Position numbers and translations under genes: made by a program. Below are positions 1 through 64,000 of a stretch of DNA of 64,000 bases, in pieces. Source of the stretch: Achromobacter seleniivolatilans (GTDB taxonomy: Bacteria > Pseudomonadota > Gammaproteobacteria > Burkholderiales > Burkholderiaceae_B); NCBI RefSeq assembly GCF_030864005.1, contig NZ_CP132976.1:2418001-2482000 (forward strand). Direction: 5' to 3'. Under the pieces are notes generated by a model. That model saw nothing but the letters and a program-made list of their open reading frames with translations, did not search any database and had not been told where the DNA came from. Each line of letters begins with the position of its first letter. Positions within the stretch are counted from its first letter, which is position 1.

Positions 1-104
1 GTCAATGTGTACGGATTTTTGCGGTAGTCGTCCGCCCACGCCGCGCCGCCGGATGCCCCAACCATGGCGGCCATCAGGGTCGCCTTCACTAACGTGCGTT
101 TCAT
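1..104 (-). CDS. Secreted protein, N-terminal part only (cut by window edge)
   Basis: The ATG lies at 102-104 on the minus strand, with a good ribosome binding site (AAGGAG) just upstream. The 34 visible residues are a Sec signal peptide: a KR start, a hydrophobic stretch, and an AWA-DD cleavage region, followed by a short mature start (DYRKNPYTL). This mature start resembles secreted alpha/beta-hydrolase-fold proteins often found beside carboxymuconolactone-decarboxylase-like and cupin genes. That is recall from family patterns, not something the short fragment proves. It reads in the same direction as the next gene and is about 100 bp downstream of it. Confidence 0.65.
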   Translation of the reverse strand, partial: MKRTLVKATLMAAMVGASGGAAWADDYRKNPYTL

Positions 105-128
105 TTGAAAACTCCTTAGAACTTGCAA

Positions 129-145
129 CCTGCGTCTGACGCAGG
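129..145 (-). terminator. Short perfect hairpin between two leftward genes
   Basis: CCTGCGT-CTG-ACGCAGG forms a 7-bp stem with a 3-nt loop, between the carboxymuconolactone-decarboxylase-like gene and the partial secreted-protein gene, both leftward. No T-run follows on the minus strand. It could be a weak terminator, a processing hairpin or part of the downstream gene's promoter region. Confidence 0.3.
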
Positions 146-203
146 CGTCCAACAGCCGCCGCATCAGTCGCGCTTTTTTCAAACATTGCGGCACCGGGTC
201 TGC

Positions 204-986
204 TTAACCTGCCGATGCCGCTTCCAATGTGTGCGTCAGTGCCTCGCCAGCGCGCCGGGCAGCATCCCTATCGCCCCGCTCGGCCAGCACCTGAGTCAGG
301 TGGCGCATTTGCGCAGCCGTCAGCCCCACCCGCATGCTGGCCCGCATGTGGGAGCGCAACTGCGCTTCTACCCCTGGCGTTGCGGCAAGTGCGCCAACGG
401 TGGCGAGTTCACGGCTTTGCCAGTCAAGGTTGTCGCGCTCGAAGATGTCGCCGAACAGATGGGCTTGCAGGAATTGGTTGATGATGGGCGCGAAGTCGAA
501 CAGCGGCCCCGCGATGGGCGCGCCCGAAATGCGCGTCTGGTTGGCCTTGCCCACGGCAAGCAGTTGGTCGCCCGTGGGAATGGCGCGGCTGGGCTCAAGG
601 CCAGGCGCATCTTGAATGCCTTGCCGCTTTCGTTCGTCGACCACTGCCCGTAGTTCGTTGAGCGCATTCAGGCTGCGGGGAAAGCCCACATACGCATACA
701 ACTGCACCAAGACCTCTTTGGCCTCGCTGATGCTCAGACCCGCGTCAAGTCCTTGGTGCAACGCGGCGTTGAGCCTGGGGATATCACTCCCTGCCATGAA
801 GGCCGCGATCAGGGGGATCGCCTGCTGCCTGGGGGTAAGGGTCTCTACGAGCGGCTGGGTGTCAGCCACGGCCTGCGATCGCGTGTTTTCGGCGGCAAGC
901 CCGGGCGCAAGCGCCAACATGCCCAAGGCCAATGCAGCCGCCCTCGCCCCTGTCTTGCAATACATTGCGGCCGTTCTTTTGCTCAT
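204..986 (-). CDS. Exported carboxymuconolactone-decarboxylase (CMD/AhpD)-family protein
   Basis: A 260-residue protein with an N-terminal export signal (hydrophobic stretch about residues 13-31, AA/EN cleavage region). Two CMD-like helical repeats follow, at about residues 45-115 and 155-245. The first carries the family pattern GLSISEAKEVLVQLYAYVGFPR, here split between GLSISEAKEV and YAYVGFPRSL. The AhpD CxxC pair is absent, so a peroxidase-reductase role is unlikely. The family includes decarboxylases and many uncharacterised proteins, so the substrate is unknown. Export to the periplasm is unusual for the classic cytoplasmic decarboxylase. An internal Met at residue 8 is an alternative start. 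A degenerate copy of the shared 92-bp upstream element lies about 110 bp upstream. Confidence 0.85.
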   Translation of the reverse strand: MSKRTAAMYCKTGARAAALALGMLALAPGLAAENTRSQAVADTQPLVETLTPRQQAIPLIAAFMAGSDIPRLNAALHQGLDAGLSISEAKEVLVQLYAYVGFPRSLNALNELRAVVDERKRQGIQDAPGLEPSRAIPTGDQLLAVGKANQTRISGAPIAGPLFDFAPIINQFLQAHLFGDIFERDNLDWQSRELATVGALAATPGVEAQLRSHMRASMRVGLTAAQMRHLTQVLAERGDRDAARRAGEALTHTLEAASAG

Positions 987-1094
987 CTATCGCGTACTCC
1001 ATCTTTGCTTGGTTGCGCGAGCAGCCGTATAGGCCGCGATACCAAAGCCGGGTGTCAAGGAAAGGCAAGCTGTCGCCGCACTTCCTTACAGAGA

Positions 1095-1178
1095 GATGAA
1101 ATCGTACGGGCCGCGAGCGAATTGATTAAGCCCAAAAATCCGCATGGACTACTGAGACAAACTCATGAATAGACGATG
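1095..1178 (-). promoter_or_regulatory. Possible degenerate third copy of the paired upstream element
   Basis: Read toward the CMD-family gene, this stretch holds the same landmarks in the same order and orientation as the elements at 4668-4759 and 8783-8874: ATTCATG, TTTGTCTC, then AATTCGC and ACGATTTCA. Internal spacing differs (about 84 bp in total) and the first TGTCTC is changed to CGTCTA. It starts about 108 bp upstream of the CMD-family start codon. It could be a diverged operator or a chance partial match. Confidence 0.35.
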
Positions 1179-1219
1179 GCTGGGCTGACCCGTTGGCGAG
1201 CGGTGGAGCAAGCGCTCCC

Positions 1220-2110
1220 CTACCCGCGATGCCGCAACGCGTCGACGACGACAGCGAGCGCACGCGAGGATTGCCGCCTGCTTGGGTAATAGAGGTGATA
1301 ACCCGGGTACGGTTTGCACCAGTCATCCAGCACGCGGACCAACGCCCCCGCCGCAATGTGTTCCAGCGCCATATCCTCGGGAATGAAGGCCAGGCCACAG
1401 CCCGCCAGGGCAGCGCGAAGAATAGAAGAGCTGTTGTTGAAAACCCATTGGCCTGTCACGCGGAATTTGACCGCCTGACCCTGCTTCTCGAAATCCCACG
1501 CAAGCAATCCGCCGTTGGGCAGCCGCAGAGTAATGCAATCGTTATCAGCCAGCGCCTGCGGCGATCTGGGCTTGGGCCGCTTTGCGAAGTATGCAGGCGA
1601 CGCAACCACAGCGATTCGCAGGTCAGGACTGATGCGCACGGCGATCATGTCTTTCGCCACCTGATCGCCGATTCGCACACCGGCGTCATAGCGCTGGGAC
1701 ACGATATCGGACATCGAGTAGTCGATCGTGATCTCGACATTGATATCCGGATAGTCGCCCATGACTCTCGACAGCTTGGGCCACAGCACGCTGTTGGCAG
1801 CGTGTTCGGCCGCCGTGACACGGATGGTGCCGGCCGGTTTATCGCGCAGTTCCTTCACCGCAGCCACTTCTGCATCAATATCCTGGAACCGCGGCGCCAC
1901 ACGATTGAACAGGCGCTCGCCTGCTTCTGTCGTTGCAATGCGCCGAGTGGTGCGCGTCAGCAATCGGACGCCCAAGCGCGTTTCCAGCGCGCGCACCGCA
2001 TGACTCAGCGCAGAAGGCGTGACACCGAGCAACGCAGACGCCCGCGTGAAGCTGCCTTCGCGCACAACGTGGACGAAGGCCAGGACATCATTGAAGGTTT
2101 CCAGTGCCAT
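1220..2110 (-). CDS. LysR-family transcriptional regulator (copy 1 of tandem pair)
   Basis: A 296-residue LysR-type regulator. The winged helix-turn-helix occupies about residues 1-60 (SFTRASALLGVTPSALSHAV), followed by a two-lobed periplasmic-binding-type effector domain to the end. The start is placed at MALETF because the DNA-binding domain begins there; a longer reading would run back into the upstream gene. It begins only 4 bp after the stop codon of the next LysR gene and the two proteins align along their whole length, so they are tandem paralogues, probably co-transcribed. The effector is unknown. Likely targets are the neighbouring redox genes. Confidence 0.92.
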   Translation of the reverse strand: MALETFNDVLAFVHVVREGSFTRASALLGVTPSALSHAVRALETRLGVRLLTRTTRRIATTEAGERLFNRVAPRFQDIDAEVAAVKELRDKPAGTIRVTAAEHAANSVLWPKLSRVMGDYPDINVEITIDYSMSDIVSQRYDAGVRIGDQVAKDMIAVRISPDLRIAVVASPAYFAKRPKPRSPQALADNDCITLRLPNGGLLAWDFEKQGQAVKFRVTGQWVFNNSSSILRAALAGCGLAFIPEDMALEHIAAGALVRVLDDWCKPYPGYHLYYPSRRQSSRALAVVVDALRHRG

Positions 2111-2114
2111 CGAT

Positions 2115-3017
2115 TCAGGTCCGCTCTGCCGGATACCGCAATGCGTCAATCAGCACCTGCATAGCCCGGGACAACTGCTTGCGGCTTGGGTAAAACAGAT
2201 GATATCCCGTGAACACCGGACACCAATCTTGCAGTACTGATATGAGCTGCCCCGTGGCGATGTAGGGCCTGGCCACCACTTCCGGCACATACCCAAGGCC
2301 GAAGCCCGCCAATGCCGCATGAAGGATCGGTCTGGTTCCGTTGAAAACCAGCTGCCCCTCGACACGCACTTTGATCTGCTGACGCCCCTTCTTCAGCTCC
2401 CATGCGTAGAGATCTCCGTGACTCATCAACCGCAGGTTGATGCAGTCGTGATCAGCCAGATCCTGTGGCTTCACAGGCGGCTTACGCCTGGCAAGATAGC
2501 CGGGCGAGCCGATGATTGCGAAACGCTGATCAGGACTGATGCGCACAGCGGTCATGTCGCGCGCCAGGTCATCGCCAAGACGAACGCCAAAGTCGTAGCG
2601 CTCCGCCACGATATCCGTGAATCGCGATTCCACCGAGACCTCGACATTGATCTGGGGATACTTGGGAAGCAACTTTGCCAGCGCCGGCCAGAGCACCACC
2701 TCTGCGACATTTTCCGAAGCGGTAATTCGGATCGTACCGGCGGGCATGTCGGCCAGTTCTCCGACTGCGGCCAACTCCGCTTCGATTTCCTCGAACCGCG
2801 GCGCGATGTTGTGCATCAGCCGCTCGCCCGCCTCTGTGGCCGAAACGCTGCGAGTGGTCCGGGTCAGGAGCCTGACGCCCATTTTGGTCTCAAGCGATCG
2901 GATCTGATGGCTGAGAGCTGATTGAGAAACGCCAAGTTGCGCGGCCGCTCGCGTGAAGCTGCGTTCTCGCGCGACGGCAATGAAGGCGAGCAAGTCGTTG
3001 TAGCTCTCTTTCGACAT
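2115..3017 (-). CDS. LysR-family transcriptional regulator (copy 2 of tandem pair)
   Basis: A 300-residue LysR-type regulator with the HTH at about residues 18-37 (AAAQLGVSQSALSHQIRS), followed by the effector-binding domain. It is divergent from the aldo/keto reductase gene across a 144-bp gap, the usual arrangement for a LysR protein controlling its neighbour. It shares long stretches with the downstream LysR protein, for example LLTRTTR, TEAGERL, DCINLRL/DCITLRL and GYHLFYPSR/GYHLYYPSR. The duplication is old enough that the effector pockets differ in many positions. Confidence 0.92.
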   Translation of the reverse strand: MSKESYNDLLAFIAVARERSFTRAAAQLGVSQSALSHQIRSLETKMGVRLLTRTTRSVSATEAGERLMHNIAPRFEEIEAELAAVGELADMPAGTIRITASENVAEVVLWPALAKLLPKYPQINVEVSVESRFTDIVAERYDFGVRLGDDLARDMTAVRISPDQRFAIIGSPGYLARRKPPVKPQDLADHDCINLRLMSHGDLYAWELKKGRQQIKVRVEGQLVFNGTRPILHAALAGFGLGYVPEVVARPYIATGQLISVLQDWCPVFTGYHLFYPSRKQLSRAMQVLIDALRYPAERT

Positions 3018-3116
3018 TTATGAGATCAATTCACAAGTGTTTGCCGATTTTACCATCTAGTGCCCACCGGGCAGCATCGCTACATTGTTCGTGCAGTGAT
3101 CCGCAAGGACGCGTAG

Positions 3117-4151
<1,035 letters not shown>

Positions 4152-4184
4152 ACCAAGACCCGTCCATCCCGTCAAGGAAGAACC

Positions 4185-4661
4185 ATGAAGAAGAGCGTGC
4201 TCGCTGCCCCAGCCACTGCACTGACTATGGCGCTATCTGCCGTATGCGCTGCGGAAGAAGCGCCGGTCACAGTCACCAAGGTGGGCTCTCAGCCCTCCAC
4301 CCCCGGCCCCGAGCAGTACTTCACAGGAGCTGTGCGTGTGGACTCTCGGTTTCAGGCCCCCGCGCCCGCTCGTCTGGGCGGCGGCATCGTGACCTTCGAG
4401 CCAGGCGCGCATACCGCCTGGCACACCCATCCCCTGGGACAAACGCTCATAGTGACCGCCGGCGCCGGACGCGTGCAGAAATGGGGTGACGCGATCCAGG
4501 AGATCCGTCCAGGCGATGTTGTTTGGATTCCGCCTGGCGTGAAGCACTGGCATGGGGCCAGCCCCACGATGAGCATGAGCCACATTGCACTCTCGGAGTC
4601 CTTGGATGGCAAGTCGGTGGACTGGATGGAAAAGGTCAGCCAGGAGCAGTACGGACACTAA
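4185..4661 (+). CDS. Exported cupin, (R)-hydroxynitrile-lyase-like
   Basis: A 158-residue single-domain cupin with an N-terminal signal peptide (cleavage near AVCAA-EE, residues 22-24). The core matches bacterial manganese cupins annotated as (R)-mandelonitrile/hydroxynitrile lyases: [14 protein letters not shown], then [16 protein letters not shown]. The expected metal ligands are His80, His82, Gln86 and His121. Most homologues with this signature are cytoplasmic and about 130 residues, so the signal peptide is notable. Lyase activity may be incidental and the natural role is not known. The RBS AAGGAAG is well placed. It probably shares a transcript with the aldo/keto reductase. Confidence 0.88.
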
Positions 4662-4667
4662 GCAAGA

Positions 4668-4759
4668 CAATGTCTCATTATTCATGCCGATTTGTCTCGG
4701 CTCCCTGAATATTGCGGCTTCCACAGAGGGGCGCAGTGTAAATTCGCCAACGATTTCAC
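4668..4759 (+). promoter_or_regulatory. 92-bp two-block upstream element, copy 1 (before DUF1254 gene)
   Basis: Block 1 (31 bp, from 4668) contains TGTCTC at 4671-4676 and again at 4693-4698, a direct repeat spaced 22 bp, i.e. two helical turns. Block 2 (26 bp, ending 4759) reads CAGTGTAAATTCGCC then ACGATTTCAC. The same blocks, 35 bp apart in both cases, occur at 8783-8874 upstream of the phosphatase operon in the same orientation relative to the gene: 28/31 and 25/26 identical. The DUF1254 start codon is 63 bp further on. Direct repeats spaced 22 bp suit an AraC-type activator, and the AraC gene at 6000 is the natural candidate. Confidence 0.72.
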
Positions 4760-4822
4760 GCACGGGACACCTGAGAAGATCAAGTGCCCGCACGTGGCAG
4801 CATCCGGCACAAGAGGCTTTAC

Positions 4823-5854
4823 ATGTCATATTCATCCGCGTCCTGCATCGTCGCTCTGACGTTGGCAACTTTGGGGAGCGCGAGCGCTCAGTCCGCCTCT
4901 GATCCGGCAATATTGGTTGGTGTCAATAATTTCGCCCGTGCCGAGTCCGATCTGTACATGGGCAAGATGGTGGCGGCTGGCAGTCTTGGACGGTTCATTC
5001 ATAGCCGCGCGCCAACTGCCATCGACGCCCAGAATGTGGTCCGCATGAACCGCGACACGCTGTACTCAGAAGCCGTGTTCGATCTTGATGCCGGGCCAGT
5101 CACGATCAAGATGCCCGAGGCCGGTGCACGATTCATGTCGATGCAAGTGGTCGATGAGAACCACTACGTGCCCGCCGTCTTTTACGGCGCTGGCAGCCAC
5201 ACGCTGGCGAAAGAGCAGATTGGCACGCGGTATGTCTTTGTCGCTATCCGCACGCTTGTTGATCCCGCCAATCCCAAAGACCTTGAGCAGGTCCATGCGC
5301 TGCAAGACGCCATCAAGGTAAGCCAGGCCAATGCAGGAACATTCGTCGTCCCTAAATGGGATCAGGCGAGCCAGAACAAGGTGCGTGATGCACTGAATGT
5401 TCTGGGTGCGACGATTCCCAACTACAACGAGTCCTTTGGCCCGAAGGGCACGGTGAATCCGATTCACCACCTGATCGGAACCGCGACGGGCTGGGGTGGA
5501 AATCCAAGCAAGGACGCCATCTACCTGAGCGGTGAAGTGCCAAAGAACGACGGGAAAACCGTATATCGGCTCAAGGTGGGCAGTGTCCCGGTCAAGAGCT
5601 TCTGGTCAGTCGCCGTTTACAACGCAGACGGATACTTCGAGAAGAATCCGTACGACGCCTATTCGTTGAATAACCTGACCGCCGTAAAAAGCAGTGATGG
5701 TTCGATTGACATCCAGCTAGGCGGATGCGATGGAAAAATCCCCAATTGCCTGCCCATCACGCCCGGTTGGAACTACACGGTCAGGCTCTATCAGCCAAGT
5801 GACGACGTGCTCAATGGCAAATGGAGTTTTCCGCAACCGCAACCGCAGCTTTAG
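4823..5854 (+). CDS. DUF1254/DUF1214 exported protein
   Basis: A 343-residue exported protein. A signal peptide covers about residues 1-22 (cleavage after ASAQS). It is followed by the DUF1254 region (about 40-160; NRDTLYSEAVFDLDAGPVTI is typical) and a C-terminal DUF1214 region (PVKSFWSVAVYNADGYF, then the NYTVRLYQPSDDVLNGKW ending). Proteins with this pair are widespread in proteobacteria and have no firmly established biochemistry. The start is placed at MSYSS, because an RBS-like AAGAGG precedes it and the signal peptide begins there. The gene stands alone behind the conserved element at 4668-4759. Confidence 0.9.
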   Translation: MSYSSASCIVALTLATLGSASAQSASDPAILVGVNNFARAESDLYMGKMVAAGSLGRFIHSRAPTAIDAQNVVRMNRDTLYSEAVFDLDAGPVTIKMPEAGARFMSMQVVDENHYVPAVFYGAGSHTLAKEQIGTRYVFVAIRTLVDPANPKDLEQVHALQDAIKVSQANAGTFVVPKWDQASQNKVRDALNVLGATIPNYNESFGPKGTVNPIHHLIGTATGWGGNPSKDAIYLSGEVPKNDGKTVYRLKVGSVPVKSFWSVAVYNADGYFEKNPYDAYSLNNLTAVKSSDGSIDIQLGGCDGKIPNCLPITPGWNYTVRLYQPSDDVLNGKWSFPQPQPQL

Positions 5855-5910
5855 CCTTCAATTCGCGCTTTTGAGCGCCTGAGACGCAGGTACACTGTTG
5901 CGACCGGTTA

Positions 5911-5952
5911 CAGCGCTGACTGTCTGTCTTGATGCACAGACGGAAAGCGCTG
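5911..5952. promoter_or_regulatory. Symmetrical 42-bp interrupted palindrome upstream of AraC gene
   Basis: The arms are CAGCGCT, then 4 unpaired bases, then GTCTGT, an 8-base centre, ACAGAC, 4 unpaired bases, AGCGCTG. The layout 7/4/6/8/6/4/7 is exactly symmetrical. It sits 57 bp after the DUF1254 stop and 47 bp before the AraC start. It could be a factor-independent terminator stem (no T-run seen) or an autoregulatory operator. Confidence 0.5.
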
Positions 5953-5999
5953 GCTACCTGCCCAACGATGGGGCTTGCGACTTAAGGTAAGACGTCAAC

Positions 6000-7046
6000 A
6001 TGACTTGCTCAGAAACGTTCATTTCCACCGACGCAATAGAGCATTCGCTGCGTGACGAATACTGGCGTGAAGTCACGCGCCCGTTCTGCGATACGACGCT
6101 TGCTGCGCCTGACGGCGCCGCAACGTTAGAGGGAACCATGCGAATCCGCCATCTTGGCGGATTGACGCTGGGCTCAACCACCTTTAACGCGCAGCGCTAC
6201 AAGCGGGACAAGGCCACTATCGCTCGCAGCGGGCTGGATCACTATCTGGTTCATGTTGTGGCCGCCGGTTCCATCTACGGGGATTTTGACGGCCGCGACG
6301 TGATGGCGGCCCCGGGCGGGATATGCATTATCGATCTTGCCCGGCCTTATGAATGCAAGGTGGACGCTGGCGAAAGATTAGCCACGACCATTCCACGCGC
6401 GGGCATCGATAAATTGTTGGGCGCCCGCGATCTTCATGGATTTGTGCTTGAAGCGCAGCAAGCCATGACGCGTCTGCTTGTGGACTACCTCAGCGGTTTT
6501 CACGCGGTCTCGGGACAGTTGTCCGCAAGCGAAGACGACGCGGCACAAGAAGCCCTGACTACGCTTCTTTCAGCCGGGCTGGCGAACACTGCTCCCGTTC
6601 AGGATGGTCCGAAATCCGTGCTGGGGCAGGCTCTGCGCGCGCGTGCCCTTGACTATATTGGGCGCAACCTGGCCGAACCCGCGCTGGGCCCGGATCTGCT
6701 TATCCAACGCTTCAGAGTCTCTCGGGCGCACTTATATCGCGTCTTTTCTGAACTTGGCGGTGTCGTCCATGTGATCAAGACCAAGCGCCTTGACGCGGCC
6801 TATGCCCTTTTCACCGATCCGCGCAGCTCAACGCGCCCCGTGCACCAAGTCGCAGTGGACGTTGGATTTCGCGATATGGGACGATTTCGCAAGGCGTTCA
6901 CTACGCGCTTTGGCGTGTCGCCCGACGACGCCAGGCAAGGAAGCCGCAACGCCGGGTCGACTATAGACAGCTCCAATGCGCTATCAAGCCATTTTGCCGC
7001 GCACCGTCATATGCCAGGCGCGGCCCAGCGTTTTCAGAACTGGTAG
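6000..7046 (+). CDS. AraC-family transcriptional regulator
   Basis: A 348-residue regulator. The N-terminal part (about residues 1-190) resembles the AraC-binding-like cupin domain, including DHYLVHVVAAGSIYGDFDG and GGICIIDLARP. The C-terminal AraC/XylS DNA-binding domain (about 208-318) has two helix-turn-helix units: LLIQRFRVSRAHLYRVF and VHQVAVDVGFRDMGRFRKAF. The last ~30 residues are an unconserved tail. It lies between the DUF1254 gene and the phosphatase/barrel operon, both of which carry the same 92-bp element, so it is the best candidate for their activator. Its 3' end overlaps the convergent barrel gene by 13 bp. Confidence 0.92.
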   Translation: MTCSETFISTDAIEHSLRDEYWREVTRPFCDTTLAAPDGAATLEGTMRIRHLGGLTLGSTTFNAQRYKRDKATIARSGLDHYLVHVVAAGSIYGDFDGRDVMAAPGGICIIDLARPYECKVDAGERLATTIPRAGIDKLLGARDLHGFVLEAQQAMTRLLVDYLSGFHAVSGQLSASEDDAAQEALTTLLSAGLANTAPVQDGPKSVLGQALRARALDYIGRNLAEPALGPDLLIQRFRVSRAHLYRVFSELGGVVHVIKTKRLDAAYALFTDPRSSTRPVHQVAVDVGFRDMGRFRKAFTTRFGVSPDDARQGSRNAGSTIDSSNALSSHFAAHRHMPGAAQRFQNW

Positions 7047-7825
7047 GCAAGCCCCACAATCGGCCCTTGCTGCACGACGTTGTAAACAAAGCCGTTCCGG
7101 TTGTAATTGACGCCAAGCGCCCGGTAGCCAAGCACTGCCGAAAGATTGGACTTGAACTGATAGCCAATCGCTGCCGTGGCGTCCCAATCAAGCTTGGCTT
7201 GGCCTGCGCCAACAACGCCCCAGCCGGTCAGGTACCAATGCTCGCTCAAGGCGTATTGCCCCCGCAGGCCGGCCACCGCATCGATCCAGGTTGCGCTGTC
7301 GCTTCGGCTTCTGTCGCCGATGACCCCGCCTTTCAACGCGATGGTCGTGCTTGCACGCCACAGCCGTCCGCCGCCGATAACGTCCAGATGCCCCCTGTCG
7401 CTTTCAAGCACGGTGTAGCCCGCACCCAAAAATCCGGAGAAGGACTTGGACTTGATGTCGACTTTTCGGCTGAGTAAGCCGTACTGAGTATTGCCGCCGC
7501 CAGAGAGTTGGCTATACATCAAGTCGCCCACCACGCTGAATCGCTTGTACCGCGCTTCGACGGCCCCCATGAAGGCCAGATCAAGCTCGCTGACAATGTC
7601 GCTGAAACTGGAATTCAGCCTGGCCGGCGGCTGCCCGAACTGCCCCACCTTTCCGCTGATTCCAGACGCCCACACATAGGGGCTTGCGCTGACACGCCAT
7701 TCATCGGAATTGCCGGATTCGTTCTTTAGAAGAGGACTGATCGGCAGCGGGTTGTCTGCGTATGCGGAATTGGATGCTCCGAGCAGCATGCCCAATAGAA
7801 TCAGCGGGGTAGAAACAAATTTCAT
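7034..7825 (-). CDS. Outer-membrane beta-barrel protein
   Basis: A 263-residue protein with a signal peptide (about residues 1-23, AYA-DN cleavage). Alternating hydrophobic strands follow and the protein ends in an aromatic-terminated strand (GPIVGLAYQF), the usual barrel-insertion signal. The WRVSASPYVWASGISGKVGQ segment is characteristic of a family of uncharacterised outer-membrane proteins of about 250 residues. No transport substrate can be named. It lies 56 bp downstream of the acid phosphatase gene on the same strand, so the two are probably co-transcribed from the promoter carrying the 92-bp element. Confidence 0.85.
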   Translation of the reverse strand: MKFVSTPLILLGMLLGASNSAYADNPLPISPLLKNESGNSDEWRVSASPYVWASGISGKVGQFGQPPARLNSSFSDIVSELDLAFMGAVEARYKRFSVVGDLMYSQLSGGGNTQYGLLSRKVDIKSKSFSGFLGAGYTVLESDRGHLDVIGGGRLWRASTTIALKGGVIGDRSRSDSATWIDAVAGLRGQYALSEHWYLTGWGVVGAGQAKLDWDATAAIGYQFKSNLSAVLGYRALGVNYNRNGFVYNVVQQGPIVGLAYQF

Positions 7826-7881
7826 GTGTACTCAATGATGCGGCGTCTTTGACATTGGCGAGAGGGCGAGTCGCAGTCTCA

Positions 7882-8709
7882 CTAGTTGGAAAGCGCGGCG
7901 TCCTCTGCCTTGCAGTTCAAGCCTGCGGCCGGCTGCTTTGCTTGGGCCGCCTGCACTTCTTTGCGTGCCGCATCCACATCGGCACGAAACTCGGGATAGG
8001 TTTGCAACAGGGCTACGGTTGCCGCACCCATCGTGCGTCCGGCATCCACATCACTTTGCCAATGCGCATTGCAAACGACTCGGCTCTGCCCAAAGTCCAA
8101 CCCGCGCTTGAACAGCTGGTTGGCGCGAGCGGGATTGATTTCAGCCAAGACCAGGGCCCAGGCCCAACCTGCCGCCGTATGACCCGACGGGTATGAACCG
8201 TCCTTGCGCAGCAAGGGCTCTTGGTCGGGGAAACATGTGCCTTCGTTGTGGACGACAAACGGGCGGACGCGGTTATAGGTGTTCTTGACGCCATAGGTAG
8301 ACAAGCCCGCGTCGGTAAGCACCTTCTGCATCAAACGATACAGGTGCGGGGTCTGCGCCTCGGTGATATCAACACCCATCGCGCACGAGAAGTTCTTGGC
8401 AGGTTGCGGAAACTGCAAGTCAGCGTCCAGACGCGCCTGTGTTGCGCGCGCCGAGCCGCGCAACGGAATCGTGGCAGTCCTTGCCTCTTCATCGCGAGCC
8501 AGCGCGGCGCTGCTCGCTGCCGGAGGCGGTCCAAGCAGATCGAGACTATTGGGCAAGCTTTCTTTGGGGATGTAGCCGGGCGCCAGATCGAAGTGCGGAT
8601 CGGTCACTTTCGGGCCTGCCGCATTGTCTGCCGCGTATGAAATCGCGCCGGTCATGCCAATGAGCGCCAGAGAAATGCTGGCCGCCTTACTACGTATAGT
8701 TGAATACAT
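7882..8709 (-). CDS. Class A non-specific acid phosphatase (PAP2 family)
   Basis: A 275-residue exported phosphatase. The signal peptide covers residues 1-27 (SYA-AD). All three catalytic motifs of the PAP2/vanadium-peroxidase fold are present: KX6RP (Lys142 to Arg149-Pro150), PSGH (174-177) and SRX5HX3D (Ser209, Arg210, His216, Asp220). Length and spacing match the PhoN-type periplasmic acid phosphatases, which release phosphate from organic phosphomonoesters. The promoter region holds the second copy of the 92-bp element. The barrel gene follows and may provide outer-membrane passage or an unrelated function. Confidence 0.93.
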   Translation of the reverse strand: MYSTIRSKAASISLALIGMTGAISYAADNAAGPKVTDPHFDLAPGYIPKESLPNSLDLLGPPPAASSAALARDEEARTATIPLRGSARATQARLDADLQFPQPAKNFSCAMGVDITEAQTPHLYRLMQKVLTDAGLSTYGVKNTYNRVRPFVVHNEGTCFPDQEPLLRKDGSYPSGHTAAGWAWALVLAEINPARANQLFKRGLDFGQSRVVCNAHWQSDVDAGRTMGAATVALLQTYPEFRADVDAARKEVQAAQAKQPAAGLNCKAEDAALSN

Positions 8710-8782
8710 ACGATCTTTACCGTGAATCAGATTGCTGGACGCTCCACTCTCAAACGCCTAGTCTTTCCAAAGCGTCTTGCAG

Positions 8783-8874
8783 GTGAAATCGTGGGCGAAT
8801 TTACACTGATGCCTTCGGATAACAGCGTAAGAATCATCGGATTGAGACAGATCGGCACGATTAATGAGACATTG
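8783..8874 (-). promoter_or_regulatory. 92-bp two-block upstream element, copy 2 (before phosphatase gene)
   Basis: Read leftward toward the phosphatase gene, this begins CAATGTCTCATTA and ends CCCACGATTTCAC. It has the same total length (92 bp) and the same block positions as the copy at 4668. The TGTCTC direct repeat is again spaced 22 bp (seen on the plus strand as GAGAC at 8844 and 8866). The inner end is 73 bp upstream of the phosphatase start. The outer end is close to the ClbS/DfsB start codon, so it could also affect that gene. Confidence 0.72.
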
Positions 8875-8894
8875 CGGCACCCAGGAGGATTGGC

Positions 8895-9407
8895 ATGGCA
8901 GTACCTCAGAACAAGCAAGATCTATTGGATGCGATTCGCACTACGTATCAGAAATTGGCGGTGGATCTTGCCGGGGTACCGCCCGAACGCGCTCATGAAG
9001 CCACGCTGGAAGGCCATGCGCTGGGCACGAAAATGAGCGTGGCCAACTTGGTGGCCTACCTGATCGGCTGGAATCTGCTGGTGCTCAAGTGGTGCCATGC
9101 CAAGACCCAGGGGCTTCCCGTTGATTTCCCTGAAACAGGCTACAAGTGGAACGAACTGGGCCGCCTGGCGCAGAAATTCTATGCTGATCATTCAGAGCAG
9201 CCGTATCCGGCGCTGCTGCAACAATTCGCTGCTGTGCATGCTCGCATCGTGGCTTTGGTCGAACAGGCAAGCGATACCGCGCTGTATGGCTCGCCTTGGT
9301 ACGAGAAGTACACCCAAGGCCGAATGATTCAATTCAATACCTCTTCCCCCTATGCCAATGCGCGCATCCGGTTGCGCAAGTGGAAGAAGGCCAACGACAT
9401 TGCTTGA
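8895..9407 (+). CDS. ClbS/DfsB-family four-helix-bundle protein
   Basis: A 170-residue protein of the ClbS/DfsB (DinB-like four-helix) family. Seen directly: the N-terminal NKQDLLDAI, the MSVANLVAYLIGWNLLVLKW segment and the C-terminal SPYANARIRLRKWKK that ends most members. ClbS itself is a cyclopropane hydrolase giving resistance to the genotoxin colibactin; DfsB and most relatives are uncharacterised. The RBS AGGAGG is near-consensus. The VOC gene follows after 32 bp and probably shares the transcript. Confidence 0.88.
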   Translation: MAVPQNKQDLLDAIRTTYQKLAVDLAGVPPERAHEATLEGHALGTKMSVANLVAYLIGWNLLVLKWCHAKTQGLPVDFPETGYKWNELGRLAQKFYADHSEQPYPALLQQFAAVHARIVALVEQASDTALYGSPWYEKYTQGRMIQFNTSSPYANARIRLRKWKKANDIA

Positions 9408-9439
9408 ACTGTGTACGCAAGACACAACGGAGATAAGAA

Positions 9440-9811
9440 ATGTTCGATCACATCGGTTTCGGCGTCAGCGATATCAATCAGAGCCGTGAGTTCTTTCTAC
9501 AAGCGCTAAGTCCGCTTGGGGTCGGCCTGGCCATGGAGGGCCCCAACAGCATAGGCTTGGGCAAACAAGGCAAACCGTCCTTGTGGTTGTACGCAAGCTC
9601 TGCGGTTGCGGCTCCTTTGCATATCGCCATTGCAGCGGCTACGCGGGCGGAAGTGGACGCCTTTTACCAAGCGGCTATCGCGGCGGGTGGCAGAGATAAC
9701 GGCGCCCCAGGACTTCGTCCGCATTACCATCCCAACTACTACGCCGCCTTTGTATTCGGCCCAGATGGCCACAATGTGGAAGCCGTCTGCCACCGTCCAC
9801 AAGAGGAATAG
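9440..9811 (+). CDS. VOC-family (glyoxalase/dioxygenase-fold) protein
   Basis: A 123-residue single vicinal-oxygen-chelate protein. It starts MFDHIGFGVSDI, has YYAAFVFGPDGHNVEAVCH near the C-terminus, and contains His and Glu residues in the usual metal-binding places (His4, Glu near residue 116). Small members of this family are variously isomerases, dioxygenases or resistance proteins, and nothing in the sequence decides the reaction. It probably sits in an operon with the upstream ClbS/DfsB gene. Confidence 0.85.
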   Translation: MFDHIGFGVSDINQSREFFLQALSPLGVGLAMEGPNSIGLGKQGKPSLWLYASSAVAAPLHIAIAAATRAEVDAFYQAAIAAGGRDNGAPGLRPHYHPNYYAAFVFGPDGHNVEAVCHRPQEE

Positions 9812-9827
9812 GACGACACAAGCGGAC

Positions 9828-10709
9828 TCATTGCGGCGCCAACAGACCCAGCAAACTCACCAGCGCTATCACCCCTCCGCCAAGCCATAGCTCAAGAACG
9901 GTGTTGCGGCGAATATGGGAAAGCGCCGCACCCCGCCTTGTCCGCAGGGCGGGAATCCAGCGATACCGGTTGATGAGCGCCAGCGCTACCATTGCCAGCG
10001 CCAACAGGATTTTTATGGCCAGCAGTTGCTGGTAGCCTGACTGCAAATCCCAACCTGCTGGCCACAGAATCATCAGGGCATTGAGCGCCCCGCTTAGCAA
10101 AAGGGCCGCCACCGCAATATGCCCGGCAGTGGAAAACCGCAGCAGTGCGCGAGTTGCGTCCTTTTTGTAGGCGGGCTCGTTCCAGAGTTTTAGGAACCCA
10201 AGAAAAACGGGCAACGATCCCAACCAGAAACCTGCGGCAAGACAATGGACGGCATCGCTGGCGGCATGCGCAAACCCTGGCCATCCCTCGTTCATTGCGG
10301 CATGACCGCTAAGACTAAGCGGCAACAGCGCAATGCCAGCCGCCACCGCGCGCAGCCCCGCCTTGGCCGGAGATGCCCAAAGAAAGACTACCGCCACCAG
10401 CAACACTGCAATGGCGCGCAACATCCATGCCTGTCCGTAGCGCGTCTGAAACGCCACTACGGAAAGCATGTCCGCGTCCCACATACCCCGCCAAGCGTCG
10501 GCGATGGTTGCGGTTTGCAGTGGCAACAGGCAGAGCACTGCCAGCGCCCCGACAATCGCTACTCGGCGCAACATCTTGCGCAAGATCGCTTCCACAGACA
10601 GGCTCAGACCGCGCGACCCGCTCATCGCCAACATGGCAGCGGCCCCAAAAAGCAGGATCGCTGACACGTAGGCAACAAGCCGGCACAACGCGAACGCGGC
10701 AAGCATCAT
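9828..10709 (-). CDS. copD: Copper resistance D family protein (CopD)
   Basis: A 293-residue inner-membrane protein with about eight hydrophobic segments, matching the CopD/PcoD family. Membrane-embedded His and Met-bearing segments such as LSLSGHAAMNEG and HCLAAGFWLGSLPVFL are typical. CopD works with periplasmic CopC in copper import or handling across the inner membrane. The start lies 3 bp after the copC stop, so the two are translated from one message. It ends convergently against the VOC gene with a 16-bp gap. Confidence 0.9.
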   Translation of the reverse strand: MMLAAFALCRLVAYVSAILLFGAAAMLAMSGSRGLSLSVEAILRKMLRRVAIVGALAVLCLLPLQTATIADAWRGMWDADMLSVVAFQTRYGQAWMLRAIAVLLVAVVFLWASPAKAGLRAVAAGIALLPLSLSGHAAMNEGWPGFAHAASDAVHCLAAGFWLGSLPVFLGFLKLWNEPAYKKDATRALLRFSTAGHIAVAALLLSGALNALMILWPAGWDLQSGYQQLLAIKILLALAMVALALINRYRWIPALRTRRGAALSHIRRNTVLELWLGGGVIALVSLLGLLAPQ

Positions 10710-10712
10710 GAA

Positions 10713-11075
10713 TTACGGCTTGACCGTGAAGGACCATGTCCCTTGAGTCTTGTGGCCGTCTTTGGACAGCGCCTGCCACTTCACCGTATAGGCTCCGGCA
10801 GGCAGTTCTTTGCCTATCGGCAAGACCAGAGTCTTGCTGTCGTCAGGGGCCAGCGCAGACTTGCCGGTCGCGACCATGTCGCCCGCGGCATTGACGAGCG
10901 TCAGCGAGGAAAACGCGGGTTCCAGGCCTTCGGTCAATGTCAGCGTGATCGCAGCGGGCGTCGTCTTGACGACGGCATCCTTGGCGGGTGTAGAGGTTCC
11001 AACATGCGCGTGCGCCAGCGCCAGATGCGGTACAGACGCCAAAACCATCGCAGCGATCAGTGATTTCTTAAACAT
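10713..11075 (-). CDS. copC: Periplasmic copper-binding protein CopC
   Basis: A 120-residue CopC-family protein. The signal peptide ends ALA, so the mature protein begins HAHVGTSTPA; the N-terminal His is the family's Cu(II) ligand. A second conserved His is in KDGHKTQGTW near the C-terminus. The start is placed at MFKKSL, preceded by CTAAGGAGAG; an upstream extension lacks a signal peptide. It lies between the TonB-dependent copper receptor (upstream) and copD (3 bp downstream). Role: binds copper in the periplasm and hands it to CopD. Confidence 0.92.
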   Translation of the reverse strand: MFKKSLIAAMVLASVPHLALAHAHVGTSTPAKDAVVKTTPAAITLTLTEGLEPAFSSLTLVNAAGDMVATGKSALAPDDSKTLVLPIGKELPAGAYTVKWQALSKDGHKTQGTWSFTVKP

Positions 11076-11136
11076 TGCACTCTCCTTAGTCCGGTTAGTC
11101 AGTGACGCCTGTGAGCGCGCCACTGGCCTGAATTGA

Positions 11137-13200
11137 TCAATACTTGAAGCTTACGCGCGCCCAGATGGTGCGTCCGGGTTCGTTGACGGCGGTGTTGGCG
11201 GAAAAGCCAAACCCCGCGTCACCGGCCAGATTCAAGTGTTCGCTGTAGGTCTTGTTGAACAGGTTATCCACGCCAACGGAGAGACGCACCTGTTTATTGA
11301 CCGCGTATCCGCCGTTAATGGAGAAGACGCCAAAGCCAGCGCTGGGGCCAAAATCCTTGCCCACCACATTGCCTTCGTTAAGCGCATAGCGCTTTTGCGC
11401 GGCAACAATGCGCCACAAAGCGCCCGCCGACCAGATGCCGTCATCGTAGGCCGCGCTGAGTTTGGCCTCCAGCGGCGGAATCTGCGGCAACGCCCGGCCG
11501 TCGCTGCGGTTCTGTCCCCACGCGTAGGCCAGCGTGGCGCCGAGCTTCCAGCTGGGCGCCAGTTTGTAAGACGCACCCAGTTCCCCGCCGGCGATCCTGG
11601 CGTTGATGTTGGTCGCTTGGGAAGCCGGCCCCATCATGCCGCCAGACGTGTAATTGAACAAAATGAAATCGTTGACGTAACCCGCGTAACCCGAGAACCA
11701 CGCGTCCACCGTTTCTGTTTTGTATTGAGCGCCAAAGTCCAGCTGCGTGGTCTTCTCGGGCTTGACGCCTTTGAATGCGTTGACGGAACCGGTGGGGCCG
11801 CTGCCTGGCGAAAAGAGTTCCCAGTAGTCTGGGAAACGCTCGACATGCCCCAGGCCGACGTACACGGTGGCTGGGATTGCAGCCAGGTCTTTCTCATAGC
11901 GCAGAAAGCCGCTAGGCAGTGTGTCGTTGCGCCGCTGCCCAGCTGTCGGGTTCGGCATGGGCATCATCATGGCGCCATCGTCCTGGCGAAAGTCTTTGGC
12001 TGAAGCCCAGTCCACCCGCGCTCCGCCAATCACGCGGCTGTCTTCTGCCGCACGCCACGTCAACTCGCCAAACAAGCCGGTATTGGCCAAGTCTGCGTCT
12101 TTGACCCAACTCTGCGTACGATACGAGATCGTATCCGTACCACTGCGGGAACGATGCCGGCTTTGCTGGAAATCAAGGCCAGTCACCAAGCTGACTTTCT
12201 CGGCAAGATCCCAGGTCGCCGCAAAGCGGCCGCCCCAGGTGGCGCGATCCACGTCTGCGGCCATCGCCATCGGCATCGCGCTCTGCGGGTCCGGCGCTCG
12301 CAGCGTGAAGTTGTCCATGACATGATCGGCGTAGTTGTAGTAGAGCTGCACCTCTACTTTGTTCAACACCGTCCCTATGTTGCGCTTCTCAAACCGCAGA
12401 CCAAAACTCTCGCGCTTGAACTGCGACCCGTCCATGCCTCGGCCCGCATAACGCGCCTCGCCATCCCCCGTGCCCGCCGTCAACTCGTAGAGCGTGTTGG
12501 CGTCGGGCGTGAAGCCCAGCGTGACATCCGCGTTCCACTTGTCCCAGCGCGAGGGCACCGTGTTGCCGTCGCCGTCCTTGTAGTCCTGGGAATGCGAGTG
12601 GTTGGCCGTGACGCGGGTATAGACCTTGTCGTTGCCGATGGTCAGATCGGCGTTCTGGTCGTTGCGGCCAAACGAGCCGCCAACAAGACTGCCATCAAAC
12701 CGCACGCCAGCCTCGGTGAATTGCGGGGTATCACGGTCAAACCTGACCGTGCCAGCAGAAGCGCCCGGCCCCCACAGCACCGTCTGCGGCCCCTTGATGA
12801 CAGTCAGTTGGTCGAAGTTTTCGGGTGAAATATAAGAACTGGGCGCGTCCATCCGGGCTGGGCAGGCGCCAGGCATGGACGTCCCGTTGGTCAGGATGTT
12901 CAAGCGCGAGCCGAACATGCCACGCAGGACAGGATCGCCGTTAGTGCCGCCATTGCGAACCGCCGAGAAACCGGGAATTGTCTTCAAGTAATCCGTGCCG
13001 TCGCTCGCTGGCAAAGGTTGCCGCGGGATCTTGGGATCGGTGGTAAAGGTTAGCGGCGCGCTGGGCGCTACGCCGGTGATCACGACAGGATCGGTGATCG
13101 CAATCCCGTTCGCACCGGTGGCTTGCGACCAGACGGGGAACGACGCTGCCATAGCAGCCGCCAGGCAGCTCAAGCGCAGAAAAGCATGTTGCATAGACAT
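11137..13200 (-). CDS. TonB-dependent copper receptor (OprC/NosA-like)
   Basis: A 687-residue outer-membrane receptor: signal peptide, plug domain (about residues 40-165) and a long 22-strand-type barrel ending in the aromatic strand TIWARVSFKY. The PACPARMDAPSSY plug motif and Met-rich loops (MMMPMPNP, SAMPMAMA) are typical of the TonB-dependent copper receptor family. It moves copper across the outer membrane using TonB energy. The ATG at 13200 is preferred; a TTG 12 bp upstream is also in frame. copC and copD follow, giving a complete outer-to-inner membrane copper route. Confidence 0.93.
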   Translation of the reverse strand: MSMQHAFLRLSCLAAAMAASFPVWSQATGANGIAITDPVVITGVAPSAPLTFTTDPKIPRQPLPASDGTDYLKTIPGFSAVRNGGTNGDPVLRGMFGSRLNILTNGTSMPGACPARMDAPSSYISPENFDQLTVIKGPQTVLWGPGASAGTVRFDRDTPQFTEAGVRFDGSLVGGSFGRNDQNADLTIGNDKVYTRVTANHSHSQDYKDGDGNTVPSRWDKWNADVTLGFTPDANTLYELTAGTGDGEARYAGRGMDGSQFKRESFGLRFEKRNIGTVLNKVEVQLYYNYADHVMDNFTLRAPDPQSAMPMAMAADVDRATWGGRFAATWDLAEKVSLVTGLDFQQSRHRSRSGTDTISYRTQSWVKDADLANTGLFGELTWRAAEDSRVIGGARVDWASAKDFRQDDGAMMMPMPNPTAGQRRNDTLPSGFLRYEKDLAAIPATVYVGLGHVERFPDYWELFSPGSGPTGSVNAFKGVKPEKTTQLDFGAQYKTETVDAWFSGYAGYVNDFILFNYTSGGMMGPASQATNINARIAGGELGASYKLAPSWKLGATLAYAWGQNRSDGRALPQIPPLEAKLSAAYDDGIWSAGALWRIVAAQKRYALNEGNVVGKDFGPSAGFGVFSINGGYAVNKQVRLSVGVDNLFNKTYSEHLNLAGDAGFGFSANTAVNEPGRTIWARVSFKY

Positions 13201-13364
13201 ATGAGGCTTCAATCTTGAATGGGGTGCGTGCGCAATCCATGGACCGCTCCAGCCCGTCAGGGGCGAGCGTTGCCAAAGCTGCGTGCGCGGATGCAGAGGG
13301 ACCGCAGCGCTTGACCCAAAAAGCGGTCAGCGCGCTTGCGTATCGATAGCCTTGCGGGGAAACG

Positions 13365-13769
13365 TCAAGCGGAGGTGGGCGGTGCGCGCGTTCGCTGCTG
13401 CAATCGAGCAAGCACGCTGGAGAATGGGGTTGCAACTGCCAGAGGCGGCACGACATGCGTCGCAGCCGGCAGGAACCAGGCAAGAATGAATATTTCGGTA
13501 TTGGCCACGCTGCTCAACATGGCGCAGCCGGCCGTACAACAATGTGGCAACGCGCCGCTATGTTGCTGCGCGTCTTGCCCTTTGCTTTCGACATCCAGCG
13601 TCACGACGCGCGGGCCGCTTGCCGTACAGATGATGGTGGTTGCCGCGCCTGTGCCGGAAGCAAGGCCGGCAGCGGCCACCGCAGAAGATGCGATCAACGC
13701 CTGAAAGACGAACAGGAGCATCGCGGCGAACGCGACCCATCGTCTATTGGCATTGGCACATGCGTACAT
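13365..13769 (-). CDS. DUF2946-family small exported protein
   Basis: A 134-residue protein with a hydrophobic N-terminal segment (about residues 11-34). A short region with Cys/His residues (IICTASG, then HCCTAGCAML at about residues 76-85) follows, then another hydrophobic stretch. This pattern fits DUF2946, a family that commonly sits beside TonB-dependent copper receptor genes. The clustered Cys and His suggest metal contact but no function is established. It lies about 165 bp upstream of the receptor, same direction, with no obvious separate terminator. Confidence 0.78.
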   Translation of the reverse strand: MYACANANRRWVAFAAMLLFVFQALIASSAVAAAGLASGTGAATTIICTASGPRVVTLDVESKGQDAQQHSGALPHCCTAGCAMLSSVANTEIFILAWFLPAATHVVPPLAVATPFSSVLARLQQRTRAPPTSA

Positions 13770-13883
13770 TCGTGTCCCTGTATCGGCGCAAATGCTAACA
13801 CGGGAAGCAGATCAGATTGCAGGCAAAACAAGGGCATCAGCGGGCACGATGATCCGCGTCAATAGCCTTGGCGCCGTCCATTG

Positions 13884-13933
13884 CCGCCCGAGACAAGACG
13901 AGTCTGCACAGGCTCTCGCCTTGCCTCGGGCGG
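13884..13933 (-). terminator. Long imperfect hairpin after the autotransporter gene
   Basis: CCGCCCGAG-a-CAAG-a-CGAG pairs with CTCG-c-CTTG-c-CTCGGGCGG, a stem of about 17 paired positions with two single mismatches and a 12-base loop. It begins 8 bp after the autotransporter stop codon. No T-run follows, so it could be a transcript-stabilising or Rho-assisted end rather than a classic terminator. Confidence 0.45.
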
Positions 13934-13940
13934 AGTATTC

Positions 13941-16900
13941 CTAGAACGGCACTGCCAGTTTCAAGGCCCCTGAATGGCTGTTGCCTTGCGAGGCAAACTC
14001 ACCGTCGTACTGCAAGCGGAAATCAACGCCTTGGACGTTAAGGACCTGGATACCTGCCCCGACGCGGCCAATGACGTTGGCCGTTGGCATGTTCGAGGTG
14101 AACTTGCCGGCGTCTTCTGCTGCGCCATCCAGGCGGGCTTTGCTCTTCCACCCGTCTTCCGACAGGAACGAAACGCCTGCGTAGGCAAATGGCCGCATGA
14201 CGGCGCCCTTGGGCAGGTTTACGCGTCCGCCGATTTCCAGCGTTGGAGCCAAGCCCAACACAAACTGCTCGCTGGCGTCGACCTTCAAACGCAGGACATC
14301 GCCCGATTCGCTATAGGCGGGCATGCGTGAGTAGGTGGCAGTCAGGTCGGCATACGGTTTGAGGTAGAAGTTGCCTTGATCAAAGGTGCGTGCGGCGCGA
14401 AGACGAGCCCCAAAACTGTACACGCCAGGGCTGCTCTTGGCCTCTTTATCGAAGGTTTCGATGTTGAGGTTTCGGGTCAGATCATAGGAGCCATAGCCGC
14501 CACCCAAAGCGCCAGAGAATGTCCAGGCGCCAGCTTGACGCTTCAGAACAACCCCCGCGTAACCCGAGCCGCCGGTGCCACTGACGCGGCGGTCATCTCC
14601 ATACAAGCGCGTGTTCTGGTAGGCCACCGAGCCGCCCAGATACCAGTTAGGCGCAACCTCGCGCTGTCCGCCAAACTGGTAGGTCTGGCTGTCGTACGAG
14701 AAGCCTGACGAGCCGCTGCCGGCGTCCTGGTTGGTGCGCCTTGCTGAGAATTCGCCCCAGAAGCAATTCTGCTCTTGAGTCAGCATTCCGCCATCGACAA
14801 ATGTGGGGCAAGACATCATGGCATTGGAAAAGCGCGCCATGCCAAACTGCATCTGCGCGGCGGGCGCCAGAGCCACGCCCGGAGAAAGATCTGTCACCCG
14901 GTCGCGATACGCGCCCGCGCCCTGCCTGGACGCGTTATCAAGCACGGCGTACAACTGCGACAAGGCCGCCGAGCCGCCTTGATCCCAAGTGCGCTGCAAG
15001 TGCCCGGCAACACTGGCCTGGTTACGCCGCAACTGCATTGCGCTGGCGTTAAAGCTAGCGCCTGCCACTCGCACGTGGGTCGTGTTGCCGGCTTGGCGCG
15101 TTTCGTAATCGAAAATAGGCGAGTCGAACGCGGTCAATGACCCGGACTGCACGCCGTTGACCGTCAGAACGGCCAATTCGCGGTTGGGCATGAGCGCGCG
15201 CGGCGCGATCAACAACTGGCCGTCAAGACGGGCCGTGCCATTGACGACCAGAGCGTCTGACTGCAAGGTGTTGAAGTCTGCGCCCGCCTGCAAGATGCCT
15301 GTAGAGGTCTGCGTCAGCGAACCGGTCAGTGTGGTGGTGGCGTAGCGGGTGCGCGCGATGCTCGAGCCAAGTGCCTCGTCGCCGCCCAGCGTGATCAACC
15401 CGCTGTTGACAAGATCGCCGCGGAATTCAGCGCCCGCGACGTAGTTACCCGCGTTGTTCATCTGACCGCCGTTCAGGTCGACGGAGCCCGACACTGTGCC
15501 GCTGTTGGTCACGCCAAGCGCAGCGCCTGTCGCCAAAATGGCGGTGCCTCCATGGCCAGACACGGAACCTGTCTGGTCGACCACGAGCGTACTCGGTGCT
15601 TTGCTGTCGACCCACAGGCCCGCGCCCGAAGTTGCCGTGCCGCCCGCCACAAAACCCGACACCTGCACGGATACGCCTTTATTGGAGTTGGCGCTTTGCG
15701 CAAAAATACCGACGCCATTGACGCCGCCCGCTGCGACGACACCGCTTTGGGCGACATTGACGTTGACGGTACCTACGCCCCACGTTAAGTCCCATTGATC
15801 CACACCCGCGCCCGCATAGACGGTTTGCCCATCCGGAGTCAGCACCAGGCCGCCGCTTCCGCTCACACTTTGCGCCAGGATGCCGATTGCCCCGGGCCCG
15901 GTTACGGAAATCAAACCATTGGCCGTGACGTTCACGGCGCCGCCAGACCCAAAACCGGCGGTAATCATGCCGCTCTGGGTTTGGTCCACGGTCAGCTTTG
16001 CGGCGGTGCCGGGCAGGCCGATAATGCCGCCGCCGCCTCCTACCGACTGTGCGATCACGCCATGGGCGCCCGTGCCGGTCGTGAAGATCTGACTTTGCTG
16101 CGCGAGGTTGACGTTCACCGCGCCGCCCTGATTGGGCGAAAGCGAGCTTACGCCAGCGCCCACTACTGATGTCACGATCCCCTGGGGCCGCTGCTGATTC
16201 TGCGAGTTGATGGCCATCCCGCCCGCGCCGCCCACGCTCTGCGCGATGATGCCGTAGGCATTGTTGCCCGCCGTCGAGATCATCAGGCCGCTGGTGTCAT
16301 TGACGGTAATTGCGCCGCCATTGCCCTGGCTTGCGTTGACGGTGCCGCCCACCTTGATCTGGAACGAAGGGATCGTGTCGTCGGCCGCGCTGATTCTCAG
16401 GCTGGTGCCCGCGCCAGCAAAGCCGCCACCGCCGCCCACTGACTGAAGCACCGCGCCAAACCCGGCTTCGCCGGAAGTGGAAATCACTGTGGGAGTGCCG
16501 CTGGTGCTGAGGCTGACCGCGCCGCCCGAGCCGCCGCCACCGCCTGTCGCGCCATAGGCTACCCCCAAGGCCAGCGTCCCAACAAAGCCGTCAGACCCGC
16601 TCGCGCCATGGCCGCCGCCACCGCCCACACTCTGCGCGAAAATCCCGGCGCCCGCGAAGCCTTGCGTCGATATGGCGCCGCCGTTCAGCGCGGTGGCCAC
16701 GGCGCCGCCATCGGCGCCGAAGCCCCCAGCGCCGCCCAGCGACAGGTTGGTATTCAGATCAAAGACCGCCGGGTCAATCCATCCTGTGCCAGTGGCGAAT
16801 GCGGTGCCGCCTTTGCCGCCACCGCCGCCCACGCTTTGCGCAAACATGCCAGCGGACCAATCACCAACGGTCTGAATCGTCGCGCCCGAGCCAAGCGTCA

Positions 16901-19900
16901 GGCCCACCGCGCCCCCGGTATTACCGGACCCGCCTGCGCCGCCAAACGACAGGGACGCATCGAAATGAAAGGTGCCGCTGCCTTTGCCCTTCTGGATGAA
17001 GCTTGCGATATTTTTGGCCACGTCGCTGGCGGCAGCGCGGGCATTGAGCGAGGCAAGGATGGGATTGTCGAAAGAGGCATCCGCGCCGGCCGAACCGCCC
17101 TGCCCGCCGCCGCCGCCGATGGACTGCGCCTGCACACCGGGCGCGTCGGCGCCGTTGGTAACGATCGCGCCATCAACAGCCACAGTGACGGCCCCGCCGT
17201 GACCGCCCGCCGCACCTTGATTGCCGAACTTGATCGACAGGTTTCCGCCTACGTGGGAGGTCGCTCCGGTGACGGTGAACGACCCGCCTTGGGCCGCCCC
17301 GCCACCGCCGCCGATGCTTTGCGCCAGCACGCCGATAGCGCCGGAGCCCCATGTTTGCACCACGCCCGCTGGCATGACCTGCACTCCGACGGTGCCGCCG
17401 TTGCCGCCTCCCGCACCGGTACCGCCCAAAGCCAACGACGGCGAAACATTGGTTCCGGTGCCAAAGTTCTGCGTGTTGGTACTACCAAAACCCGCATTAC
17501 CGCCACCGCCGCCGATGGATTGCGCGGTTATGCCGTTAGCGTAGTCGCCGTAGGTCGTAATGTTGCTGCTTGGCCCCGAGGCCGCATCGGCGGTAAAGGC
17601 CGCTAGTCCATTCGACACGTTGATCAAACCGCCCACGGCCGACCAGACCGAGCCGCCATTGCCGCCCGCACCGCCGCCCGCCCCAAGCGCGAAAGACGTG
17701 TCCACGGACACCGATGTCCCGCCTTCGATCTCGCCGTAGCCCAGTGATGCCGCCAGCGAGGACGAGTCGCCGCCCGCGCCGCCGCCGCCGCCGATGCTCT
17801 GGATCAGCACCCCGTGCGAGCCTTGCCCCGCCGTTGTGATCTTGGCGCCTTGAGCGGTAGCGAACGTGACGTAATTACCATCACCCGCGATCCCGCCCTG
17901 GCCGCCCAGCGAAACCGCCGCCGAAATAGAGAGCTGCGTTCCATTCGGCGTGATCGGTATTGAGATGGCAGCGGCCTCGGCCGTGGCGTTGCCGCCTAGC
18001 CCGCCGCCGCCGCCAATACTCTGGATGACCGCCCCAAATGCATCTACAGGCAGAAGGTTGGTAGGGGCGCATGGCTGCGTAGCGCACCCGGTGCCTGTCA
18101 GTCCTGGCACTTGGCCCGTGGCGATGCTGCTGGCAACCAGTTGCGCGCTGACCACTCCGCCATTGCCTCCGGTACCGCCTTGCCCGCCCACGGCCACGGC
18201 GCCACTGATGCCTGGGCTGACGGAAGTTCCAAAGGCCCGGCCCCCCGTGCCACCGCCGCCGCCGATAGACTGCCCGACGATGCCAGCCGCCTTCGTTCCC
18301 TGCGTGACTATCTTGCTATTGCCGAGGTTGATGCTCACGCCATTACCCGAGCCGCCGCCGCCCGCAGTCTGGCCGAGCGCACTTGACGAGAAGATGCCCA
18401 GGCTACCGGCATTGCCGGCATTGCCGCCCCCGCCACCGATGGATTGGGCTACAAAACCATAGGCGTTGTCGCCCGCTGTCTGAATCAGAAAGGACTCAAG
18501 ACTGGCAGCGACAGCGCCGCCATAGCCGCCCTTGCCGCCGGTGCCTCCAATACTGACCTTGCCTTGGGACGCGCCGCCCGCGCCCCCTCCGCCACCGATA
18601 GACTGTGCCAGTACGCCAATCGCGGAGACGCCGCTGGTGCTGATCGATCCCGATGACAAGCCGTTGATATTGATCGTGTTGCCATTGGAGAGCGACGGAT
18701 TCGACGTGCTGTCGCCACCCAGCGAATAACCCAGCCCGGACGCGCTGCCTGCCACGCCGCCGCTCCCGCCAATCGATTGGGCGACGATGCCTACCGCCAC
18801 ATCGCCAGCCGTAACGATCTGACCCGAGGTCGACACGAAGACTGTCCCCGCCGCGCCGCCCTCTCCGCCCGAGCCGCCCTTGCTGAAAATAACGCCCGAA
18901 TTCGCGCCCCCGGCGCCACCGCCGCCGGCAAGCGATTGCGCAAGTATGCCGATCGCATCGGTGCCGCCTGTTGTGATGCGGGCTGCGTTATTGACGGTGA
19001 CGGCGCCGGAGCTGCCGCCAGCGCCGCCTTGGCCCGCCGATCCGCTCGTCTGTCCATCGGCATAACCTGCAATGCCGCCCGAACCGCTGGCCGTCTGGGC
19101 AACGATACCCAGCGCGCCCTGTCCTTGCGTGGAAATGGATGTAGCCGCATCGGTAGTCAACGTGATGTTTCCCGCCGAGCCCCCATTGCCGCCGTTCGAA
19201 CCCAGCGCCACCGTTTGTGTGCTGCTACCGCCCGCCCCGCCGTCGTTGCCAAGATTCTGCGCAAGAACGCCAAACGCAGAGCTGCCTTGAGTCGCGATGC
19301 GGGTGCCTTGCAGCGTCACCGTCATCGCGCCAGTACTGCCGCCCGTGCCGCCGTTGCCGCCCTGGCCGCCGCCGATGGTGCCGGTCAGGATGCCGCCATC
19401 AGCACCCAGACCGCCTTCCAGCGCGGCATACACCCCATGAGATTGCGCACCGGTCGTAGTGATGGTGATCGGCAAAGCCGCACTGCCATTCAATTGGACG
19501 CTCAGGCTTCCGGCATTGCCGCCCGCCCCGCCATTGCCAGCGTTGCTGCCGCCTATACCAAGGCCGTCGCCGCCGTAGGCGCCGCCGGCGCCCCCCGCGC
19601 CGCCTTGCTGCAAGGTTTGGATGGCGGCCGAATTGTCGCCGGTCGTCGACAGTGAAATTGCCACGCTGGACGCCTGCACCGACAGGCTCGCATCCCCGGC
19701 GATTCCGCCGCTTCCGCCGTGGCGGTCGTGATAACTGCCCGTATTGAACTGCCCAGCACCCGCGCCGCCCTGCGCCCACAGGCGCAATGCAGGGAGCTTG
19801 TCGCCCGTCGTGATGACGCTGGTGTCAGTGTTGTTGATCTGTACGGAAGCTTGGGACGGCAGCGCCCCAGCATTGATGGCGCCTGCATTGCCCGCGTTGC

Positions 19901-21002
19901 CGCCTAGCACGTCGTCTTCGTCGGCCAAGCCGTTGCCGCCATTGCCGCCCAGAACAATAGCGGCAACGCCAGCGCCAGCAGCTGGCGGCGTTCCGGACTG
20001 GTTGACCTTGACGGACCCGCCGGTCAGCAGCGTGACGACCGCGCTGCCTGCGTTCCCGCCCGCACCGCCATTGCCCAGCCCATTCGAGAGTGCATCGCCG
20101 CCGTTGCCACCTTTGGACTGGGCCAGGATGCCGTACACGCCAGCATCGTTGCCCGAGCTGTTATTGGCCCAGGTCCAGTTCACCAGCACTTGGCCGCTGT
20201 TCTGAAGCGACACATTGCCCGAACCCCCGCCGTAGTTGCTGCCGCCGTCGTATTGATCAGCGCCGTTCCCGCCGTTGCTGGAAGCCTGGATGCCCGCAAA
20301 GCGGGCCGTCCCCATGAGGTTGACGTTAACGCTGCCGGAATTATTGACCCGGGCCCCCGCAGACTGACCGCCAGGGCCATAGGGGTTATGGTCGTCATTG
20401 GTTCCTGCGCCCGCGCCGCCCTGGCTCAAGGCCGCAATTGCTGCCCCGCCTGCCGCCGTAACGGTGGACAGCTGCGACATGTCGACCGACGCTGAATTGG
20501 TCAACGAGACGATCCCGTTGGTTCCCGCGTTGCCGCCGCCCCCTCCGTGTTTGTCATCGCTAGAAGAGGCCGCATCGCCGCCCCGCATCTGAGCCAATAC
20601 GCCGTAGATGGGACCATTCGTGATGACGTAGTTCGCGCTTAGAACGATGCTGCCGCTGTTGTTGACCGTGAGGCTACCCGCACTGCCACCGTTCAAGTCA
20701 CCGCTGGGGTTGCCGGCTGCGCCTTCGGCCAACACCGACAAGCCCGCCGTGAAACCCGCCGTCACTCCCGCGCTGATATTCATGCCGGTCGTGACGGACA
20801 TCTGCGGAACGGGTGAATTCTGGCCGGCAGGCGGCTGCACCACGACGGGGCTCCAGTACGAACCCGTCAGGTTGCAACTAAGACCGTTGCCCCCCGGTGG
20901 GCAAGTGAGCGCGGCCTGGGCGGAAGCCACGCTGCTCAACAAAGCACCCGCAATCGCTGCGGCAAGTTGGTTCGGGCGGGGGGAAAACACGCGGTACGAC
21001 AT
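13941..21002 (-). CDS. Giant glycine-repeat autotransporter (type V secretion)
   Basis: A 2353-residue protein. The signal peptide spans about residues 1-30 (SVASAQA). The long passenger has about 27 imperfect repeats built around (G)hhAQS(I/V)GGGGGxGG, spaced roughly 60-100 residues. The C-terminal autotransporter barrel occupies about the last 280 residues, starting near ENCFWGEFSARR and ending SGALKLAVPF. Repeats are near-uniform in the middle of the passenger and degenerate toward both ends. Such proteins are exposed on or released from the cell surface and usually act in adhesion, aggregation or biofilm. No protease triad was recognised. Confidence 0.93.
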   Translation of the reverse strand: MSYRVFSPRPNQLAAAIAGALLSSVASAQAALTCPPGGNGLSCNLTGSYWSPVVVQPPAGQNSPVPQMSVTTGMNISAGVTAGFTAGLSVLAEGAAGNPSGDLNGGSAGSLTVNNSGSIVLSANYVITNGPIYGVLAQMRGGDAASSSDDKHGGGGGNAGTNGIVSLTNSASVDMSQLSTVTAAGGAAIAALSQGGAGAGTNDDHNPYGPGGQSAGARVNNSGSVNVNLMGTARFAGIQASSNGGNGADQYDGGSNYGGGSGNVSLQNSGQVLVNWTWANNSSGNDAGVYGILAQSKGGNGGDALSNGLGNGGAGGNAGSAVVTLLTGGSVKVNQSGTPPAAGAGVAAIVLGGNGGNGLADEDDVLGGNAGNAGAINAGALPSQASVQINNTDTSVITTGDKLPALRLWAQGGAGAGQFNTGSYHDRHGGSGGIAGDASLSVQASSVAISLSTTGDNSAAIQTLQQGGAGGAGGAYGGDGLGIGGSNAGNGGAGGNAGSLSVQLNGSAALPITITTTGAQSHGVYAALEGGLGADGGILTGTIGGGQGGNGGTGGSTGAMTVTLQGTRIATQGSSAFGVLAQNLGNDGGAGGSSTQTVALGSNGGNGGSAGNITLTTDAATSISTQGQGALGIVAQTASGSGGIAGYADGQTSGSAGQGGAGGSSGAVTVNNAARITTGGTDAIGILAQSLAGGGGAGGANSGVIFSKGGSGGEGGAAGTVFVSTSGQIVTAGDVAVGIVAQSIGGSGGVAGSASGLGYSLGGDSTSNPSLSNGNTININGLSSGSISTSGVSAIGVLAQSIGGGGGAGGASQGKVSIGGTGGKGGYGGAVAASLESFLIQTAGDNAYGFVAQSIGGGGGNAGNAGSLGIFSSSALGQTAGGGGSGNGVSINLGNSKIVTQGTKAAGIVGQSIGGGGGTGGRAFGTSVSPGISGAVAVGGQGGTGGNGGVVSAQLVASSIATGQVPGLTGTGCATQPCAPTNLLPVDAFGAVIQSIGGGGGLGGNATAEAAAISIPITPNGTQLSISAAVSLGGQGGIAGDGNYVTFATAQGAKITTAGQGSHGVLIQSIGGGGGAGGDSSSLAASLGYGEIEGGTSVSVDTSFALGAGGGAGGNGGSVWSAVGGLINVSNGLAAFTADAASGPSSNITTYGDYANGITAQSIGGGGGNAGFGSTNTQNFGTGTNVSPSLALGGTGAGGGNGGTVGVQVMPAGVVQTWGSGAIGVLAQSIGGGGGAAQGGSFTVTGATSHVGGNLSIKFGNQGAAGGHGGAVTVAVDGAIVTNGADAPGVQAQSIGGGGGQGGSAGADASFDNPILASLNARAAASDVAKNIASFIQKGKGSGTFHFDASLSFGGAGGSGNTGGAVGLTLGSGATIQTVGDWSAGMFAQSVGGGGGKGGTAFATGTGWIDPAVFDLNTNLSLGGAGGFGADGGAVATALNGGAISTQGFAGAGIFAQSVGGGGGHGASGSDGFVGTLALGVAYGATGGGGGSGGAVSLSTSGTPTVISTSGEAGFGAVLQSVGGGGGFAGAGTSLRISAADDTIPSFQIKVGGTVNASQGNGGAITVNDTSGLMISTAGNNAYGIIAQSVGGAGGMAINSQNQQRPQGIVTSVVGAGVSSLSPNQGGAVNVNLAQQSQIFTTGTGAHGVIAQSVGGGGGIIGLPGTAAKLTVDQTQSGMITAGFGSGGAVNVTANGLISVTGPGAIGILAQSVSGSGGLVLTPDGQTVYAGAGVDQWDLTWGVGTVNVNVAQSGVVAAGGVNGVGIFAQSANSNKGVSVQVSGFVAGGTATSGAGLWVDSKAPSTLVVDQTGSVSGHGGTAILATGAALGVTNSGTVSGSVDLNGGQMNNAGNYVAGAEFRGDLVNSGLITLGGDEALGSSIARTRYATTTLTGSLTQTSTGILQAGADFNTLQSDALVVNGTARLDGQLLIAPRALMPNRELAVLTVNGVQSGSLTAFDSPIFDYETRQAGNTTHVRVAGASFNASAMQLRRNQASVAGHLQRTWDQGGSAALSQLYAVLDNASRQGAGAYRDRVTDLSPGVALAPAAQMQFGMARFSNAMMSCPTFVDGGMLTQEQNCFWGEFSARRTNQDAGSGSSGFSYDSQTYQFGGQREVAPNWYLGGSVAYQNTRLYGDDRRVSGTGGSGYAGVVLKRQAGAWTFSGALGGGYGSYDLTRNLNIETFDKEAKSSPGVYSFGARLRAARTFDQGNFYLKPYADLTATYSRMPAYSESGDVLRLKVDASEQFVLGLAPTLEIGGRVNLPKGAVMRPFAYAGVSFLSEDGWKSKARLDGAAEDAGKFTSNMPTANVIGRVGAGIQVLNVQGVDFRLQYDGEFASQGNSHSGALKLAVPF

Positions 21003-21369
21003 GCGGCTACATCCTGGGTCAACAGAAACTACGGACTGAGCCAGCGTACGAAGCGATCAATCCGCCACGCCATGATGTAACCGGCCCGCAAAAGACAAAA
21101 CCGTCTCCCCTTGAGCCTGATTGCCAGGCGGAATTGGGTGACGGGTCAAAAGTAAGGTCGGACAGTACTGGTTAACGGTCTACAGGACATCGGACTTTAG
21201 TCGTAGGCCGTGGATACCCCGCTAGGCCGTCAAAACCCGAACCCCCCATAAGAAAACCAGTATCCATCCATCAAGAAATAGAATTTTTTACTTATGGCGC
21301 TGACCCACAATTGCCTCAACTCGCCGTACGGGAGACAGGCGAGGCCAGCAAAAACATAAGAGGATGACG
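21003..21369. other. Intergenic region between divergent autotransporter and TauE genes
   Basis: 367 bp with no credible gene. It must hold promoters for the leftward autotransporter and the rightward exporter. An AT-rich stretch with a T6 run (about 21281-21290) and a C6 run (about 21241-21247) are present. I saw no confident -35/-10 pair, operator or long repeat. Confidence 0.6.
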
Positions 21370-22125
21370 ATGGAATCGGTGTATCTGGTAGTTGCCCTGG
21401 GCGCGATCGTCGCCGGCTTCGTGCAAGGTTTGTCGGGCTTTGCGTTCGGGCTGGTGGCGATGTCTTTCTGGGCCTGGGCGCTGGAGCCGCGGCTGGCTGC
21501 GACGCTGGCGGTCTTTGGCGCGCTGGTGGGTCAGATTCTGGCGGCTGTCACGGTACGGCGTGGTTTCGATCGAAAGCAATTGCTGCCTTTTGTGATCGGC
21601 GGCCTTGCTGGCATTCCGCTCGGCGTGGCCGTATTGCCCCATTTGGACATGGACTGGTTCAAGGCGCTTTTGGGAATTTTGCTGATCGTCTGGTGCCCCG
21701 CCATGTTGCTGGCCAAGAACCTGCCAAAGATCACGGCGGGCGGACGCGTGGCCGACGGCGCGGCAGGTTTTGCAGGCGGCGTGCTGGGCGGCATTGGCGG
21801 GTTTTCGGGCACCTTGCCCACGCTGTGGTGCACGCTACGCGGCTTTGAAAAAGACAAGCAGCGCGCCATCATCCAGAACTTCAATCTGTCCATGTTGATG
21901 GTGACGATGGGCACCTACCTGGCGACCGGCATCGTGACACGCGACATGCTTCCGATGTTCGCCATCGTGGCGCCGGCGATGCTGGTGCCCACGCTGCTCG
22001 GGGCCAAGCTCTACATCGGCATCAGCGAGGCGCGCTTCCGGCAGATAGTTTTGAGCCTGCTGACGGCGTCGGGCCTGGCGCTTTTGGCCTCTTCTGTTCC
22101 ACGCTTGCTGGAACGCATGGCCTGA
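21370..22125 (+). CDS. TauE/SafE-family membrane transporter
   Basis: A 251-residue membrane protein with about eight hydrophobic segments. The family repeats are visible: GFVQGLSGFAFGLVAM in the first half and FAGGVLGGIGGFSGTLPTLW in the second. TauE/SafE proteins are proposed exporters of sulfite or sulfonate-type anions; the substrate cannot be deduced here. Two in-frame ATGs exist (21364 and 21370). The second is preferred because AAGAGG lies 6 bp before it. Confidence 0.9.
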   Translation: MESVYLVVALGAIVAGFVQGLSGFAFGLVAMSFWAWALEPRLAATLAVFGALVGQILAAVTVRRGFDRKQLLPFVIGGLAGIPLGVAVLPHLDMDWFKALLGILLIVWCPAMLLAKNLPKITAGGRVADGAAGFAGGVLGGIGGFSGTLPTLWCTLRGFEKDKQRAIIQNFNLSMLMVTMGTYLATGIVTRDMLPMFAIVAPAMLVPTLLGAKLYIGISEARFRQIVLSLLTASGLALLASSVPRLLERMA

Positions 22126-22149
22126 TGCCGCGGTTCAGACGCAATCTGA

Positions 22150-22920
22150 TCAAGCGCTTTCTTTTTCCGTATTCATCAGGAAGCGCTCCAGACCAGCCAC
22201 CAATGCAAGCGGCGTTTCGTTCATCGGATAGTGGCCTGCGTTTTCCAGAACCTGAACGGTCGCTCGCGGATAGCGCTGCAAGTACGTCTCGCTCATCAGT
22301 TTCAGATTGAAGACCGGATCATGTTCTCCAATGAAAATAGCCATTGGATGATCGCTTGCAATCTCATGGCGAAAATCCGTATCAGCCCACGCGCGAAAAT
22401 ACGCAGCGAATGCGTCCTTCGATGAACACGCCTCTGAATAGGCCGCTTTCCATTCGACCCAGGACCTCGGCAAACGGTTGCCCGTACTACGGTCGATGAT
22501 GGCCGCGCGGTGGTCATGCCGCTGGGCCGCGCCATCAAATAATGCGCGCCTCTCTTTGTCGAACGCAATGCCGCCGCACGGGACAGGCGCGAGAGGGATT
22601 AACGCACGAACACGCTCAGGAGCGCGCGCAGCGACTTTTTCGATCGCCATGCCGCCCATCGAGTGGCCAATCAGGCTGAATGTTTGGAATTCAAGCGCGT
22701 CGGCAAGGGCAAGCGTGTCGGCGGCGATTTCATCGATTGTGTATTCGCCGCTGGCTTCTTTCATACCGCCGTATCCGCGGTAGTCCATGAAGACATAGCT
22801 GAACTCGTCCTGCGACAGCCATGGTTCGATGGGCTGGAATGCCCGCGCATCACCAAACCAGCCATGCAGCACCAGGACAGGATGGGGCCCCTGCCCCACC
22901 CGATGAAATGTATTGGGCAT
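22150..22920 (-). CDS. Alpha/beta-fold hydrolase
   Basis: A 256-residue alpha/beta hydrolase. The oxyanion-hole segment is LHGWFGD, the nucleophile elbow is GHSMGG (Ser about residue 91), an acid lies in FIGEHDPVF and the catalytic His is in ENAGHYPMNE. This is a complete triad of the esterase/lactonase type. It is convergent with the TauE gene and divergent from the AraC regulator at 23079 (158-bp gap), which may control it. The RBS is GGAG, 7 bp upstream. Confidence 0.92.
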   Translation of the reverse strand: MPNTFHRVGQGPHPVLVLHGWFGDARAFQPIEPWLSQDEFSYVFMDYRGYGGMKEASGEYTIDEIAADTLALADALEFQTFSLIGHSMGGMAIEKVAARAPERVRALIPLAPVPCGGIAFDKERRALFDGAAQRHDHRAAIIDRSTGNRLPRSWVEWKAAYSEACSSKDAFAAYFRAWADTDFRHEIASDHPMAIFIGEHDPVFNLKLMSETYLQRYPRATVQVLENAGHYPMNETPLALVAGLERFLMNTEKESA

Positions 22921-23078
22921 ATCAACTCCGAAACGCCACCACGATGGGACAGGCGACTGCGATTGGCTTGGCTTTCAACGAAGGGCCAAGAGTCAGTCGA
23001 AGCGCCACGCGTTGCATCGTATAAAGGGCAAGACCAGCCCGCCTTCGACAACAGGTCAATAATTGTAGAATTCAGGCC

Positions 23079-23903
23079 ATGCGTAATACCCTGCTTGATC
23101 CCTACGAGGACATTCCCCGCGATGTCGTCGTCACCATGAATGACTATCCGGCTGGCTCGACGTTCCCCTTGCATGCGCATCGGCGCGGGCAATTCGCCTT
23201 CGCGTCTTGCGGCGCGATCAGCGTGTCGACAGCCGCAGGCAACTGGCTCGTGCCGCCGCAACGCGCCTGTTGGCTGCCAGCAGGCGTTACGCACGAAATG
23301 ACCATGAGCGGTTCGGTAACCATGCTGAATGCGTTCGTCTCAGACCAGGCCGTGCGCATGGCGGGGCTGCCGGTGCATTGCGGCGTGTATGCGGTCTCGC
23401 CCTTGCTCAAGCAACTGTTAAACGATGCCGTGGATCTGCCGGCCTTGTACGACGATGAGGGGCGCGCCGGGAAGTTGATGGCCTTGCTTGTGGCGGAGAT
23501 CGCCACAATGCCGCAGCTATCGCTGAACGCGCCCTTGCCCGCCGACCCGCGTCTTGCACGCATCTGCCAGCGTCTGTTCGCAGAGCCGTCGATCGCCGTT
23601 GATGTGGATGACGCCGCCGCAGAAGCAGGAATGAGCCGGCGCACGTTTACGCGCTTGTTTCGAACGCAGTCCGGCGTAGGGTTTGGTGAGTGGCGGCGGC
23701 AGGTCTGTCTAATGGCGGCGATTGAACGCCTGAGCGCGGGGCAGCCCGTTACCCGGGTGGCGCTGGACCTCGGCTACGCCAGTCCCAGCGCCTTTGCAGC
23801 CGCATTTCGCCGCGTGCTGGGCGAAACGCCCAGTCAATACGTGGAAGCCACGCATCGGGTTGAGCTAGCCGGAAAGCCCCCCAGGCCCGAGCGCCACGCT
23901 TAG
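23079..23903 (+). CDS. AraC-family regulator with N-terminal cupin
   Basis: A 274-residue regulator of the NimR/YeaM-like group. An N-terminal cupin spans about residues 20-100 (FPLHAHRRGQFAFASCGAIS, then WLPAGVTHEM) and a C-terminal AraC HTH domain about 165-262 (AAEAGMSRRTFTRLFRTQSG, then LDLGYASPSAFAAAFRRVLG). It is divergent from the hydrolase gene, and its 3' end overlaps the last gene of the leftward oxidative cluster by 4 bp. It could regulate either side. AraC regulators are known partners of StyA-like indole oxygenase operons in other bacteria. Confidence 0.92.
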   Translation: MRNTLLDPYEDIPRDVVVTMNDYPAGSTFPLHAHRRGQFAFASCGAISVSTAAGNWLVPPQRACWLPAGVTHEMTMSGSVTMLNAFVSDQAVRMAGLPVHCGVYAVSPLLKQLLNDAVDLPALYDDEGRAGKLMALLVAEIATMPQLSLNAPLPADPRLARICQRLFAEPSIAVDVDDAAAEAGMSRRTFTRLFRTQSGVGFGEWRRQVCLMAAIERLSAGQPVTRVALDLGYASPSAFAAAFRRVLGETPSQYVEATHRVELAGKPPRPERHA

Positions 23904-24796
23904 AACGGAATCGCCAGCTTCACGTACAGCTGCGAGCCTTCCGGCCGATTTTTCACCTTGAATTCCTGCTGCCATTTGGCGGTGAACAGCCAGCCCTTGT
24001 CGTTCAGATACCGGACGGATGGCCCCAAGCCAAACGCGCGCGCGCGCCCGGCCGCGCTGTTCGGGCCGTTGTCATCCGTCACCTGCTGGAACGCATGGCC
24101 GCCTACCCCCAGCACCCAGCCTTTGCCCACGCCCCAACCCAGCGCGTAGTCCGCGTGTATCGCCTGGCCGGAACGGGTGTCGGTAGCCGAGTTGCGGAAG
24201 TTGAAGTCATACATCAGCTTCAGATCGGCATTGAAGCCATCCGGGCTGATCCTGCTGAGCGCGAACACCGGTTGCGCCGTCCAATAGTTCTTGCCCAGGC
24301 TGGACGGATCATTGCGGTTGTATTCGCCCGTGGGCGCATACATGTCCAGACCCACCACATAGTGCAGCGTTGGCGACACGTGATACCCCAGCGCCACGCC
24401 AAGCGTCATGTCGCCCAGGCCGGTGCTGCGGTAGCGCTCGCCCGCTGCTTTGAACGTAACGTCCAGCAGCGGCGCAATGGCATGAAAGGCCAATTGCCCG
24501 CCCATCACCTGTTGCTCCGTCACCCAGATCAGGCGCGGCGCCAGCACGTTGACATCCACTTTGAAACCGGGCACTGGCACGCGTTCGCCATCATTGCCGC
24601 GCAGCGTGTCATAACGGGCGCCGCCACCGTAGACCAGCATATGCACGCCGGGCGGCGGCAGCGCGCCCGACATGAAGTTCTCCAGGCCATCCGGGTAGAT
24701 GCCCAGCCCGCCACCCTCGGTGGCCGAAGCCCCCGCGCTGGCCAGCGCCAATGCCACGGCACAGGCCAGCCGCCGGCGTTCAAGGTGTCTGCTCAT
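23900..24796 (-). CDS. SphA-like outer-membrane protein (MetA-pathway phenol degradation family)
   Basis: A 298-residue outer-membrane protein with a signal peptide (about residues 1-24, ASATEGG). The family start EGGGLGIYPDGLENFMSG and the ending GSQLYVKLAIPF with terminal Phe are present. The SphA/MetA-pathway phenol-degradation family is tied to uptake of hydrophobic or aromatic substrates. The start is set at MSRHLE because its ATG overlaps the upstream stop codon (ATGA), showing translational coupling; an upstream extension lacks a signal peptide. It is the last gene of the five-gene leftward cluster. Confidence 0.9.
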   Translation of the reverse strand: MSRHLERRRLACAVALALASAGASATEGGGLGIYPDGLENFMSGALPPPGVHMLVYGGGARYDTLRGNDGERVPVPGFKVDVNVLAPRLIWVTEQQVMGGQLAFHAIAPLLDVTFKAAGERYRSTGLGDMTLGVALGYHVSPTLHYVVGLDMYAPTGEYNRNDPSSLGKNYWTAQPVFALSRISPDGFNADLKLMYDFNFRNSATDTRSGQAIHADYALGWGVGKGWVLGVGGHAFQQVTDDNGPNSAAGRARAFGLGPSVRYLNDKGWLFTAKWQQEFKVKNRPEGSQLYVKLAIPF

Positions 24797-26415
24797 GTTC
24801 CGCTCCTGCCCCGCTGGGGCGCCAGATGTTGCGCGACGAGATAGCCGGAGCCGCCGCCCAGGCCGGGGCCTGGATGGGTACTGGCCCCGATGTGGAAAAG
24901 ATTGCGCAGCGGCGTCCGGTGGCCGCGCGCGCCCTGGCTGCCCGCGAAGGGGCGCAGCCAAAAAAACTGATCGGGCGAACACACGCCCGAATACGGATCG
25001 CCGCCAACCAGGTTGCAGTTCATCCCTTCAAGATCGGCGGGTGAATAGCTACGGCGGCCAACGATGCGCTGCGCCAGACCCGGCATGACGGATTCCAGTC
25101 GCGCCTGCACGCGGTCTGCAACGGCTTCGCGCAGGGCCGCGTTCCAGCGTCCGTCTTCAGGCACTGAAATCTGGCCTGCGGCATCGCCTTTGACGCGCAC
25201 CGGCAGTTCCTGCATTTGCACCCACAGAATCCATCCACCGGCCGGAGCGCGCGAAGTATCCACGGCAACAGGCTGACCGATAGCAAGCGTGGGGCGAGCC
25301 GGCAACAGGCCATTGTTGGCCTCCGTGACCGACGCGCAGACTTGCTCCATGCTTTCGGTCAGATGCACCAGCGGCACGTGACGCAGTTCGGGCGTCAACC
25401 AATCGGGCGGCGCGTTCAGGGCGAAGTGAATCTGCATGCCGCCGCGCCCATAGCGGTAGGCTGCGGCGCGCTGGCGCACGGGCGCGGGCGCATCGGGCAG
25501 CAAGTGTCCGTACAACTGGCCCGGCGTCACATTGCAGACCACTGCGTCGGCCGCGTGGTATTCACGTCCGGCTGCCACCACGCCCACCGCGCGGCGCCGA
25601 CGTCCTTCGCCTTGCGTCAGAATGCGTTCAACCGGCGTGCTGGTCAGCAAACGGCCGCCGTGGCGTTCAATCACTTTTGCCAACGCCGCCACGATGCCGC
25701 TGCCGCCGCCTTTCACGACCGGCATGCCGCCCGCCACCACCGCCGCGAAGGTCAGCTTGCCGATCAAGGCAGAGCAGGCATCGTCTGGACCCAGCCCGGT
25801 ATGCAGCACCCACGGCGCAATCATCGCGCGCGCCGCATCCGACTGAAGCTCGCGCTCGGCCCAGCGGCGAAACGGCTCCATCGAAGCGGCCGCAAAAGCG
25901 GCCAAGCCGTCCATGCCCCGTTTGCGCCACTCTTTGAACAAGAGCTTGAACATGCCCGCGCCATAGGGGTTTTGCCCCAGCAGCCCAAAGGTCAGCGCCG
26001 CGTCATTGCCGAACAGGCGCTGCGCCATGGCGGCAAACGCCGCGCCGTCGCCCGGCGCCCAGGCGTCCAACCGGCTGGCGGTATCTTGCAGATCTTGAGT
26101 AAGGGCCAGGCCGGAACCATCGGGCAAGACCAAGCCCGTTGTATAGCCGCACTGCATGAATTCCAGCCCGGCTTCGGCAAGCGCGGGCTTGAGCGCCGCG
26201 TAGGCCGGGCTGCCGACAAACAGCGGATACCAGCAGGACAGCACATCGTGGCGATAGCCAGGAAACAGTTCTTCGGTGCGTATACATCCGCCCAGGCGGT
26301 CGTTGCGCTCCAGCACCAATACCGATTTTCCGCGCTGCGCCAACAGTGCGGCGCAGACCAGCGAATTCATGCCGCTGCCGACGATGATGACCTGCGCATC
26401 TGATGGCTTGGCCAT
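24793..26415 (-). CDS. Phytoene-dehydrogenase-like FAD oxidoreductase
   Basis: A 540-residue flavoprotein of the NAD(P)/FAD-dependent phytoene desaturase/PYROXD2-like family. The dinucleotide-binding segment is VIIVGSGMNSLVCAALLAQR (residues 9-28), followed by VLERNDRLGGCIRTEE. The C-terminal FAD contact is IGASTHPGPGLGGGSGYLVA. These enzymes desaturate or oxidise hydrophobic substrates; this one's substrate is unknown. The flavin reductase stop is 25 bp upstream, and its own stop overlaps the SphA-like start. Its place in the cluster suggests it works on the product of the monooxygenase or SDR step. Confidence 0.88.
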   Translation of the reverse strand: MAKPSDAQVIIVGSGMNSLVCAALLAQRGKSVLVLERNDRLGGCIRTEELFPGYRHDVLSCWYPLFVGSPAYAALKPALAEAGLEFMQCGYTTGLVLPDGSGLALTQDLQDTASRLDAWAPGDGAAFAAMAQRLFGNDAALTFGLLGQNPYGAGMFKLLFKEWRKRGMDGLAAFAAASMEPFRRWAERELQSDAARAMIAPWVLHTGLGPDDACSALIGKLTFAAVVAGGMPVVKGGGSGIVAALAKVIERHGGRLLTSTPVERILTQGEGRRRRAVGVVAAGREYHAADAVVCNVTPGQLYGHLLPDAPAPVRQRAAAYRYGRGGMQIHFALNAPPDWLTPELRHVPLVHLTESMEQVCASVTEANNGLLPARPTLAIGQPVAVDTSRAPAGGWILWVQMQELPVRVKGDAAGQISVPEDGRWNAALREAVADRVQARLESVMPGLAQRIVGRRSYSPADLEGMNCNLVGGDPYSGVCSPDQFFWLRPFAGSQGARGHRTPLRNLFHIGASTHPGPGLGGGSGYLVAQHLAPQRGRSGT

Positions 26416-26440
26416 CGGTTCACTCCCACAGGAAGAGCCG

Positions 26441-27031
26441 CTACGCGGCGGTCAGCGCGGTGAAGCGCCCGGCATGAAACACCAGCGGCGTGGCTGCCAC
26501 GCTGGCCACTCGCAGCACTCGGCCAAAAAGCAGCAGGTGGTCGCCCGCCGTGTTTTGTTGATCATTGGCGCAGACCAGCGTGGCGACTGCGCCGGCAATG
26601 GCCGGCACGCCTTCGGGCACCTCGTCGAGCGGTGTGCCGGCAAACTTATCGGGCACGGCCGAACTGGCGAAACGCATCGCCAACGCTTCCTGCCCGCTGG
26701 CGAGCACACTGATGGTGAAGTGGCGGCAATCGCGGAACGCCGCCAGATTCGGTGAATGATTCACCAGGCTCCACAGCACCATGGGCGGGTCCAGCGATAG
26801 CGACGCGAACGAGTTGATCGTCAGCCCGACCTTGCGGCCGTCCTCGCAGCGCGTCGCAACAATCGCGACGCCCGTGGGGTAGCTGCCCAACACGCCCCGC
26901 AGGATCTTGGGATGCAGATCGGTGCTGCCCCAGTCCAAAGGCGCGGGTGCGTTATCGCTGCCGCTGGCCTCGGCCGCCGCGTGCGGGATGGCCGCATCAG
27001 GCTGCGGCAACGGAGCACGGCCCGCCGTCAT
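26441..27031 (-). CDS. Flavin reductase (StyB-like) of a two-component monooxygenase
   Basis: A 196-residue protein of the flavin reductase/HpaC-StyB family. LRGVLGSYPTGVAIVAT starts the domain, followed by GLTINSFASLSLDPPMVLWS and later GDHLLLFGRV. It supplies reduced flavin to a partner oxygenase. The ATG overlaps the stop of the StyA-like gene (ATGA), indicating tight co-translation. A conspicuous 30-residue Ala/Pro-rich N-terminal extension precedes the domain. Confidence 0.92.
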   Translation of the reverse strand: MTAGRAPLPQPDAAIPHAAAEASGSDNAPAPLDWGSTDLHPKILRGVLGSYPTGVAIVATRCEDGRKVGLTINSFASLSLDPPMVLWSLVNHSPNLAAFRDCRHFTISVLASGQEALAMRFASSAVPDKFAGTPLDEVPEGVPAIAGAVATLVCANDQQNTAGDHLLLFGRVLRVASVAATPLVFHAGRFTALTAA

Positions 27032-28269
27032 GCCGCCGCCCGCGCCGCCTTGGAGGCGATGAACGCTTCGCACGCCGCGGGATCATTCCACCACGGGAAA
27101 AATGCAGGAGGATGATTAAATCCATTCGCAATGGCGCTGGCCAGCGCGGGCGAGTCGTCAGCGGCTTTGAGCAATTTGAGCAAATGCGGCGCGGGCGGCA
27201 GCAGCATGGAATTGGTCCATTCCACAACGGCGTCGCCGTATTCCCAAAACCGCTCAAAGGTGCGCTGCATCCATTGGGCCGTGAACGGCTGGTCGCCATG
27301 CGCCAGGATGGCGTCCAGATAGACGGCACAAGCCTTGGTTGCGTTGTTGGAGCCCTGCCCCGTGATCGGGTCGTTGGTCACCACCGCGTCGCCCAGGCCG
27401 AAGACCAGGCGGCCAGACGGCAAGGTCAGCACCGGTTTACGCACCGTAGGCGCGAAACTGCCGGCCAGGATGCCGTTGGCGTCCGTCAGTTCCACCGCGC
27501 TGCAACGTTCAGCTTCCCAGGGTAAATAAGTGCGCAGAATGTTCAGGCTTTGCGCCAGGTGTTCTTGCGGCGATTTGATGTCGCGCCAGCAATCCATCGG
27601 CCCGCCCGGCACGCCCTCGAACACCATGATTTCGCAAGGGCCGCCCGTGGTCAGCGCGGGGAACACAAAGTACTCGCCCACGCCCGGAATCAGGTTGAAG
27701 GCAACACGCGAATAATCTGGCGCCGGACGCATGCCGTTCACATAGGTCAGCGCCAGCGCACGCTGCGGACGGTCAAAACGCGACCGTTGCGCGTCGCGCT
27801 CGAACAGCTTGACGACCTCGCCTTTACCGGCCGCCAGCAACACCAGGTCATGCGAGGCTGCCAGCAACTCAAGCTCTGCCACGCCCCCATCCTGAATCAG
27901 CAGCCTGCCGCCGCGCGCTTCAAACAACTCCATCCACGCCGGCATCTTGATGCGCTGATCCACGGCCTGCGCGGGCTTATCCAGACGCGCGGCCCAGTCG
28001 ATCAGTTTGCGCCCCGGCAATTCAGGATGCGGAACCGCCAGGCCGATGCCGTCGACGGTAGGACACTCGGCTTCCCATTGATTCAATCCCAGGTCGCGCT
28101 CAACCTGCAACGAGGCGTCAAACATACATTGGCTGGACATCACCTTGCCGAGACGGATACTGTCCGGCTCGCGGTTGGTCACCACCGTCACCTCGTAACC
28201 CTTGCCGAGCAGCCCAAGGGCCAAGGGCAGTCCGGCCTGCCCGCCACCTACTATCGCGATCCGACGCAT
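27028..28269 (-). CDS. StyA-like FAD monooxygenase (styrene/indole type)
   Basis: A 413-residue single-component-FAD oxygenase. The N-terminal Rossmann motif is RIAIVGGGQAGLPLALGL (residues 3-20) and the C-terminal FAD-binding segment is LVFGLGDAVVTNDPITGQGS. Absence of an NADPH domain and the adjacent flavin reductase fit the two-component styrene monooxygenase (StyA/StyB) or indole monooxygenase (IifC/IndA) group. Such enzymes epoxidise or hydroxylate an aromatic vinyl or indole ring. The start at MRRIAI has a clear RBS (AAGGGAG). The exact substrate cannot be read from sequence. Confidence 0.9.
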   Translation of the reverse strand: MRRIAIVGGGQAGLPLALGLLGKGYEVTVVTNREPDSIRLGKVMSSQCMFDASLQVERDLGLNQWEAECPTVDGIGLAVPHPELPGRKLIDWAARLDKPAQAVDQRIKMPAWMELFEARGGRLLIQDGGVAELELLAASHDLVLLAAGKGEVVKLFERDAQRSRFDRPQRALALTYVNGMRPAPDYSRVAFNLIPGVGEYFVFPALTTGGPCEIMVFEGVPGGPMDCWRDIKSPQEHLAQSLNILRTYLPWEAERCSAVELTDANGILAGSFAPTVRKPVLTLPSGRLVFGLGDAVVTNDPITGQGSNNATKACAVYLDAILAHGDQPFTAQWMQRTFERFWEYGDAVVEWTNSMLLPPAPHLLKLLKAADDSPALASAIANGFNHPPAFFPWWNDPAACEAFIASKAARAAA

Positions 28270-28330
28270 CGTCGTTCTCCCTTTCGTTTGCTTTGCCCGC
28301 CGCCTTGGCCGCAGGCCGGTTTGATCCAGA

Positions 28331-29119
28331 CTAGGCAGCCAGACGCGCAATGGCAGGCTGCGCCTGTTCCGGGCCCATGGCGGAGTAACCGCCATCCACG
28401 GCGTAATCGGCGCCAGTGACAAAACTGGCGTGGTCCGACAAGAGAAAGGCGACAACCGCGGCCACTTCGGCGGGGTCGCCCGCGCGGCCCAACAGGTGAT
28501 AGTCGGCGGCGACTCGATCCGTCTTGGCGCGGTCGCCGTGCGTCAGTTCGTCCATCACACGCGACCAGGTCCAGCCGGGAGACACCGAATTGACACGGAT
28601 TCGGTCAGCTGCAAAGTCCATCGCCAGGCTGCGCGTGACCTGCACCAACGCCGCTTTGGACACGGGATACAGCCATCGTCCCGTCTGCGCGACACGCGAC
28701 GAGATACTGGTGAAGTTGACGATGGCGCCGCCACCGGAGGCGATCAGATGAGGGTGGACGGCGCGTGCGGCCATCACTGCGCTGACGACATTGACGTCCA
28801 GTGCGCGCAACCAGTCGGCGCGGCCAGACGCGGCGCCGTCGTCCAGATAGGTCGCGGCCAGATTGACCAGGTAATCGATGCGGCCAAAATGGGCGGCCAC
28901 ATCGGCCACTGCCCGCGCCAGTTGCCCGTCGTCGGTGATATCAACCGGCCAATAGCGCGTACCCGCCGCGTCCGCCGCGGCCACGCGTTCACCCGCTGCG
29001 GTATCTATATCGAACAGCGCCACGCGCACGCCATGGGCGCGCAACGCCTGGACCACGCCCGCGCCGATCAGCGTGGCGCCGCCGGTCACAATGGCCACTT
29101 TATTTTCCAGACCTTTCAT
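28331..29119 (-). CDS. Short-chain dehydrogenase/reductase (cluster first gene)
   Basis: A 262-residue classical SDR. The cofactor motif is VTGGATLIGAG, the structural NLAATY region is present, catalytic Ser is in FTSISSR and YPVSK supplies Tyr and Lys. The C-terminus has the family VDGGYSAMG. The start at MKGLEN follows GGGGAGGTG. It opens the leftward cluster SDR, StyA-like, flavin reductase, phytoene-dehydrogenase-like, SphA-like. In Acinetobacter-type indole clusters an SDR oxidises the dihydrodiol made by the oxygenase; a similar role here is an inference. Confidence 0.92.
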   Translation of the reverse strand: MKGLENKVAIVTGGATLIGAGVVQALRAHGVRVALFDIDTAAGERVAAADAAGTRYWPVDITDDGQLARAVADVAAHFGRIDYLVNLAATYLDDGAASGRADWLRALDVNVVSAVMAARAVHPHLIASGGGAIVNFTSISSRVAQTGRWLYPVSKAALVQVTRSLAMDFAADRIRVNSVSPGWTWSRVMDELTHGDRAKTDRVAADYHLLGRAGDPAEVAAVVAFLLSDHASFVTGADYAVDGGYSAMGPEQAQPAIARLAA

Positions 29120-29318
29120 CGCATCACCTCCCCGCATTGCTGACTGAGTGGGGTGAATACTGGCGCCGCGCGCCCAGGCGGCAGTAGCCGGATCTGGCGG
29201 CCGCTATCCGCGGACTGCGCCTAATCGATGAAACGTTGATGGATGTCGAACAGACTGGCCGCAACGCGCAACCGCTGTCCGTTTTGTGCTGAGGCGCGGC
29301 GCCCGGCTTGGCTGCGCG

Positions 29319-29948
29319 CTAGCCAATACGGCGCCAGACGCTGGCCAGCCAAGGCTGCTGTTCTTGCGGCAAACCGTCAGGGCGGAAGTAGTGTTCCAGA
29401 TGCTCGAATCCGGCATCGGTCATTAGCGCCGTCCACCGGTCAAGATCGTGATAGGCCCCGTAACGGCCACGATTCCAGCCTTCCTGGTTGCCGCCCCGAG
29501 GATTGGAGCTGAACAACACACCGCCCGGGCGCAATGCGGTTTGCAGCGCGCGCAGTACCCGGGGCAACTCTTGCCCCGGCACATGAAACAGCACCGCGTT
29601 CGCAAAGATGCCGTCAAACCGCGATGCGGGCAGCGCCAAGTGCAGGAAGTCCTGATGCCAGACTTCGCAGCCGCTGGCCTTGCGCGCCATTTCGACAAAA
29701 CGGGGCGTTCCGTCCAGTCCCACCGGCCGGTGGCCCAATGCGGCAAAAGTCTTCAGGTCACGGCCCGGGCCACAGCCCAGGTCCAGAATGTCGTAGGGCG
29801 GCTCGCCCTGAATATGACGCAACAAAGCCGCGATGTTCTGGCTGACGTCATGGTCGCGTGTGCCGGCTTCAAATGATTCGGCGCTTTCTTCGTAGTTCGC
29901 CAAAGTCAGTGAGGTGATCTTGGCCAAGTCTTCTGCATTGAGTTTCAT
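29319..29948 (-). CDS. Class I SAM-dependent methyltransferase
   Basis: A 209-residue methyltransferase with motif I ILDLGCGPGRDLKTFAALGH (about residues 55-74), acidic motif II in GLDGTPRF and the motif IV region FDGIFANAVLFHVP. Members of this UbiE/Tam-like group methylate small molecules; the substrate is not evident. It stands alone, about 200 bp upstream of the SDR cluster and downstream of the pckG terminator. Confidence 0.88.
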   Translation of the reverse strand: MKLNAEDLAKITSLTLANYEESAESFEAGTRDHDVSQNIAALLRHIQGEPPYDILDLGCGPGRDLKTFAALGHRPVGLDGTPRFVEMARKASGCEVWHQDFLHLALPASRFDGIFANAVLFHVPGQELPRVLRALQTALRPGGVLFSSNPRGGNQEGWNRGRYGAYHDLDRWTALMTDAGFEHLEHYFRPDGLPQEQQPWLASVWRRIG

Positions 29949-30026
29949 AAGGCGATTGTGCCTGATCCAACGTGTGTCGCCGGTTTCTACGCCCCATCGG
30001 CAACAACACCAATAACACCCAAAGAA

Positions 30027-30061
30027 AAACCCGCGTGCCGTTCAACACGACAGGCGGGTTT
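30027..30061 (-). terminator. Rho-independent terminator of pckG
   Basis: On the minus strand, AAACCCGC and GCGGGTTT pair as an 8-bp stem, followed by TTTTTCTTT. It starts about 20 bp after the pckG stop codon. Stem, GC base and T-run give a classic intrinsic terminator. Confidence 0.8.
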
Positions 30062-30079
30062 CTCAAGTACGGGCAGATG

Positions 30080-31936
<1,857 letters not shown>

Positions 31937-31967
31937 TAGGGTTATCTCCGTTCTTAGACTCATGGTT

Positions 31968-31996
31968 ATACGGCCCCAATTGCGCTGGGGCCGTAT
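31968..31996 (-). promoter_or_regulatory. Perfect 11-bp inverted repeat in the pckG leader
   Basis: ATACGGCCCCA and TGGGGCCGTAT are separated by 7 bases. It ends 31 bp upstream of the pckG start codon. No T-run follows in either direction, so an operator or leader RNA hairpin is more likely than a terminator. Confidence 0.5.
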
Positions 31997-32302
31997 GCAA
32001 TTTGCGCCATCATACTTGCAGCGCCGGGCAGCCCGTCAACCCATCCTCATGGACGAGATTGTCACGGATTGAGACGGCTTCAAGCCCGTGCACAATTTAA
32101 CGATCAGCAAACGCACCGCCTCCGCCCGGCCAGCGATCTGCCCCCTCCGGGCGACATAAATCATTCATATGCAAGTGCGGGCAAGGCCGGTCAGATGGCG
32201 GCCCCGCCGTCAATGACGGCTGCCGTACAGCCAGCGCAAATCACGCAGCCGCGCTGCCGGCGCGGCCCGTCTCTGCTGGTGCAAAAGTCGATTAGTCAGC
32301 CA
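31997..32302. other. Non-coding gap between acyl-CoA synthetase and pckG
   Basis: About 306 bp with no credible gene. A short perfect palindrome, GCCGTCA-a-TGACGGC, is at 32206-32220. The rest shows no recognisable promoter, terminator or repeat. The pckG promoter must lie here. Confidence 0.5.
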
Positions 32303-33925
32303 TTACGTGTAGCTGCCATCGCGCAATTCCCTGCGGATGATTTTTCCGGTTGCCGTGGTGGGCAAACTGCTTACAAAACGAATGGCCCGAGGGTATTCAT
32401 GGGCCGCCAGACGGGTGCGGACATGGGCCTGCAAGGCCTTTACCAGGGCCTCGTCGCCGTCAAACCCTTCATTCAGCACCACATAAGCCATGACGATTTC
32501 GGTGCGCTGTTCGTCCGGCACGCCCACCACGGCGGCCATCCGCACGGCCGGGTGGCCGATCAGGCAGTCTTCGATAGGCGCCGGGCCAATGCGATAACCG
32601 GCGCTGGTAATGACATCGTCATTACGGCCCACAAAGCGGATAAATCCGTCTGCGTCGCGCACGCCCAAATCCCCTGTCAGCAGATAGTCGCCTACGAATT
32701 TCTCGGCGGTGGCGTCAGGGTTGTTCCAATAGCCCAGGAACATGACGGGGTCCGGCCGCAATACACCGATATTGCCTTCTTGGCCATCCGCGACTTGCAC
32801 GCCTTGGTCGTCCACAATCGCCATCCGGTGTCCAGGCGCTGCCCGGCCAATGGACCCGATACGGGGATCGAACAAGGACGAGCACGACGACACCAGCATA
32901 TTGCATTCGGTCTGGCCATAGAACTCGTTAATGGTCACGCCCAAGACGCGGCGGCCCCAATCGATGAGTTCGGCCCCCAGCGACTCCCCGCCACTGGCCA
33001 CCGAGCGCAGCGCCAGCGGGCCTGCCGCGTCCGGGTAGACAGAACCGCGCATCATTTTCAACGCGGTCGGCGGAAGAAAAGTGTGTGTCACGCCATGGCG
33101 CGCCATCAGTTCCAGCGCGGACGCGCCGTCGAACTTTTCGAAACGGCGCGCCAGCACGGGCACGCCGTGGTGCCAGGCCGGCAGCAGCACATCCAGCAGG
33201 CCGCCGATCCAGGCCCAGTCTGCGGGCGTCCACATCAAAGCGGCGTTTTCGGGGAAAAACTCGTGTGACATCTCCACGCCGGGCAAATGGCCGAGCAACA
33301 CCCGATGCGCGTGCAGCGCCCCCTTGGGTTTGCCCGTGGTGCCCGATGTATAGATGATGACTGCGGGATCATCCGCCGCGGTTTCAACCGGGGTGTAGAC
33401 GTCGGACTCGGCCGCGAGCGCCGGGTGAAACGGTACGGTGCCGGGTTCTCCGTCGCCATCAATGCAGTAGATAACCTTCAGGTCCGGCAGGCTGTCCCGG
33501 ATCTCGCGCAATTTCCGGCAGCCCTCGGTATCCGTCACCAACGCCGCCGCGCCACTGTTGGCCAGACGGAACTGGATGGCATCCACCCCAAACAACGTGA
33601 AGAGCGGCACCGCCACTGCGCCCATCTTGTAGACAGCAATGTGCGTCATTGCCGTTTCAGGCGCCTGCGGCAGATACACCGCCACGCGGTCGCCGCGCCG
33701 CACGCCATGGCGTTCCAGGCTGTGCGCCAGACGGTTGGACTGCGCCTTGATGTCATCGAAGGTGTAGCGCGATTGCGCGCCGTCGCTCTTTTCGTAGATC
33801 AGAGCCAGGCGGCCGCTGCCGTCGGCCCACTTATCGCAGGCGTCGACGCCGATGTTGTACGCCGCAGGCACCTGCCATTGGAATTGGGACACAAGCTGCT
33901 GATAGGAATCGGCACGGGACAGCAT
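32303..33925 (-). CDS. Acyl-CoA synthetase (AMP-binding, ANL superfamily)
   Basis: A 540-residue adenylate-forming enzyme. The P-loop-like IIYTSGTTGKPKGALHAHR is at about residues 191-209; INEFYGQTE marks the A5 region, TGDLGVRDADGFIRFVGR the hinge and RRELR the C-terminal Lys region (PTTATGKIIRRE). It activates a carboxylic acid to its CoA ester via an acyl-AMP. Sequence and length fit the acetyl/medium-chain acyl-CoA synthetase side of the family. It is divergent from a TetR gene, which likely represses it. Confidence 0.93.
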   Translation of the reverse strand: MLSRADSYQQLVSQFQWQVPAAYNIGVDACDKWADGSGRLALIYEKSDGAQSRYTFDDIKAQSNRLAHSLERHGVRRGDRVAVYLPQAPETAMTHIAVYKMGAVAVPLFTLFGVDAIQFRLANSGAAALVTDTEGCRKLREIRDSLPDLKVIYCIDGDGEPGTVPFHPALAAESDVYTPVETAADDPAVIIYTSGTTGKPKGALHAHRVLLGHLPGVEMSHEFFPENAALMWTPADWAWIGGLLDVLLPAWHHGVPVLARRFEKFDGASALELMARHGVTHTFLPPTALKMMRGSVYPDAAGPLALRSVASGGESLGAELIDWGRRVLGVTINEFYGQTECNMLVSSCSSLFDPRIGSIGRAAPGHRMAIVDDQGVQVADGQEGNIGVLRPDPVMFLGYWNNPDATAEKFVGDYLLTGDLGVRDADGFIRFVGRNDDVITSAGYRIGPAPIEDCLIGHPAVRMAAVVGVPDEQRTEIVMAYVVLNEGFDGDEALVKALQAHVRTRLAAHEYPRAIRFVSSLPTTATGKIIRRELRDGSYT

Positions 33926-33955
33926 GGTTTTGTCTCTAATGTTGTTATGGATTGC

Positions 33956-33970
33956 CGCGCTTACAGCGCG
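33956..33970. promoter_or_regulatory. Candidate TetR operator in divergent promoter region
   Basis: CGCGC-TTACA-GCGCG, a perfect 5-bp-arm palindrome, lies in the 125-bp gap between the acyl-CoA synthetase gene and the divergent TetR gene. Position and symmetry suit a TetR dimer site. The arms are short, so chance is possible in GC-rich DNA. Confidence 0.35.
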
Positions 33971-34050
33971 ATGCGGTGTCTTTGTTTCTTGCCATGAACG
34001 AGACCCTGGCTCAATATTAAGCCCCGTTCAACCGCCCTCTTGCCATCCGC

Positions 34051-34776
34051 ATGGAAAAAGTCTCTGCCGTCCCGATGCGCCGTCCGCCGGCCAGTGCCAA
34101 ATCCGAACAACGCATCCGGGACATTCTGCACATGGCCCGCCAGGTGTTTTCCGAAGCGGGGTTCCAGGCTGCCACCACAACAGAAATCGCGCAGCGTCTG
34201 GGCGTGTCGGAAGCCACGGTATTCACGTACTTCGGCGGCAAGCGTGAGCTTTGCGTGCGGGTGATAGGCGACTGGTACGACGAGATCATCGCCAAGGTCG
34301 AAGACAACCTGCCCCATGTGCATGGCGCGCGCGCCCAGCTGCACTACCTGGTGCATACCCATTTGCGGCACCTGCTGGCCGAAGGGCCGGGTCTGTGCGC
34401 CTTCATCCTGTCCGAAGGGCGCGCACGCAATGATGATTTCGGCGAGGTCTACGCAGGTCTGCAACGGCGCTACACCGCGCCGCTGATGCGCATCCTGGCG
34501 CAGGGCCAGGCGGATGGGGACATCCGGCAAGACATGCCGTTGCGCTTGCTCAGATCGGCCGTCTACGGGCCCATGGAACATGTGTTGTGGGATGCGATTC
34601 TGCGCGGCGCCCGCGTGGACGTTGCCGCAACCGCCGATCAGTTGGTGGGATTCCTGTGGCAAGCCTTGCAGCCGCCGCGCCAGGACGCGCTGGCGCTGGC
34701 GCAGTTTCGCGGCGAAGTGCGGGACGCCCTGCATCGGCTTCAGTCTTCCGAAAACAAGGACGGCGCCGAGTACTGA
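34051..34776 (+). CDS. TetR/AcrR-family transcriptional regulator
   Basis: A 241-residue regulator. The N-terminal TetR HTH occupies about residues 22-68 (TTTEIAQRLGVSEATVFTYF), followed by a helical ligand domain. It is divergent from the acyl-CoA synthetase and sits beside an SDR and enoyl-CoA hydratase, so acyl-CoA or fatty-acid-type ligands are plausible. The 3' end overlaps the convergent SDR gene by 37 bp. No clear Shine-Dalgarno precedes the ATG. Confidence 0.9.
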   Translation: MEKVSAVPMRRPPASAKSEQRIRDILHMARQVFSEAGFQAATTTEIAQRLGVSEATVFTYFGGKRELCVRVIGDWYDEIIAKVEDNLPHVHGARAQLHYLVHTHLRHLLAEGPGLCAFILSEGRARNDDFGEVYAGLQRRYTAPLMRILAQGQADGDIRQDMPLRLLRSAVYGPMEHVLWDAILRGARVDVAATADQLVGFLWQALQPPRQDALALAQFRGEVRDALHRLQSSENKDGAEY

Positions 34777-35651
34777 GGAAAACCGTTGTAGACCTCGCCC
34801 CGCTCTGCGGGCTGCAAGTTCCAGGAATGCCGCGCATTGGGCACGCCGCCATCCACGCGAATAACGCTGCCGTTAATGAAGGCCGCTGCGGGAGACAACA
34901 GGAACACCACGGCAGCAGCCAACTCGGCCTCGGTGCCAAAACGCTGAAGCGGCACCTTGGTCTTCAATTTTCGCAACACTGCGCGGTAGTTGTCGTCGTA
35001 GCTGTCCATGCCGCTGGACGCAATCCAACCCGGCGCAACCGCATTGACCCGCACACCGGCATGCGCCCATTCACAAGCCGCGGTTTCGGTCAGGTTCCAG
35101 ACGCCAGCGCGCGCCGCGCCTGAGTGACCCATCCCCGGCATCCCGCCCCAGATGTCGGCCAGCATATTCACGATAGCGCCGCCATGCTGGCGCATGTGCT
35201 GCGTGTAGACCTCTCGCGCCATCAGAAACGTGCCGTGCAGATTGTTCTGCACTACGGCGTTCCAGCCATTGAAGCTGATGCGGTCCAGCGGCGCGGGAAA
35301 CTGCCCGCCTGCGCAATTGAACAGCCCATCGATAGCGCCATGCGCGGCAAGTGCATCTGCCACAACGCCGCGTACGCCAGCCTCGTCGCGAATATCGCAG
35401 ATATGCAGGCTGATGCGCCCCGCTGCCTCTGGATAAATGCGGGCGATTTCCTGTTCGGCCGCTTCCAGCTTTTCCAGCTTGCGGCCCACCAGCGCCAGAC
35501 GAGCCCCCAATGCCGCAAGCTCGTGCGCAGTGCAGCGGCCCAGGCCACTGCCGCCTCCGGTCACCAGAACGGTCTTGCCGTCGTACAGGCCCGGCCGGAA
35601 TACCGACGCATAACGCGCATCTGTCGCGCCGCCCTCTGTCTGTGGGGTCAT
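34740..35651 (-). CDS. SDR-family protein without the usual Tyr-x-x-x-Lys (dienoyl-CoA reductase-like)
   Basis: A 303-residue SDR. The cofactor motif is VTGGGSGLGR (residues 31-40), the NAG equivalent is NCAGG and the C-terminus carries RVDGGVPN. Where classical SDRs have YxxxK, the sequence is HSGAARAG, with no Tyr or Lys. This pattern is shared by peroxisomal-type trans-2-enoyl/2,4-dienoyl-CoA reductases and the AtuG-like group, which use other residues. With the neighbouring acyl-CoA synthetase and hydratase it probably acts on an unsaturated acyl-CoA. The RBS is GGAG, 6 bp upstream. Confidence 0.88.
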   Translation of the reverse strand: MTPQTEGGATDARYASVFRPGLYDGKTVLVTGGGSGLGRCTAHELAALGARLALVGRKLEKLEAAEQEIARIYPEAAGRISLHICDIRDEAGVRGVVADALAAHGAIDGLFNCAGGQFPAPLDRISFNGWNAVVQNNLHGTFLMAREVYTQHMRQHGGAIVNMLADIWGGMPGMGHSGAARAGVWNLTETAACEWAHAGVRVNAVAPGWIASSGMDSYDDNYRAVLRKLKTKVPLQRFGTEAELAAAVVFLLSPAAAFINGSVIRVDGGVPNARHSWNLQPAERGEVYNGFPQYSAPSLFSED

Positions 35652-35670
35652 GTCTCACTCCATTATTTTT

Positions 35671-35685
35671 TTGAGGATAACTCAA
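35671..35685. promoter_or_regulatory. Small palindrome between divergent SDR and hydratase genes
   Basis: TTGAG-GATAA-CTCAA, in the 138-bp AT-rich gap between the SDR and enoyl-CoA hydratase genes, 20 bp upstream of the SDR start. It could be a repressor site for the nearby TetR protein, but its sequence differs from the palindrome at 33956. Confidence 0.3.
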
Positions 35686-35789
35686 TATCTGACAAGAATG
35701 AACCGGATAAACGCCAGATTCCCCATAGAATCATTCAATCAATGGCAGCCAATAATTGAGCTACATTCAATAAAAACCGGAGACCACAC

Positions 35790-36584
35790 ATGACGATGAA
35801 CGCCCCGCTGGATGTGGCCCATGACGGCCCCATAACCCGCCTGACGCTGAACCGCCCAGACATGCGCAATGCGTTTGACGAAACCCTGATTGCCGCGCTG
35901 ACCGCCGCCGTCCGGCAGGCGGGCGCCGATCCGCAAGTGCGGGTCCTGTTGCTGACCGGCGCAGGCAAGGCGTTTTGCGCAGGCGGTGATCTGAACTGGA
36001 TGCGCAAGATGGCCACGCATACAGATGCGGAGAACCGGGCGGACGCGACCCGCTTGGCAGACATGCTGTATACCATCTGGTCCTGCCCCAAGCCCGTGGT
36101 CGCCTGCGTCAACGGCGACGCCTACGCGGGCGGGATGGGACTGCTGTCGGCATGCGACATTGCGATTGCCGCGGATACGGCGCACTTCTGCTTATCCGAA
36201 ACTCGGCTGGGCCTGCTGCCTGCCACGATCAGCCCCTACGTGATTCGGGCCATGGGTGAACGCGCGGCCAACCGGTACTTTCTGACAGCCGAACGCTTCG
36301 ATGCCGCGACGGCGCTGCGTTTGGGATTGCTGCATGGCGTTACTTCCGCCGAGCAACTGCACGATGAGGTTGAGGCCATCTGCCGCACGCTGTGCGCCAA
36401 CGGGCCCAGTGCGGTGCAAGCCAGCAAACGCCTGGTGCGGGACTTCGCGGGGCGGGAGATCGACGCGGCACTGATCGCCGACACGGTAGAACGCATCGCG
36501 GCCTGCCGAAGCACTGACGAGGCCTGCGAAGGCGTAGCCGCTTTTCTGGAAAAGCGCGAGCCCGCTTGGCGGCAAGCGTCATGA
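35790..36584 (+). CDS. Enoyl-CoA hydratase/isomerase family protein
   Basis: A 264-residue crotonase. The oxyanion-hole segments are GAGKAFCAGGDLNWMR (about residues 56-71) and ACVNGDAYAGGMGLLSACDIA (about 104-124), and the catalytic Glu lies in FCLSETRLGLLPATISPYV. The DLNWM(R/K) motif is typical of 3-methylglutaconyl/isohexenylglutaconyl-type hydratases of leucine or terpenoid breakdown. The matching carboxylase genes are not in the window. The RBS is CCGGAG. Confidence 0.92.
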   Translation: MTMNAPLDVAHDGPITRLTLNRPDMRNAFDETLIAALTAAVRQAGADPQVRVLLLTGAGKAFCAGGDLNWMRKMATHTDAENRADATRLADMLYTIWSCPKPVVACVNGDAYAGGMGLLSACDIAIAADTAHFCLSETRLGLLPATISPYVIRAMGERAANRYFLTAERFDAATALRLGLLHGVTSAEQLHDEVEAICRTLCANGPSAVQASKRLVRDFAGREIDAALIADTVERIAACRSTDEACEGVAAFLEKREPAWRQAS

Positions 36585-36693
36585 CCTGAGTGCCGTGCGG
36601 GCAAAGACGAACGCCACGCGGCCTTCCTGAATAACGCGCCGCGAGGCTTGCGGCACGCATGCCATAATCCAAGGCGCATCTTCAGGAAGTCTT

Positions 36694-37974
36694 ATGCCGC
36701 ACGCAACGCCCCCCGCCACCTTTCCCCCTCTGAACGCCGAGCGCCTTTGGGCCCGCGTCGAAACCCTCTCCAAATTCACGCTGCCAGACGTCCCCTGGAC
36801 GCGCCGCGCGTTCTCGCCTTTGTTCGACGAAGCGCGCGCCTGGCTGCGCAGTGAATTTGAAGCGGCTGGCCTGGCCACCCGCCTGGACGCAGGCGGCAAC
36901 CTGGTCGGCACGCTGGCTGGCCGCGACCCGGCGCGCAAGCCGATCGCTACCGGTTCGCACTGCGACACGGTTATGGCTGGCGGCCGCTTTGACGGCATCA
37001 TCGGGGTTCTGGCCGGCATTGAAGTCGCGCACACCCTGCGCGAGCACGGCATCGAACTGGACCATCCCTTTGAAGTCATCGACTTCCTGTCCGAAGAGCC
37101 CAGCGATTACGGCATCTCGTGCGTGGGCAGCCGCGCGCTGTGCGGCCAACTGACCGGCGACATGCTGGCCGCCCGCAATCCAGACGGCGAAACCCTGGCG
37201 CAAGGCATCGCCCGTATTGGCGGAGACCCGTCAGCCTTGGGCGCTCCGCTGCGCCAGGCCGGCGAAACCGCCGCGTTTGTCGAACTGCATATTGAACAAG
37301 GCCCCGTGCTGGAAAGCCGCGGCCTGCCCATCGGCGTTGTCACCAATATTGTCGGCATTCGCCGCGTTCTGATCACGGTGCAAGGCCAGCCCGACCACGC
37401 GGGCACCACGCCGATGGATATACGTCGCGATGCACTAGTCGGCGCAGCCCGTATCATCGACGCCGCCAGCCGCCAGGCCAGCGCCGCCAGCGGCAACCCG
37501 CACTATGTTGTTGCCACCGTGGGCCGCTTGTCCATGACGCCCAACGCCGCCAATGCCGTGCCCGGCCGCGTCGAGCTGACGCTGGAAATGCGCAGCGACA
37601 GCAACGCCGTGCTGGACGCCTTTCCAGAAACCTTGATGGCTGGGGTTGAAGGCGACCTTAAAGCGCTAAGGCTGACCGCCCATTTCACGCAACTCAGCCG
37701 CGCCCAGCCCACCGACTGTTCGCCGCTGGTCATGGACGCCGTCAAGGCTGCCGCCGACCAGTTGGGATATGCGTCGATGCGTTTGCCCAGCGGGGCGGGC
37801 CACGATGCCGTCTATATGGCTCCCACCGGCCCTATCGGGATGATCTTCATTCCGTGCCTGAACGGCCGCAGTCACTGCCCGGAAGAATGGATCGATCCCG
37901 CGCAATTGCTGGACGGCACCCGCGTGCTGTATCAATCGGTGCTGGAGCTGGACCGCGTGCTGCGCGGCGCCTGA
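36694..37974 (+). CDS. M20-family amidohydrolase (allantoate/N-carbamoyl-amino-acid type)
   Basis: A 426-residue metal-dependent amidohydrolase. The metal site appears in ATGSHCDTVMAGGRFDGIIG (about residues 87-106), LSEEPSDYG, VELHIEQGPVLE and a C-terminal SGAGHDA. These are hallmarks of the hydantoinase/carbamoylase group, which includes allantoate amidohydrolase, beta-ureidopropionase and N-carbamoyl-L-amino-acid hydrolase. The sequence does not decide among these. It follows the hydratase by 109 bp, with its own RBS (AGGAAG). Confidence 0.92.
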   Translation: MPHATPPATFPPLNAERLWARVETLSKFTLPDVPWTRRAFSPLFDEARAWLRSEFEAAGLATRLDAGGNLVGTLAGRDPARKPIATGSHCDTVMAGGRFDGIIGVLAGIEVAHTLREHGIELDHPFEVIDFLSEEPSDYGISCVGSRALCGQLTGDMLAARNPDGETLAQGIARIGGDPSALGAPLRQAGETAAFVELHIEQGPVLESRGLPIGVVTNIVGIRRVLITVQGQPDHAGTTPMDIRRDALVGAARIIDAASRQASAASGNPHYVVATVGRLSMTPNAANAVPGRVELTLEMRSDSNAVLDAFPETLMAGVEGDLKALRLTAHFTQLSRAQPTDCSPLVMDAVKAAADQLGYASMRLPSGAGHDAVYMAPTGPIGMIFIPCLNGRSHCPEEWIDPAQLLDGTRVLYQSVLELDRVLRGA

Positions 37975-38089
37975 ATACGCCACACCCATTCCCCGCCCGC
38001 GGGTATCGCCAATCCGCGGGCGGCGCACTGCCATAATGGACGCCTTGCGCCCGGATCGTTTTGCGCCCACTTCACGTAATGCGCCCCCA

Positions 38090-38425
38090 ATGGAACAGAT
38101 AGAACTCAATGACAGCACTGCCGACCGCTTCCTTTTGGACGCGCCCGGCCTGTCGCTGGTAGTTTTTCATAGCCGTACCTGCGCTACCTGCCGCATTGCT
38201 CGCGAGCAGCTGCCTGATCTGGAACTGCCCGTGGAACGCGTGTGCTGGGTAGACGCCGGCGAGAACCGCGGGCTGGTCGAGCGCTATGAAGTCTTTCACC
38301 TGCCCGCCATGTTCGTCACGCGCGATGGCGCCTTCTTCGGCGCGGTGCAATCCACGCTGGCCGAATGGGACCTCCGCCAGCAGATCGGCCTGGCGCTGGA
38401 CAGCTACCCCGCCGAATTGCCGTGA
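38090..38425 (+). CDS. Thioredoxin-fold protein
   Basis: A 111-residue thioredoxin-like protein with a TCATC active-site stretch (CxxC, about residues 29-32) after VVFHSR and a cis-Pro region HLPAMFVTRDG. No signal peptide, so it is cytoplasmic. It replaces the usual WCGPC, so redox properties probably differ from housekeeping thioredoxin. The start at MEQIEL is chosen because the fold begins there. The next gene's GTG start overlaps its stop (GTGA). Confidence 0.82.
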   Translation: MEQIELNDSTADRFLLDAPGLSLVVFHSRTCATCRIAREQLPDLELPVERVCWVDAGENRGLVERYEVFHLPAMFVTRDGAFFGAVQSTLAEWDLRQQIGLALDSYPAELP

Positions 38426-39369
38426 GCATGATCGCGCCGCCACGGCGCCTGCCATTGGACGCCCTGGCTACCAGCGTCATGCTGGCCCTGTGCGTGTGCT
38501 GGGGTTTTCAGCAGATTGCGATCAAGCTGGTCGCCAGCGACATCGCGCCCATCATGCAGATCGGCTTGCGCTCGGCGTTCGCGGCGGTGGTGCTGGCGGT
38601 GGTGGTGGCCCGAAGCGAAGGGCTGCGAGCATTCAGCGACGGCACTGCCGTGCCCGGCCTGATCGTCGGATTGCTGTTCGCAGGTGAATTCTTGTTTGTG
38701 GCCCAAGGGCTGGTGTACACCACGGCCTCGCATATGTCGGTGTTTCTCTACACCGCGCCCATCTTTGCCGCGCTGGGCTTGCATTGGCTACTGCCCGAAG
38801 AACGCATGAAGCCGCTACAGTGGCTTGGCGTGGCCGTCGCGTTTTGCGGCATCGTCATTGCGTTTCTGGGTAAACCGGATCAAGCCGGTGATCATGCGGG
38901 CGCGCCGAACATGCTGCTGGGCGACGCGATGGGGCTGGCAGCCGGCCTGCTGTGGGGCGCAACAACCGTCGCCATCCGCAAGACCTCACTGTCCGAAGCC
39001 GCGCCAGCCAAGACCTTGCTCTATCAAATGGCCGTGGCGTCGATTGGCTTACTGGTGTTTGCCGTTGCCACGGGCCATCACGGCATCCGCTACACCCCGG
39101 CCGCGATTGCCAGCGTGGCGTTCCAGTCCGTGGTGGTTGCGCTGTCCAGTTATCTGGCGTGGTTCTGGCTGCTGCGCCGCTACCTGGCGTCGCGACTGTC
39201 GATTCTGTCGTTCATGACGCCCTTGTTCGGCGTCACGTTTGGCGTGCTGATTTTGGACGAACCGCTGGACAGCGGTTTCGTCATTGGCGCGGTGCTGGTG
39301 CTGGCCGGAATTACCCTGGTCAGCGGCGCGGAAATGGTCAGGGAATGGCTGCGTAAACGGCGCGGGTAG
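38422..39369 (+). CDS. DMT/EamA-family transporter (first copy)
   Basis: A 315-residue drug/metabolite transporter with about ten hydrophobic segments in two EamA repeats, about residues 15-150 and 165-300. The first ends with LHWLLPEERMKPLQWLGVAV and the second with LTFGVLILDEPLDSGFVIG-type signatures. Substrate unknown. The GTG at 38422 overlaps the thioredoxin stop; an ATG 6 bp later is equally possible. Confidence 0.9.
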   Translation: MSMIAPPRRLPLDALATSVMLALCVCWGFQQIAIKLVASDIAPIMQIGLRSAFAAVVLAVVVARSEGLRAFSDGTAVPGLIVGLLFAGEFLFVAQGLVYTTASHMSVFLYTAPIFAALGLHWLLPEERMKPLQWLGVAVAFCGIVIAFLGKPDQAGDHAGAPNMLLGDAMGLAAGLLWGATTVAIRKTSLSEAAPAKTLLYQMAVASIGLLVFAVATGHHGIRYTPAAIASVAFQSVVVALSSYLAWFWLLRRYLASRLSILSFMTPLFGVTFGVLILDEPLDSGFVIGAVLVLAGITLVSGAEMVREWLRKRRG

Positions 39370-39405
39370 TGCCAAACGGGCAGGCCGCTATCGCAGCCCT
39401 CTGCT

Positions 39406-40293
39406 TCACCGGCCGCGCCCTGCCCCTAGATTCAGCACGATCAATCCCGCGCCTGCCAGCACCAGCGAAAACCCCCACCAATCCGCCACGCCAGGGCGGT
39501 CGCCTACCAAAGCCATCGCCCCCAGCACACCCACCACAGGCACCATCAACGTCGTCAACGCCGCCACGGTTGCGCTGACGCGTTCGCTCAGCACGAACCA
39601 CAGCCAGTACGCCACTGCCGTGCCAAGCACAATGTGAAACGTCAGTGCACCGACCACCCGGGCATTCCAGCCCTGGGTCGGAAACGACTCGCCGGAAATC
39701 AGTACGCCGGCCAGCGCGCAGGATGCGCCAACAACGAGTTGCCAAGCCGTCACCACAATGCGATTGCCCTCGACCGGCCAACGCTTCAGATAGACCGTGC
39801 CAGCGGCCCAACCGAAGGCCGCGACCAGAGGAAAGATCAGCCCTTTCGTTGCCGCCAGATCATGGTCGGCAAAGACCGCATGCAATACCGGCCACGCCAG
39901 CACCGCCACGCCGCATCCCCCCAACAGCAGGGCAAGACTGCGCCGCCCATCCAGCCGTTCGCCCAGGAGCAGCCGCGCCAGCACCGCTGACATCATCGGC
40001 ATCGTGAAGGTCAGTACTGCCGCGCGCGAGGTGCTGGTGCTGAGTTGCGCCCAGGCCACCGCCAGATTGAACACGGCGACGGCAAGAATGCCGCCCACCA
40101 CAATGCCTGGCCAGGCGCTGCGCGGCGGCAACAGCGGCACGCGCTTGACGCGCGCCAGCAGCAGCAACAACAGCGCGCCGCTACCCAGCCCCAGCACACG
40201 TAGCGTGAACGGCGGGAAGATCGACAAGATGATCTTCACCGCCGGCCAGTTCAGCCCCCAGAACAGCGCCAGCGCAACCGGGATCAGGCGCAC
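39406..40293 (-). CDS. DMT/EamA-family transporter (second copy)
   Basis: A 295-residue ten-helix EamA-type transporter. Segments include ALFWGLNWPAVKIIL, the LLLGERLDGRRSLALLLGGC repeat end and a second repeat in the C-terminal half. It is convergent with the first DMT gene but not closely similar to it. It starts with GTG, overlapping the GNAT gene's 3' end by 10 bp, with AGGAAAAGG upstream inside that gene; co-translation is likely. Confidence 0.88.
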   Translation of the reverse strand: MRLIPVALALFWGLNWPAVKIILSIFPPFTLRVLGLGSGALLLLLLARVKRVPLLPPRSAWPGIVVGGILAVAVFNLAVAWAQLSTSTSRAAVLTFTMPMMSAVLARLLLGERLDGRRSLALLLGGCGVAVLAWPVLHAVFADHDLAATKGLIFPLVAAFGWAAGTVYLKRWPVEGNRIVVTAWQLVVGASCALAGVLISGESFPTQGWNARVVGALTFHIVLGTAVAYWLWFVLSERVSATVAALTTLMVPVVGVLGAMALVGDRPGVADWWGFSLVLAGAGLIVLNLGAGRGR

Positions 40294-41012
40294 GCGGCCT
40301 TTTCCTGGGCCGCCAGTTGCGCCAGTCCCGCACGTTGATTGCCGTCGGCGTCGAAATTGTCCGGGCTCAACCAGCGCTCATACGCCGCGCGCAACGCAGG
40401 CCATTCGCTGTCGATGATGGAAAACCAAGCCGTATCGCGGCTGCGGCCCTTATAGACCGTGGCCTGACGAAAAATGCCTTCGTACTGAAACCCCAGCCGG
40501 GCTGCGGCGGCGCGTGACGGCGCGTTCAGGCTGTCGCACTTCCATTCATAACGGCGGTAACCCAGTTCATCGAACGCACGGCGCATCAGCAGGAACTGCG
40601 CTTCGGTGGCGATACGAGTGCGCTTGAGCTGACGCGAAAACGACACGAAGCCGACTTCGATCACGCCATTGGCGGGATCGATGCGCATCAGCGCCAGCGT
40701 GCCGATGGCGCGCCCCGTCTGCAAGTCGATGATGGCGTGATGCAACGGGTCATTACCCGCCTGGGCGTTTTCGGCAAACTGCCGGTACGCCGCCTCGTTC
40801 GCGAACGGCCCAACACCCATATACGTCCAATCGCTGTCGTCCGGCGCCTGGCTGAACGCCTGGTACAGATCAGCCGCGTGCCGTTCAGCCGACAGCGGTT
40901 CCAACCGGCAATAACGGCCGACGGCAGGCGTCAACGGCGGACGCGGACGAGCGGTCCAGCCGGACAGTTCAGGGCCAATGGGTTGTTCAAAAGCGTTGGT
41001 GCGGGGTTGCAT
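40284..41012 (-). CDS. GNAT-family N-acetyltransferase (RimJ/RimL type)
   Basis: A 242-residue acetyltransferase. The acetyl-CoA region lies around IGTLALMRIDPANGVIEVGF and LKRTRIATEAQFLLMRRAF, followed by KCDSLNAPSRAAAARLGFQYEG. This matches the RimJ/RimL-like group acting on proteins or small amines. The start at MQPRTN follows GAGG, 9-10 bp upstream. It is divergent from the MocR regulator across a 122-bp gap containing a matched palindrome, and is probably in that regulator's control. Confidence 0.9.
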   Translation of the reverse strand: MQPRTNAFEQPIGPELSGWTARPRPPLTPAVGRYCRLEPLSAERHAADLYQAFSQAPDDSDWTYMGVGPFANEAAYRQFAENAQAGNDPLHHAIIDLQTGRAIGTLALMRIDPANGVIEVGFVSFSRQLKRTRIATEAQFLLMRRAFDELGYRRYEWKCDSLNAPSRAAAARLGFQYEGIFRQATVYKGRSRDTAWFSIIDSEWPALRAAYERWLSPDNFDADGNQRAGLAQLAAQEKAACA

Positions 41013-41087
41013 GCGACGAAACCTCATCCTGGTTGGCGTGCGCCACGAACAAAGCAGGCGCAAATTGCATACCCTCACAATATCGGA

Positions 41088-41115
41088 ATCGTGGCATCAT
41101 AAAAAGCACCACGAT
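41088..41115. promoter_or_regulatory. Candidate MocR operator
   Basis: ATCGTGG at 41088-41094 and CCACGAT at 41109-41115 form an inverted repeat with centres 21 bp apart, two helical turns. It lies just upstream of the MocR start (41135) in the divergent GNAT/MocR gap. Such spacing fits a dimeric GntR-type regulator. Confidence 0.5.
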
Positions 41116-41134
41116 CCTTAGAATTAATAGGGCC

Positions 41135-42640
41135 ATGATTGATGCCACCCCGGCCGCGCCCGGCCTTCCTACGGACAATGCCGCCCTGCTGACCAGCCCG
41201 CTCGCGCGCGGTCCGGGTGCGCTGCCCCGCCAGCGCCAACTGATCCAACGTTTAAAGCAAGCCATTCTAGCGGGGCAGTTGCCGGCCGGAGGCAAGCTGC
41301 CGTCATCCCGCGCCTTGTCCGAAGACCTGGACATCTCGCGCAACACGGTGCTCATCGCCTACGAACAATTGACGGCCGAGGGATATGTCATTGCCGACCG
41401 CCAAGGCACTCGCGTGGCCCCACTATCAGCCAGCGCCAGCCACGCGGCAAAACGCGCCGAGTCTGCGCCCGCGCCCCCCTCGTTCACAGCCAAGCGGCTG
41501 TCGCGCATTCTGTCCACGCGCTACCCGCACGATGGCTCGCTGCCGATGACCCCGGGCACGCCGGCGTTGACCCAGTTCCCCATCAACGCCTGGCGCCGGG
41601 CGCAAGACCGGGCGCTGCAAGCTGCCCCCGCCACCACGCTGGGTTATGGGCATCCGGTGGGTGAACCCGCGTTGCGCGAGGCCATCGCGCAGTACCTGCG
41701 CGTGTCCCGCGGGGTGCGCTGCGATGCGTCGCGCATCGTCATCACCGAAGGCGCTCAGGGCGCGCTGGCCCTGTGCGTGCAACTGCTGACCAATCCCGGC
41801 GACACGGCCTGGCTGGAAGACCCCGGCTACCGTGGCGCCAAGGCGGCGTTCCATGCCGGCGACCTGAACGTCGTGGCCATGCGGGTGGACGCCGACGGCA
41901 TCGTCATCCCCGAAGAGGCCTGGCAAAAATACCCGCCCCGTCTGATCCAGACGACTCCGTCGCACCAATACCCCACCGGCGCCGTGCTATCGGTGACTCG
42001 CCGCCTGGATTTGATCGAACGCGCGCGCCGGGCCGGCGCCTGGATCATTGAAGACGACTACGACAGCGAATTCCGCCACCAGGGCGAACCCATCGCCGCG
42101 ATGCAGGGGCTGCTGCCCGATGCGCCCGTGCTGTATGTCGGCACGTTCAGCAAAACGATGTTCCCTGCCCTGCGGCTGGGTTTTCTGGTGCTGCCCGAAG
42201 CGATATCGTCGCAAGCCATGCCGTCGGTGATTGAATTGCTGCGCGGCGGCCACCGGCTGGAACAGCTGACCATGGCCGCATTCATCGAAAACGGCCAGTT
42301 TTCGCGCCACCTGGGCCGCATGCGGCGCCTCTACCGCGAGCGTCAAAGCGCTTTGCGCGACGCGTTGGCCACCTATCTGGAAATAGACCACGAGGTGTTG
42401 GGCGGCCACAGCGGCCTGCATCTGACGGTGCGCCTGCCGCCCGAGTTCAGCGACACCGCAATCGTGGAACGGGCTCGCCAGCTAGGCATGAATCCAAGCC
42501 CCTTGTCGACGTTCGCAACGACGCCGCTGGCGGAAGACAATGGTTTGGTGATTGGGTATGGGAACACCGCAGGCGAGCGGTTTCCGGCCTTGATCAGCCG
42601 GATTCGTGACGTGGCCCGGCAGCTGCCGAAAATACGCTGA
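41135..42640 (+). CDS. MocR/PdxR-type regulator (GntR HTH fused to aminotransferase domain)
   Basis: A 501-residue fusion. The GntR winged HTH occupies about residues 35-100 (PSSRALSEDLDISRNTVLIA) and a PLP-dependent class I aminotransferase-like domain follows from about 130. The PLP Lys segment is YVGTFSKTMFPALRLGFLV and the binding Asp is in IIEDDYDSEFRH. MocR regulators sense PLP or amino compounds. The start at MIDATP is chosen because the upstream ORF extension lies in the promoter palindrome. It is divergent from GNAT and its 3' end overlaps the convergent LysR by 47 bp. Confidence 0.93.
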   Translation: MIDATPAAPGLPTDNAALLTSPLARGPGALPRQRQLIQRLKQAILAGQLPAGGKLPSSRALSEDLDISRNTVLIAYEQLTAEGYVIADRQGTRVAPLSASASHAAKRAESAPAPPSFTAKRLSRILSTRYPHDGSLPMTPGTPALTQFPINAWRRAQDRALQAAPATTLGYGHPVGEPALREAIAQYLRVSRGVRCDASRIVITEGAQGALALCVQLLTNPGDTAWLEDPGYRGAKAAFHAGDLNVVAMRVDADGIVIPEEAWQKYPPRLIQTTPSHQYPTGAVLSVTRRLDLIERARRAGAWIIEDDYDSEFRHQGEPIAAMQGLLPDAPVLYVGTFSKTMFPALRLGFLVLPEAISSQAMPSVIELLRGGHRLEQLTMAAFIENGQFSRHLGRMRRLYRERQSALRDALATYLEIDHEVLGGHSGLHLTVRLPPEFSDTAIVERARQLGMNPSPLSTFATTPLAEDNGLVIGYGNTAGERFPALISRIRDVARQLPKIR

Positions 42641-43604
42641 CAGCCGCATTGGAGTCTGCGCTGCCAGTCCCTTCGTCCGGCTCCAACGGCAAAACCTGAA
42701 ACACCCCAGCGCCTGCTCGTTCCAACATCGCTTGCAGAATTCGCCGTGTCAATTCCGGCACCAGCGGATGCGGCGCCTGCCCGCCAAGCGTGGCCATACC
42801 CAGGTAATAGTCGATCTGCGGGCGGAACGGACGGCACTGAATGCCCATGTCGCGGCACAGATGTGCAAACAAGCCGTTCACAATCGATACACCCAGTCCG
42901 CGCGCGACCAGTCTGCAAGCCATTTCCACGGAATGCACCTCAGCGCGTATCTGCGGCATCATGCGCACCTGCCGAAACACCTGGTCAATCTGGTGACGCA
43001 ATGAGCGCTGGCGTCCCAGCAGCACCAGGTCTTCGCCGATCAGGTCGGCAGACGAGATGGTCTCTTGCACCAGCAGGGGGTGATCCGGGGGCAGAATGCA
43101 CACGGCCTCGGTGGCCAGCCGCAACACCATGCTCAGACCGGAATTCATGGGTGGCGACCGCACCAGCGCGACGTCGGCCTCGCGGCCCAGCACCGCGGCC
43201 TCGCTGGTTTCGTAGGTGCCCACCAGAACCTCCAAAGCCACATCGGGAAAATCAGACAGAAATACCTCGGCCACCTGTGGCATGACCGTCTGCGCGACCG
43301 TGCTGGGCAACTGCACACGAATCAGCGTGCGACGCAAACCACCCAGCCGCAACTGGTTCACATGGCGATGCAGAGACTCCGCATCCGCAATCATGTTCTG
43401 CACATCCGGCAGCAACGCCTCGGCCTCGTTGGTTGGATGCAAGCGCCCCTTTCTGCGCACGAACAGTTGCACGCCCAAGTCTTGCTCAAACTGGCTCAAC
43501 AAACGGCTGATAGCGGGTTGGGACGTGCCAAGCCGCTGCGCCGCCTCGATGGTGGAACCTGCGGTCATGAAGGCAAGAAAAGCCTCTAGCTGTTTGAAGT
43601 TCAT
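42594..43604 (-). CDS. LysR-family regulator of the adjacent peptide-transport operon
   Basis: A 336-residue LysR regulator. The HTH is at about residues 15-40 (TAGSTIEAAQRLGTSQPAIS) and the effector domain runs to about 300. The C-terminal ~35 residues are an extra tail overlapping the MocR 3' end. It is divergent from the ABC permease gene with a 222-bp gap to the small leader ORF, the usual position for an autoregulated LysR activator. The start is at MNFKQL, where the DNA-binding domain begins. Confidence 0.92.
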   Translation of the reverse strand: MNFKQLEAFLAFMTAGSTIEAAQRLGTSQPAISRLLSQFEQDLGVQLFVRRKGRLHPTNEAEALLPDVQNMIADAESLHRHVNQLRLGGLRRTLIRVQLPSTVAQTVMPQVAEVFLSDFPDVALEVLVGTYETSEAAVLGREADVALVRSPPMNSGLSMVLRLATEAVCILPPDHPLLVQETISSADLIGEDLVLLGRQRSLRHQIDQVFRQVRMMPQIRAEVHSVEMACRLVARGLGVSIVNGLFAHLCRDMGIQCRPFRPQIDYYLGMATLGGQAPHPLVPELTRRILQAMLERAGAGVFQVLPLEPDEGTGSADSNAAVSVFSAAAGPRHESG

Positions 43605-43733
43605 TTGTCTCTTGGGGTTACGGTGTCGCGCAGTGCGGCAGGCCATGGCCACCCGCACTAGGGTTAACACCAAATCTCTCTCAAATCACATAGCCGCATG
43701 CGCGCTTCACATACGGTTGCCAGCCTTGCGCGA

Positions 43734-43772
43734 TGAATAGAACATTCGGTCAACCCGGATTCTCGCTATTCA
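43734..43772. promoter_or_regulatory. Inverted repeat in the LysR/ABC-operon divergent region
   Basis: TGAATAG at 43734-43740 and CTATTCA at 43766-43772 form a perfect 7-bp inverted repeat with 32-bp centre spacing (about three helical turns). It sits between the LysR start and the ABC operon's leader ORF, a plausible site for LysR binding. Confidence 0.4.
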
Positions 43773-43826
43773 CGAACCCGTAATCAATACGCGATACCGC
43801 CGATCTGCTTCGGCAAGGAGCTCCAG

Positions 43827-43874
43827 ATGCGCACCCCACCCTTTCGTGATTCCTGTCGCCGCCACTCGCCATGA
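43827..43874 (+). CDS. 15-codon upstream ORF coupled to the ABC permease
   Basis: A short reading frame, MRTPPFRDSCRRHSP, begins at 43827 after a near-consensus AAGGAG at 43815-43820 (6-bp spacing). It ends with TGA at 43872-43874, overlapping the permease ATG at 43871 (ATGA). The permease itself has no ribosome binding site in front of it. This is the arrangement of a translational-coupling leader: ribosomes load at the small ORF and restart at the permease. The Pro/Arg-rich peptide might also act as a sensing leader. It is too short for family comparison. Confidence 0.55.
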   Translation: MRTPPFRDSCRRHSP

Positions 43875-44845
43875 CCGCCTTCATTATCCGTCGGCTCTGC
43901 CAGAGCATTGTGATACTGGCGCTGACCTCGCTGATTGTGTTTGCCGGCGTCTACGCCATCGGTGACCCCATCGAGATCCTGGTGCCCGCCGACGCGTCGC
44001 AAGCTGAAATCGCGCAGGCCGTCAGTTCGCTGGGGCTTGATTTACCCCTGTATCAGCAGTATTTGAAATTCGTTGGGAACGCGCTGCACGGTGATCTGGG
44101 AAATTCCTTTGTCTTCAATCAGCCCGCCATCCAGCTCATTCTGCAACGCCTGCCCGCCACCCTTGAGCTGGCATTCGTTGCGTTGCTGTTGGCGCTGATC
44201 ATTGGTTTGCCGCTGGGGCTCGTCGCCGGATTGAAGCCGGACTCGGCGCTGGACCGCAGCATCATGGCGGGATCTATTCTGGGATTCAGCCTGCCGAATT
44301 TCTGGCAGGGCATCATGCTGGTGCTGATCTTCTCGGTGACGCTGGGCTGGTTGCCATCGACCGGTCGCGGCCCCACGGGCGAACTGTTAGGCATGCGCTC
44401 AAGCCTGGCCTCTTGGGATGGCATCCGCCACCTGATCCTGCCCGCACTGAATCTGGCGCTGTTCAAGATCGCGCTGATCGTGCGCCTGACCCGCAGCGGC
44501 GTACGCGAAACGATGCCATTGGACTACGTGAAATTCGCACGCGCCAAGGGTCTGCGAGAGTCGCGCGTGATCTTCATACATGTGCTCAAGAACATCATGA
44601 TCCCGATTGTGACGGTCGTGGGCATGGAGTTCGGGTCGCTGATTGCATTCGCCACGGTGACCGAAACCATATTCGCTTGGCCAGGCGTCGGCAAACTGAT
44701 CATCGACAGCATCATGAAGCTGGACCGCCCCGTTGTGGTCGCCTATCTGCTGATCGTTGTCACCATGTTCATCGTGCTGAACCTGCTGGTGGACATCATT
44801 TATTCCGTCCTGGACCCCCGCGTCCGCGTGGGAGCTTCCGAATGA
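43871..44845 (+). CDS. Peptide-type ABC transporter permease (DppB-like)
   Basis: A 324-residue inner-membrane permease. The first membrane segment is at about residues 9-29, then five more after a periplasmic loop. The EAA-type cytoplasmic loop is in DYVKFARAKGLRESRVIFIHVLKN, split here as DYVKFARAKG and HVLKN. It belongs to the dipeptide/oligopeptide/nickel permease family (DppB-like). First transporter gene of the operon; its start overlaps the leader ORF stop, and its own stop overlaps the next start (ATGA). Confidence 0.93.
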   Translation: MTAFIIRRLCQSIVILALTSLIVFAGVYAIGDPIEILVPADASQAEIAQAVSSLGLDLPLYQQYLKFVGNALHGDLGNSFVFNQPAIQLILQRLPATLELAFVALLLALIIGLPLGLVAGLKPDSALDRSIMAGSILGFSLPNFWQGIMLVLIFSVTLGWLPSTGRGPTGELLGMRSSLASWDGIRHLILPALNLALFKIALIVRLTRSGVRETMPLDYVKFARAKGLRESRVIFIHVLKNIMIPIVTVVGMEFGSLIAFATVTETIFAWPGVGKLIIDSIMKLDRPVVVAYLLIVVTMFIVLNLLVDIIYSVLDPRVRVGASE

Positions 44846-45750
44846 AGAACCGCTCGTTGAAGATTGGCCTGCCCAGTCGCGACACCACATTCGGTCAGGC
44901 CGTGCATGGCGTGCTGGACAGCCGCCCCGCCACCATCGCCGCCGCAATCTTCCTGCTGCTGGTACTGGCCGCCATTCTGGCTCCGTGGATCGCGCCCCAG
45001 AACCCCTACGACCTGGCAGCCATCACCATTCTGGACGGCCGAATGGCGCCTGGCAGCCAGGGCGTCTATGGCGATATGTATTGGGCGGGCACCGACGCCC
45101 AAGGACGCGACATGCTGTCGGCCATGATGTATGGCTTGCGCACAAGCTTGAGCGTGGGCGTGTTGAGCGGACTGTTTGCCATGGCCGTAGGCACCGTCCT
45201 GGGACTGACCGCCGCCTATTTCGGCGGCCGTATCGATGCGTTGATCATGCGTCTGGTGGACCTGATGCTGGGCTTTCCCACCATTCTCGTCGCGCTGATG
45301 ATGCTGGCTATTCTGGGCCAAGGCGTAGACAAGGTGATCCTGGCGCTGGTGGTTGTGCAATGGGCCTACTTTGCACGCGCCGTGCGCGCCACCGCTGTCG
45401 TCGAACGCCGCAAGGAATACATGGAAGCCGCGCTGTGCCTGGGCCTGAGCCACCGCCGGGCGCTGTTCTCGCAACTGCTGCCCAACTGCATCCCGCCAGT
45501 CATCGTCATTGCAATGATTCAAACGGCCAACGCGATCGCCGCCGAGGCCACGCTGAGCTTTCTGGGCATTGGTCTGCCCGTCACCGAACCGTCGCTGGGC
45601 TTGCTGATTGCAAACGGCTACCAGCAGATGTTGGCCGGCCTGTACTGGATCAGCGTGTTCCCTGGCGTGTTGCTGCTGACCGTGGTCTTCACCATGAACA
45701 TCGTGGGCGACCGTGTCCGCGAGGCGCTGAACCCGCGCCTGCAGAAATAG
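44842..45750 (+). CDS. Peptide-type ABC transporter permease (DppC-like)
   Basis: A 302-residue permease. An N-terminal membrane segment is at about residues 33-52, followed by the OppC-type region WAGTDAQGRDMLSAMMYGLR and five more segments. The EAA-loop contact appears as EYMEAALCLGLSHRRALFSQ. It pairs with the DppB-like subunit as the transmembrane channel. The start ATG overlaps the upstream stop; a longer in-frame reading has no start signal. Confidence 0.93.
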   Translation: MKNRSLKIGLPSRDTTFGQAVHGVLDSRPATIAAAIFLLLVLAAILAPWIAPQNPYDLAAITILDGRMAPGSQGVYGDMYWAGTDAQGRDMLSAMMYGLRTSLSVGVLSGLFAMAVGTVLGLTAAYFGGRIDALIMRLVDLMLGFPTILVALMMLAILGQGVDKVILALVVVQWAYFARAVRATAVVERRKEYMEAALCLGLSHRRALFSQLLPNCIPPVIVIAMIQTANAIAAEATLSFLGIGLPVTEPSLGLLIANGYQQMLAGLYWISVFPGVLLLTVVFTMNIVGDRVREALNPRLQK

Positions 45751-45758
45751 GAAGCCTT

Positions 45759-46742
45759 ATGACTTCACCAACTCCTACGCTTTCTGTGCGCAACCTGCGT
45801 ACCTGGTTTCACACCAGGGCGGGCGTGGTGCGCGCAGTCGATGACGTGAGCTTTGATGTCCATCCAGGAGAAATCCTGGGTCTGGTGGGCGAATCAGGCT
45901 CTGGAAAATCCATCACCGGCTTCTCAATACTCGGTTTGATCGACCCGCCGGGCCGCATCGACTGCGGGCAAATCCTGTTCAAAGGCACTGACCTGGCGAC
46001 CCTGACCAGGCAAGAGTTGCGGCAGCTGCGCGGCAATCGTATCGCCATGGTGTTTCAGGACCCCATGATGACGTTGAACCCGGTTTTCCGCATCGAAACC
46101 CAAATGATCGAAACCGTTCGCACGCATGAACGTTGCAGCCACAAAGCGGCATGGGCGCGGGCGCGCGACACCTTGGCGGCGGTCGGCATACCGTCGCCAG
46201 CCGAACGATTGAAAGCCTATCCGCATCAGTTGTCGGGCGGCATGCGCCAACGCGTGGCCATTGCGATCGCTATGCTGCACAAGCCGGACCTGATCATCGC
46301 CGACGAACCCACAACCGCGCTGGACGTGACCATCCAAGCGCAGATCCTGGCTGAAATGCAAAAGCTCTGCGCCGAAACCGGAACAGCCATGGTCTGGGTC
46401 AGTCATGACCTGGCAGTTGTGGCCGGGCTGGCGGACCGCGTCTGCGTCATGTACGCAGGGCGCGTGGTGGAGTCAGGAGACACCGACAGCATCCTGGACT
46501 ATCCGCAGCATCCTTACACCATCGGCCTGATCGGTTCGGTGCCCAGCAATGAACACATGGGTGACCGTCTATATCAGATTCCCGGCATGGCGCCGTCGCC
46601 GTTGGCTCTGCCCGCTGGCTGCGCCTTCAATCCCCGCTGCGCGCACGCGACCGACCGCTGCCGCAGCGAACAGCCGCCCATCGCTGCCGACGGCAACCGC
46701 ACACACCGGTGCTTTCACCCCCAGACAGGAGCCCTCTTGTGA
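45759..46742 (+). CDS. Peptide-type ABC transporter ATP-binding protein (DppD-like)
   Basis: A 327-residue ATPase. Walker A is VGESGSGKS, the Q-loop is [13 protein letters not shown], the ABC signature is [14 protein letters not shown], Walker B is [14 protein letters not shown] and the switch His is in WVSHDLAVV. The C-terminal oligopeptide-transporter extension is present ([15 protein letters not shown]), with Cys residues that in some relatives bind an Fe-S cluster. It begins 8 bp after the permease stop. Confidence 0.95.
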
Positions 46743-47743
46743 ACGCGCCGATCCTGATGCAAGCCCGCCAAGTATCGCGCTTGTTCGTCAAACGACCTGA
46801 TTACGCCGAGCGCCTGGCGGGCTGGCTAGGCGCCACCGTGAATTCCCACACCGTCCACGCGGTGGATCGCGTCGACCTCACCATCCATCAAGGCGAAGTC
46901 GTGGGATTGGTGGGCGAATCGGGCTGCGGAAAGTCCACCCTGGGCCGTGTGTTGGCAGGCATCTTGCCCGCCACCTCGGGGTCCATCCAGACACCCGCGG
47001 GCGAGTTGCGCAGCCTGACCGGGCGGGCCGCTCACACCCAGCGCATGGCCACGCAGATGATCTTTCAAGACCCGATGTCGTCGCTGAATCCGCGCAAACG
47101 GGTACGCGACATCATCGGTGAAGCCCCATTGGCCAACCGCATCATCGCTCGGGGCGACTATGACAACTACGTGATCGACGTCATGCGTCGCGTGGGCCTG
47201 GACCCCGACTACCGCAACCGCTTTCCGCATCAGTTCTCGGGCGGGCAGCGCCAACGTATCGGCATCGGCCGCGCCTTGGCTGTGAAACCCGAATTCCTGA
47301 TTTGCGATGAATCCATCGCAGCGCTCGATGTCTCCATCCAAGCGCAGATTTTGAATTTGTTCATGGACCTGCGCCAGGATCTTGGTCTGACCTACCTGTT
47401 CATCAGCCATGACCTGGGCGTGGTTCAGCGCATCAGCGACCGCACCGTCATCATGTATCTCGGCCGCATCGTGGAATCCGGCCCCACAGCCGAGGTCTTC
47501 ACAACGCCTCGCCATCCTTATACGCAGGCGCTGCTGGAGGAAGTACCGCGTTTGTCGAATCGCAAGCGGCGCTTTCATGCCATCACGGGCGAGATTCCTT
47601 CCCCATTAAATCCGCCGGCCGGCTGTCATTTTCATCCTCGCTGCCCGCGCGCGATCGCCCAGTGCAAGACACAGGCTCCCGCACTGCAAGCCGTTGCCTC
47701 CGGCCACCAGGCCGCATGCCATCTACTTGACGGGCAGGCATGA
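46739..47743 (+). CDS. Peptide-type ABC transporter ATP-binding protein (DppF-like)
   Basis: A 334-residue second ATPase. Walker A is VGESGCGKS, the Q-loop IFQDPMSSLNPRKRV, signature FSGGQRQRIGIGRAL, Walker B FLICDESIAALDVS and switch His FISHDLGVV. The C-terminal Cys-rich extension is also present (GCHFHPRCPRAIAQC). It starts with GTG, which overlaps the previous stop (GTGA), with CAGGAG upstream. It forms the ATPase heterodimer with the DppD-like protein. Confidence 0.94.
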   Translation: MNAPILMQARQVSRLFVKRPDYAERLAGWLGATVNSHTVHAVDRVDLTIHQGEVVGLVGESGCGKSTLGRVLAGILPATSGSIQTPAGELRSLTGRAAHTQRMATQMIFQDPMSSLNPRKRVRDIIGEAPLANRIIARGDYDNYVIDVMRRVGLDPDYRNRFPHQFSGGQRQRIGIGRALAVKPEFLICDESIAALDVSIQAQILNLFMDLRQDLGLTYLFISHDLGVVQRISDRTVIMYLGRIVESGPTAEVFTTPRHPYTQALLEEVPRLSNRKRRFHAITGEIPSPLNPPAGCHFHPRCPRAIAQCKTQAPALQAVASGHQAACHLLDGQA

Positions 47744-49359
47744 AACGTCCCGCGAATCAAAGGATTCCTCTTGCCATGACACCCCAATCCCTGTTGTTGC
47801 GCGGCCTGCTTGCCCTGGCCCTGGCCGCCTCCTCGGCCAGCTCCCTGGCGCGCCCGCTGCTGACCATCGGCCATTCGAGCGAACCGTCTTCCATCGATCC
47901 GCTTTTTTCACGCACGGGCAATAACCAGGCCGCGGCCGAGAACATCTTTGAACGCTTGGTTTCCACCGACCCAAACATGCAGACGCGTCCGGGGCTGGCC
48001 CTTGCCTGGAGAACCCTGGAACCGACACTCTGGGAAATCAAGTTGCGGCCGGGCGTGACCTTCCACGATGACACGCCATTCACAGCGGAGGACGTGGTGT
48101 TCTCGCTGGGGCGCGCGCCCAAGGTGCCCAACAGCCCTGCCCCCTTCACCGGCGCCGTACGCTCCATAGCGCACATCGACGTGGTAGATCCCTTGACCTT
48201 GCGCATCCGCACCAAGGCGCCCACGCCCGACTTCATGGAGCAGATCGGTCTGGTTTATATGCTGTCGCGCCGTGCCGCTGAGGGAAAACGGTCCGAAGAT
48301 TTCAACTCTGGCAAGGCGGCGGTGGGCACCGGCCCGTACAAATTCCTGCGTTGGCAGCCTGGCGATAGCCTGGAACTGGAGCGCAACGAGCACTATTGGG
48401 GCCGCAGGCCCGATTTTGACCGCGTGTTGATCCGCTATATCGCCAACGACGCGGCGCGTATCTCGGCGTTGCTGTCCGGGTCGGTTGACCTGATAGACAG
48501 CGTGCCGCCTACCGACGCCAAAAACCTGAAGGACAAGCCTGGCTATACGCTGTATCAGTCGCCATCGGCACGGCTGATCTACCTGGCACTGGATTCGTCG
48601 CGCGACATCAGTCCCTTCGTGACTGACGCCGACGGCAAGCCGATGCGTGCCAACCCGCTCAAAGACGTGCGCGTTCGCCAGGCGATTTCGAAAATGTTCA
48701 TGCGCGAGCCCATCACCACCCGCCTACTCAGCGGGGCCGGCGTGCCCGCCGGTCAGATGGTGCCTGAGGGTCTGGGCGGCTATGCGTCCAGCCTGCCAGC
48801 GCCCGCCTATGACCTGGAAGGCGCCCGCGCCTTGCTGGCCCAGGCGGGCTATCCGAAAGGTTTCGGACTGACCCTGCACTCGTCCAATGACCGCTTCGCG
48901 GGCGACAGCGATCTGGCGCAAGCCTTGGCGCAAATGATGGCTCGCGCCGGTGTGCGCATCAATGGGGTGGTCACGCAACCCTACAACGTCTACGCGGGTG
49001 CTAGCGGCAAGCAGCAATACAGCGCCTTCATCTTCTCTTATGGCAACAACACGGCCGATTCGTCCAACGGGCTGACCAATGTGCTGGCCACTTACGACAA
49101 GGCAGCGGGCACCGGCGCCTTCAACCGTTCGCGCTATTCCAACCCCGAACTGGACCGGTTCTTAAGCCAGGCCTCGCAGGAATTCGACCCCGAAAAACGC
49201 GACGCTCTGTTGCGCCGGGCTGCTGAAGCCGGCTTTAACGACGTCGGCATCGTGCCGCTGTATTTTCCCGTGGCCTTCTGGGGCGCGCGAAACGGCACGG
49301 TGATGCACGCCAACAAGCTGGAACGCACGTCCATGCTGTACATACAGGAAGCAAAATGA
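47740..49359 (+). CDS. ABC transporter substrate-binding protein (SBP family 5)
   Basis: A 539-residue periplasmic binding protein, with a signal peptide ending near SSLARPL. The family-5 start is LLTIGHSSEPSSIDPLF, followed by LRPGVTFHDDTPFTAEDVVF and GTGPYKFLRWQPGDSLELER. These proteins capture peptides, nickel complexes or related solutes. The first ATG (47740) overlaps the upstream stop (ATGA); an ATG at 47776 gives a shorter signal peptide and has AAAGGA upstream. It supplies substrate to the permeases encoded just before it. Confidence 0.94.
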   Translation: MKRPANQRIPLAMTPQSLLLRGLLALALAASSASSLARPLLTIGHSSEPSSIDPLFSRTGNNQAAAENIFERLVSTDPNMQTRPGLALAWRTLEPTLWEIKLRPGVTFHDDTPFTAEDVVFSLGRAPKVPNSPAPFTGAVRSIAHIDVVDPLTLRIRTKAPTPDFMEQIGLVYMLSRRAAEGKRSEDFNSGKAAVGTGPYKFLRWQPGDSLELERNEHYWGRRPDFDRVLIRYIANDAARISALLSGSVDLIDSVPPTDAKNLKDKPGYTLYQSPSARLIYLALDSSRDISPFVTDADGKPMRANPLKDVRVRQAISKMFMREPITTRLLSGAGVPAGQMVPEGLGGYASSLPAPAYDLEGARALLAQAGYPKGFGLTLHSSNDRFAGDSDLAQALAQMMARAGVRINGVVTQPYNVYAGASGKQQYSAFIFSYGNNTADSSNGLTNVLATYDKAAGTGAFNRSRYSNPELDRFLSQASQEFDPEKRDALLRRAAEAGFNDVGIVPLYFPVAFWGARNGTVMHANKLERTSMLYIQEAK

Positions 49360-51278
49360 CGCCCCCCGTCGACACCCTTACTGCACCTTGCTCCGCTCAG
49401 GTGCTGGCGGACCGTATGGTCCTCACGCGCGACGGCATTCGTCTGGCCACGGATGTGCATCTGCCCGCAGGCTACCGCATCGGCGTGGACGCTCCCCTGC
49501 CCGTCATCCTTGAACGCACGCCTTACGGCAAGGCCGAAGTCTCGCGTTCTGAACAGCTGGGCGAACGGCTGGGTGTGCCGCGCCCCGAGATCGCACGCCA
49601 TTTCGTTCAACACGGCTTTGCCGTCGTGTTCCAGGACTGCCGCGGCCGCTATGGGTCCGAAGGCCACTTCACCAAATATCTGTCCGAAGGCCCCGACGGA
49701 TTCGATACGCTGGCCTGGATCGTCGAGCAGCCGTGGTGCAATGGCAAGATCGGCACCATGGGCCTGTCCTACGCCGCCCATACACAGTTGGCCCTTGCCT
49801 GCCTGAACCCTCCCGGTCTGACCTGCATGGTGTTGGACTCTGGCGGATTTTCCAACGGCTATCAATGCGGTATCCGCCAATCGGGCGCGTTCGAACTGAA
49901 GCAAGCGACCTGGGCATTCAAGCAGGCAAAACTCAGCCCAGCCGCGCAACACGACCCATTGGTGCTGGCGGCGCTGGAAGCGCAAGACATTCGGCAGTGG
50001 TTTTCGCGTATGCCTTGGCGCCCGGGTCACTCACCGCTATCGCCAGTACCTGAGTACGAGGACTATCTGTTCGAGCAATGGCGCGCCGATACCTTCGGCG
50101 ACGCCTGGCGCCAGCTGGGCATTTACGCGGAAGGCTATTACGACGCCATCCCCGACATACCCGTAGTGCTGATGTCCAGCTGGTACGACGCTTACGTTCG
50201 CAGCACGATGGAAAACTACGACGCGCTGACAGCAGGCAGGCAAGCCCCCGTACAACTCATCATGGGCCCGTGGCTGCATGGCGATCGCAATATCACCCAT
50301 AGCGGTGACGCCGAGTTTGGCCCGGCCGCCGCATTTGACGGTAATGTGGCGGCCAGTTGGCTGGATTTTCGCCTGGCGTGGTTCCGGCAATGGTTGCAAG
50401 GCAAACCGGCCGCGCAAGCGTCTGATGCCTCTGGCCCCGCCGCCCGGCTATTTCTGATGGGCGGCGGCAGCGGCCGTCGCGACCCGGATGGCCGGTTCGA
50501 GCATGGCGGCCAGTGGGTGCAGGCAGATGCCTGGCCTGTGCCGCAGGCAACGGCTACGCCGTTATACCTGCACGCGGACGGCCGTCTTTCCGAAACGCCT
50601 TCATCACTGCCTGACGCCCATATCAGCTACCAGTCTGATCCCCGCCTGCCCGTACCCACCATCGGCGGCTCGCTAACATCGGGCCAGCCTGTATTCGAAG
50701 GCGGTGGCTTTGACCAGCGGGAGGACTCGCGATTCTTCGGCGTGCAGCAACCAGGGCTGCCCTTGTCGTCACGCGCCGACGTCGTGGTGTTTCAGACCAC
50801 TCCGCTTGTGCGCGACGTGGCCGTTGTCGGCCCGGTCACGGTGAAGTTGTTCGTCTCGTCCGACTGCCCGGACACGGATTTCACGGCGAAGTTGATTGAC
50901 GTTTATCCGCCAAGCGAAAGCGATCCGCAAGGGTATGCACTGAACCTGACGGACGGCATTTTCCGCTGCCGATTTCACGAATCCTGGGAACGCGCCAGCC
51001 CTTTGCAACCCGCAAAAATCTACGAAATTACGATCGAACCGTTTGCCACCTGCAACCTGTTCAAGCGCGGCCATCGCATCCGGCTGGATATCGCCAGCAG
51101 CAACTTCCCCAAGTACGACGTCAACCCCAATAGCGGCGAAACAGCCTCCGATGCTCGGGAAAAGCGCATCGCACTAAACACGCTGCATCTCTCGCCGCAG
51201 CATGCGTCACACATCACGATTTGCCTGGCCGAGCCCCAAACGCTGACGCCTCTTGCGGTCAACGACATGTCCAGCTAA
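49356..51278 (+). CDS. CocE/NonD-family hydrolase (X-Pro dipeptidyl-peptidase S15-like)
   Basis: A 640-residue hydrolase. The N-terminal domain starts MVLTRDGIRLATDVHLP; YGSEGHF, then GLSYAAH holds the nucleophile Ser138. A C-terminal beta-sandwich domain contains GPVTVKLFVSSDCPDTDF and NLFKRGHRIRLDI. The family includes cocaine esterase, glutaryl-acylases and Xaa-Pro dipeptidyl-peptidases. No signal peptide is seen, so it likely acts on imported substrate in the cytoplasm. Its ATG overlaps the binding-protein stop, tying it to the transporter. Confidence 0.93.
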   Translation: MTPPVDTLTAPCSAQVLADRMVLTRDGIRLATDVHLPAGYRIGVDAPLPVILERTPYGKAEVSRSEQLGERLGVPRPEIARHFVQHGFAVVFQDCRGRYGSEGHFTKYLSEGPDGFDTLAWIVEQPWCNGKIGTMGLSYAAHTQLALACLNPPGLTCMVLDSGGFSNGYQCGIRQSGAFELKQATWAFKQAKLSPAAQHDPLVLAALEAQDIRQWFSRMPWRPGHSPLSPVPEYEDYLFEQWRADTFGDAWRQLGIYAEGYYDAIPDIPVVLMSSWYDAYVRSTMENYDALTAGRQAPVQLIMGPWLHGDRNITHSGDAEFGPAAAFDGNVAASWLDFRLAWFRQWLQGKPAAQASDASGPAARLFLMGGGSGRRDPDGRFEHGGQWVQADAWPVPQATATPLYLHADGRLSETPSSLPDAHISYQSDPRLPVPTIGGSLTSGQPVFEGGGFDQREDSRFFGVQQPGLPLSSRADVVVFQTTPLVRDVAVVGPVTVKLFVSSDCPDTDFTAKLIDVYPPSESDPQGYALNLTDGIFRCRFHESWERASPLQPAKIYEITIEPFATCNLFKRGHRIRLDIASSNFPKYDVNPNSGETASDAREKRIALNTLHLSPQHASHITICLAEPQTLTPLAVNDMSS

Positions 51279-51377
51279 ACGCCGCCAACCGTTGTTTTAC
51301 CCGCCGCTGCCTGCGCCTTGCGCCGGCGGCCGGATGGTTTTCATCCATCGTTTCCATCACTTCCAGGGGGACCCTTT

Positions 51378-52394
51378 GTGAAAAGAATGATCAAACACCG
51401 CAGCACATTAGGCGCCGCACTCGCGCTGTCCTGCTTGAATCCGGCGCAAGCTGCGGACACAAGCGCCGTCACCTTGTACGGCCTGGTGGACCTGGGCACC
51501 ACCTACGAACGCAAGAACGGCGAATCCAGCCTGCGTCAAAAAAGCGGCAACCAGTCGGGATCGCGCTGGGGGCTGCGCGGGGTGGAAGACCTGGGCAATG
51601 GCTACAAGGCGGTATTCCGTTTGGAAAGCGGCTTTACCGCCAACAACGGCATGCAGGCGCAAGGCCGGATGTTTGGACGATGGGCCTACGTGGGCTTGGC
51701 GGGCGGCTTCGGCGAAGTGCGTCTGGGCCGTCAGTGGGTCTACGGATTTGAATGGGCTGCCGTAGGATCGCCATTTGGCAGCGGCTGGGGCCAGGGGTCC
51801 AACAACGTCAGCCTGGGCTATAACGATGGAGATTTTGGCTCGGGCGGCCGCGTCAACAATGCCGTTTTCTACACCACGCCCAACATGAATGGCCTGCAAG
51901 CCGGCTTGGGCTACAGCTTTGAAGCCAACGACCGCGACGCCTTCGCAACCGACGCACACGACCGCGTCCTGACGGCCGGCCTGCGCTATACCAAAGGGCC
52001 CGTCGCCACAGCCCTTACGTATGAACGCCTGAATCCCAACGCCACGCAATCCAATAAAAAGGTCACCACCAATCTGCAAGTGGCTGGTTCTTACGATTTT
52101 GAGTGGATCAAGGTCCACGCCACCTACGGCAATCTGCGCAACGCCAACGCAGGGCCGTCAGCTGGCTATGACCGCGTGAATTCGTTCATCGGAGGCGTCA
52201 GCATACCGGCCGGGAAGTCAGGCTCACTGCTAGCGTCGTATCAACGAGCCACGAGTTCGGATATCACCGGCTGGGCGCTGGGTTACCAGTACAACCTGTC
52301 CAAGCGCACCAATCTGTACGCGTACACCAACCGGGTGGACATCCGAGCATCACATACGCTGCAAAACTCCGTCGGAATACGGCATATGTTCTAA
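51378..52394 (+). CDS. Gram-negative porin (OmpC-like, betaproteobacterial)
   Basis: A 338-residue general porin. The signal peptide covers about residues 1-26 (AQAAD). SSVTLYGLVDLG-type start is seen as TSAVTLYGLVDLG; GSRWGLRGVEDLGNGYKA follows, and the C-terminus is NSVGIRHMF with terminal Phe. The GTG start has AGGGGG 7 bp upstream. It is 99 bp after the hydrolase gene and could carry the transporter substrate over the outer membrane. Confidence 0.93.
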   Translation: MKRMIKHRSTLGAALALSCLNPAQAADTSAVTLYGLVDLGTTYERKNGESSLRQKSGNQSGSRWGLRGVEDLGNGYKAVFRLESGFTANNGMQAQGRMFGRWAYVGLAGGFGEVRLGRQWVYGFEWAAVGSPFGSGWGQGSNNVSLGYNDGDFGSGGRVNNAVFYTTPNMNGLQAGLGYSFEANDRDAFATDAHDRVLTAGLRYTKGPVATALTYERLNPNATQSNKKVTTNLQVAGSYDFEWIKVHATYGNLRNANAGPSAGYDRVNSFIGGVSIPAGKSGSLLASYQRATSSDITGWALGYQYNLSKRTNLYAYTNRVDIRASHTLQNSVGIRHMF

Positions 52395-52404
52395 ACCGTT
52401 GAAG

Positions 52405-52433
52405 GACGGGCACGGCACTACACCTTGCCCGTC
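52405..52433 (+). terminator. Hairpin after the porin gene
   Basis: GACGGGCA and TGCCCGTC form an 8-bp stem with a 13-base loop, starting 11 bp after the porin stop codon. A weak T-rich stretch (ACTTTCC) follows. It probably ends the porin transcript. Confidence 0.5.
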
Positions 52434-52455
52434 AACACTTTCCTGGGAAAAGCGC

Positions 52456-52752
52456 TTAATTGACCAGACCGCCCAGGACGAGCACGGCCAGGAATAACCA
52501 GAAAATGAAACCCAGGATAGAGCGGCGCAATATTGCTTTGACCGCGCCCCACAGGAACATCAAGCCAAGCACCAGCAGGACGAAATTGAAGATGGATGGG
52601 TTCATGCCCATCGCGCCGGCCAAGCCTGAATAGAAATCGCCCAAGGCGCCGCCCAAACCGCCCAGCAACCACTTGATGCCGGCAACTACGCCACGCAGCG
52701 CTTCGCCGAGCATGCCGCCCAGCGACGCGAAAAAGCCGTCTTCTGTATGCAT
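52456..52752 (-). CDS. Small membrane protein of unknown function
   Basis: A 98-residue protein with a glycine-rich amphipathic N-terminal half (GGMLGEALRG, LLGGLGGALGDFY) and two closely spaced hydrophobic segments at about residues 50-70 and 75-97. No domain recognised. Its ATG shares a base with the stop of the LysE-family gene (TGATG), so it is translated together with that exporter. The start is set at MHTEDG for this reason. Confidence 0.65.
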   Translation of the reverse strand: MHTEDGFFASLGGMLGEALRGVVAGIKWLLGGLGGALGDFYSGLAGAMGMNPSIFNFVLLVLGLMFLWGAVKAILRRSILGFIFWLFLAVLVLGGLVN

Positions 52753-53384
52753 CAGCGGCGCGTGTCCATAATCATTCGCACGGCCAGACCGGCCAGCACC
52801 GTGCCCATCAGCCAGCGCTGGATCACCATCCACAGCGGGCGGCCCGCCAGGAAACCGGCGATCGACCCGGCCGTAATGGCAATCACGGCGTTGACCGACA
52901 GGCTGACCGACACCTGCGTCAGCCCCAATGCGAGCGACTGGGTGAACACACTGCCATGATCCGGCTGAATGAATTGAGGCAGCAGCGACACATACATCAC
53001 CGCGACCTTGGGGTTCAGCAGATTGGTGACCAATCCCATCGAGAACAGCGTGCGAGCGCTGCTCTTGGGCAGCTCACGCACGACAAACGGAGAGCTGCCG
53101 CCCGGACGAACTGCCTGCCAGGCCATGTACAGCAGATACAGAGCGCCGCCGATACGCAGCGCGTCATAGGCAACGGGCACCGTCAGCAGCAGTGCCGTGA
53201 TGCCGAACGCCGCACAGAAAACGTAGAAAATGAATCCGACTGCGACGCCGCCCAGAGAGATCAGGCCGGCCTGGGGGCCTTGTGAGATAGAGCGCGAAAC
53301 CAGGTAAATCATGTTGGGCCCGGGGGTAAGCACCATACCCAGAGCAACCAGGGCGAACGTCAGCAAGTGGGTCAGGTCAGGCAT
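52752..53384 (-). CDS. LysE-family amino-acid exporter
   Basis: A 210-residue exporter with about six hydrophobic segments. The family signature near the N-terminus is VLTPGPNMIYLVSRSISQGP and the second half has NLLNPKVAVMYVSLLPQF. LysE/RhtB proteins export amino acids or related metabolites. The start at MPDLTH is the family-like position. It is divergent from the DUF72 gene. Confidence 0.92.
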   Translation of the reverse strand: MPDLTHLLTFALVALGMVLTPGPNMIYLVSRSISQGPQAGLISLGGVAVGFIFYVFCAAFGITALLLTVPVAYDALRIGGALYLLYMAWQAVRPGGSSPFVVRELPKSSARTLFSMGLVTNLLNPKVAVMYVSLLPQFIQPDHGSVFTQSLALGLTQVSVSLSVNAVIAITAGSIAGFLAGRPLWMVIQRWLMGTVLAGLAVRMIMDTRR

Positions 53385-53533
53385 GATGAGCCGGCGGGCG
53401 CCGGACAAAGTCGGAGTGGATGCGAGTACGTTATCTCAAATCTGTACCGGAACAGCGGAATTTTCTTGGGGGTTTACCGGCTAGTGGCGCCGGCGATACA
53501 GTTACTCCGTTCGCCTGTAAGGAGCGTCTGGTC

Positions 53534-54361
53534 ATGCCGCAACGCCGTCATCCGTCCCCGGTGGAAAAGCCCGCTCAGATCCGGGTTGGGATCGGAGGGT
53601 GGACCTATGCGCCCTGGCGCGGCCCATTCTATCCAGAGGGTCTGCCCCACGCGCGCGAACTGGAGTATGCCAGCCAGCAGATGAGCGCCATCGAGATCAA
53701 CGGCACCTATTACAGCACGCAGAAACCGGCCACCTTTGCCAAGTGGCGGGACGAAACGCCGGACGGTTTTGTATTTTCATTAAAGGCATCCCGCTACGCG
53801 ACCAATCGCCGCGAATTGGCGGGCGCCAAGGATGCGATCCTGCGCTTTGTGCATAGCGGCATTGGCGAACTCGGGCCGAAGCTGGGGCCGATTGTCTGGC
53901 AGTTCGCGCCTGCCAAGACATTTAACGAACAGGATTTTGGGGCTTTTCTGTCGCTGCTGCCCGAGCAGGTGGACGGCCTGCCCTTGCGCCATGTGCTGGA
54001 TGTGCGCCATCCCAGCTTTGCTTGCGAAGAATACCTGTCGCTGGCCCGCCTCCATAACGCGGCCACCGTTTACACCGATAGCGAAGACTATCCATCGATT
54101 GCGGATCGCACGGCGGATTTTGTCTATGCCCGGCTGATGCGCGCCAGCACGGCGTTCAAAGCGGGTTATGCGCCAAAAGTGCTGGATGCCTGGGCGGAGC
54201 GCCTGCGCATCTGGGCGCGCGGCGCCGACCCCGCTGACCTTGCCCGTGTCAGCACAGGCCGGCCAGCCGCCGCGCACCCGCAAGACGTTTACGCCTTCTT
54301 CATCAATGGCGCAAAAGAACGCGCGCCAGCTGCGGCGCGCGCCATGATCGACCGCCTGTAG
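53534..54361 (+). CDS. DUF72-family protein
   Basis: A 275-residue DUF72 (YecE-like) protein. Seen: VGIGGWTYAPWRGPFYPEGL at the start, then EINGTYYSTQKPATFAKWRD and the late VYAFFINGAKERAPAAA. The family has a TIM-barrel fold and no settled activity. The start at MPQRRH has AAGGAG about 10 bp upstream; the longer ORF reading is not needed. Confidence 0.9.
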   Translation: MPQRRHPSPVEKPAQIRVGIGGWTYAPWRGPFYPEGLPHARELEYASQQMSAIEINGTYYSTQKPATFAKWRDETPDGFVFSLKASRYATNRRELAGAKDAILRFVHSGIGELGPKLGPIVWQFAPAKTFNEQDFGAFLSLLPEQVDGLPLRHVLDVRHPSFACEEYLSLARLHNAATVYTDSEDYPSIADRTADFVYARLMRASTAFKAGYAPKVLDAWAERLRIWARGADPADLARVSTGRPAAAHPQDVYAFFINGAKERAPAAARAMIDRL

Positions 54362-54379
54362 CGGCCGATACCCGCCAGC

Positions 54380-55738
54380 TTATTGTGCGACCGGCGTGCG
54401 CAGCGTCACGAACTCTTCGGCAGCCGTGGGGTGGATACCGATGGTGTCGTCAAACACCTGCTTGGTAGCGCCTGCCTTCAGCGCAATCGCAATGCCCTGC
54501 ACGATTTCACCGGCGTCGGGGCCGACCATGTGCACGCCCAGCACGCGATCCGTTTTGGCATCCACGATCAGCTTCATCAGCGTTTTTTCCTGCGACTCGG
54601 TGAGCGTCAGCTTCATGGGGCGGAAGCGGCTTTCGAAAAGCTTGACCTCGTGCCCGGCCTCGCGCGCCTCTTCCGTCGTCATGCCCACCGTACCGATATT
54701 CGGCAGACTGAACACTGCCGTCGGAATCAGCTTGTAGTCCACCTTGCGGTATTCCTCGGGACGGAACAAGCGGCGGGCCACGGCCATGCCTTCGGCCAGC
54801 GCCACCGGCGTCAACGGCACGCGCCCGATCACATCGCCGATGGCCAGAATGGACGGTTCGGCAGTGCGGTATTCGTCATCGACCTGGATAAAGCCGTCTT
54901 TGTTGAACTTGACGCCGGTGTTTTCCAGCCCCAGGTTGTCCAGCATCGGACGGCGTCCGGTGGCGTAGAACACGCAATCGGTTTCGATGACGGAGCCGTC
55001 TTTCAGCGTGGCGGCAAACGTGCCGTCGGCTTGCTTGTCGATCCGCGTGACTTCGGTGTTAAAGCGCAGGTCGATGCCTTTCTTGACCAGTTCGTCGCGC
55101 AGATGTTCGCGCACGCCTTGATCGAAACCGCGCAGGAACAGCGGACCGCGATAGGCCTGGACGGTCTGCGCGCCCATGCCATTGAAAATCGAGGCGAATT
55201 CCACCGCGATATAGCCGCCGCCCACGACCAGCACGCGGCGCGGCAATTCAGCCAGAAAGAAGGCTTCGTTCGACGTGATCGCGTGTTCCTTGCCAGGAAT
55301 GTCAGGCACCTGCGGCCAACCGCCAGTCGCCACCAGAATATTGGCGGCGCTATGGCGCTTGCCATTGATCTCCACCGTATGCGGGTCCACGATGCGCGCA
55401 TGGCCTTCCAACAGCGTCACACCGCTATTGACCAGCAAATTCCGGTAAATGCCGTTAAGACGCTCGATCTCGCGATTCTTGTTGGCGATCAGCGCCGGCC
55501 AGTCAAACGAGGGTTTGCCGGCAGTCCAGCCGAAACCCTGCGCCTGTTCGAAGTCTTCGCTGTAGTGGGCGCCATAAACCAGCAGCTTTTTGGGTACGCA
55601 GCCCACGTTGACGCAGGTGCCGCCCAAATAACGGCTTTCAGCCACCGCGACGCGCGCGCCAAAACCTGCTGCAAAACGGGCCGCACGCACGCCGCCCGAG
55701 CCTGCGCCGATCACAAACAGATCAAAATCGAATGCCAT
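54380..55738 (-). CDS. gor: Glutathione-disulfide reductase
   Basis: A 452-residue flavoprotein disulfide reductase. The FAD motif is [20 protein letters not shown], the redox-active pair is in [13 protein letters not shown] (Cys42/Cys47), the NADP motif is [15 protein letters not shown], and the C-terminal interface is [14 protein letters not shown] with the catalytic His. GCVPKK and the YGAHY region favour glutathione reductase over dihydrolipoamide dehydrogenase. It keeps glutathione reduced with NADPH. The start is at MAFDFD, with GAAGGA upstream. Confidence 0.94.
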
Positions 55739-55907
55739 GATGTTTCCTTCGCGTGGCCGTAACGGCCCGCGCTCACTGTCCGGGAAAGTTGTATTTAACA
55801 CTACCCGGCGGCTAGGCCCTTTAGACGGCATACTCAAACCACGGCAATTGCCCTACAGTCTGCGGCAGGGCCGCGTTGCGGCCGCCTTTTGCCAATGGAG
55901 CTTTCCT

Positions 55908-56531
55908 ATGTCGCTTGAAACCTGGCTGGCCTTTCTAGGCGCGTCCGCCCTGCTGGTGATGTTGCCCGGCCCCACCATTCTTACCGTCATCAGCTATTCG
56001 ATTACGCACGGCAAATCCGCGCGGCTGCCCTTGGTGCTGGCCGTGGCGCTGGGCGACTCAACTGCGCTGGTACTGTCCCTGCTGGGACTGGGCGCGCTAC
56101 TGGCCACCTCGGCATTTTGGTTCACGGTTGTGAAAACTGCGGGCGGGCTGTACTTGCTGTACTTGGGCATCAAGCTGCTGCGCGCTGGCGTCTCACCCGC
56201 CACGCTGCCCAAAACCGAAGCCGTCGGCTCGCGCTGGAAGCTGTTTGCCAACACCTATCTGGTGACGGCGCTGAACCCCAAGGGCATGATCTTCTTTGTG
56301 GCCTTTCTGCCCCAATTCATTGACCCGGCCGGCGACGTGACGCGGCAGCTCTGGATGCTGTCGGCCACCTTTGTCGCCTGCGCCGGCATCAATGCCGCTG
56401 CCTATGCCGTGTTTGCGGGTTCTGCCCGCCGGCTGCTGGCCTCGCCCCGGGCGCAACGCGGCTTCAACCTGGGCGGCGGCGCCATGCTGTCCGCAGCCGG
56501 CGTTTGGGCCATGCTGGCTCGCCGGGTCTGA
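55908..56531 (+). CDS. LysE/RhtB-family exporter
   Basis: A 207-residue exporter with about six hydrophobic segments: LVMLPGPTILTVISYSITHG at the N-terminus and ALNPKGMIFFVAFLPQFIDP in the second half. It is related to but distinct from the LysE-family gene at 52752. It is divergent from gor. The start at MSLETW follows TGGAG. The stop codon lies in the first of three 14-bp tandem repeats. Confidence 0.92.
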   Translation: MSLETWLAFLGASALLVMLPGPTILTVISYSITHGKSARLPLVLAVALGDSTALVLSLLGLGALLATSAFWFTVVKTAGGLYLLYLGIKLLRAGVSPATLPKTEAVGSRWKLFANTYLVTALNPKGMIFFVAFLPQFIDPAGDVTRQLWMLSATFVACAGINAAAYAVFAGSARRLLASPRAQRGFNLGGGAMLSAAGVWAMLARRV

Positions 56532-56559
56532 CGCACCGGGTCTGACGCGCCGGGTCTGA
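56522..56559. repeat. Three tandem copies of a 14-bp unit across the exporter stop codon
   Basis: CCGGGTCTGA occurs at 56522, 56536 and 56550, exactly 14 bp apart, joined by CGCA and CGCG. The first copy supplies the exporter's TGA stop. The third lies 8 bp before the convergent aceE stop. It looks like a small slippage-prone tandem repeat. Confidence 0.85.
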
Positions 56560-56566
56560 TTCATCC

Positions 56567-59230
56567 TCAGGGCCGTGCTGCGGATACGGCCTCTGGGTCG
56601 AGACGGTAGCGGGAAATCGCATCGGCCGCGCAAGCGCGGTCGATCAGCCCGTCATCAGCCAAGGCCTTCAATGCGGCCAGCACGATGTGGTGGCAGTCCA
56701 CTTCAAAGAAAGCGCGCAGCGACTGGCGCGTGTCAGAACGGCCAAAGCCATCCGTGCCCAGCGTCACGTAGCGGCGGCCCGCCATGAAGGGACGAATCTG
56801 CTCAGGCACTGTCCGCATATAGTCGGTGGCCGCAACCACCGGCCCGCTGCTGCCGGCCAGACTGCATTCTGCAAACCCCATGCGCGCATCTTCCAGCGGA
56901 TGCAAGCGGCTCCAGCGTTCAGCCTCGTGCCCGTCACGGCCCAGCTCCGAATAGCTGGTCACGCTCCAGACATCGGCCGACACGCCAAAGTCCTGTTGCA
57001 GCAGATCGGCCGCCGCCAGCGTTTCCCGCAGGATCGCGCCGCTGCCCAGCAACTGCACGCGCAATGCGCCGGGCGCGCCGGCGCGTAAGCGATACATGCC
57101 TTGCAGGATGCCGTCTTCTGCGCCTTCGGGCATGGCTGGGTGCGCGGTTTTCTCGTTGATCAAGGTCAGGTAATAAAAGACGTCCTCTTCCTCCTGGTAC
57201 ATGCGGCGCATGCCGTCCTGCACGATCACCGCGATCTCGTACGCGTAGGCCGGGTCGTAGGCGCGGCATGACGGAATGACCGAGGCCAGCACATGGCTGT
57301 GGCCGTCATCATGCTGAAGCCCTTCACCCTCTAGCGTGGTACGCCCCGATGTGGCGCCCAGCAGGAAACCGCGCGCGCGGATGTCACCCGCCGCCCAGGC
57401 CAGGTCGCCTACGCGCTGAAAACCGAACATCGAATAGAAGATGTAGAACGGAATGGTCGCGATGCCGTGCGTGCTGTGCGCCGTTGCCGCCGCGATCCAC
57501 GACGACATGGCGCCGGATTCGTTAATGCCTTCCTGCAGAATCTGGCCCTTCTGGTCTTCACGGTAAACACTGAGCTGGTCAGCGTCCTGCGGCGTGTAGA
57601 GCTGGCCCACATGGGAGTAGATGCCCACCTGCCGGAACATGCCGTCCATGCCAAACGTGCGCGACTCATCCGGCACGATGGGAATCACGCGTTGGCCGAT
57701 GACCGGGTCTTTCAGCAGTTGGGCCAGCACCCGCACGAACGCCATGGTGGTTGAGAACTCACGCCCGTCGCTTCCTTTCAGGTGCGCGGCAAAGGCGTCC
57801 AGCGCGGGTGTCGCCAAGGGTCCGGGGCCAGCCGGACGCCGGGGCAGATGGCCGCCTGCCCGGGCGATAGCAGCGTCGAAATACGCCTGTTCGGCGCTAC
57901 CGGGCGCAGGCTTTATATACGGAATCTGTTCCAGCTGATCATCGGGCACGGCAATGGCGAATCGGTCGCGGAATGCACGCACGGCCGGGTCAGCCATCTT
58001 CTTTTGCTGGTGATTGGTGTTGGCGGCCTCGCCCGCCGCGCCCATGCCGTAACCCTTGACCGTTTTGGCCAGAATCACGGTGGGCTGGCCGCGATGCGCC
58101 ACGGCGGCGGCATACGCGGCGTAGACCTTGGCGGGGTCGTGGCCGCCACGGTTCAGCGCGCCGATCTCGTCGTCGGACAGGTGCGCCACGCGTTCCAGCA
58201 GAACCGGGTCCGCGCCAAAAAAATGTTCACGCACATAGGCGCCGCCGCGCGCCTTGAACACCTGATACTCGCCGTCCACACACTGCATCATGCGCTGGCG
58301 CAGGCGGCCGTCATGGTCTTGTGCCAAGAGCGCATCCCAGCCCGCGCCCCAGATCACTTTGATGACATTCCATCCCGCGCCGCGATACACGCGTTCCAGT
58401 TCCTGGATGATCTTGGCGTTGCCTCGCACCGGGCCGTCCAGGCGCTGCAAATTGCAATTGACCACGAAGATCAGGTTGTCCAGTTTTTCGCGGCCTGCCA
58501 TTGCCACGGCTGCCAGTGTTTCGGGCTGATCCTGTTCGCCATCACCTAGAAAACCCCACACCTTGCGCCCTTGCGCCGGGATCAGCTCGCGGTCTTCCAG
58601 ATAGCGGGTGTAGCGCGCCTGGTAAGCGGCCATCAGCGGCCCCAGCCCCATCGACACCGTGGGAAATTGCCAGAACGACGGCATGGTGCGGGGATGCGGG
58701 TAGGACGCCAGGCCGCCGCCTCCGATCTCGCGCCGGAAACGGTCCAGCTCGGACTCCGAAATACGCCCTTCCAGATAGGCGCGCGCGTAGATGCCAGGCG
58801 CGGAATGCCCCTGGATGTACAGCATGTCGCCCAGGAATTCCGGCGTGGCGGCGCGAAAGAAATGGCGATAGCCCGTTTCATACAACGTCGTGGCGGACGC
58901 GTAGGTAGCGATATGGCCGCCCACGCCCGAAGTCTTGCCGGCGCGCAACACCATGGCCATCGCGTTCCAGCGCAGGTACGCATCCAACCGCAATTCAATG
59001 CCTGCGTCACCCGGAAATGCGCCTTGGTCTGCGGGCGCGATGGTGTTCACGTAAGGCGTGGCGCCGGGCGCCACATAACCGCCCGCCGTCGCGCGGTCCT
59101 GGTTGATCAACTGGTCTAGCAAATAGTGCGTGCGCGGCAGGCCTTCGTGGGCCAGCACGGCCTGCATGGCTTCCAGCCATTCCTGAGTTTCCTGCGGGTC
59201 GGCATCGATCCGGTCGATCGGGGTGTCCAT
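56567..59230 (-). CDS. aceE: Pyruvate dehydrogenase E1, homodimeric type (stand-alone)
   Basis: An 887-residue homodimeric-type E1. The thiamine-diphosphate motif is GDGEQDQPET (from residue 229) closing at NCN (258-260), 30 residues on. YIQGHSAPGIYARA and GHIATYASA are typical E1 sequences. It decarboxylates pyruvate and acetylates the E2 lipoyl domain. No E2 (aceF) or E3 (lpd) gene is nearby, unlike a standard PDH operon, so this may be a second or special-purpose E1. The RBS is AAAGGAGG. A 12-bp-arm palindrome lies 69-97 bp upstream of the start. Confidence 0.94.
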   Translation of the reverse strand: MDTPIDRIDADPQETQEWLEAMQAVLAHEGLPRTHYLLDQLINQDRATAGGYVAPGATPYVNTIAPADQGAFPGDAGIELRLDAYLRWNAMAMVLRAGKTSGVGGHIATYASATTLYETGYRHFFRAATPEFLGDMLYIQGHSAPGIYARAYLEGRISESELDRFRREIGGGGLASYPHPRTMPSFWQFPTVSMGLGPLMAAYQARYTRYLEDRELIPAQGRKVWGFLGDGEQDQPETLAAVAMAGREKLDNLIFVVNCNLQRLDGPVRGNAKIIQELERVYRGAGWNVIKVIWGAGWDALLAQDHDGRLRQRMMQCVDGEYQVFKARGGAYVREHFFGADPVLLERVAHLSDDEIGALNRGGHDPAKVYAAYAAAVAHRGQPTVILAKTVKGYGMGAAGEAANTNHQQKKMADPAVRAFRDRFAIAVPDDQLEQIPYIKPAPGSAEQAYFDAAIARAGGHLPRRPAGPGPLATPALDAFAAHLKGSDGREFSTTMAFVRVLAQLLKDPVIGQRVIPIVPDESRTFGMDGMFRQVGIYSHVGQLYTPQDADQLSVYREDQKGQILQEGINESGAMSSWIAAATAHSTHGIATIPFYIFYSMFGFQRVGDLAWAAGDIRARGFLLGATSGRTTLEGEGLQHDDGHSHVLASVIPSCRAYDPAYAYEIAVIVQDGMRRMYQEEEDVFYYLTLINEKTAHPAMPEGAEDGILQGMYRLRAGAPGALRVQLLGSGAILRETLAAADLLQQDFGVSADVWSVTSYSELGRDGHEAERWSRLHPLEDARMGFAECSLAGSSGPVVAATDYMRTVPEQIRPFMAGRRYVTLGTDGFGRSDTRQSLRAFFEVDCHHIVLAALKALADDGLIDRACAADAISRYRLDPEAVSAARP

Positions 59231-59298
59231 GGGCGTCCTCCTTTGGGCGTGTGTGCGGCGGCCGGGGTAAAAACCAGCGGCGCCATTTCACATCGTGA

Positions 59299-59360
59299 AT
59301 TGCAATTGCATCATGTGCAATTGCAATCGTATGGAGGTTCGCGAACAATTGCAAGTGCAA
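59299..59360 (-). promoter_or_regulatory. TTGCA-rich palindromic operator upstream of aceE
   Basis: ATTGCAATTGCA and TGCAATTGCAAT flank a 5-bp centre (59299-59327), a perfect 12-bp inverted repeat; each arm is itself nearly symmetric. A further half site, CAATTGCAAGTGCAA, is at 59346-59360. All lie 69-130 bp upstream of aceE. The layout suggests cooperative binding by a dimeric regulator. A TTGCAA core recalls RamB-type acetate-metabolism sites in actinobacteria, but the regulator here is unknown. Confidence 0.65.
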
Positions 59361-59384
59361 CTATCCGGCAGTCATGCCGCGTCT

Positions 59385-59711
59385 TTATCTGGCCTCGCCC
59401 ATCATGTATTGCACGGCGGCCCGCAAGGTGGCCTCGTCGGCAGACGAGCCGCCACGCGGAGGCATGGCGCCCTTGCCCTTCATCACGGTTGCCAACATGC
59501 CGTCTTCGCCCTGCGCGATCAACGGCGTCCAGGCCTGCTTGTCGCCCAACCGGGGCGCGTTGGCAACGCCGCTGGCATGGCAAACGACACAGGCAGACTT
59601 GTAGAGTTTTTCGCCAGCGGGATTGATGGACGCCGCCGTGTCGGCCCCTGCCTGAGAGATGGGAAAAACGGCCAGGACGATCGCAAACGCAGTTTGGACA
59701 AGAATGGTCAT
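59385..59711 (-). CDS. Small periplasmic c-type cytochrome
   Basis: A 108-residue cytochrome c5-like protein. The signal peptide covers about residues 1-24, and the haem site CVVCH is at about residues 41-45 after KLYKSA. The axial Met is in KGKGAMPPRGG. It follows nirK by 83 bp on the same strand, so it may be the electron donor to nitrite reductase. The start is set at MTILVQ, where the signal begins. Confidence 0.9.
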   Translation of the reverse strand: MTILVQTAFAIVLAVFPISQAGADTAASINPAGEKLYKSACVVCHASGVANAPRLGDKQAWTPLIAQGEDGMLATVMKGKGAMPPRGGSSADEATLRAAVQYMMGEAR

Positions 59712-59794
59712 GGCGATGGCTCGCTGCAAAATAGGGAAGAAATAGCGGGTAGCGGTTGCGGCAAGACGCAAGCCTCGCGTCTTGCCGATGGGCC

Positions 59795-60877
59795 TCAGCG
59801 CGGGATCGGACCCGGCGCTTTGATCTGCTTCATCAGGTCGTCATTCCACTTGCCTTCGACCTTGATGTGTCCTGCTGCACCCAGCTCGAAGGCTTCAATC
59901 AGGTTGTGGTTCAGGTACGCATAGACGCCGGGCTGCTTGAAGGTGTAGAGCGCAGCACCCGCGGAACCGCCCCGGATGAACCAGGTTTCCAGGTTCTTTT
60001 CAGGCGGGTTGCCGAACTTGCCGGTCTCCCAGACCCAGTCGCCATGGCCGCCGATCAAGTGCGGCCGCGTATCCCGATTGGCCTGCGAGTGAATCAACAA
60101 CACCGTCTCGCCCACCTTCGCTGTCAGCGCGTTGTCGCCCGTCAGCGCACCGACCTTGCCGTTGAAAACGATGTGCGACGGCGTGAGCTTGCGCATCACT
60201 TCCACCGTGTCGCCATAGCTTTCGGCCAGCGTCGCGTAGTCCTTGTATTTACCCTTTTCATCTTTGGGTATGTACAAATCGAATTCGCCGATGGTGTATG
60301 CCTTGTCATAGTGCAGCGGCTTGCCCTGCGGATCTTTCAAGCCATCGCGCGGCAGCACCATCAGCGTGCCGCTCATGCCCGACACCACGTGCCATGCCAC
60401 CATGCCTTCAGGCGCACAGTGGTAGACAAACGTGCCGCTGCGATCAGCCTTGAAGCGCAGGGTGGCCTGTTCGCCTGGATTCACATTCGTCAGCTTCGCC
60501 CCGCCCAGCGCGCCGGTCGCCGCATGGAAATCCACGTTGTGCGGCATCGCGTTGCTGGCGGGGTTGACCAGCGTCAGTTCCACGTAGTCGCCTTCATGCA
60601 CGACCAGCGTCGGGCCCGGCATGGACCCGTTGAACGTCATGGCCTGCAAGGTGGTGCCCTTGCTGTCGATCACCATCTTCTTTTCTTCGATGGTCATGAC
60701 AAATTCGATCACCTTCGGACCCGAACTGGCCACCTGCTCATGCTGGTGGATCATGGGCGGGGCAACCAGCGTGACTTTGGCGCGCGGCAACTGGTCGGCA
60801 TTCTGGGCGGAAGCCAGCCCGCCTGCGAACGTGAAAATCAACGCCGCGGCAAGCAAGGTGGGGCGCAACGCGTTCAT
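59795..60877 (-). CDS. nirK: Copper-containing nitrite reductase
   Basis: A 360-residue NirK, two cupredoxin domains per subunit. Type 1 copper ligands His113, Cys154, His163 and Met168 and type 2 ligands His118 and His153 are visible in [11 protein letters not shown] and [17 protein letters not shown]; Asp116 is the catalytic Asp. It reduces nitrite to nitric oxide in the periplasm. The signal peptide is a Sec type (ASA-QN), while many NirK proteins have a Tat signal. The RBS is AGAGGAG. A 6-bp hairpin (60901-60917) lies in the leader. Confidence 0.96.
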
Positions 60878-61064
60878 GTGCTACTCCTCTTTCGGTTTCA
60901 TGCCGAGTCTGTCGGCACCCCTATTGAAGGCGCAGCGCATCTTGCGTTCTTTGCTGTAGCGCAAACTTCGGATCAAGCAGAGCAGATGCGCGCATTGTCA
61001 GTGACAGGCCCAGGTGTCAACATCAAGCCGTGGAAACCTTATCCACGCCTCTACACGGATCACC
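60878..61064. promoter_or_regulatory. Divergent nirK / Crp-Fnr regulator promoter region
   Basis: 187 bp. It holds TGCCGA-gtctg-TCGGCA (60901-60917), TGTCA-g-TGACA (60996-61006), and a half-conserved Fnr-type site reading TTGAT then CCGA then AGTTT on the minus strand (60963-60976), with only the first half matching the TTGAT-N4-ATCAA consensus. One of these is probably the regulator's target, but none is a full consensus box. Confidence 0.4.
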
Positions 61065-61847
61065 ATGCCGTCGCCGCTATGCCACGCCCTGTTGCGCAAC
61101 CTGGATCTGTTCAGGCCCTTGTCCGATGCACAGCTGGAGACCGCGCTGCACGGCGCCGCGCCGTGCCGGCTTGAAGCGGGGGCTTTGGCCTATGTGCAGG
61201 GCGCCCCCGGCGCGCACTTTTTTGTACTGCTGCAAGGTTTCTTGAAGGTGAGCCAAGTGACGCCCGAAGGCGAGCAGATCATCGTGCGTTACGTCAACCC
61301 GGGCGATATGTTCGGGCTGGCCTGCGCCATGGGGCAGACCTGTTATCCCGCTACGGTGCAGGCGGTGCAGGAAAGCCTGTGCCTGGCGTGGCCTGCGGCG
61401 GCCTGGACGCCATTTACTGCCAGCCATCCGCAGTTGGGCGCCATCGCGCTGCAAACCATGGGGCATCGGTTGCAGGATGCGCACCAGCGGATTCAAGAGC
61501 TGTCCAACGACGAGGTCGAACAGCGCGTGGCTCGCACGCTTTTGCGGCTGATCAATCAATCCGGCCGCCCCACGCACGACGGCATCGACGTCGGCTTTCC
61601 CATCACGCGCCAAGACATCGCCGAAATGACGGGCACCACTTTGCACACGGTCAGCCGGCTGCTTAGCGACTGGAAGCAGCGCGGCATCGTGGCCAGTGGC
61701 CGCAAACGCATTGTGCTGCGATCGCCCGCCGCGCTGGCCCGCTTGTGTGAGCACACACCGCCGCCCATGGATTGCGCCGCCTGTTTGTCCTGCCGCGATG
61801 GCTCACCCGCAATGGAAACGTCCATTCCGGTCTTGGCCACGCATTAG
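61065..61847 (+). CDS. Crp/Fnr-family regulator with C-terminal cysteine tail
   Basis: A 260-residue Crp/Fnr regulator. The cyclic-nucleotide-type beta-roll covers about residues 20-125 and the HTH about 181-203 (TRQDIAEMTGTTLHTVSRLL). The four N-terminal cysteines of Fnr are not in place, so it is not a classic oxygen-sensing Fnr. Position beside nirK, nirV and the NO reductase suggests an NnrR/Dnr-type NO-responsive role. Unusual: Cys228 and a CxxCxxC run at 237, 240 and 243 in the tail. The start at MPSPLC is family-like. The 3' end overlaps nirV by 4 bp. Confidence 0.92.
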   Translation: MPSPLCHALLRNLDLFRPLSDAQLETALHGAAPCRLEAGALAYVQGAPGAHFFVLLQGFLKVSQVTPEGEQIIVRYVNPGDMFGLACAMGQTCYPATVQAVQESLCLAWPAAAWTPFTASHPQLGAIALQTMGHRLQDAHQRIQELSNDEVEQRVARTLLRLINQSGRPTHDGIDVGFPITRQDIAEMTGTTLHTVSRLLSDWKQRGIVASGRKRIVLRSPAALARLCEHTPPPMDCAACLSCRDGSPAMETSIPVLATH

Positions 61848-62701
61848 GAAATAGGGTCTTCGTCCAGCACCAGTCGCACACCCAGATTGGCGGGCGGAAT
61901 GCCCACCGAGCAGGCCCCGCCCTTGGGGTCGCGGATGAAGTCAGGCAGATAGGCAATGTGCCGGCCCGCCGCCACGCGTATGCCGCAGTTTCGGCCAGCG
62001 GCCTCGTCCGCCGAAGACGCAGGTGCGCCAGGCGGCGCGGTGTTTGCAGAGACGGCTGCCGACACACTCAACTCGCGGCGCTCATGGCAATCTTCGGTCC
62101 AATCCCACACGCTGCCCGCCATGTCCTTCAACCCTGCCGTGTTGACACCGTATCCGCCGAACGGACGCAGCGCGGTATCCGCCTGTTCGCCCCGGGCGCT
62201 TTGCTGTTCGTACTCGGCCAGCCAGCGCTGGGCGGGGTCAGTGCTGTCCGGAAATGAAGCGACGGCGGCTTCCTGGTAGGCCTCGCCCGCCGCATAGACC
62301 CATTCCGCATAGGCGGGAAGACGAAACCGGCGTCCGGTACCCGCTGACAACCAGGCAGCGTAGGCGGTGGCGTCAGTCCAACTGATGCCAGAGGCTGGCA
62401 GAGTAGCGTTGGATGCCTGGCGTTGCGCCGCATCCAGCGGTTTGCATCCGCCGGCGCCTACGCACGCGGCATAGTCGGCCTGGCTGACCTGCCGCGTCAT
62501 GATGGAAAAGCCATTGGGATAGCGCACAAGCTTGGGCGCAGGCGTGACCGGATAGCCGTTACGCAGCGCCTCGCCTGGTGGCACATAACGCACTTCGCCC
62601 GGCGGCAGCCGGGTCAGTTCCGGCAATGCAAGGCGGGCCCGATCTCCGGGCCCGCAAGCAGTCAACAGCAACGATGCCGAAACGATCAGTTGGGAACGCA
62701 T
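61844..62701 (-). CDS. nirV: NirV-like formylglycine-generating-enzyme-family lipoprotein
   Basis: A 285-residue SUMF1/FGE-fold protein. A lipoprotein signal with lipobox LTACG ends near residue 16. Fold motifs include MTRQVSQADYAACVG, ISWTDATAYAAWLSA, RFRLPAYAEWVYAA and the late GVRLVLDED. NirV proteins accompany nirK in many denitrifiers; their function is unproven. The catalytic Cys pair of true formylglycine enzymes was not recognised. The start is at MRSQLI, where the lipoprotein signal begins. Confidence 0.88.
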   Translation of the reverse strand: MRSQLIVSASLLLTACGPGDRARLALPELTRLPPGEVRYVPPGEALRNGYPVTPAPKLVRYPNGFSIMTRQVSQADYAACVGAGGCKPLDAAQRQASNATLPASGISWTDATAYAAWLSAGTGRRFRLPAYAEWVYAAGEAYQEAAVASFPDSTDPAQRWLAEYEQQSARGEQADTALRPFGGYGVNTAGLKDMAGSVWDWTEDCHERRELSVSAAVSANTAPPGAPASSADEAAGRNCGIRVAAGRHIAYLPDFIRDPKGGACSVGIPPANLGVRLVLDEDPIS

Positions 62702-62770
62702 ACAGCGGTGCTCCGGATAACCTGCGCCGATGGGGCGCCTGCGAGTCTCCATTGAACCTGCCGTACAGGA

Positions 62771-62800
62771 CCGCGACTTTGCGCTGGCGCAAAGTCGCGG
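62771..62800. terminator. Perfect 14-bp inverted repeat between norZ and nirV
   Basis: CCGCGACTTTGCGC and GCGCAAAGTCGCGG are separated by only TG. It starts 11 bp after the NO reductase stop and ends 70 bp before the nirV start. No T-run follows on the minus strand. It may be an incomplete terminator, an mRNA end-stabiliser or a dimer-binding site. Confidence 0.5.
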
Positions 62801-62810
62801 ACGCCTTGCG

Positions 62811-64000
62811 TCAGCCCCGCGCGGTCTTGGCCTGCAAGCGTGGTTCAACCAGAGCAGGCTTGGCGCTCAACAGCCCCAGGATCACCTGCATGACCATTGC
62901 CAGCGCGCCCAGCAGGAACACCACGTCGCCAAAGGTACGACCCCAGCGCAAGGTCTTCAGCAGGTCTTGCTGCATGAAGGCCTCGCTGCGGGCGTACCAC
63001 ATCCCTTCGCTGACGCTGGCATGGAACTGGATCAGACCTATCGGCAACAAGCTTGTGAAGATCATCAGCGCCAGGCCTATGTTCATCCCCCAGAACGCCA
63101 GCTTCATCAGCCCGGGGCTAAGCGAGTATTGCGGACGGATGTAGCGCAGCACCAGCAAGGTAAAGCCCAGCGCCAGAAAGCCGTACACCCCAAAGAGCGC
63201 CGCATGAGCATGAACTGGCGTGGTATTCAGACCCTGGATGTAGTACAGCGAAATCGGCGGATTGATCATGAACCCAAAGACGCCCGCGCCCAGCATGTTC
63301 CAGAAGGCCACGGCCACGAAGCACATCAGCGGCCACTTCAAGTCAGCCATCCACGGGGCACGAGACTTCAGACGCCAGTTTTCCCAGGCCTCGTGGCCCA
63401 GCACGATCAGCGGCACCACTTCCAGCGCCGAGAAACTTGCGCCTACCGCCATGACGGGTGTCGTCGTGCCGGCAAAGTACAAGTGATGGAACGTGCCGGG
63501 AATACCGCCCAGCATGAACAGCGAGGCCGAAGCCAGGCTGGCGGTGGTGGCCATGCGGCGCGACACCAGCCCCAAGGTGGAAAAGATGAATGCAAGCGCC
63601 GTCGTGGCGAACACTTCAAAGAAGCCCTCCACCCACAGATGCACAATCCACCAGCGCCAGTACTCCATCACGGTCAGATGCGTGCGTTCACCGTAGAAAA
63701 AGCCTGCGCCATAAAACAACCCAATCGCGCCGACAGAGGCCGTCAGCAAGGCCAGCAGGTTCTTGTCGCCGCCCGGCTTGCGCAGCGCGGGCACAATGCC
63801 GCGCAGCATCAAGACGAGCCAGAAGCAGATCCCCGCGAACTTGCCTATCTGCCACAGCCGGCCCAGGTCCACGTATTCATAACCCTGGTGACCCAGCCAG
63901 AAATTCAGGTTCGGCGGCATGATCTGCGCAATGGCCAGATAGTTGCCGGTAAATGACCCGACCACCACGAGCACCAGCGCCCAGAACAGAATGTCGACAC
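62811..64000 (-). CDS. norZ: Quinol-dependent nitric oxide reductase, C-terminal part (cut by window edge)
   Basis: About 396 residues are visible; the frame is open to the window edge, so the N-terminal half (including the quinol-domain region) lies outside. Seen: many membrane segments, EYWRWWIVHLWVEGFFEVFA and GGIPGTFHHLYFAGT, with the catalytic-core His residues (HLWVEG, FHHLYF). These forms match the single-subunit qNOR (NorZ) rather than cytochrome-c-dependent NorB. It reduces NO to nitrous oxide in the inner membrane. It precedes nirV on the same strand. Confidence 0.93.
   Translation of the reverse strand, partial: VDILFWALVLVVVGSFTGNYLAIAQIMPPNLNFWLGHQGYEYVDLGRLWQIGKFAGICFWLVLMLRGIVPALRKPGGDKNLLALLTASVGAIGLFYGAGFFYGERTHLTVMEYWRWWIVHLWVEGFFEVFATTALAFIFSTLGLVSRRMATTASLASASLFMLGGIPGTFHHLYFAGTTTPVMAVGASFSALEVVPLIVLGHEAWENWRLKSRAPWMADLKWPLMCFVAVAFWNMLGAGVFGFMINPPISLYYIQGLNTTPVHAHAALFGVYGFLALGFTLLVLRYIRPQYSLSPGLMKLAFWGMNIGLALMIFTSLLPIGLIQFHASVSEGMWYARSEAFMQQDLLKTLRWGRTFGDVVFLLGALAMVMQVILGLLSAKPALVEPRLQAKTARG

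Follow-up and report, generated by a model that had tools for sequence, protein, structure and literature searches.

The two 92-bp elements that flank a four-gene group in our 64-kb window (the whole stretch of DNA analyzed here) are, in our reading, two copies of one activator-dependent promoter, most likely driven by AraC1, the AraC/XylS-family regulator encoded between them. Judging from the sequences, we put the probability of this at roughly two in three. Since the same switch also stands before a second, distant regulator gene, the elements and their genes would form a small regulatory circuit of a familiar type, in which the element very probably answers to AraC1. Within open-licence papers, the circuit appears to be undescribed: no match joined the AraC family, a direct repeat, and TGTCTC, and among the matches listed for Achromobacter none concerned this system.

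The paired elements and their genes

Each element consists of a distal block (D) and a proximal block (P), arranged around the genes as follows:

4668..4698, plus strand: D of the DUF1254-side promoter, a putative AraC1 operator in which TGTCTC is directly repeated with a 22-bp period (4671-4676, 4693-4698)
4734..4759, plus strand: P of the DUF1254-side promoter, with a proposed -10 hexamer, TAAATT, at 4739-4744 and the initial transcribed region
4823..5854, plus strand: DUF1254/DUF1214 protein with a signal-like N-terminus by eye; proposed first target
6000..7046, plus strand: AraC1, AraC/XylS family (AraC_binding_2 and HTH_18); proposed activator of the D/P promoters
7034..7825, minus strand: exported barrel-like protein (barrel by eye), downstream of PAP2
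7882..8709, minus strand: PAP2-family phosphatase, PhoC-like; proposed second target
8783..8808, minus strand: P of the PAP2-side promoter, with a proposed -10 hexamer at 8803-8798
8844..8874, minus strand: D of the PAP2-side promoter, with TGTCTC at 8871-8866 and 8849-8844

The original prediction had described this pair correctly as to position (4668-4759 and 8783-8874), length, and orientation. Its counts were also reproduced: 28/31 identical bases in D (25/28 in a 28-mer plus three identical preceding bases, CAA), 25/26 in P, TGTCTC repeats starting 22 bp apart (4671 and 4693; 8871 and 8849 on the minus strand), and gaps of 63 bp (4760-4822) and 73 bp (8710-8782) to the start codons of DUF1254 at 4823 and PAP2 at 8709. 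In the 35-bp middle of the pair, 15/35 positions are identical without gaps. Neither D nor P occurred at ≤3 mismatches in 100 dinucleotide shuffles of the window, and at that threshold the whole 6.86-Mb genome holds each block at the window's two sites only. A weight-matrix scan of the 64-kb window found no further copy of the element.

AraC1 belongs to the AraC/XylS family by its matches to PF12833 (47.6 bits; cut-off, 33.6) and PF14525 (56 bits; cut-off, 27). Its gene shares the strand of DUF1254 and begins 145 bp beyond that gene, and its 3' end is overlapped by that of the barrel gene by 13 bp. The barrel-like protein has no match in Pfam or NCBIfam, while the PAP2 protein scores 193.8 bits against the PhoC model, below the cut-off of 430.

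Recurrence of the element in Achromobacter

A third, more diverged element lies upstream of araC2, a second AraC-family gene, at G000:C1:1,088,261-1,088,352 of the window's genome, 1.33 Mb from the pair. Scored by a matrix built without it, this copy reached 41.0 bits for D and 31.4 bits for P. It was absent from the original prediction and escapes the 3-mismatch cut-off. The weight matrix was built from 19 of 24 elements, leaving out two of G011, the PAP side of G029, G017, and the C10 copy of G026.

A model of the 92-bp element, aligned from 21 elements, matched 14 of 268 family genomes, all of the genus Achromobacter. Omitted from the alignment were two G011 elements (same as G012), the G029 PAP side (same as G031), the G029 DUF side (found later), and the G034, G028, and G026 C10 copies. 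Strong matches numbered 28, 21 of which were model members and thus match by construction; 25 precede PAP2-barrel (11), DUF1254 (6), or AraC2 (8) genes. The element also precedes DUF1254 genes that stand outside the group (G006 and G029) and araC2 genes away from it (G000 and G014). Since elements keep with targets located elsewhere, we counted this for the regulon reading. A DUF1254 gene with its element may also be separate in G031, but its contigs are short and the separation is uncertain.

Since both the genome scan and the family-wide search restricted the element to a few sites, a dispersed repeat was rejected. The predicted small local regulon needs an amendment: the elements do behave as conserved promoter/operator sequences, but the distant araC2 copy and the separate DUF1254 genes of G006 and G029 mean that the regulon is not purely local.

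Proposed promoter anatomy

Block identities, computed on 9 PAP, 7 AraC2, and 5 DUF elements, were 0.78-0.84 for D and P within and between promoter types, and 0.57-0.65 for the upstream, middle, and downstream stretches, as compared with 0.55-0.56 for random sequence. Across the 21 aligned elements, the direct repeats of D are conserved upstream of P invariants T72, A73, A75, and T77, i.e., TAnAnT, which fits a -10 box and probably serves as one. A T/C change is common to both hexamers of D, which in this respect resemble a single site present twice. By eye, no -35 box is evident between D and P, so RNA polymerase would be expected to need a D-bound protein.

The original prediction had treated both blocks as parts of one operator. 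That description would suit D, whereas P is more likely a -10/start region than part of an operator. D (TGTCTC-N16-TGTCTC with conserved inner sequence) would be the operator, a tandem of direct repeats spanning about -80 to -53, and P would hold the -10 box and the transcription start, expected near 4751 on the DUF1254 side. One AraC1 dimer would cover both TGTCTC repeats and recruit polymerase from upstream, thereby switching on the pap2-barrel operon, DUF1254, and also araC2. Since araC1 lies downstream of DUF1254 in the same orientation, both in the window and in several relatives, AraC1 would raise its own level. By eye, P also contains a rough inverted repeat, which we set aside since its arms pair only with gaps.

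At XylS/Pm-type promoters, an AraC/XylS-family regulator acts at two direct-repeat half-sites upstream of the promoter. The proposed arrangement is similar, and resembles that of CphR, whose sites are reported as TGCA-N6-GGNTA at -35 to -49 and -55 to -69, with a 20-bp period reaching -35 (PMC6205950). Unlike those CphR sites, D has TGTCTC half-sites, a 22-bp period, and a proximal half-site at about -58 to -53 from the inferred start, and thus lacks a half-site of the XylS/CphR type. D is also farther from the -10 box than the CphR sites, which counts against our reading.

CuxR-like c-di-GMP effectors bind c-di-GMP through an RxxxR site. By sequence, the best solved-structure relative of AraC1 is CuxR of Sinorhizobium meliloti (PDB 5NLA; residues 20-315, E 6.1e-26; PMC7499043), although the likeness is one of overall homology only. 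CuxR is reported to stimulate exopolysaccharide genes together with c-di-GMP (PMC12538310, PMC7499043, PMC9045272). The best NCBIfam match of AraC1 is FeaR (NF007243), but at 127.3 bits it falls below the curated 199-bit cut-off for that equivalog.

AraC1, AraC2, and rival readings

AraC2 is an Arabinose_bd-type AraC regulator (PF12625 and HTH_18), encoded at 1.09 Mb in the window's genome. It shares its build with QhpR and GliR, scoring 145.2 and 70.9 bits, respectively, below their cut-offs of 250 and 570. A motif linked to AraC2, W (TTTGGCAtCnAATGGCAAG), precedes EAL, Ysc84, and pqiABC genes and, in some species, DUF1254. GliR controls lipid genes, and its reported motifs, YYGGCGHTDTYSGMC and GGAYAWCGCCG, differ from W (PMC8151288).

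Presence of the two regulators was compared with that of D/P and W in 43 Achromobacter genomes by Fisher tests that ignore kinship. AraC1 and D/P were both present in 12 genomes, with 0 having AraC1 only, 2 D/P only, and 29 neither (p 5.9e-9). For AraC1 and W, the counts were 8, 4, 3, and 28 (p 4.0e-4); for AraC2 and W, 9, 0, 2, and 32 (p 9.8e-8). The element tracks AraC1 better than AraC2, while AraC2 tracks W (9/9), and AraC1, which the original prediction had singled out, is the better candidate of the two regulators examined, all 12 carrier genomes having the element. The co-occurrence partly reflects linkage, because AraC1 shares a gene group with two targets. Two genomes count against AraC1: G034 has an element with an intact core (E 1.1e-16) and lacks AraC1, and G017 has AraC1 (78%), yet W rather than the element stands before its DUF1254-PAP2-barrel row. 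The element of G028, another genome lacking AraC1, no longer carries the A that is otherwise invariant in the -10 box, which counts in favor of AraC1.

The first HTH of AraC1 contains VSRAHLYR, identical in 12/12 orthologues. Invariant residues make up 32/80 of the DNA-binding region (residues 236-315) and 86/160 of the ligand domain (41-200); this lower conservation of the DNA-binding region counts against the reading. Among 300 genomes drawn from the order, AraC1 was found at E≤1e-70 only in the window's own genome. Relatives of ~36% in five other genera (L067-L070; L033, 3 kb) had no window genes beside them. Two AraC1-like genes occur in Burkholderia sp. SRS-46 (49%), with no cassette gene within 17 kb and a weak D match only (10.3 bits, 8 kb off).

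It could be argued that AraC2 binds D, the element being an autoregulatory and target promoter of AraC2 and AraC1 a target or bystander. As autoregulation predicts, the element directly precedes araC2 in 8/9 AraC2 genomes, and AraC2 also correlates with D/P (8 both, 1 AraC2 only, 6 D/P only, 28 neither; p 1.6e-4, same 43 genomes, kinship ignored). However, G006, G007, G029, and G031 have AraC1 and D/P with neither an AraC2 match at E≤1e-60 nor W, whereas G039 has AraC2 and W with neither AraC1 nor D/P; these genomes, together with the closer tracking of W, make the proposal quite improbable. It is also unlikely that the genes are driven by some third regulator or by an alternative sigma factor that recognizes D as -35/-10, with P as a leader motif. 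D does have two promoter-like hexamers 16 bp apart, and first-look counts gave dozens of AraC-like candidates in these genomes; on the other hand, the T/C change shared by the hexamers and the -10-like invariants of P argue otherwise. A leader motif also fits poorly with a DUF1254 start codon only 17 nt after P in G006, and a structured RNA leader was rejected (0 predicted pairs and 0 Rfam matches in 4500-9000).

The pair could also be taken for the terminal inverted repeats of a mobile cassette made up of DUF1254, AraC1, barrel, and PAP2: the inward-facing copies bound ~4.2 kb, and the outer neighbors of the window's group (cupin, AKR, DfsB, and others) have no match in the 19 other loci compared. 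This is nevertheless extremely unlikely: elsewhere, elements stand singly before DUF1254 or AraC2, and the stretch between them also takes in AraC2 in G011, G012, G013, G016, and G026. In the window interval, none of the four enclosed genes is transposase-like and no target-site duplication is seen by eye (GACAA vs. TTGCG), and a mobile element was rejected there.

Our best reading is that AraC1 would act via D/P, including the araC2 promoter, and that AraC2 would most likely act via W, giving a two-step envelope regulon; the sequences show conservation, positions, gene links, and co-occurrence, and from these we infer binding of AraC1 to D, activation, the -10 box and start, and the direction of the cascade. 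The proposed AraC1-D pair and the separable AraC2-W pair concern role-unassigned genes (DUF1254, barrel, PAP2, and Ysc84) that are linked to lipid transport by PqiABC, and with two such regulator-operator pairs, the function of the module becomes testable.

Conservation of the paired blocks had been taken as evidence of function rather than simple duplication, a false choice. On the DUF1254 side of G007 and G014, the promoter is a duplicate of the pap2 promoter, the homology between the two leaders reaching into the first pap2 codons. In the window's own pair, no homology is detectable outside D and P. The chances are about even that two differently built regulators, AraC1 (D/P) and AraC2 (W), have an envelope module in common and exchange it, with a cascade in most AraC1 species. 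Control of DUF1254 and PAP2-barrel would have shifted between D/P and W in the course of Achromobacter evolution, through duplication and capture of the pap2 promoter, the first pap2 codons being the scars, and through loss of one regulator. Since related species differ by natural loss of either regulator, they make a good comparative set for AraC promoter rewiring.

Paired upstream elements as candidate promoters

Examination of the window sequence confirmed two 92-bp elements with the geometry originally described, i.e., a distal block (D; TGTCTC direct repeats 22 bp apart) identical at 28/31 positions and a proximal block (P) identical at 25/26, separated by a middle stretch in which only 15/35 positions agree. 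The elements (hereafter, D/P) lie 63 bp and 73 bp from the start codons of the DUF1254 and PAP2 genes, respectively.

Elements and gene group of the window
4668-4759 (+): D/P before the DUF1254 gene
DUF1254/DUF1214 protein, family match
6000-7046 (+): AraC1, an AraC-family regulator (AraC_binding_2 and HTH_18)
Barrel-like protein beside PAP2, without family match
PAP2 phosphatase (gene, pap2), family match
8783-8874 (-): D/P before the PAP2 gene

Allowing up to three mismatches, D and P were absent from 100 shuffles of the window and occurred in the whole 6.86-Mb genome (G000) only at the two window sites. Gapped pairwise identities averaged 0.78-0.84 for D and P, whether elements of one promoter type or of different types were compared, while the 35 bp upstream, the middle, and the 35 bp downstream gave 0.57-0.65, compared to 0.55-0.56 for random sequence. 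The usual -10 box is TATAAT, and TAAATT agrees with it exactly at T72, A73, A75, and T77 (of 92), which are among the invariant P columns of a 21-element alignment. Since start codons follow P by 17 nt (DUF1254 of G006) and 24 nt (araC2, a second AraC-family gene, of G000), the transcript most likely begins inside P; reckoned from such a start, the D repeats would fall near -80/-75 and -58/-53. Inspection of the element alignment by eye showed no -35 box, RNAalifold predicted no pairs in the elements, and Rfam gave no match. Our verdict, drawn from sequence, is that the window pair represents putative conserved promoters of the activator type. Elsewhere in the window, a 2353-aa, glycine-rich open frame without Pfam match (13941-21002, -) resembles, by eye, a large autotransporter-type surface protein.

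Distribution, locus layout, and origin of the elements

Of 268 family genomes, 12 contained D (three or fewer mismatches), all 12 being of the window's genus, Achromobacter, and a backward control pattern matched none of the 268. A D/P model was built from 21 aligned elements; in a search of 43 genomes of the genus, it matched in 14 and gave 28 matches at E<=1.1e-12, 21 of which were themselves in the model. Over the 268 genomes (E<=0.001), with stricter filters that lose weak matches, it recovered these 14 genomes again and nothing outside the genus. The genes behind the 28 strong matches were PAP2 (11), DUF1254 (6), and AraC2 (8); of the remaining three, two are orphans (G034, G028) and one belongs to a decayed second gene-group copy in G026. 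Four weaker matches (E 1.5e-5 to 0.049) were in G026 and G031.

Orphan and decaying copies
L121 (G028) 7874-7965 (-): orphan D/P
L064 (G034) 9534-9625 (-): orphan D/P
L065 (G026, contig C10) 9783-11860: second, decaying gene-group copy with AraC1 and DUF1254 fragments and worn D/P
L123 (G026, contig C28): worn barrel fragment with partial P

Both orphan-bearing genomes are without AraC1, DUF1254, or PAP2 orthologues. In the G028 orphan, which precedes an SDR-like oxidoreductase gene (by eye), the invariant -10-box A has been lost. AraC2 in the decaying C10 copy is free of stops (74%).

In G000, G007, and G014, the order is DUF1254-AraC1-barrel-PAP2 with inward-facing D and P at each end. In G011, G012, G013, G016, and G026, the DUF1254-side element lies ~1.2 kb from DUF1254 with the AraC2 gene (PF12625 Arabinose_bd and HTH_18) between them. 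DUF1254 and its own element are on a different contig from the rest of the group in G006 and G029, and in G006 both parts are well inside their contigs; the same separation in G031 is uncertain because its contigs are just 10.6 and 7.4 kb. AraC2 of G000, at 1.09 Mb, has D and P in front that are weaker than the three-mismatch cut-off. PAP2 matches (E<=1e-50) occurred in 13/43 genomes, with D/P in front in all except G017 and G039 (11). DUF1254 also matched in 13/43: six have D/P directly in front, five are downstream of an AraC2 whose gene carries D/P, the G017 gene has a second motif (W) in front, and that of G037 (50% identity, genome without AraC1) has no D/P or W match.

The elements had been proposed to reflect function rather than simple duplication. 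We compared leaders following P in 15 pairs, using 500 shuffles each that preserved base composition only. The DUF1254-side leader of G007 aligned with that of pap2 as far as the first pap2 codons (score 52, shuffle mean 21, 0/500), and that of G014 aligned with G007 pap2 (40, 0/500) and more weakly with its own (33, 6/500). AraC2 leaders of G014, G017, and G013 scored 51, 56, and 52 against G007 pap2 (0/500 each). No significant alignment was found for the window's own pair (score 18, 246/500), for the G031 pair (111/500), or for AraC2 leaders of G013, G016, and G000 against their own pap2 (223, 185, and 403 of 500). Since 6/14 pairs beat all shuffles (one pair of AraC2 leaders left out), at least some D/P promoters are paralogues that arose through duplication, with D and P as the parts retained by selection. 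Thus, the conservation of D/P agrees with the functional half of the proposal; its dismissal of duplication does not hold for the DUF1254-side promoters of G007 and G014.

Regulators of D/P and of motif W

W, TTTGGCATCNAATGGCAAGC, is conserved ahead of DUF1254 in species that have AraC2. A scan of the 43 genomes for W plus a downstream TAnnnT (two or fewer mismatches) matched all nine AraC2 genomes and two others, G020 and G041 (2 mismatches each), where no EAL, Ysc84, pqiA, or DUF1254-like gene was seen by eye after the site; the backward control matched 0/43.

W sites in G000 (L087; G000:C1:1080000-1095000)
8540: before an EAL protein gene, W ending 54 bp from the first possible start
9425: before a Ysc84 gene
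10225: before the pqiABC genes, in the row pqiA-pqiA-pqiB(MlaD)-pqiC

In G039, W is followed by a row of genes for an EAL-like protein (assigned by eye), PAP2, barrel, and AraC2, and in G017 by DUF1254-PAP2-barrel; W can thus take the place of D/P in front of the same targets.

Orthologues of AraC1 (E<1e-140) were found in 12/268 genomes and of AraC2 (E<=1e-60) in 9/43.

Co-occurrence in 43 genomes (p ignores kinship)
AraC1 and D/P: both 12, AraC1 only 0, D/P only 2, neither 29; p 5.9e-9
AraC2 and D/P: both 8, AraC2 only 1, D/P only 6, neither 28; p 1.6e-4
AraC2 and W: both 9, AraC2 only 0, W only 2, neither 32; p 9.8e-8
AraC1 and W: both 8, AraC1 only 4, W only 3, neither 28; p 4.0e-4

By this co-occurrence, which ignores kinship, the best partner of D/P is therefore AraC1, and that of W is AraC2. 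W is likely the AraC2 site; since AraC2 loci were the source of the motif, finding it in them follows in part from how it was defined, which does not apply to its absence from genomes lacking AraC2. Against the AraC1-D/P pairing, the AraC1 gene and its targets are linked, G017 carries D/P solely at its araC2 despite having AraC1, and G034 retains an element without AraC1. Nevertheless, AraC1 is the best candidate for the regulator of both window elements, as originally predicted, considering that 12/12 carriers have D/P; the small local regulon envisaged understated a larger circuit with a second AraC tier. In Burkholderia sp. SRS-46 (L075), two AraC1-like genes (49% and 45%) face each other at 8001-9005 (+) and 9380-10396 (-), without cassette genes.

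The module, perhaps with W control, may extend outside Achromobacter. Agrobacterium plasmid pAt1D1460 holds DUF1254, a barrel-region match, and PAP2; DUF1254 is preceded by a W-like site with 4 mismatches (L126 8825-8844, -). The adjoining AraC-family gene is closer to AraC2 than to AraC1, although its PF12625 score (22.7 bits) is under the cut-off of 27.6, and a Crp/Fnr regulator gene is also present at the locus.
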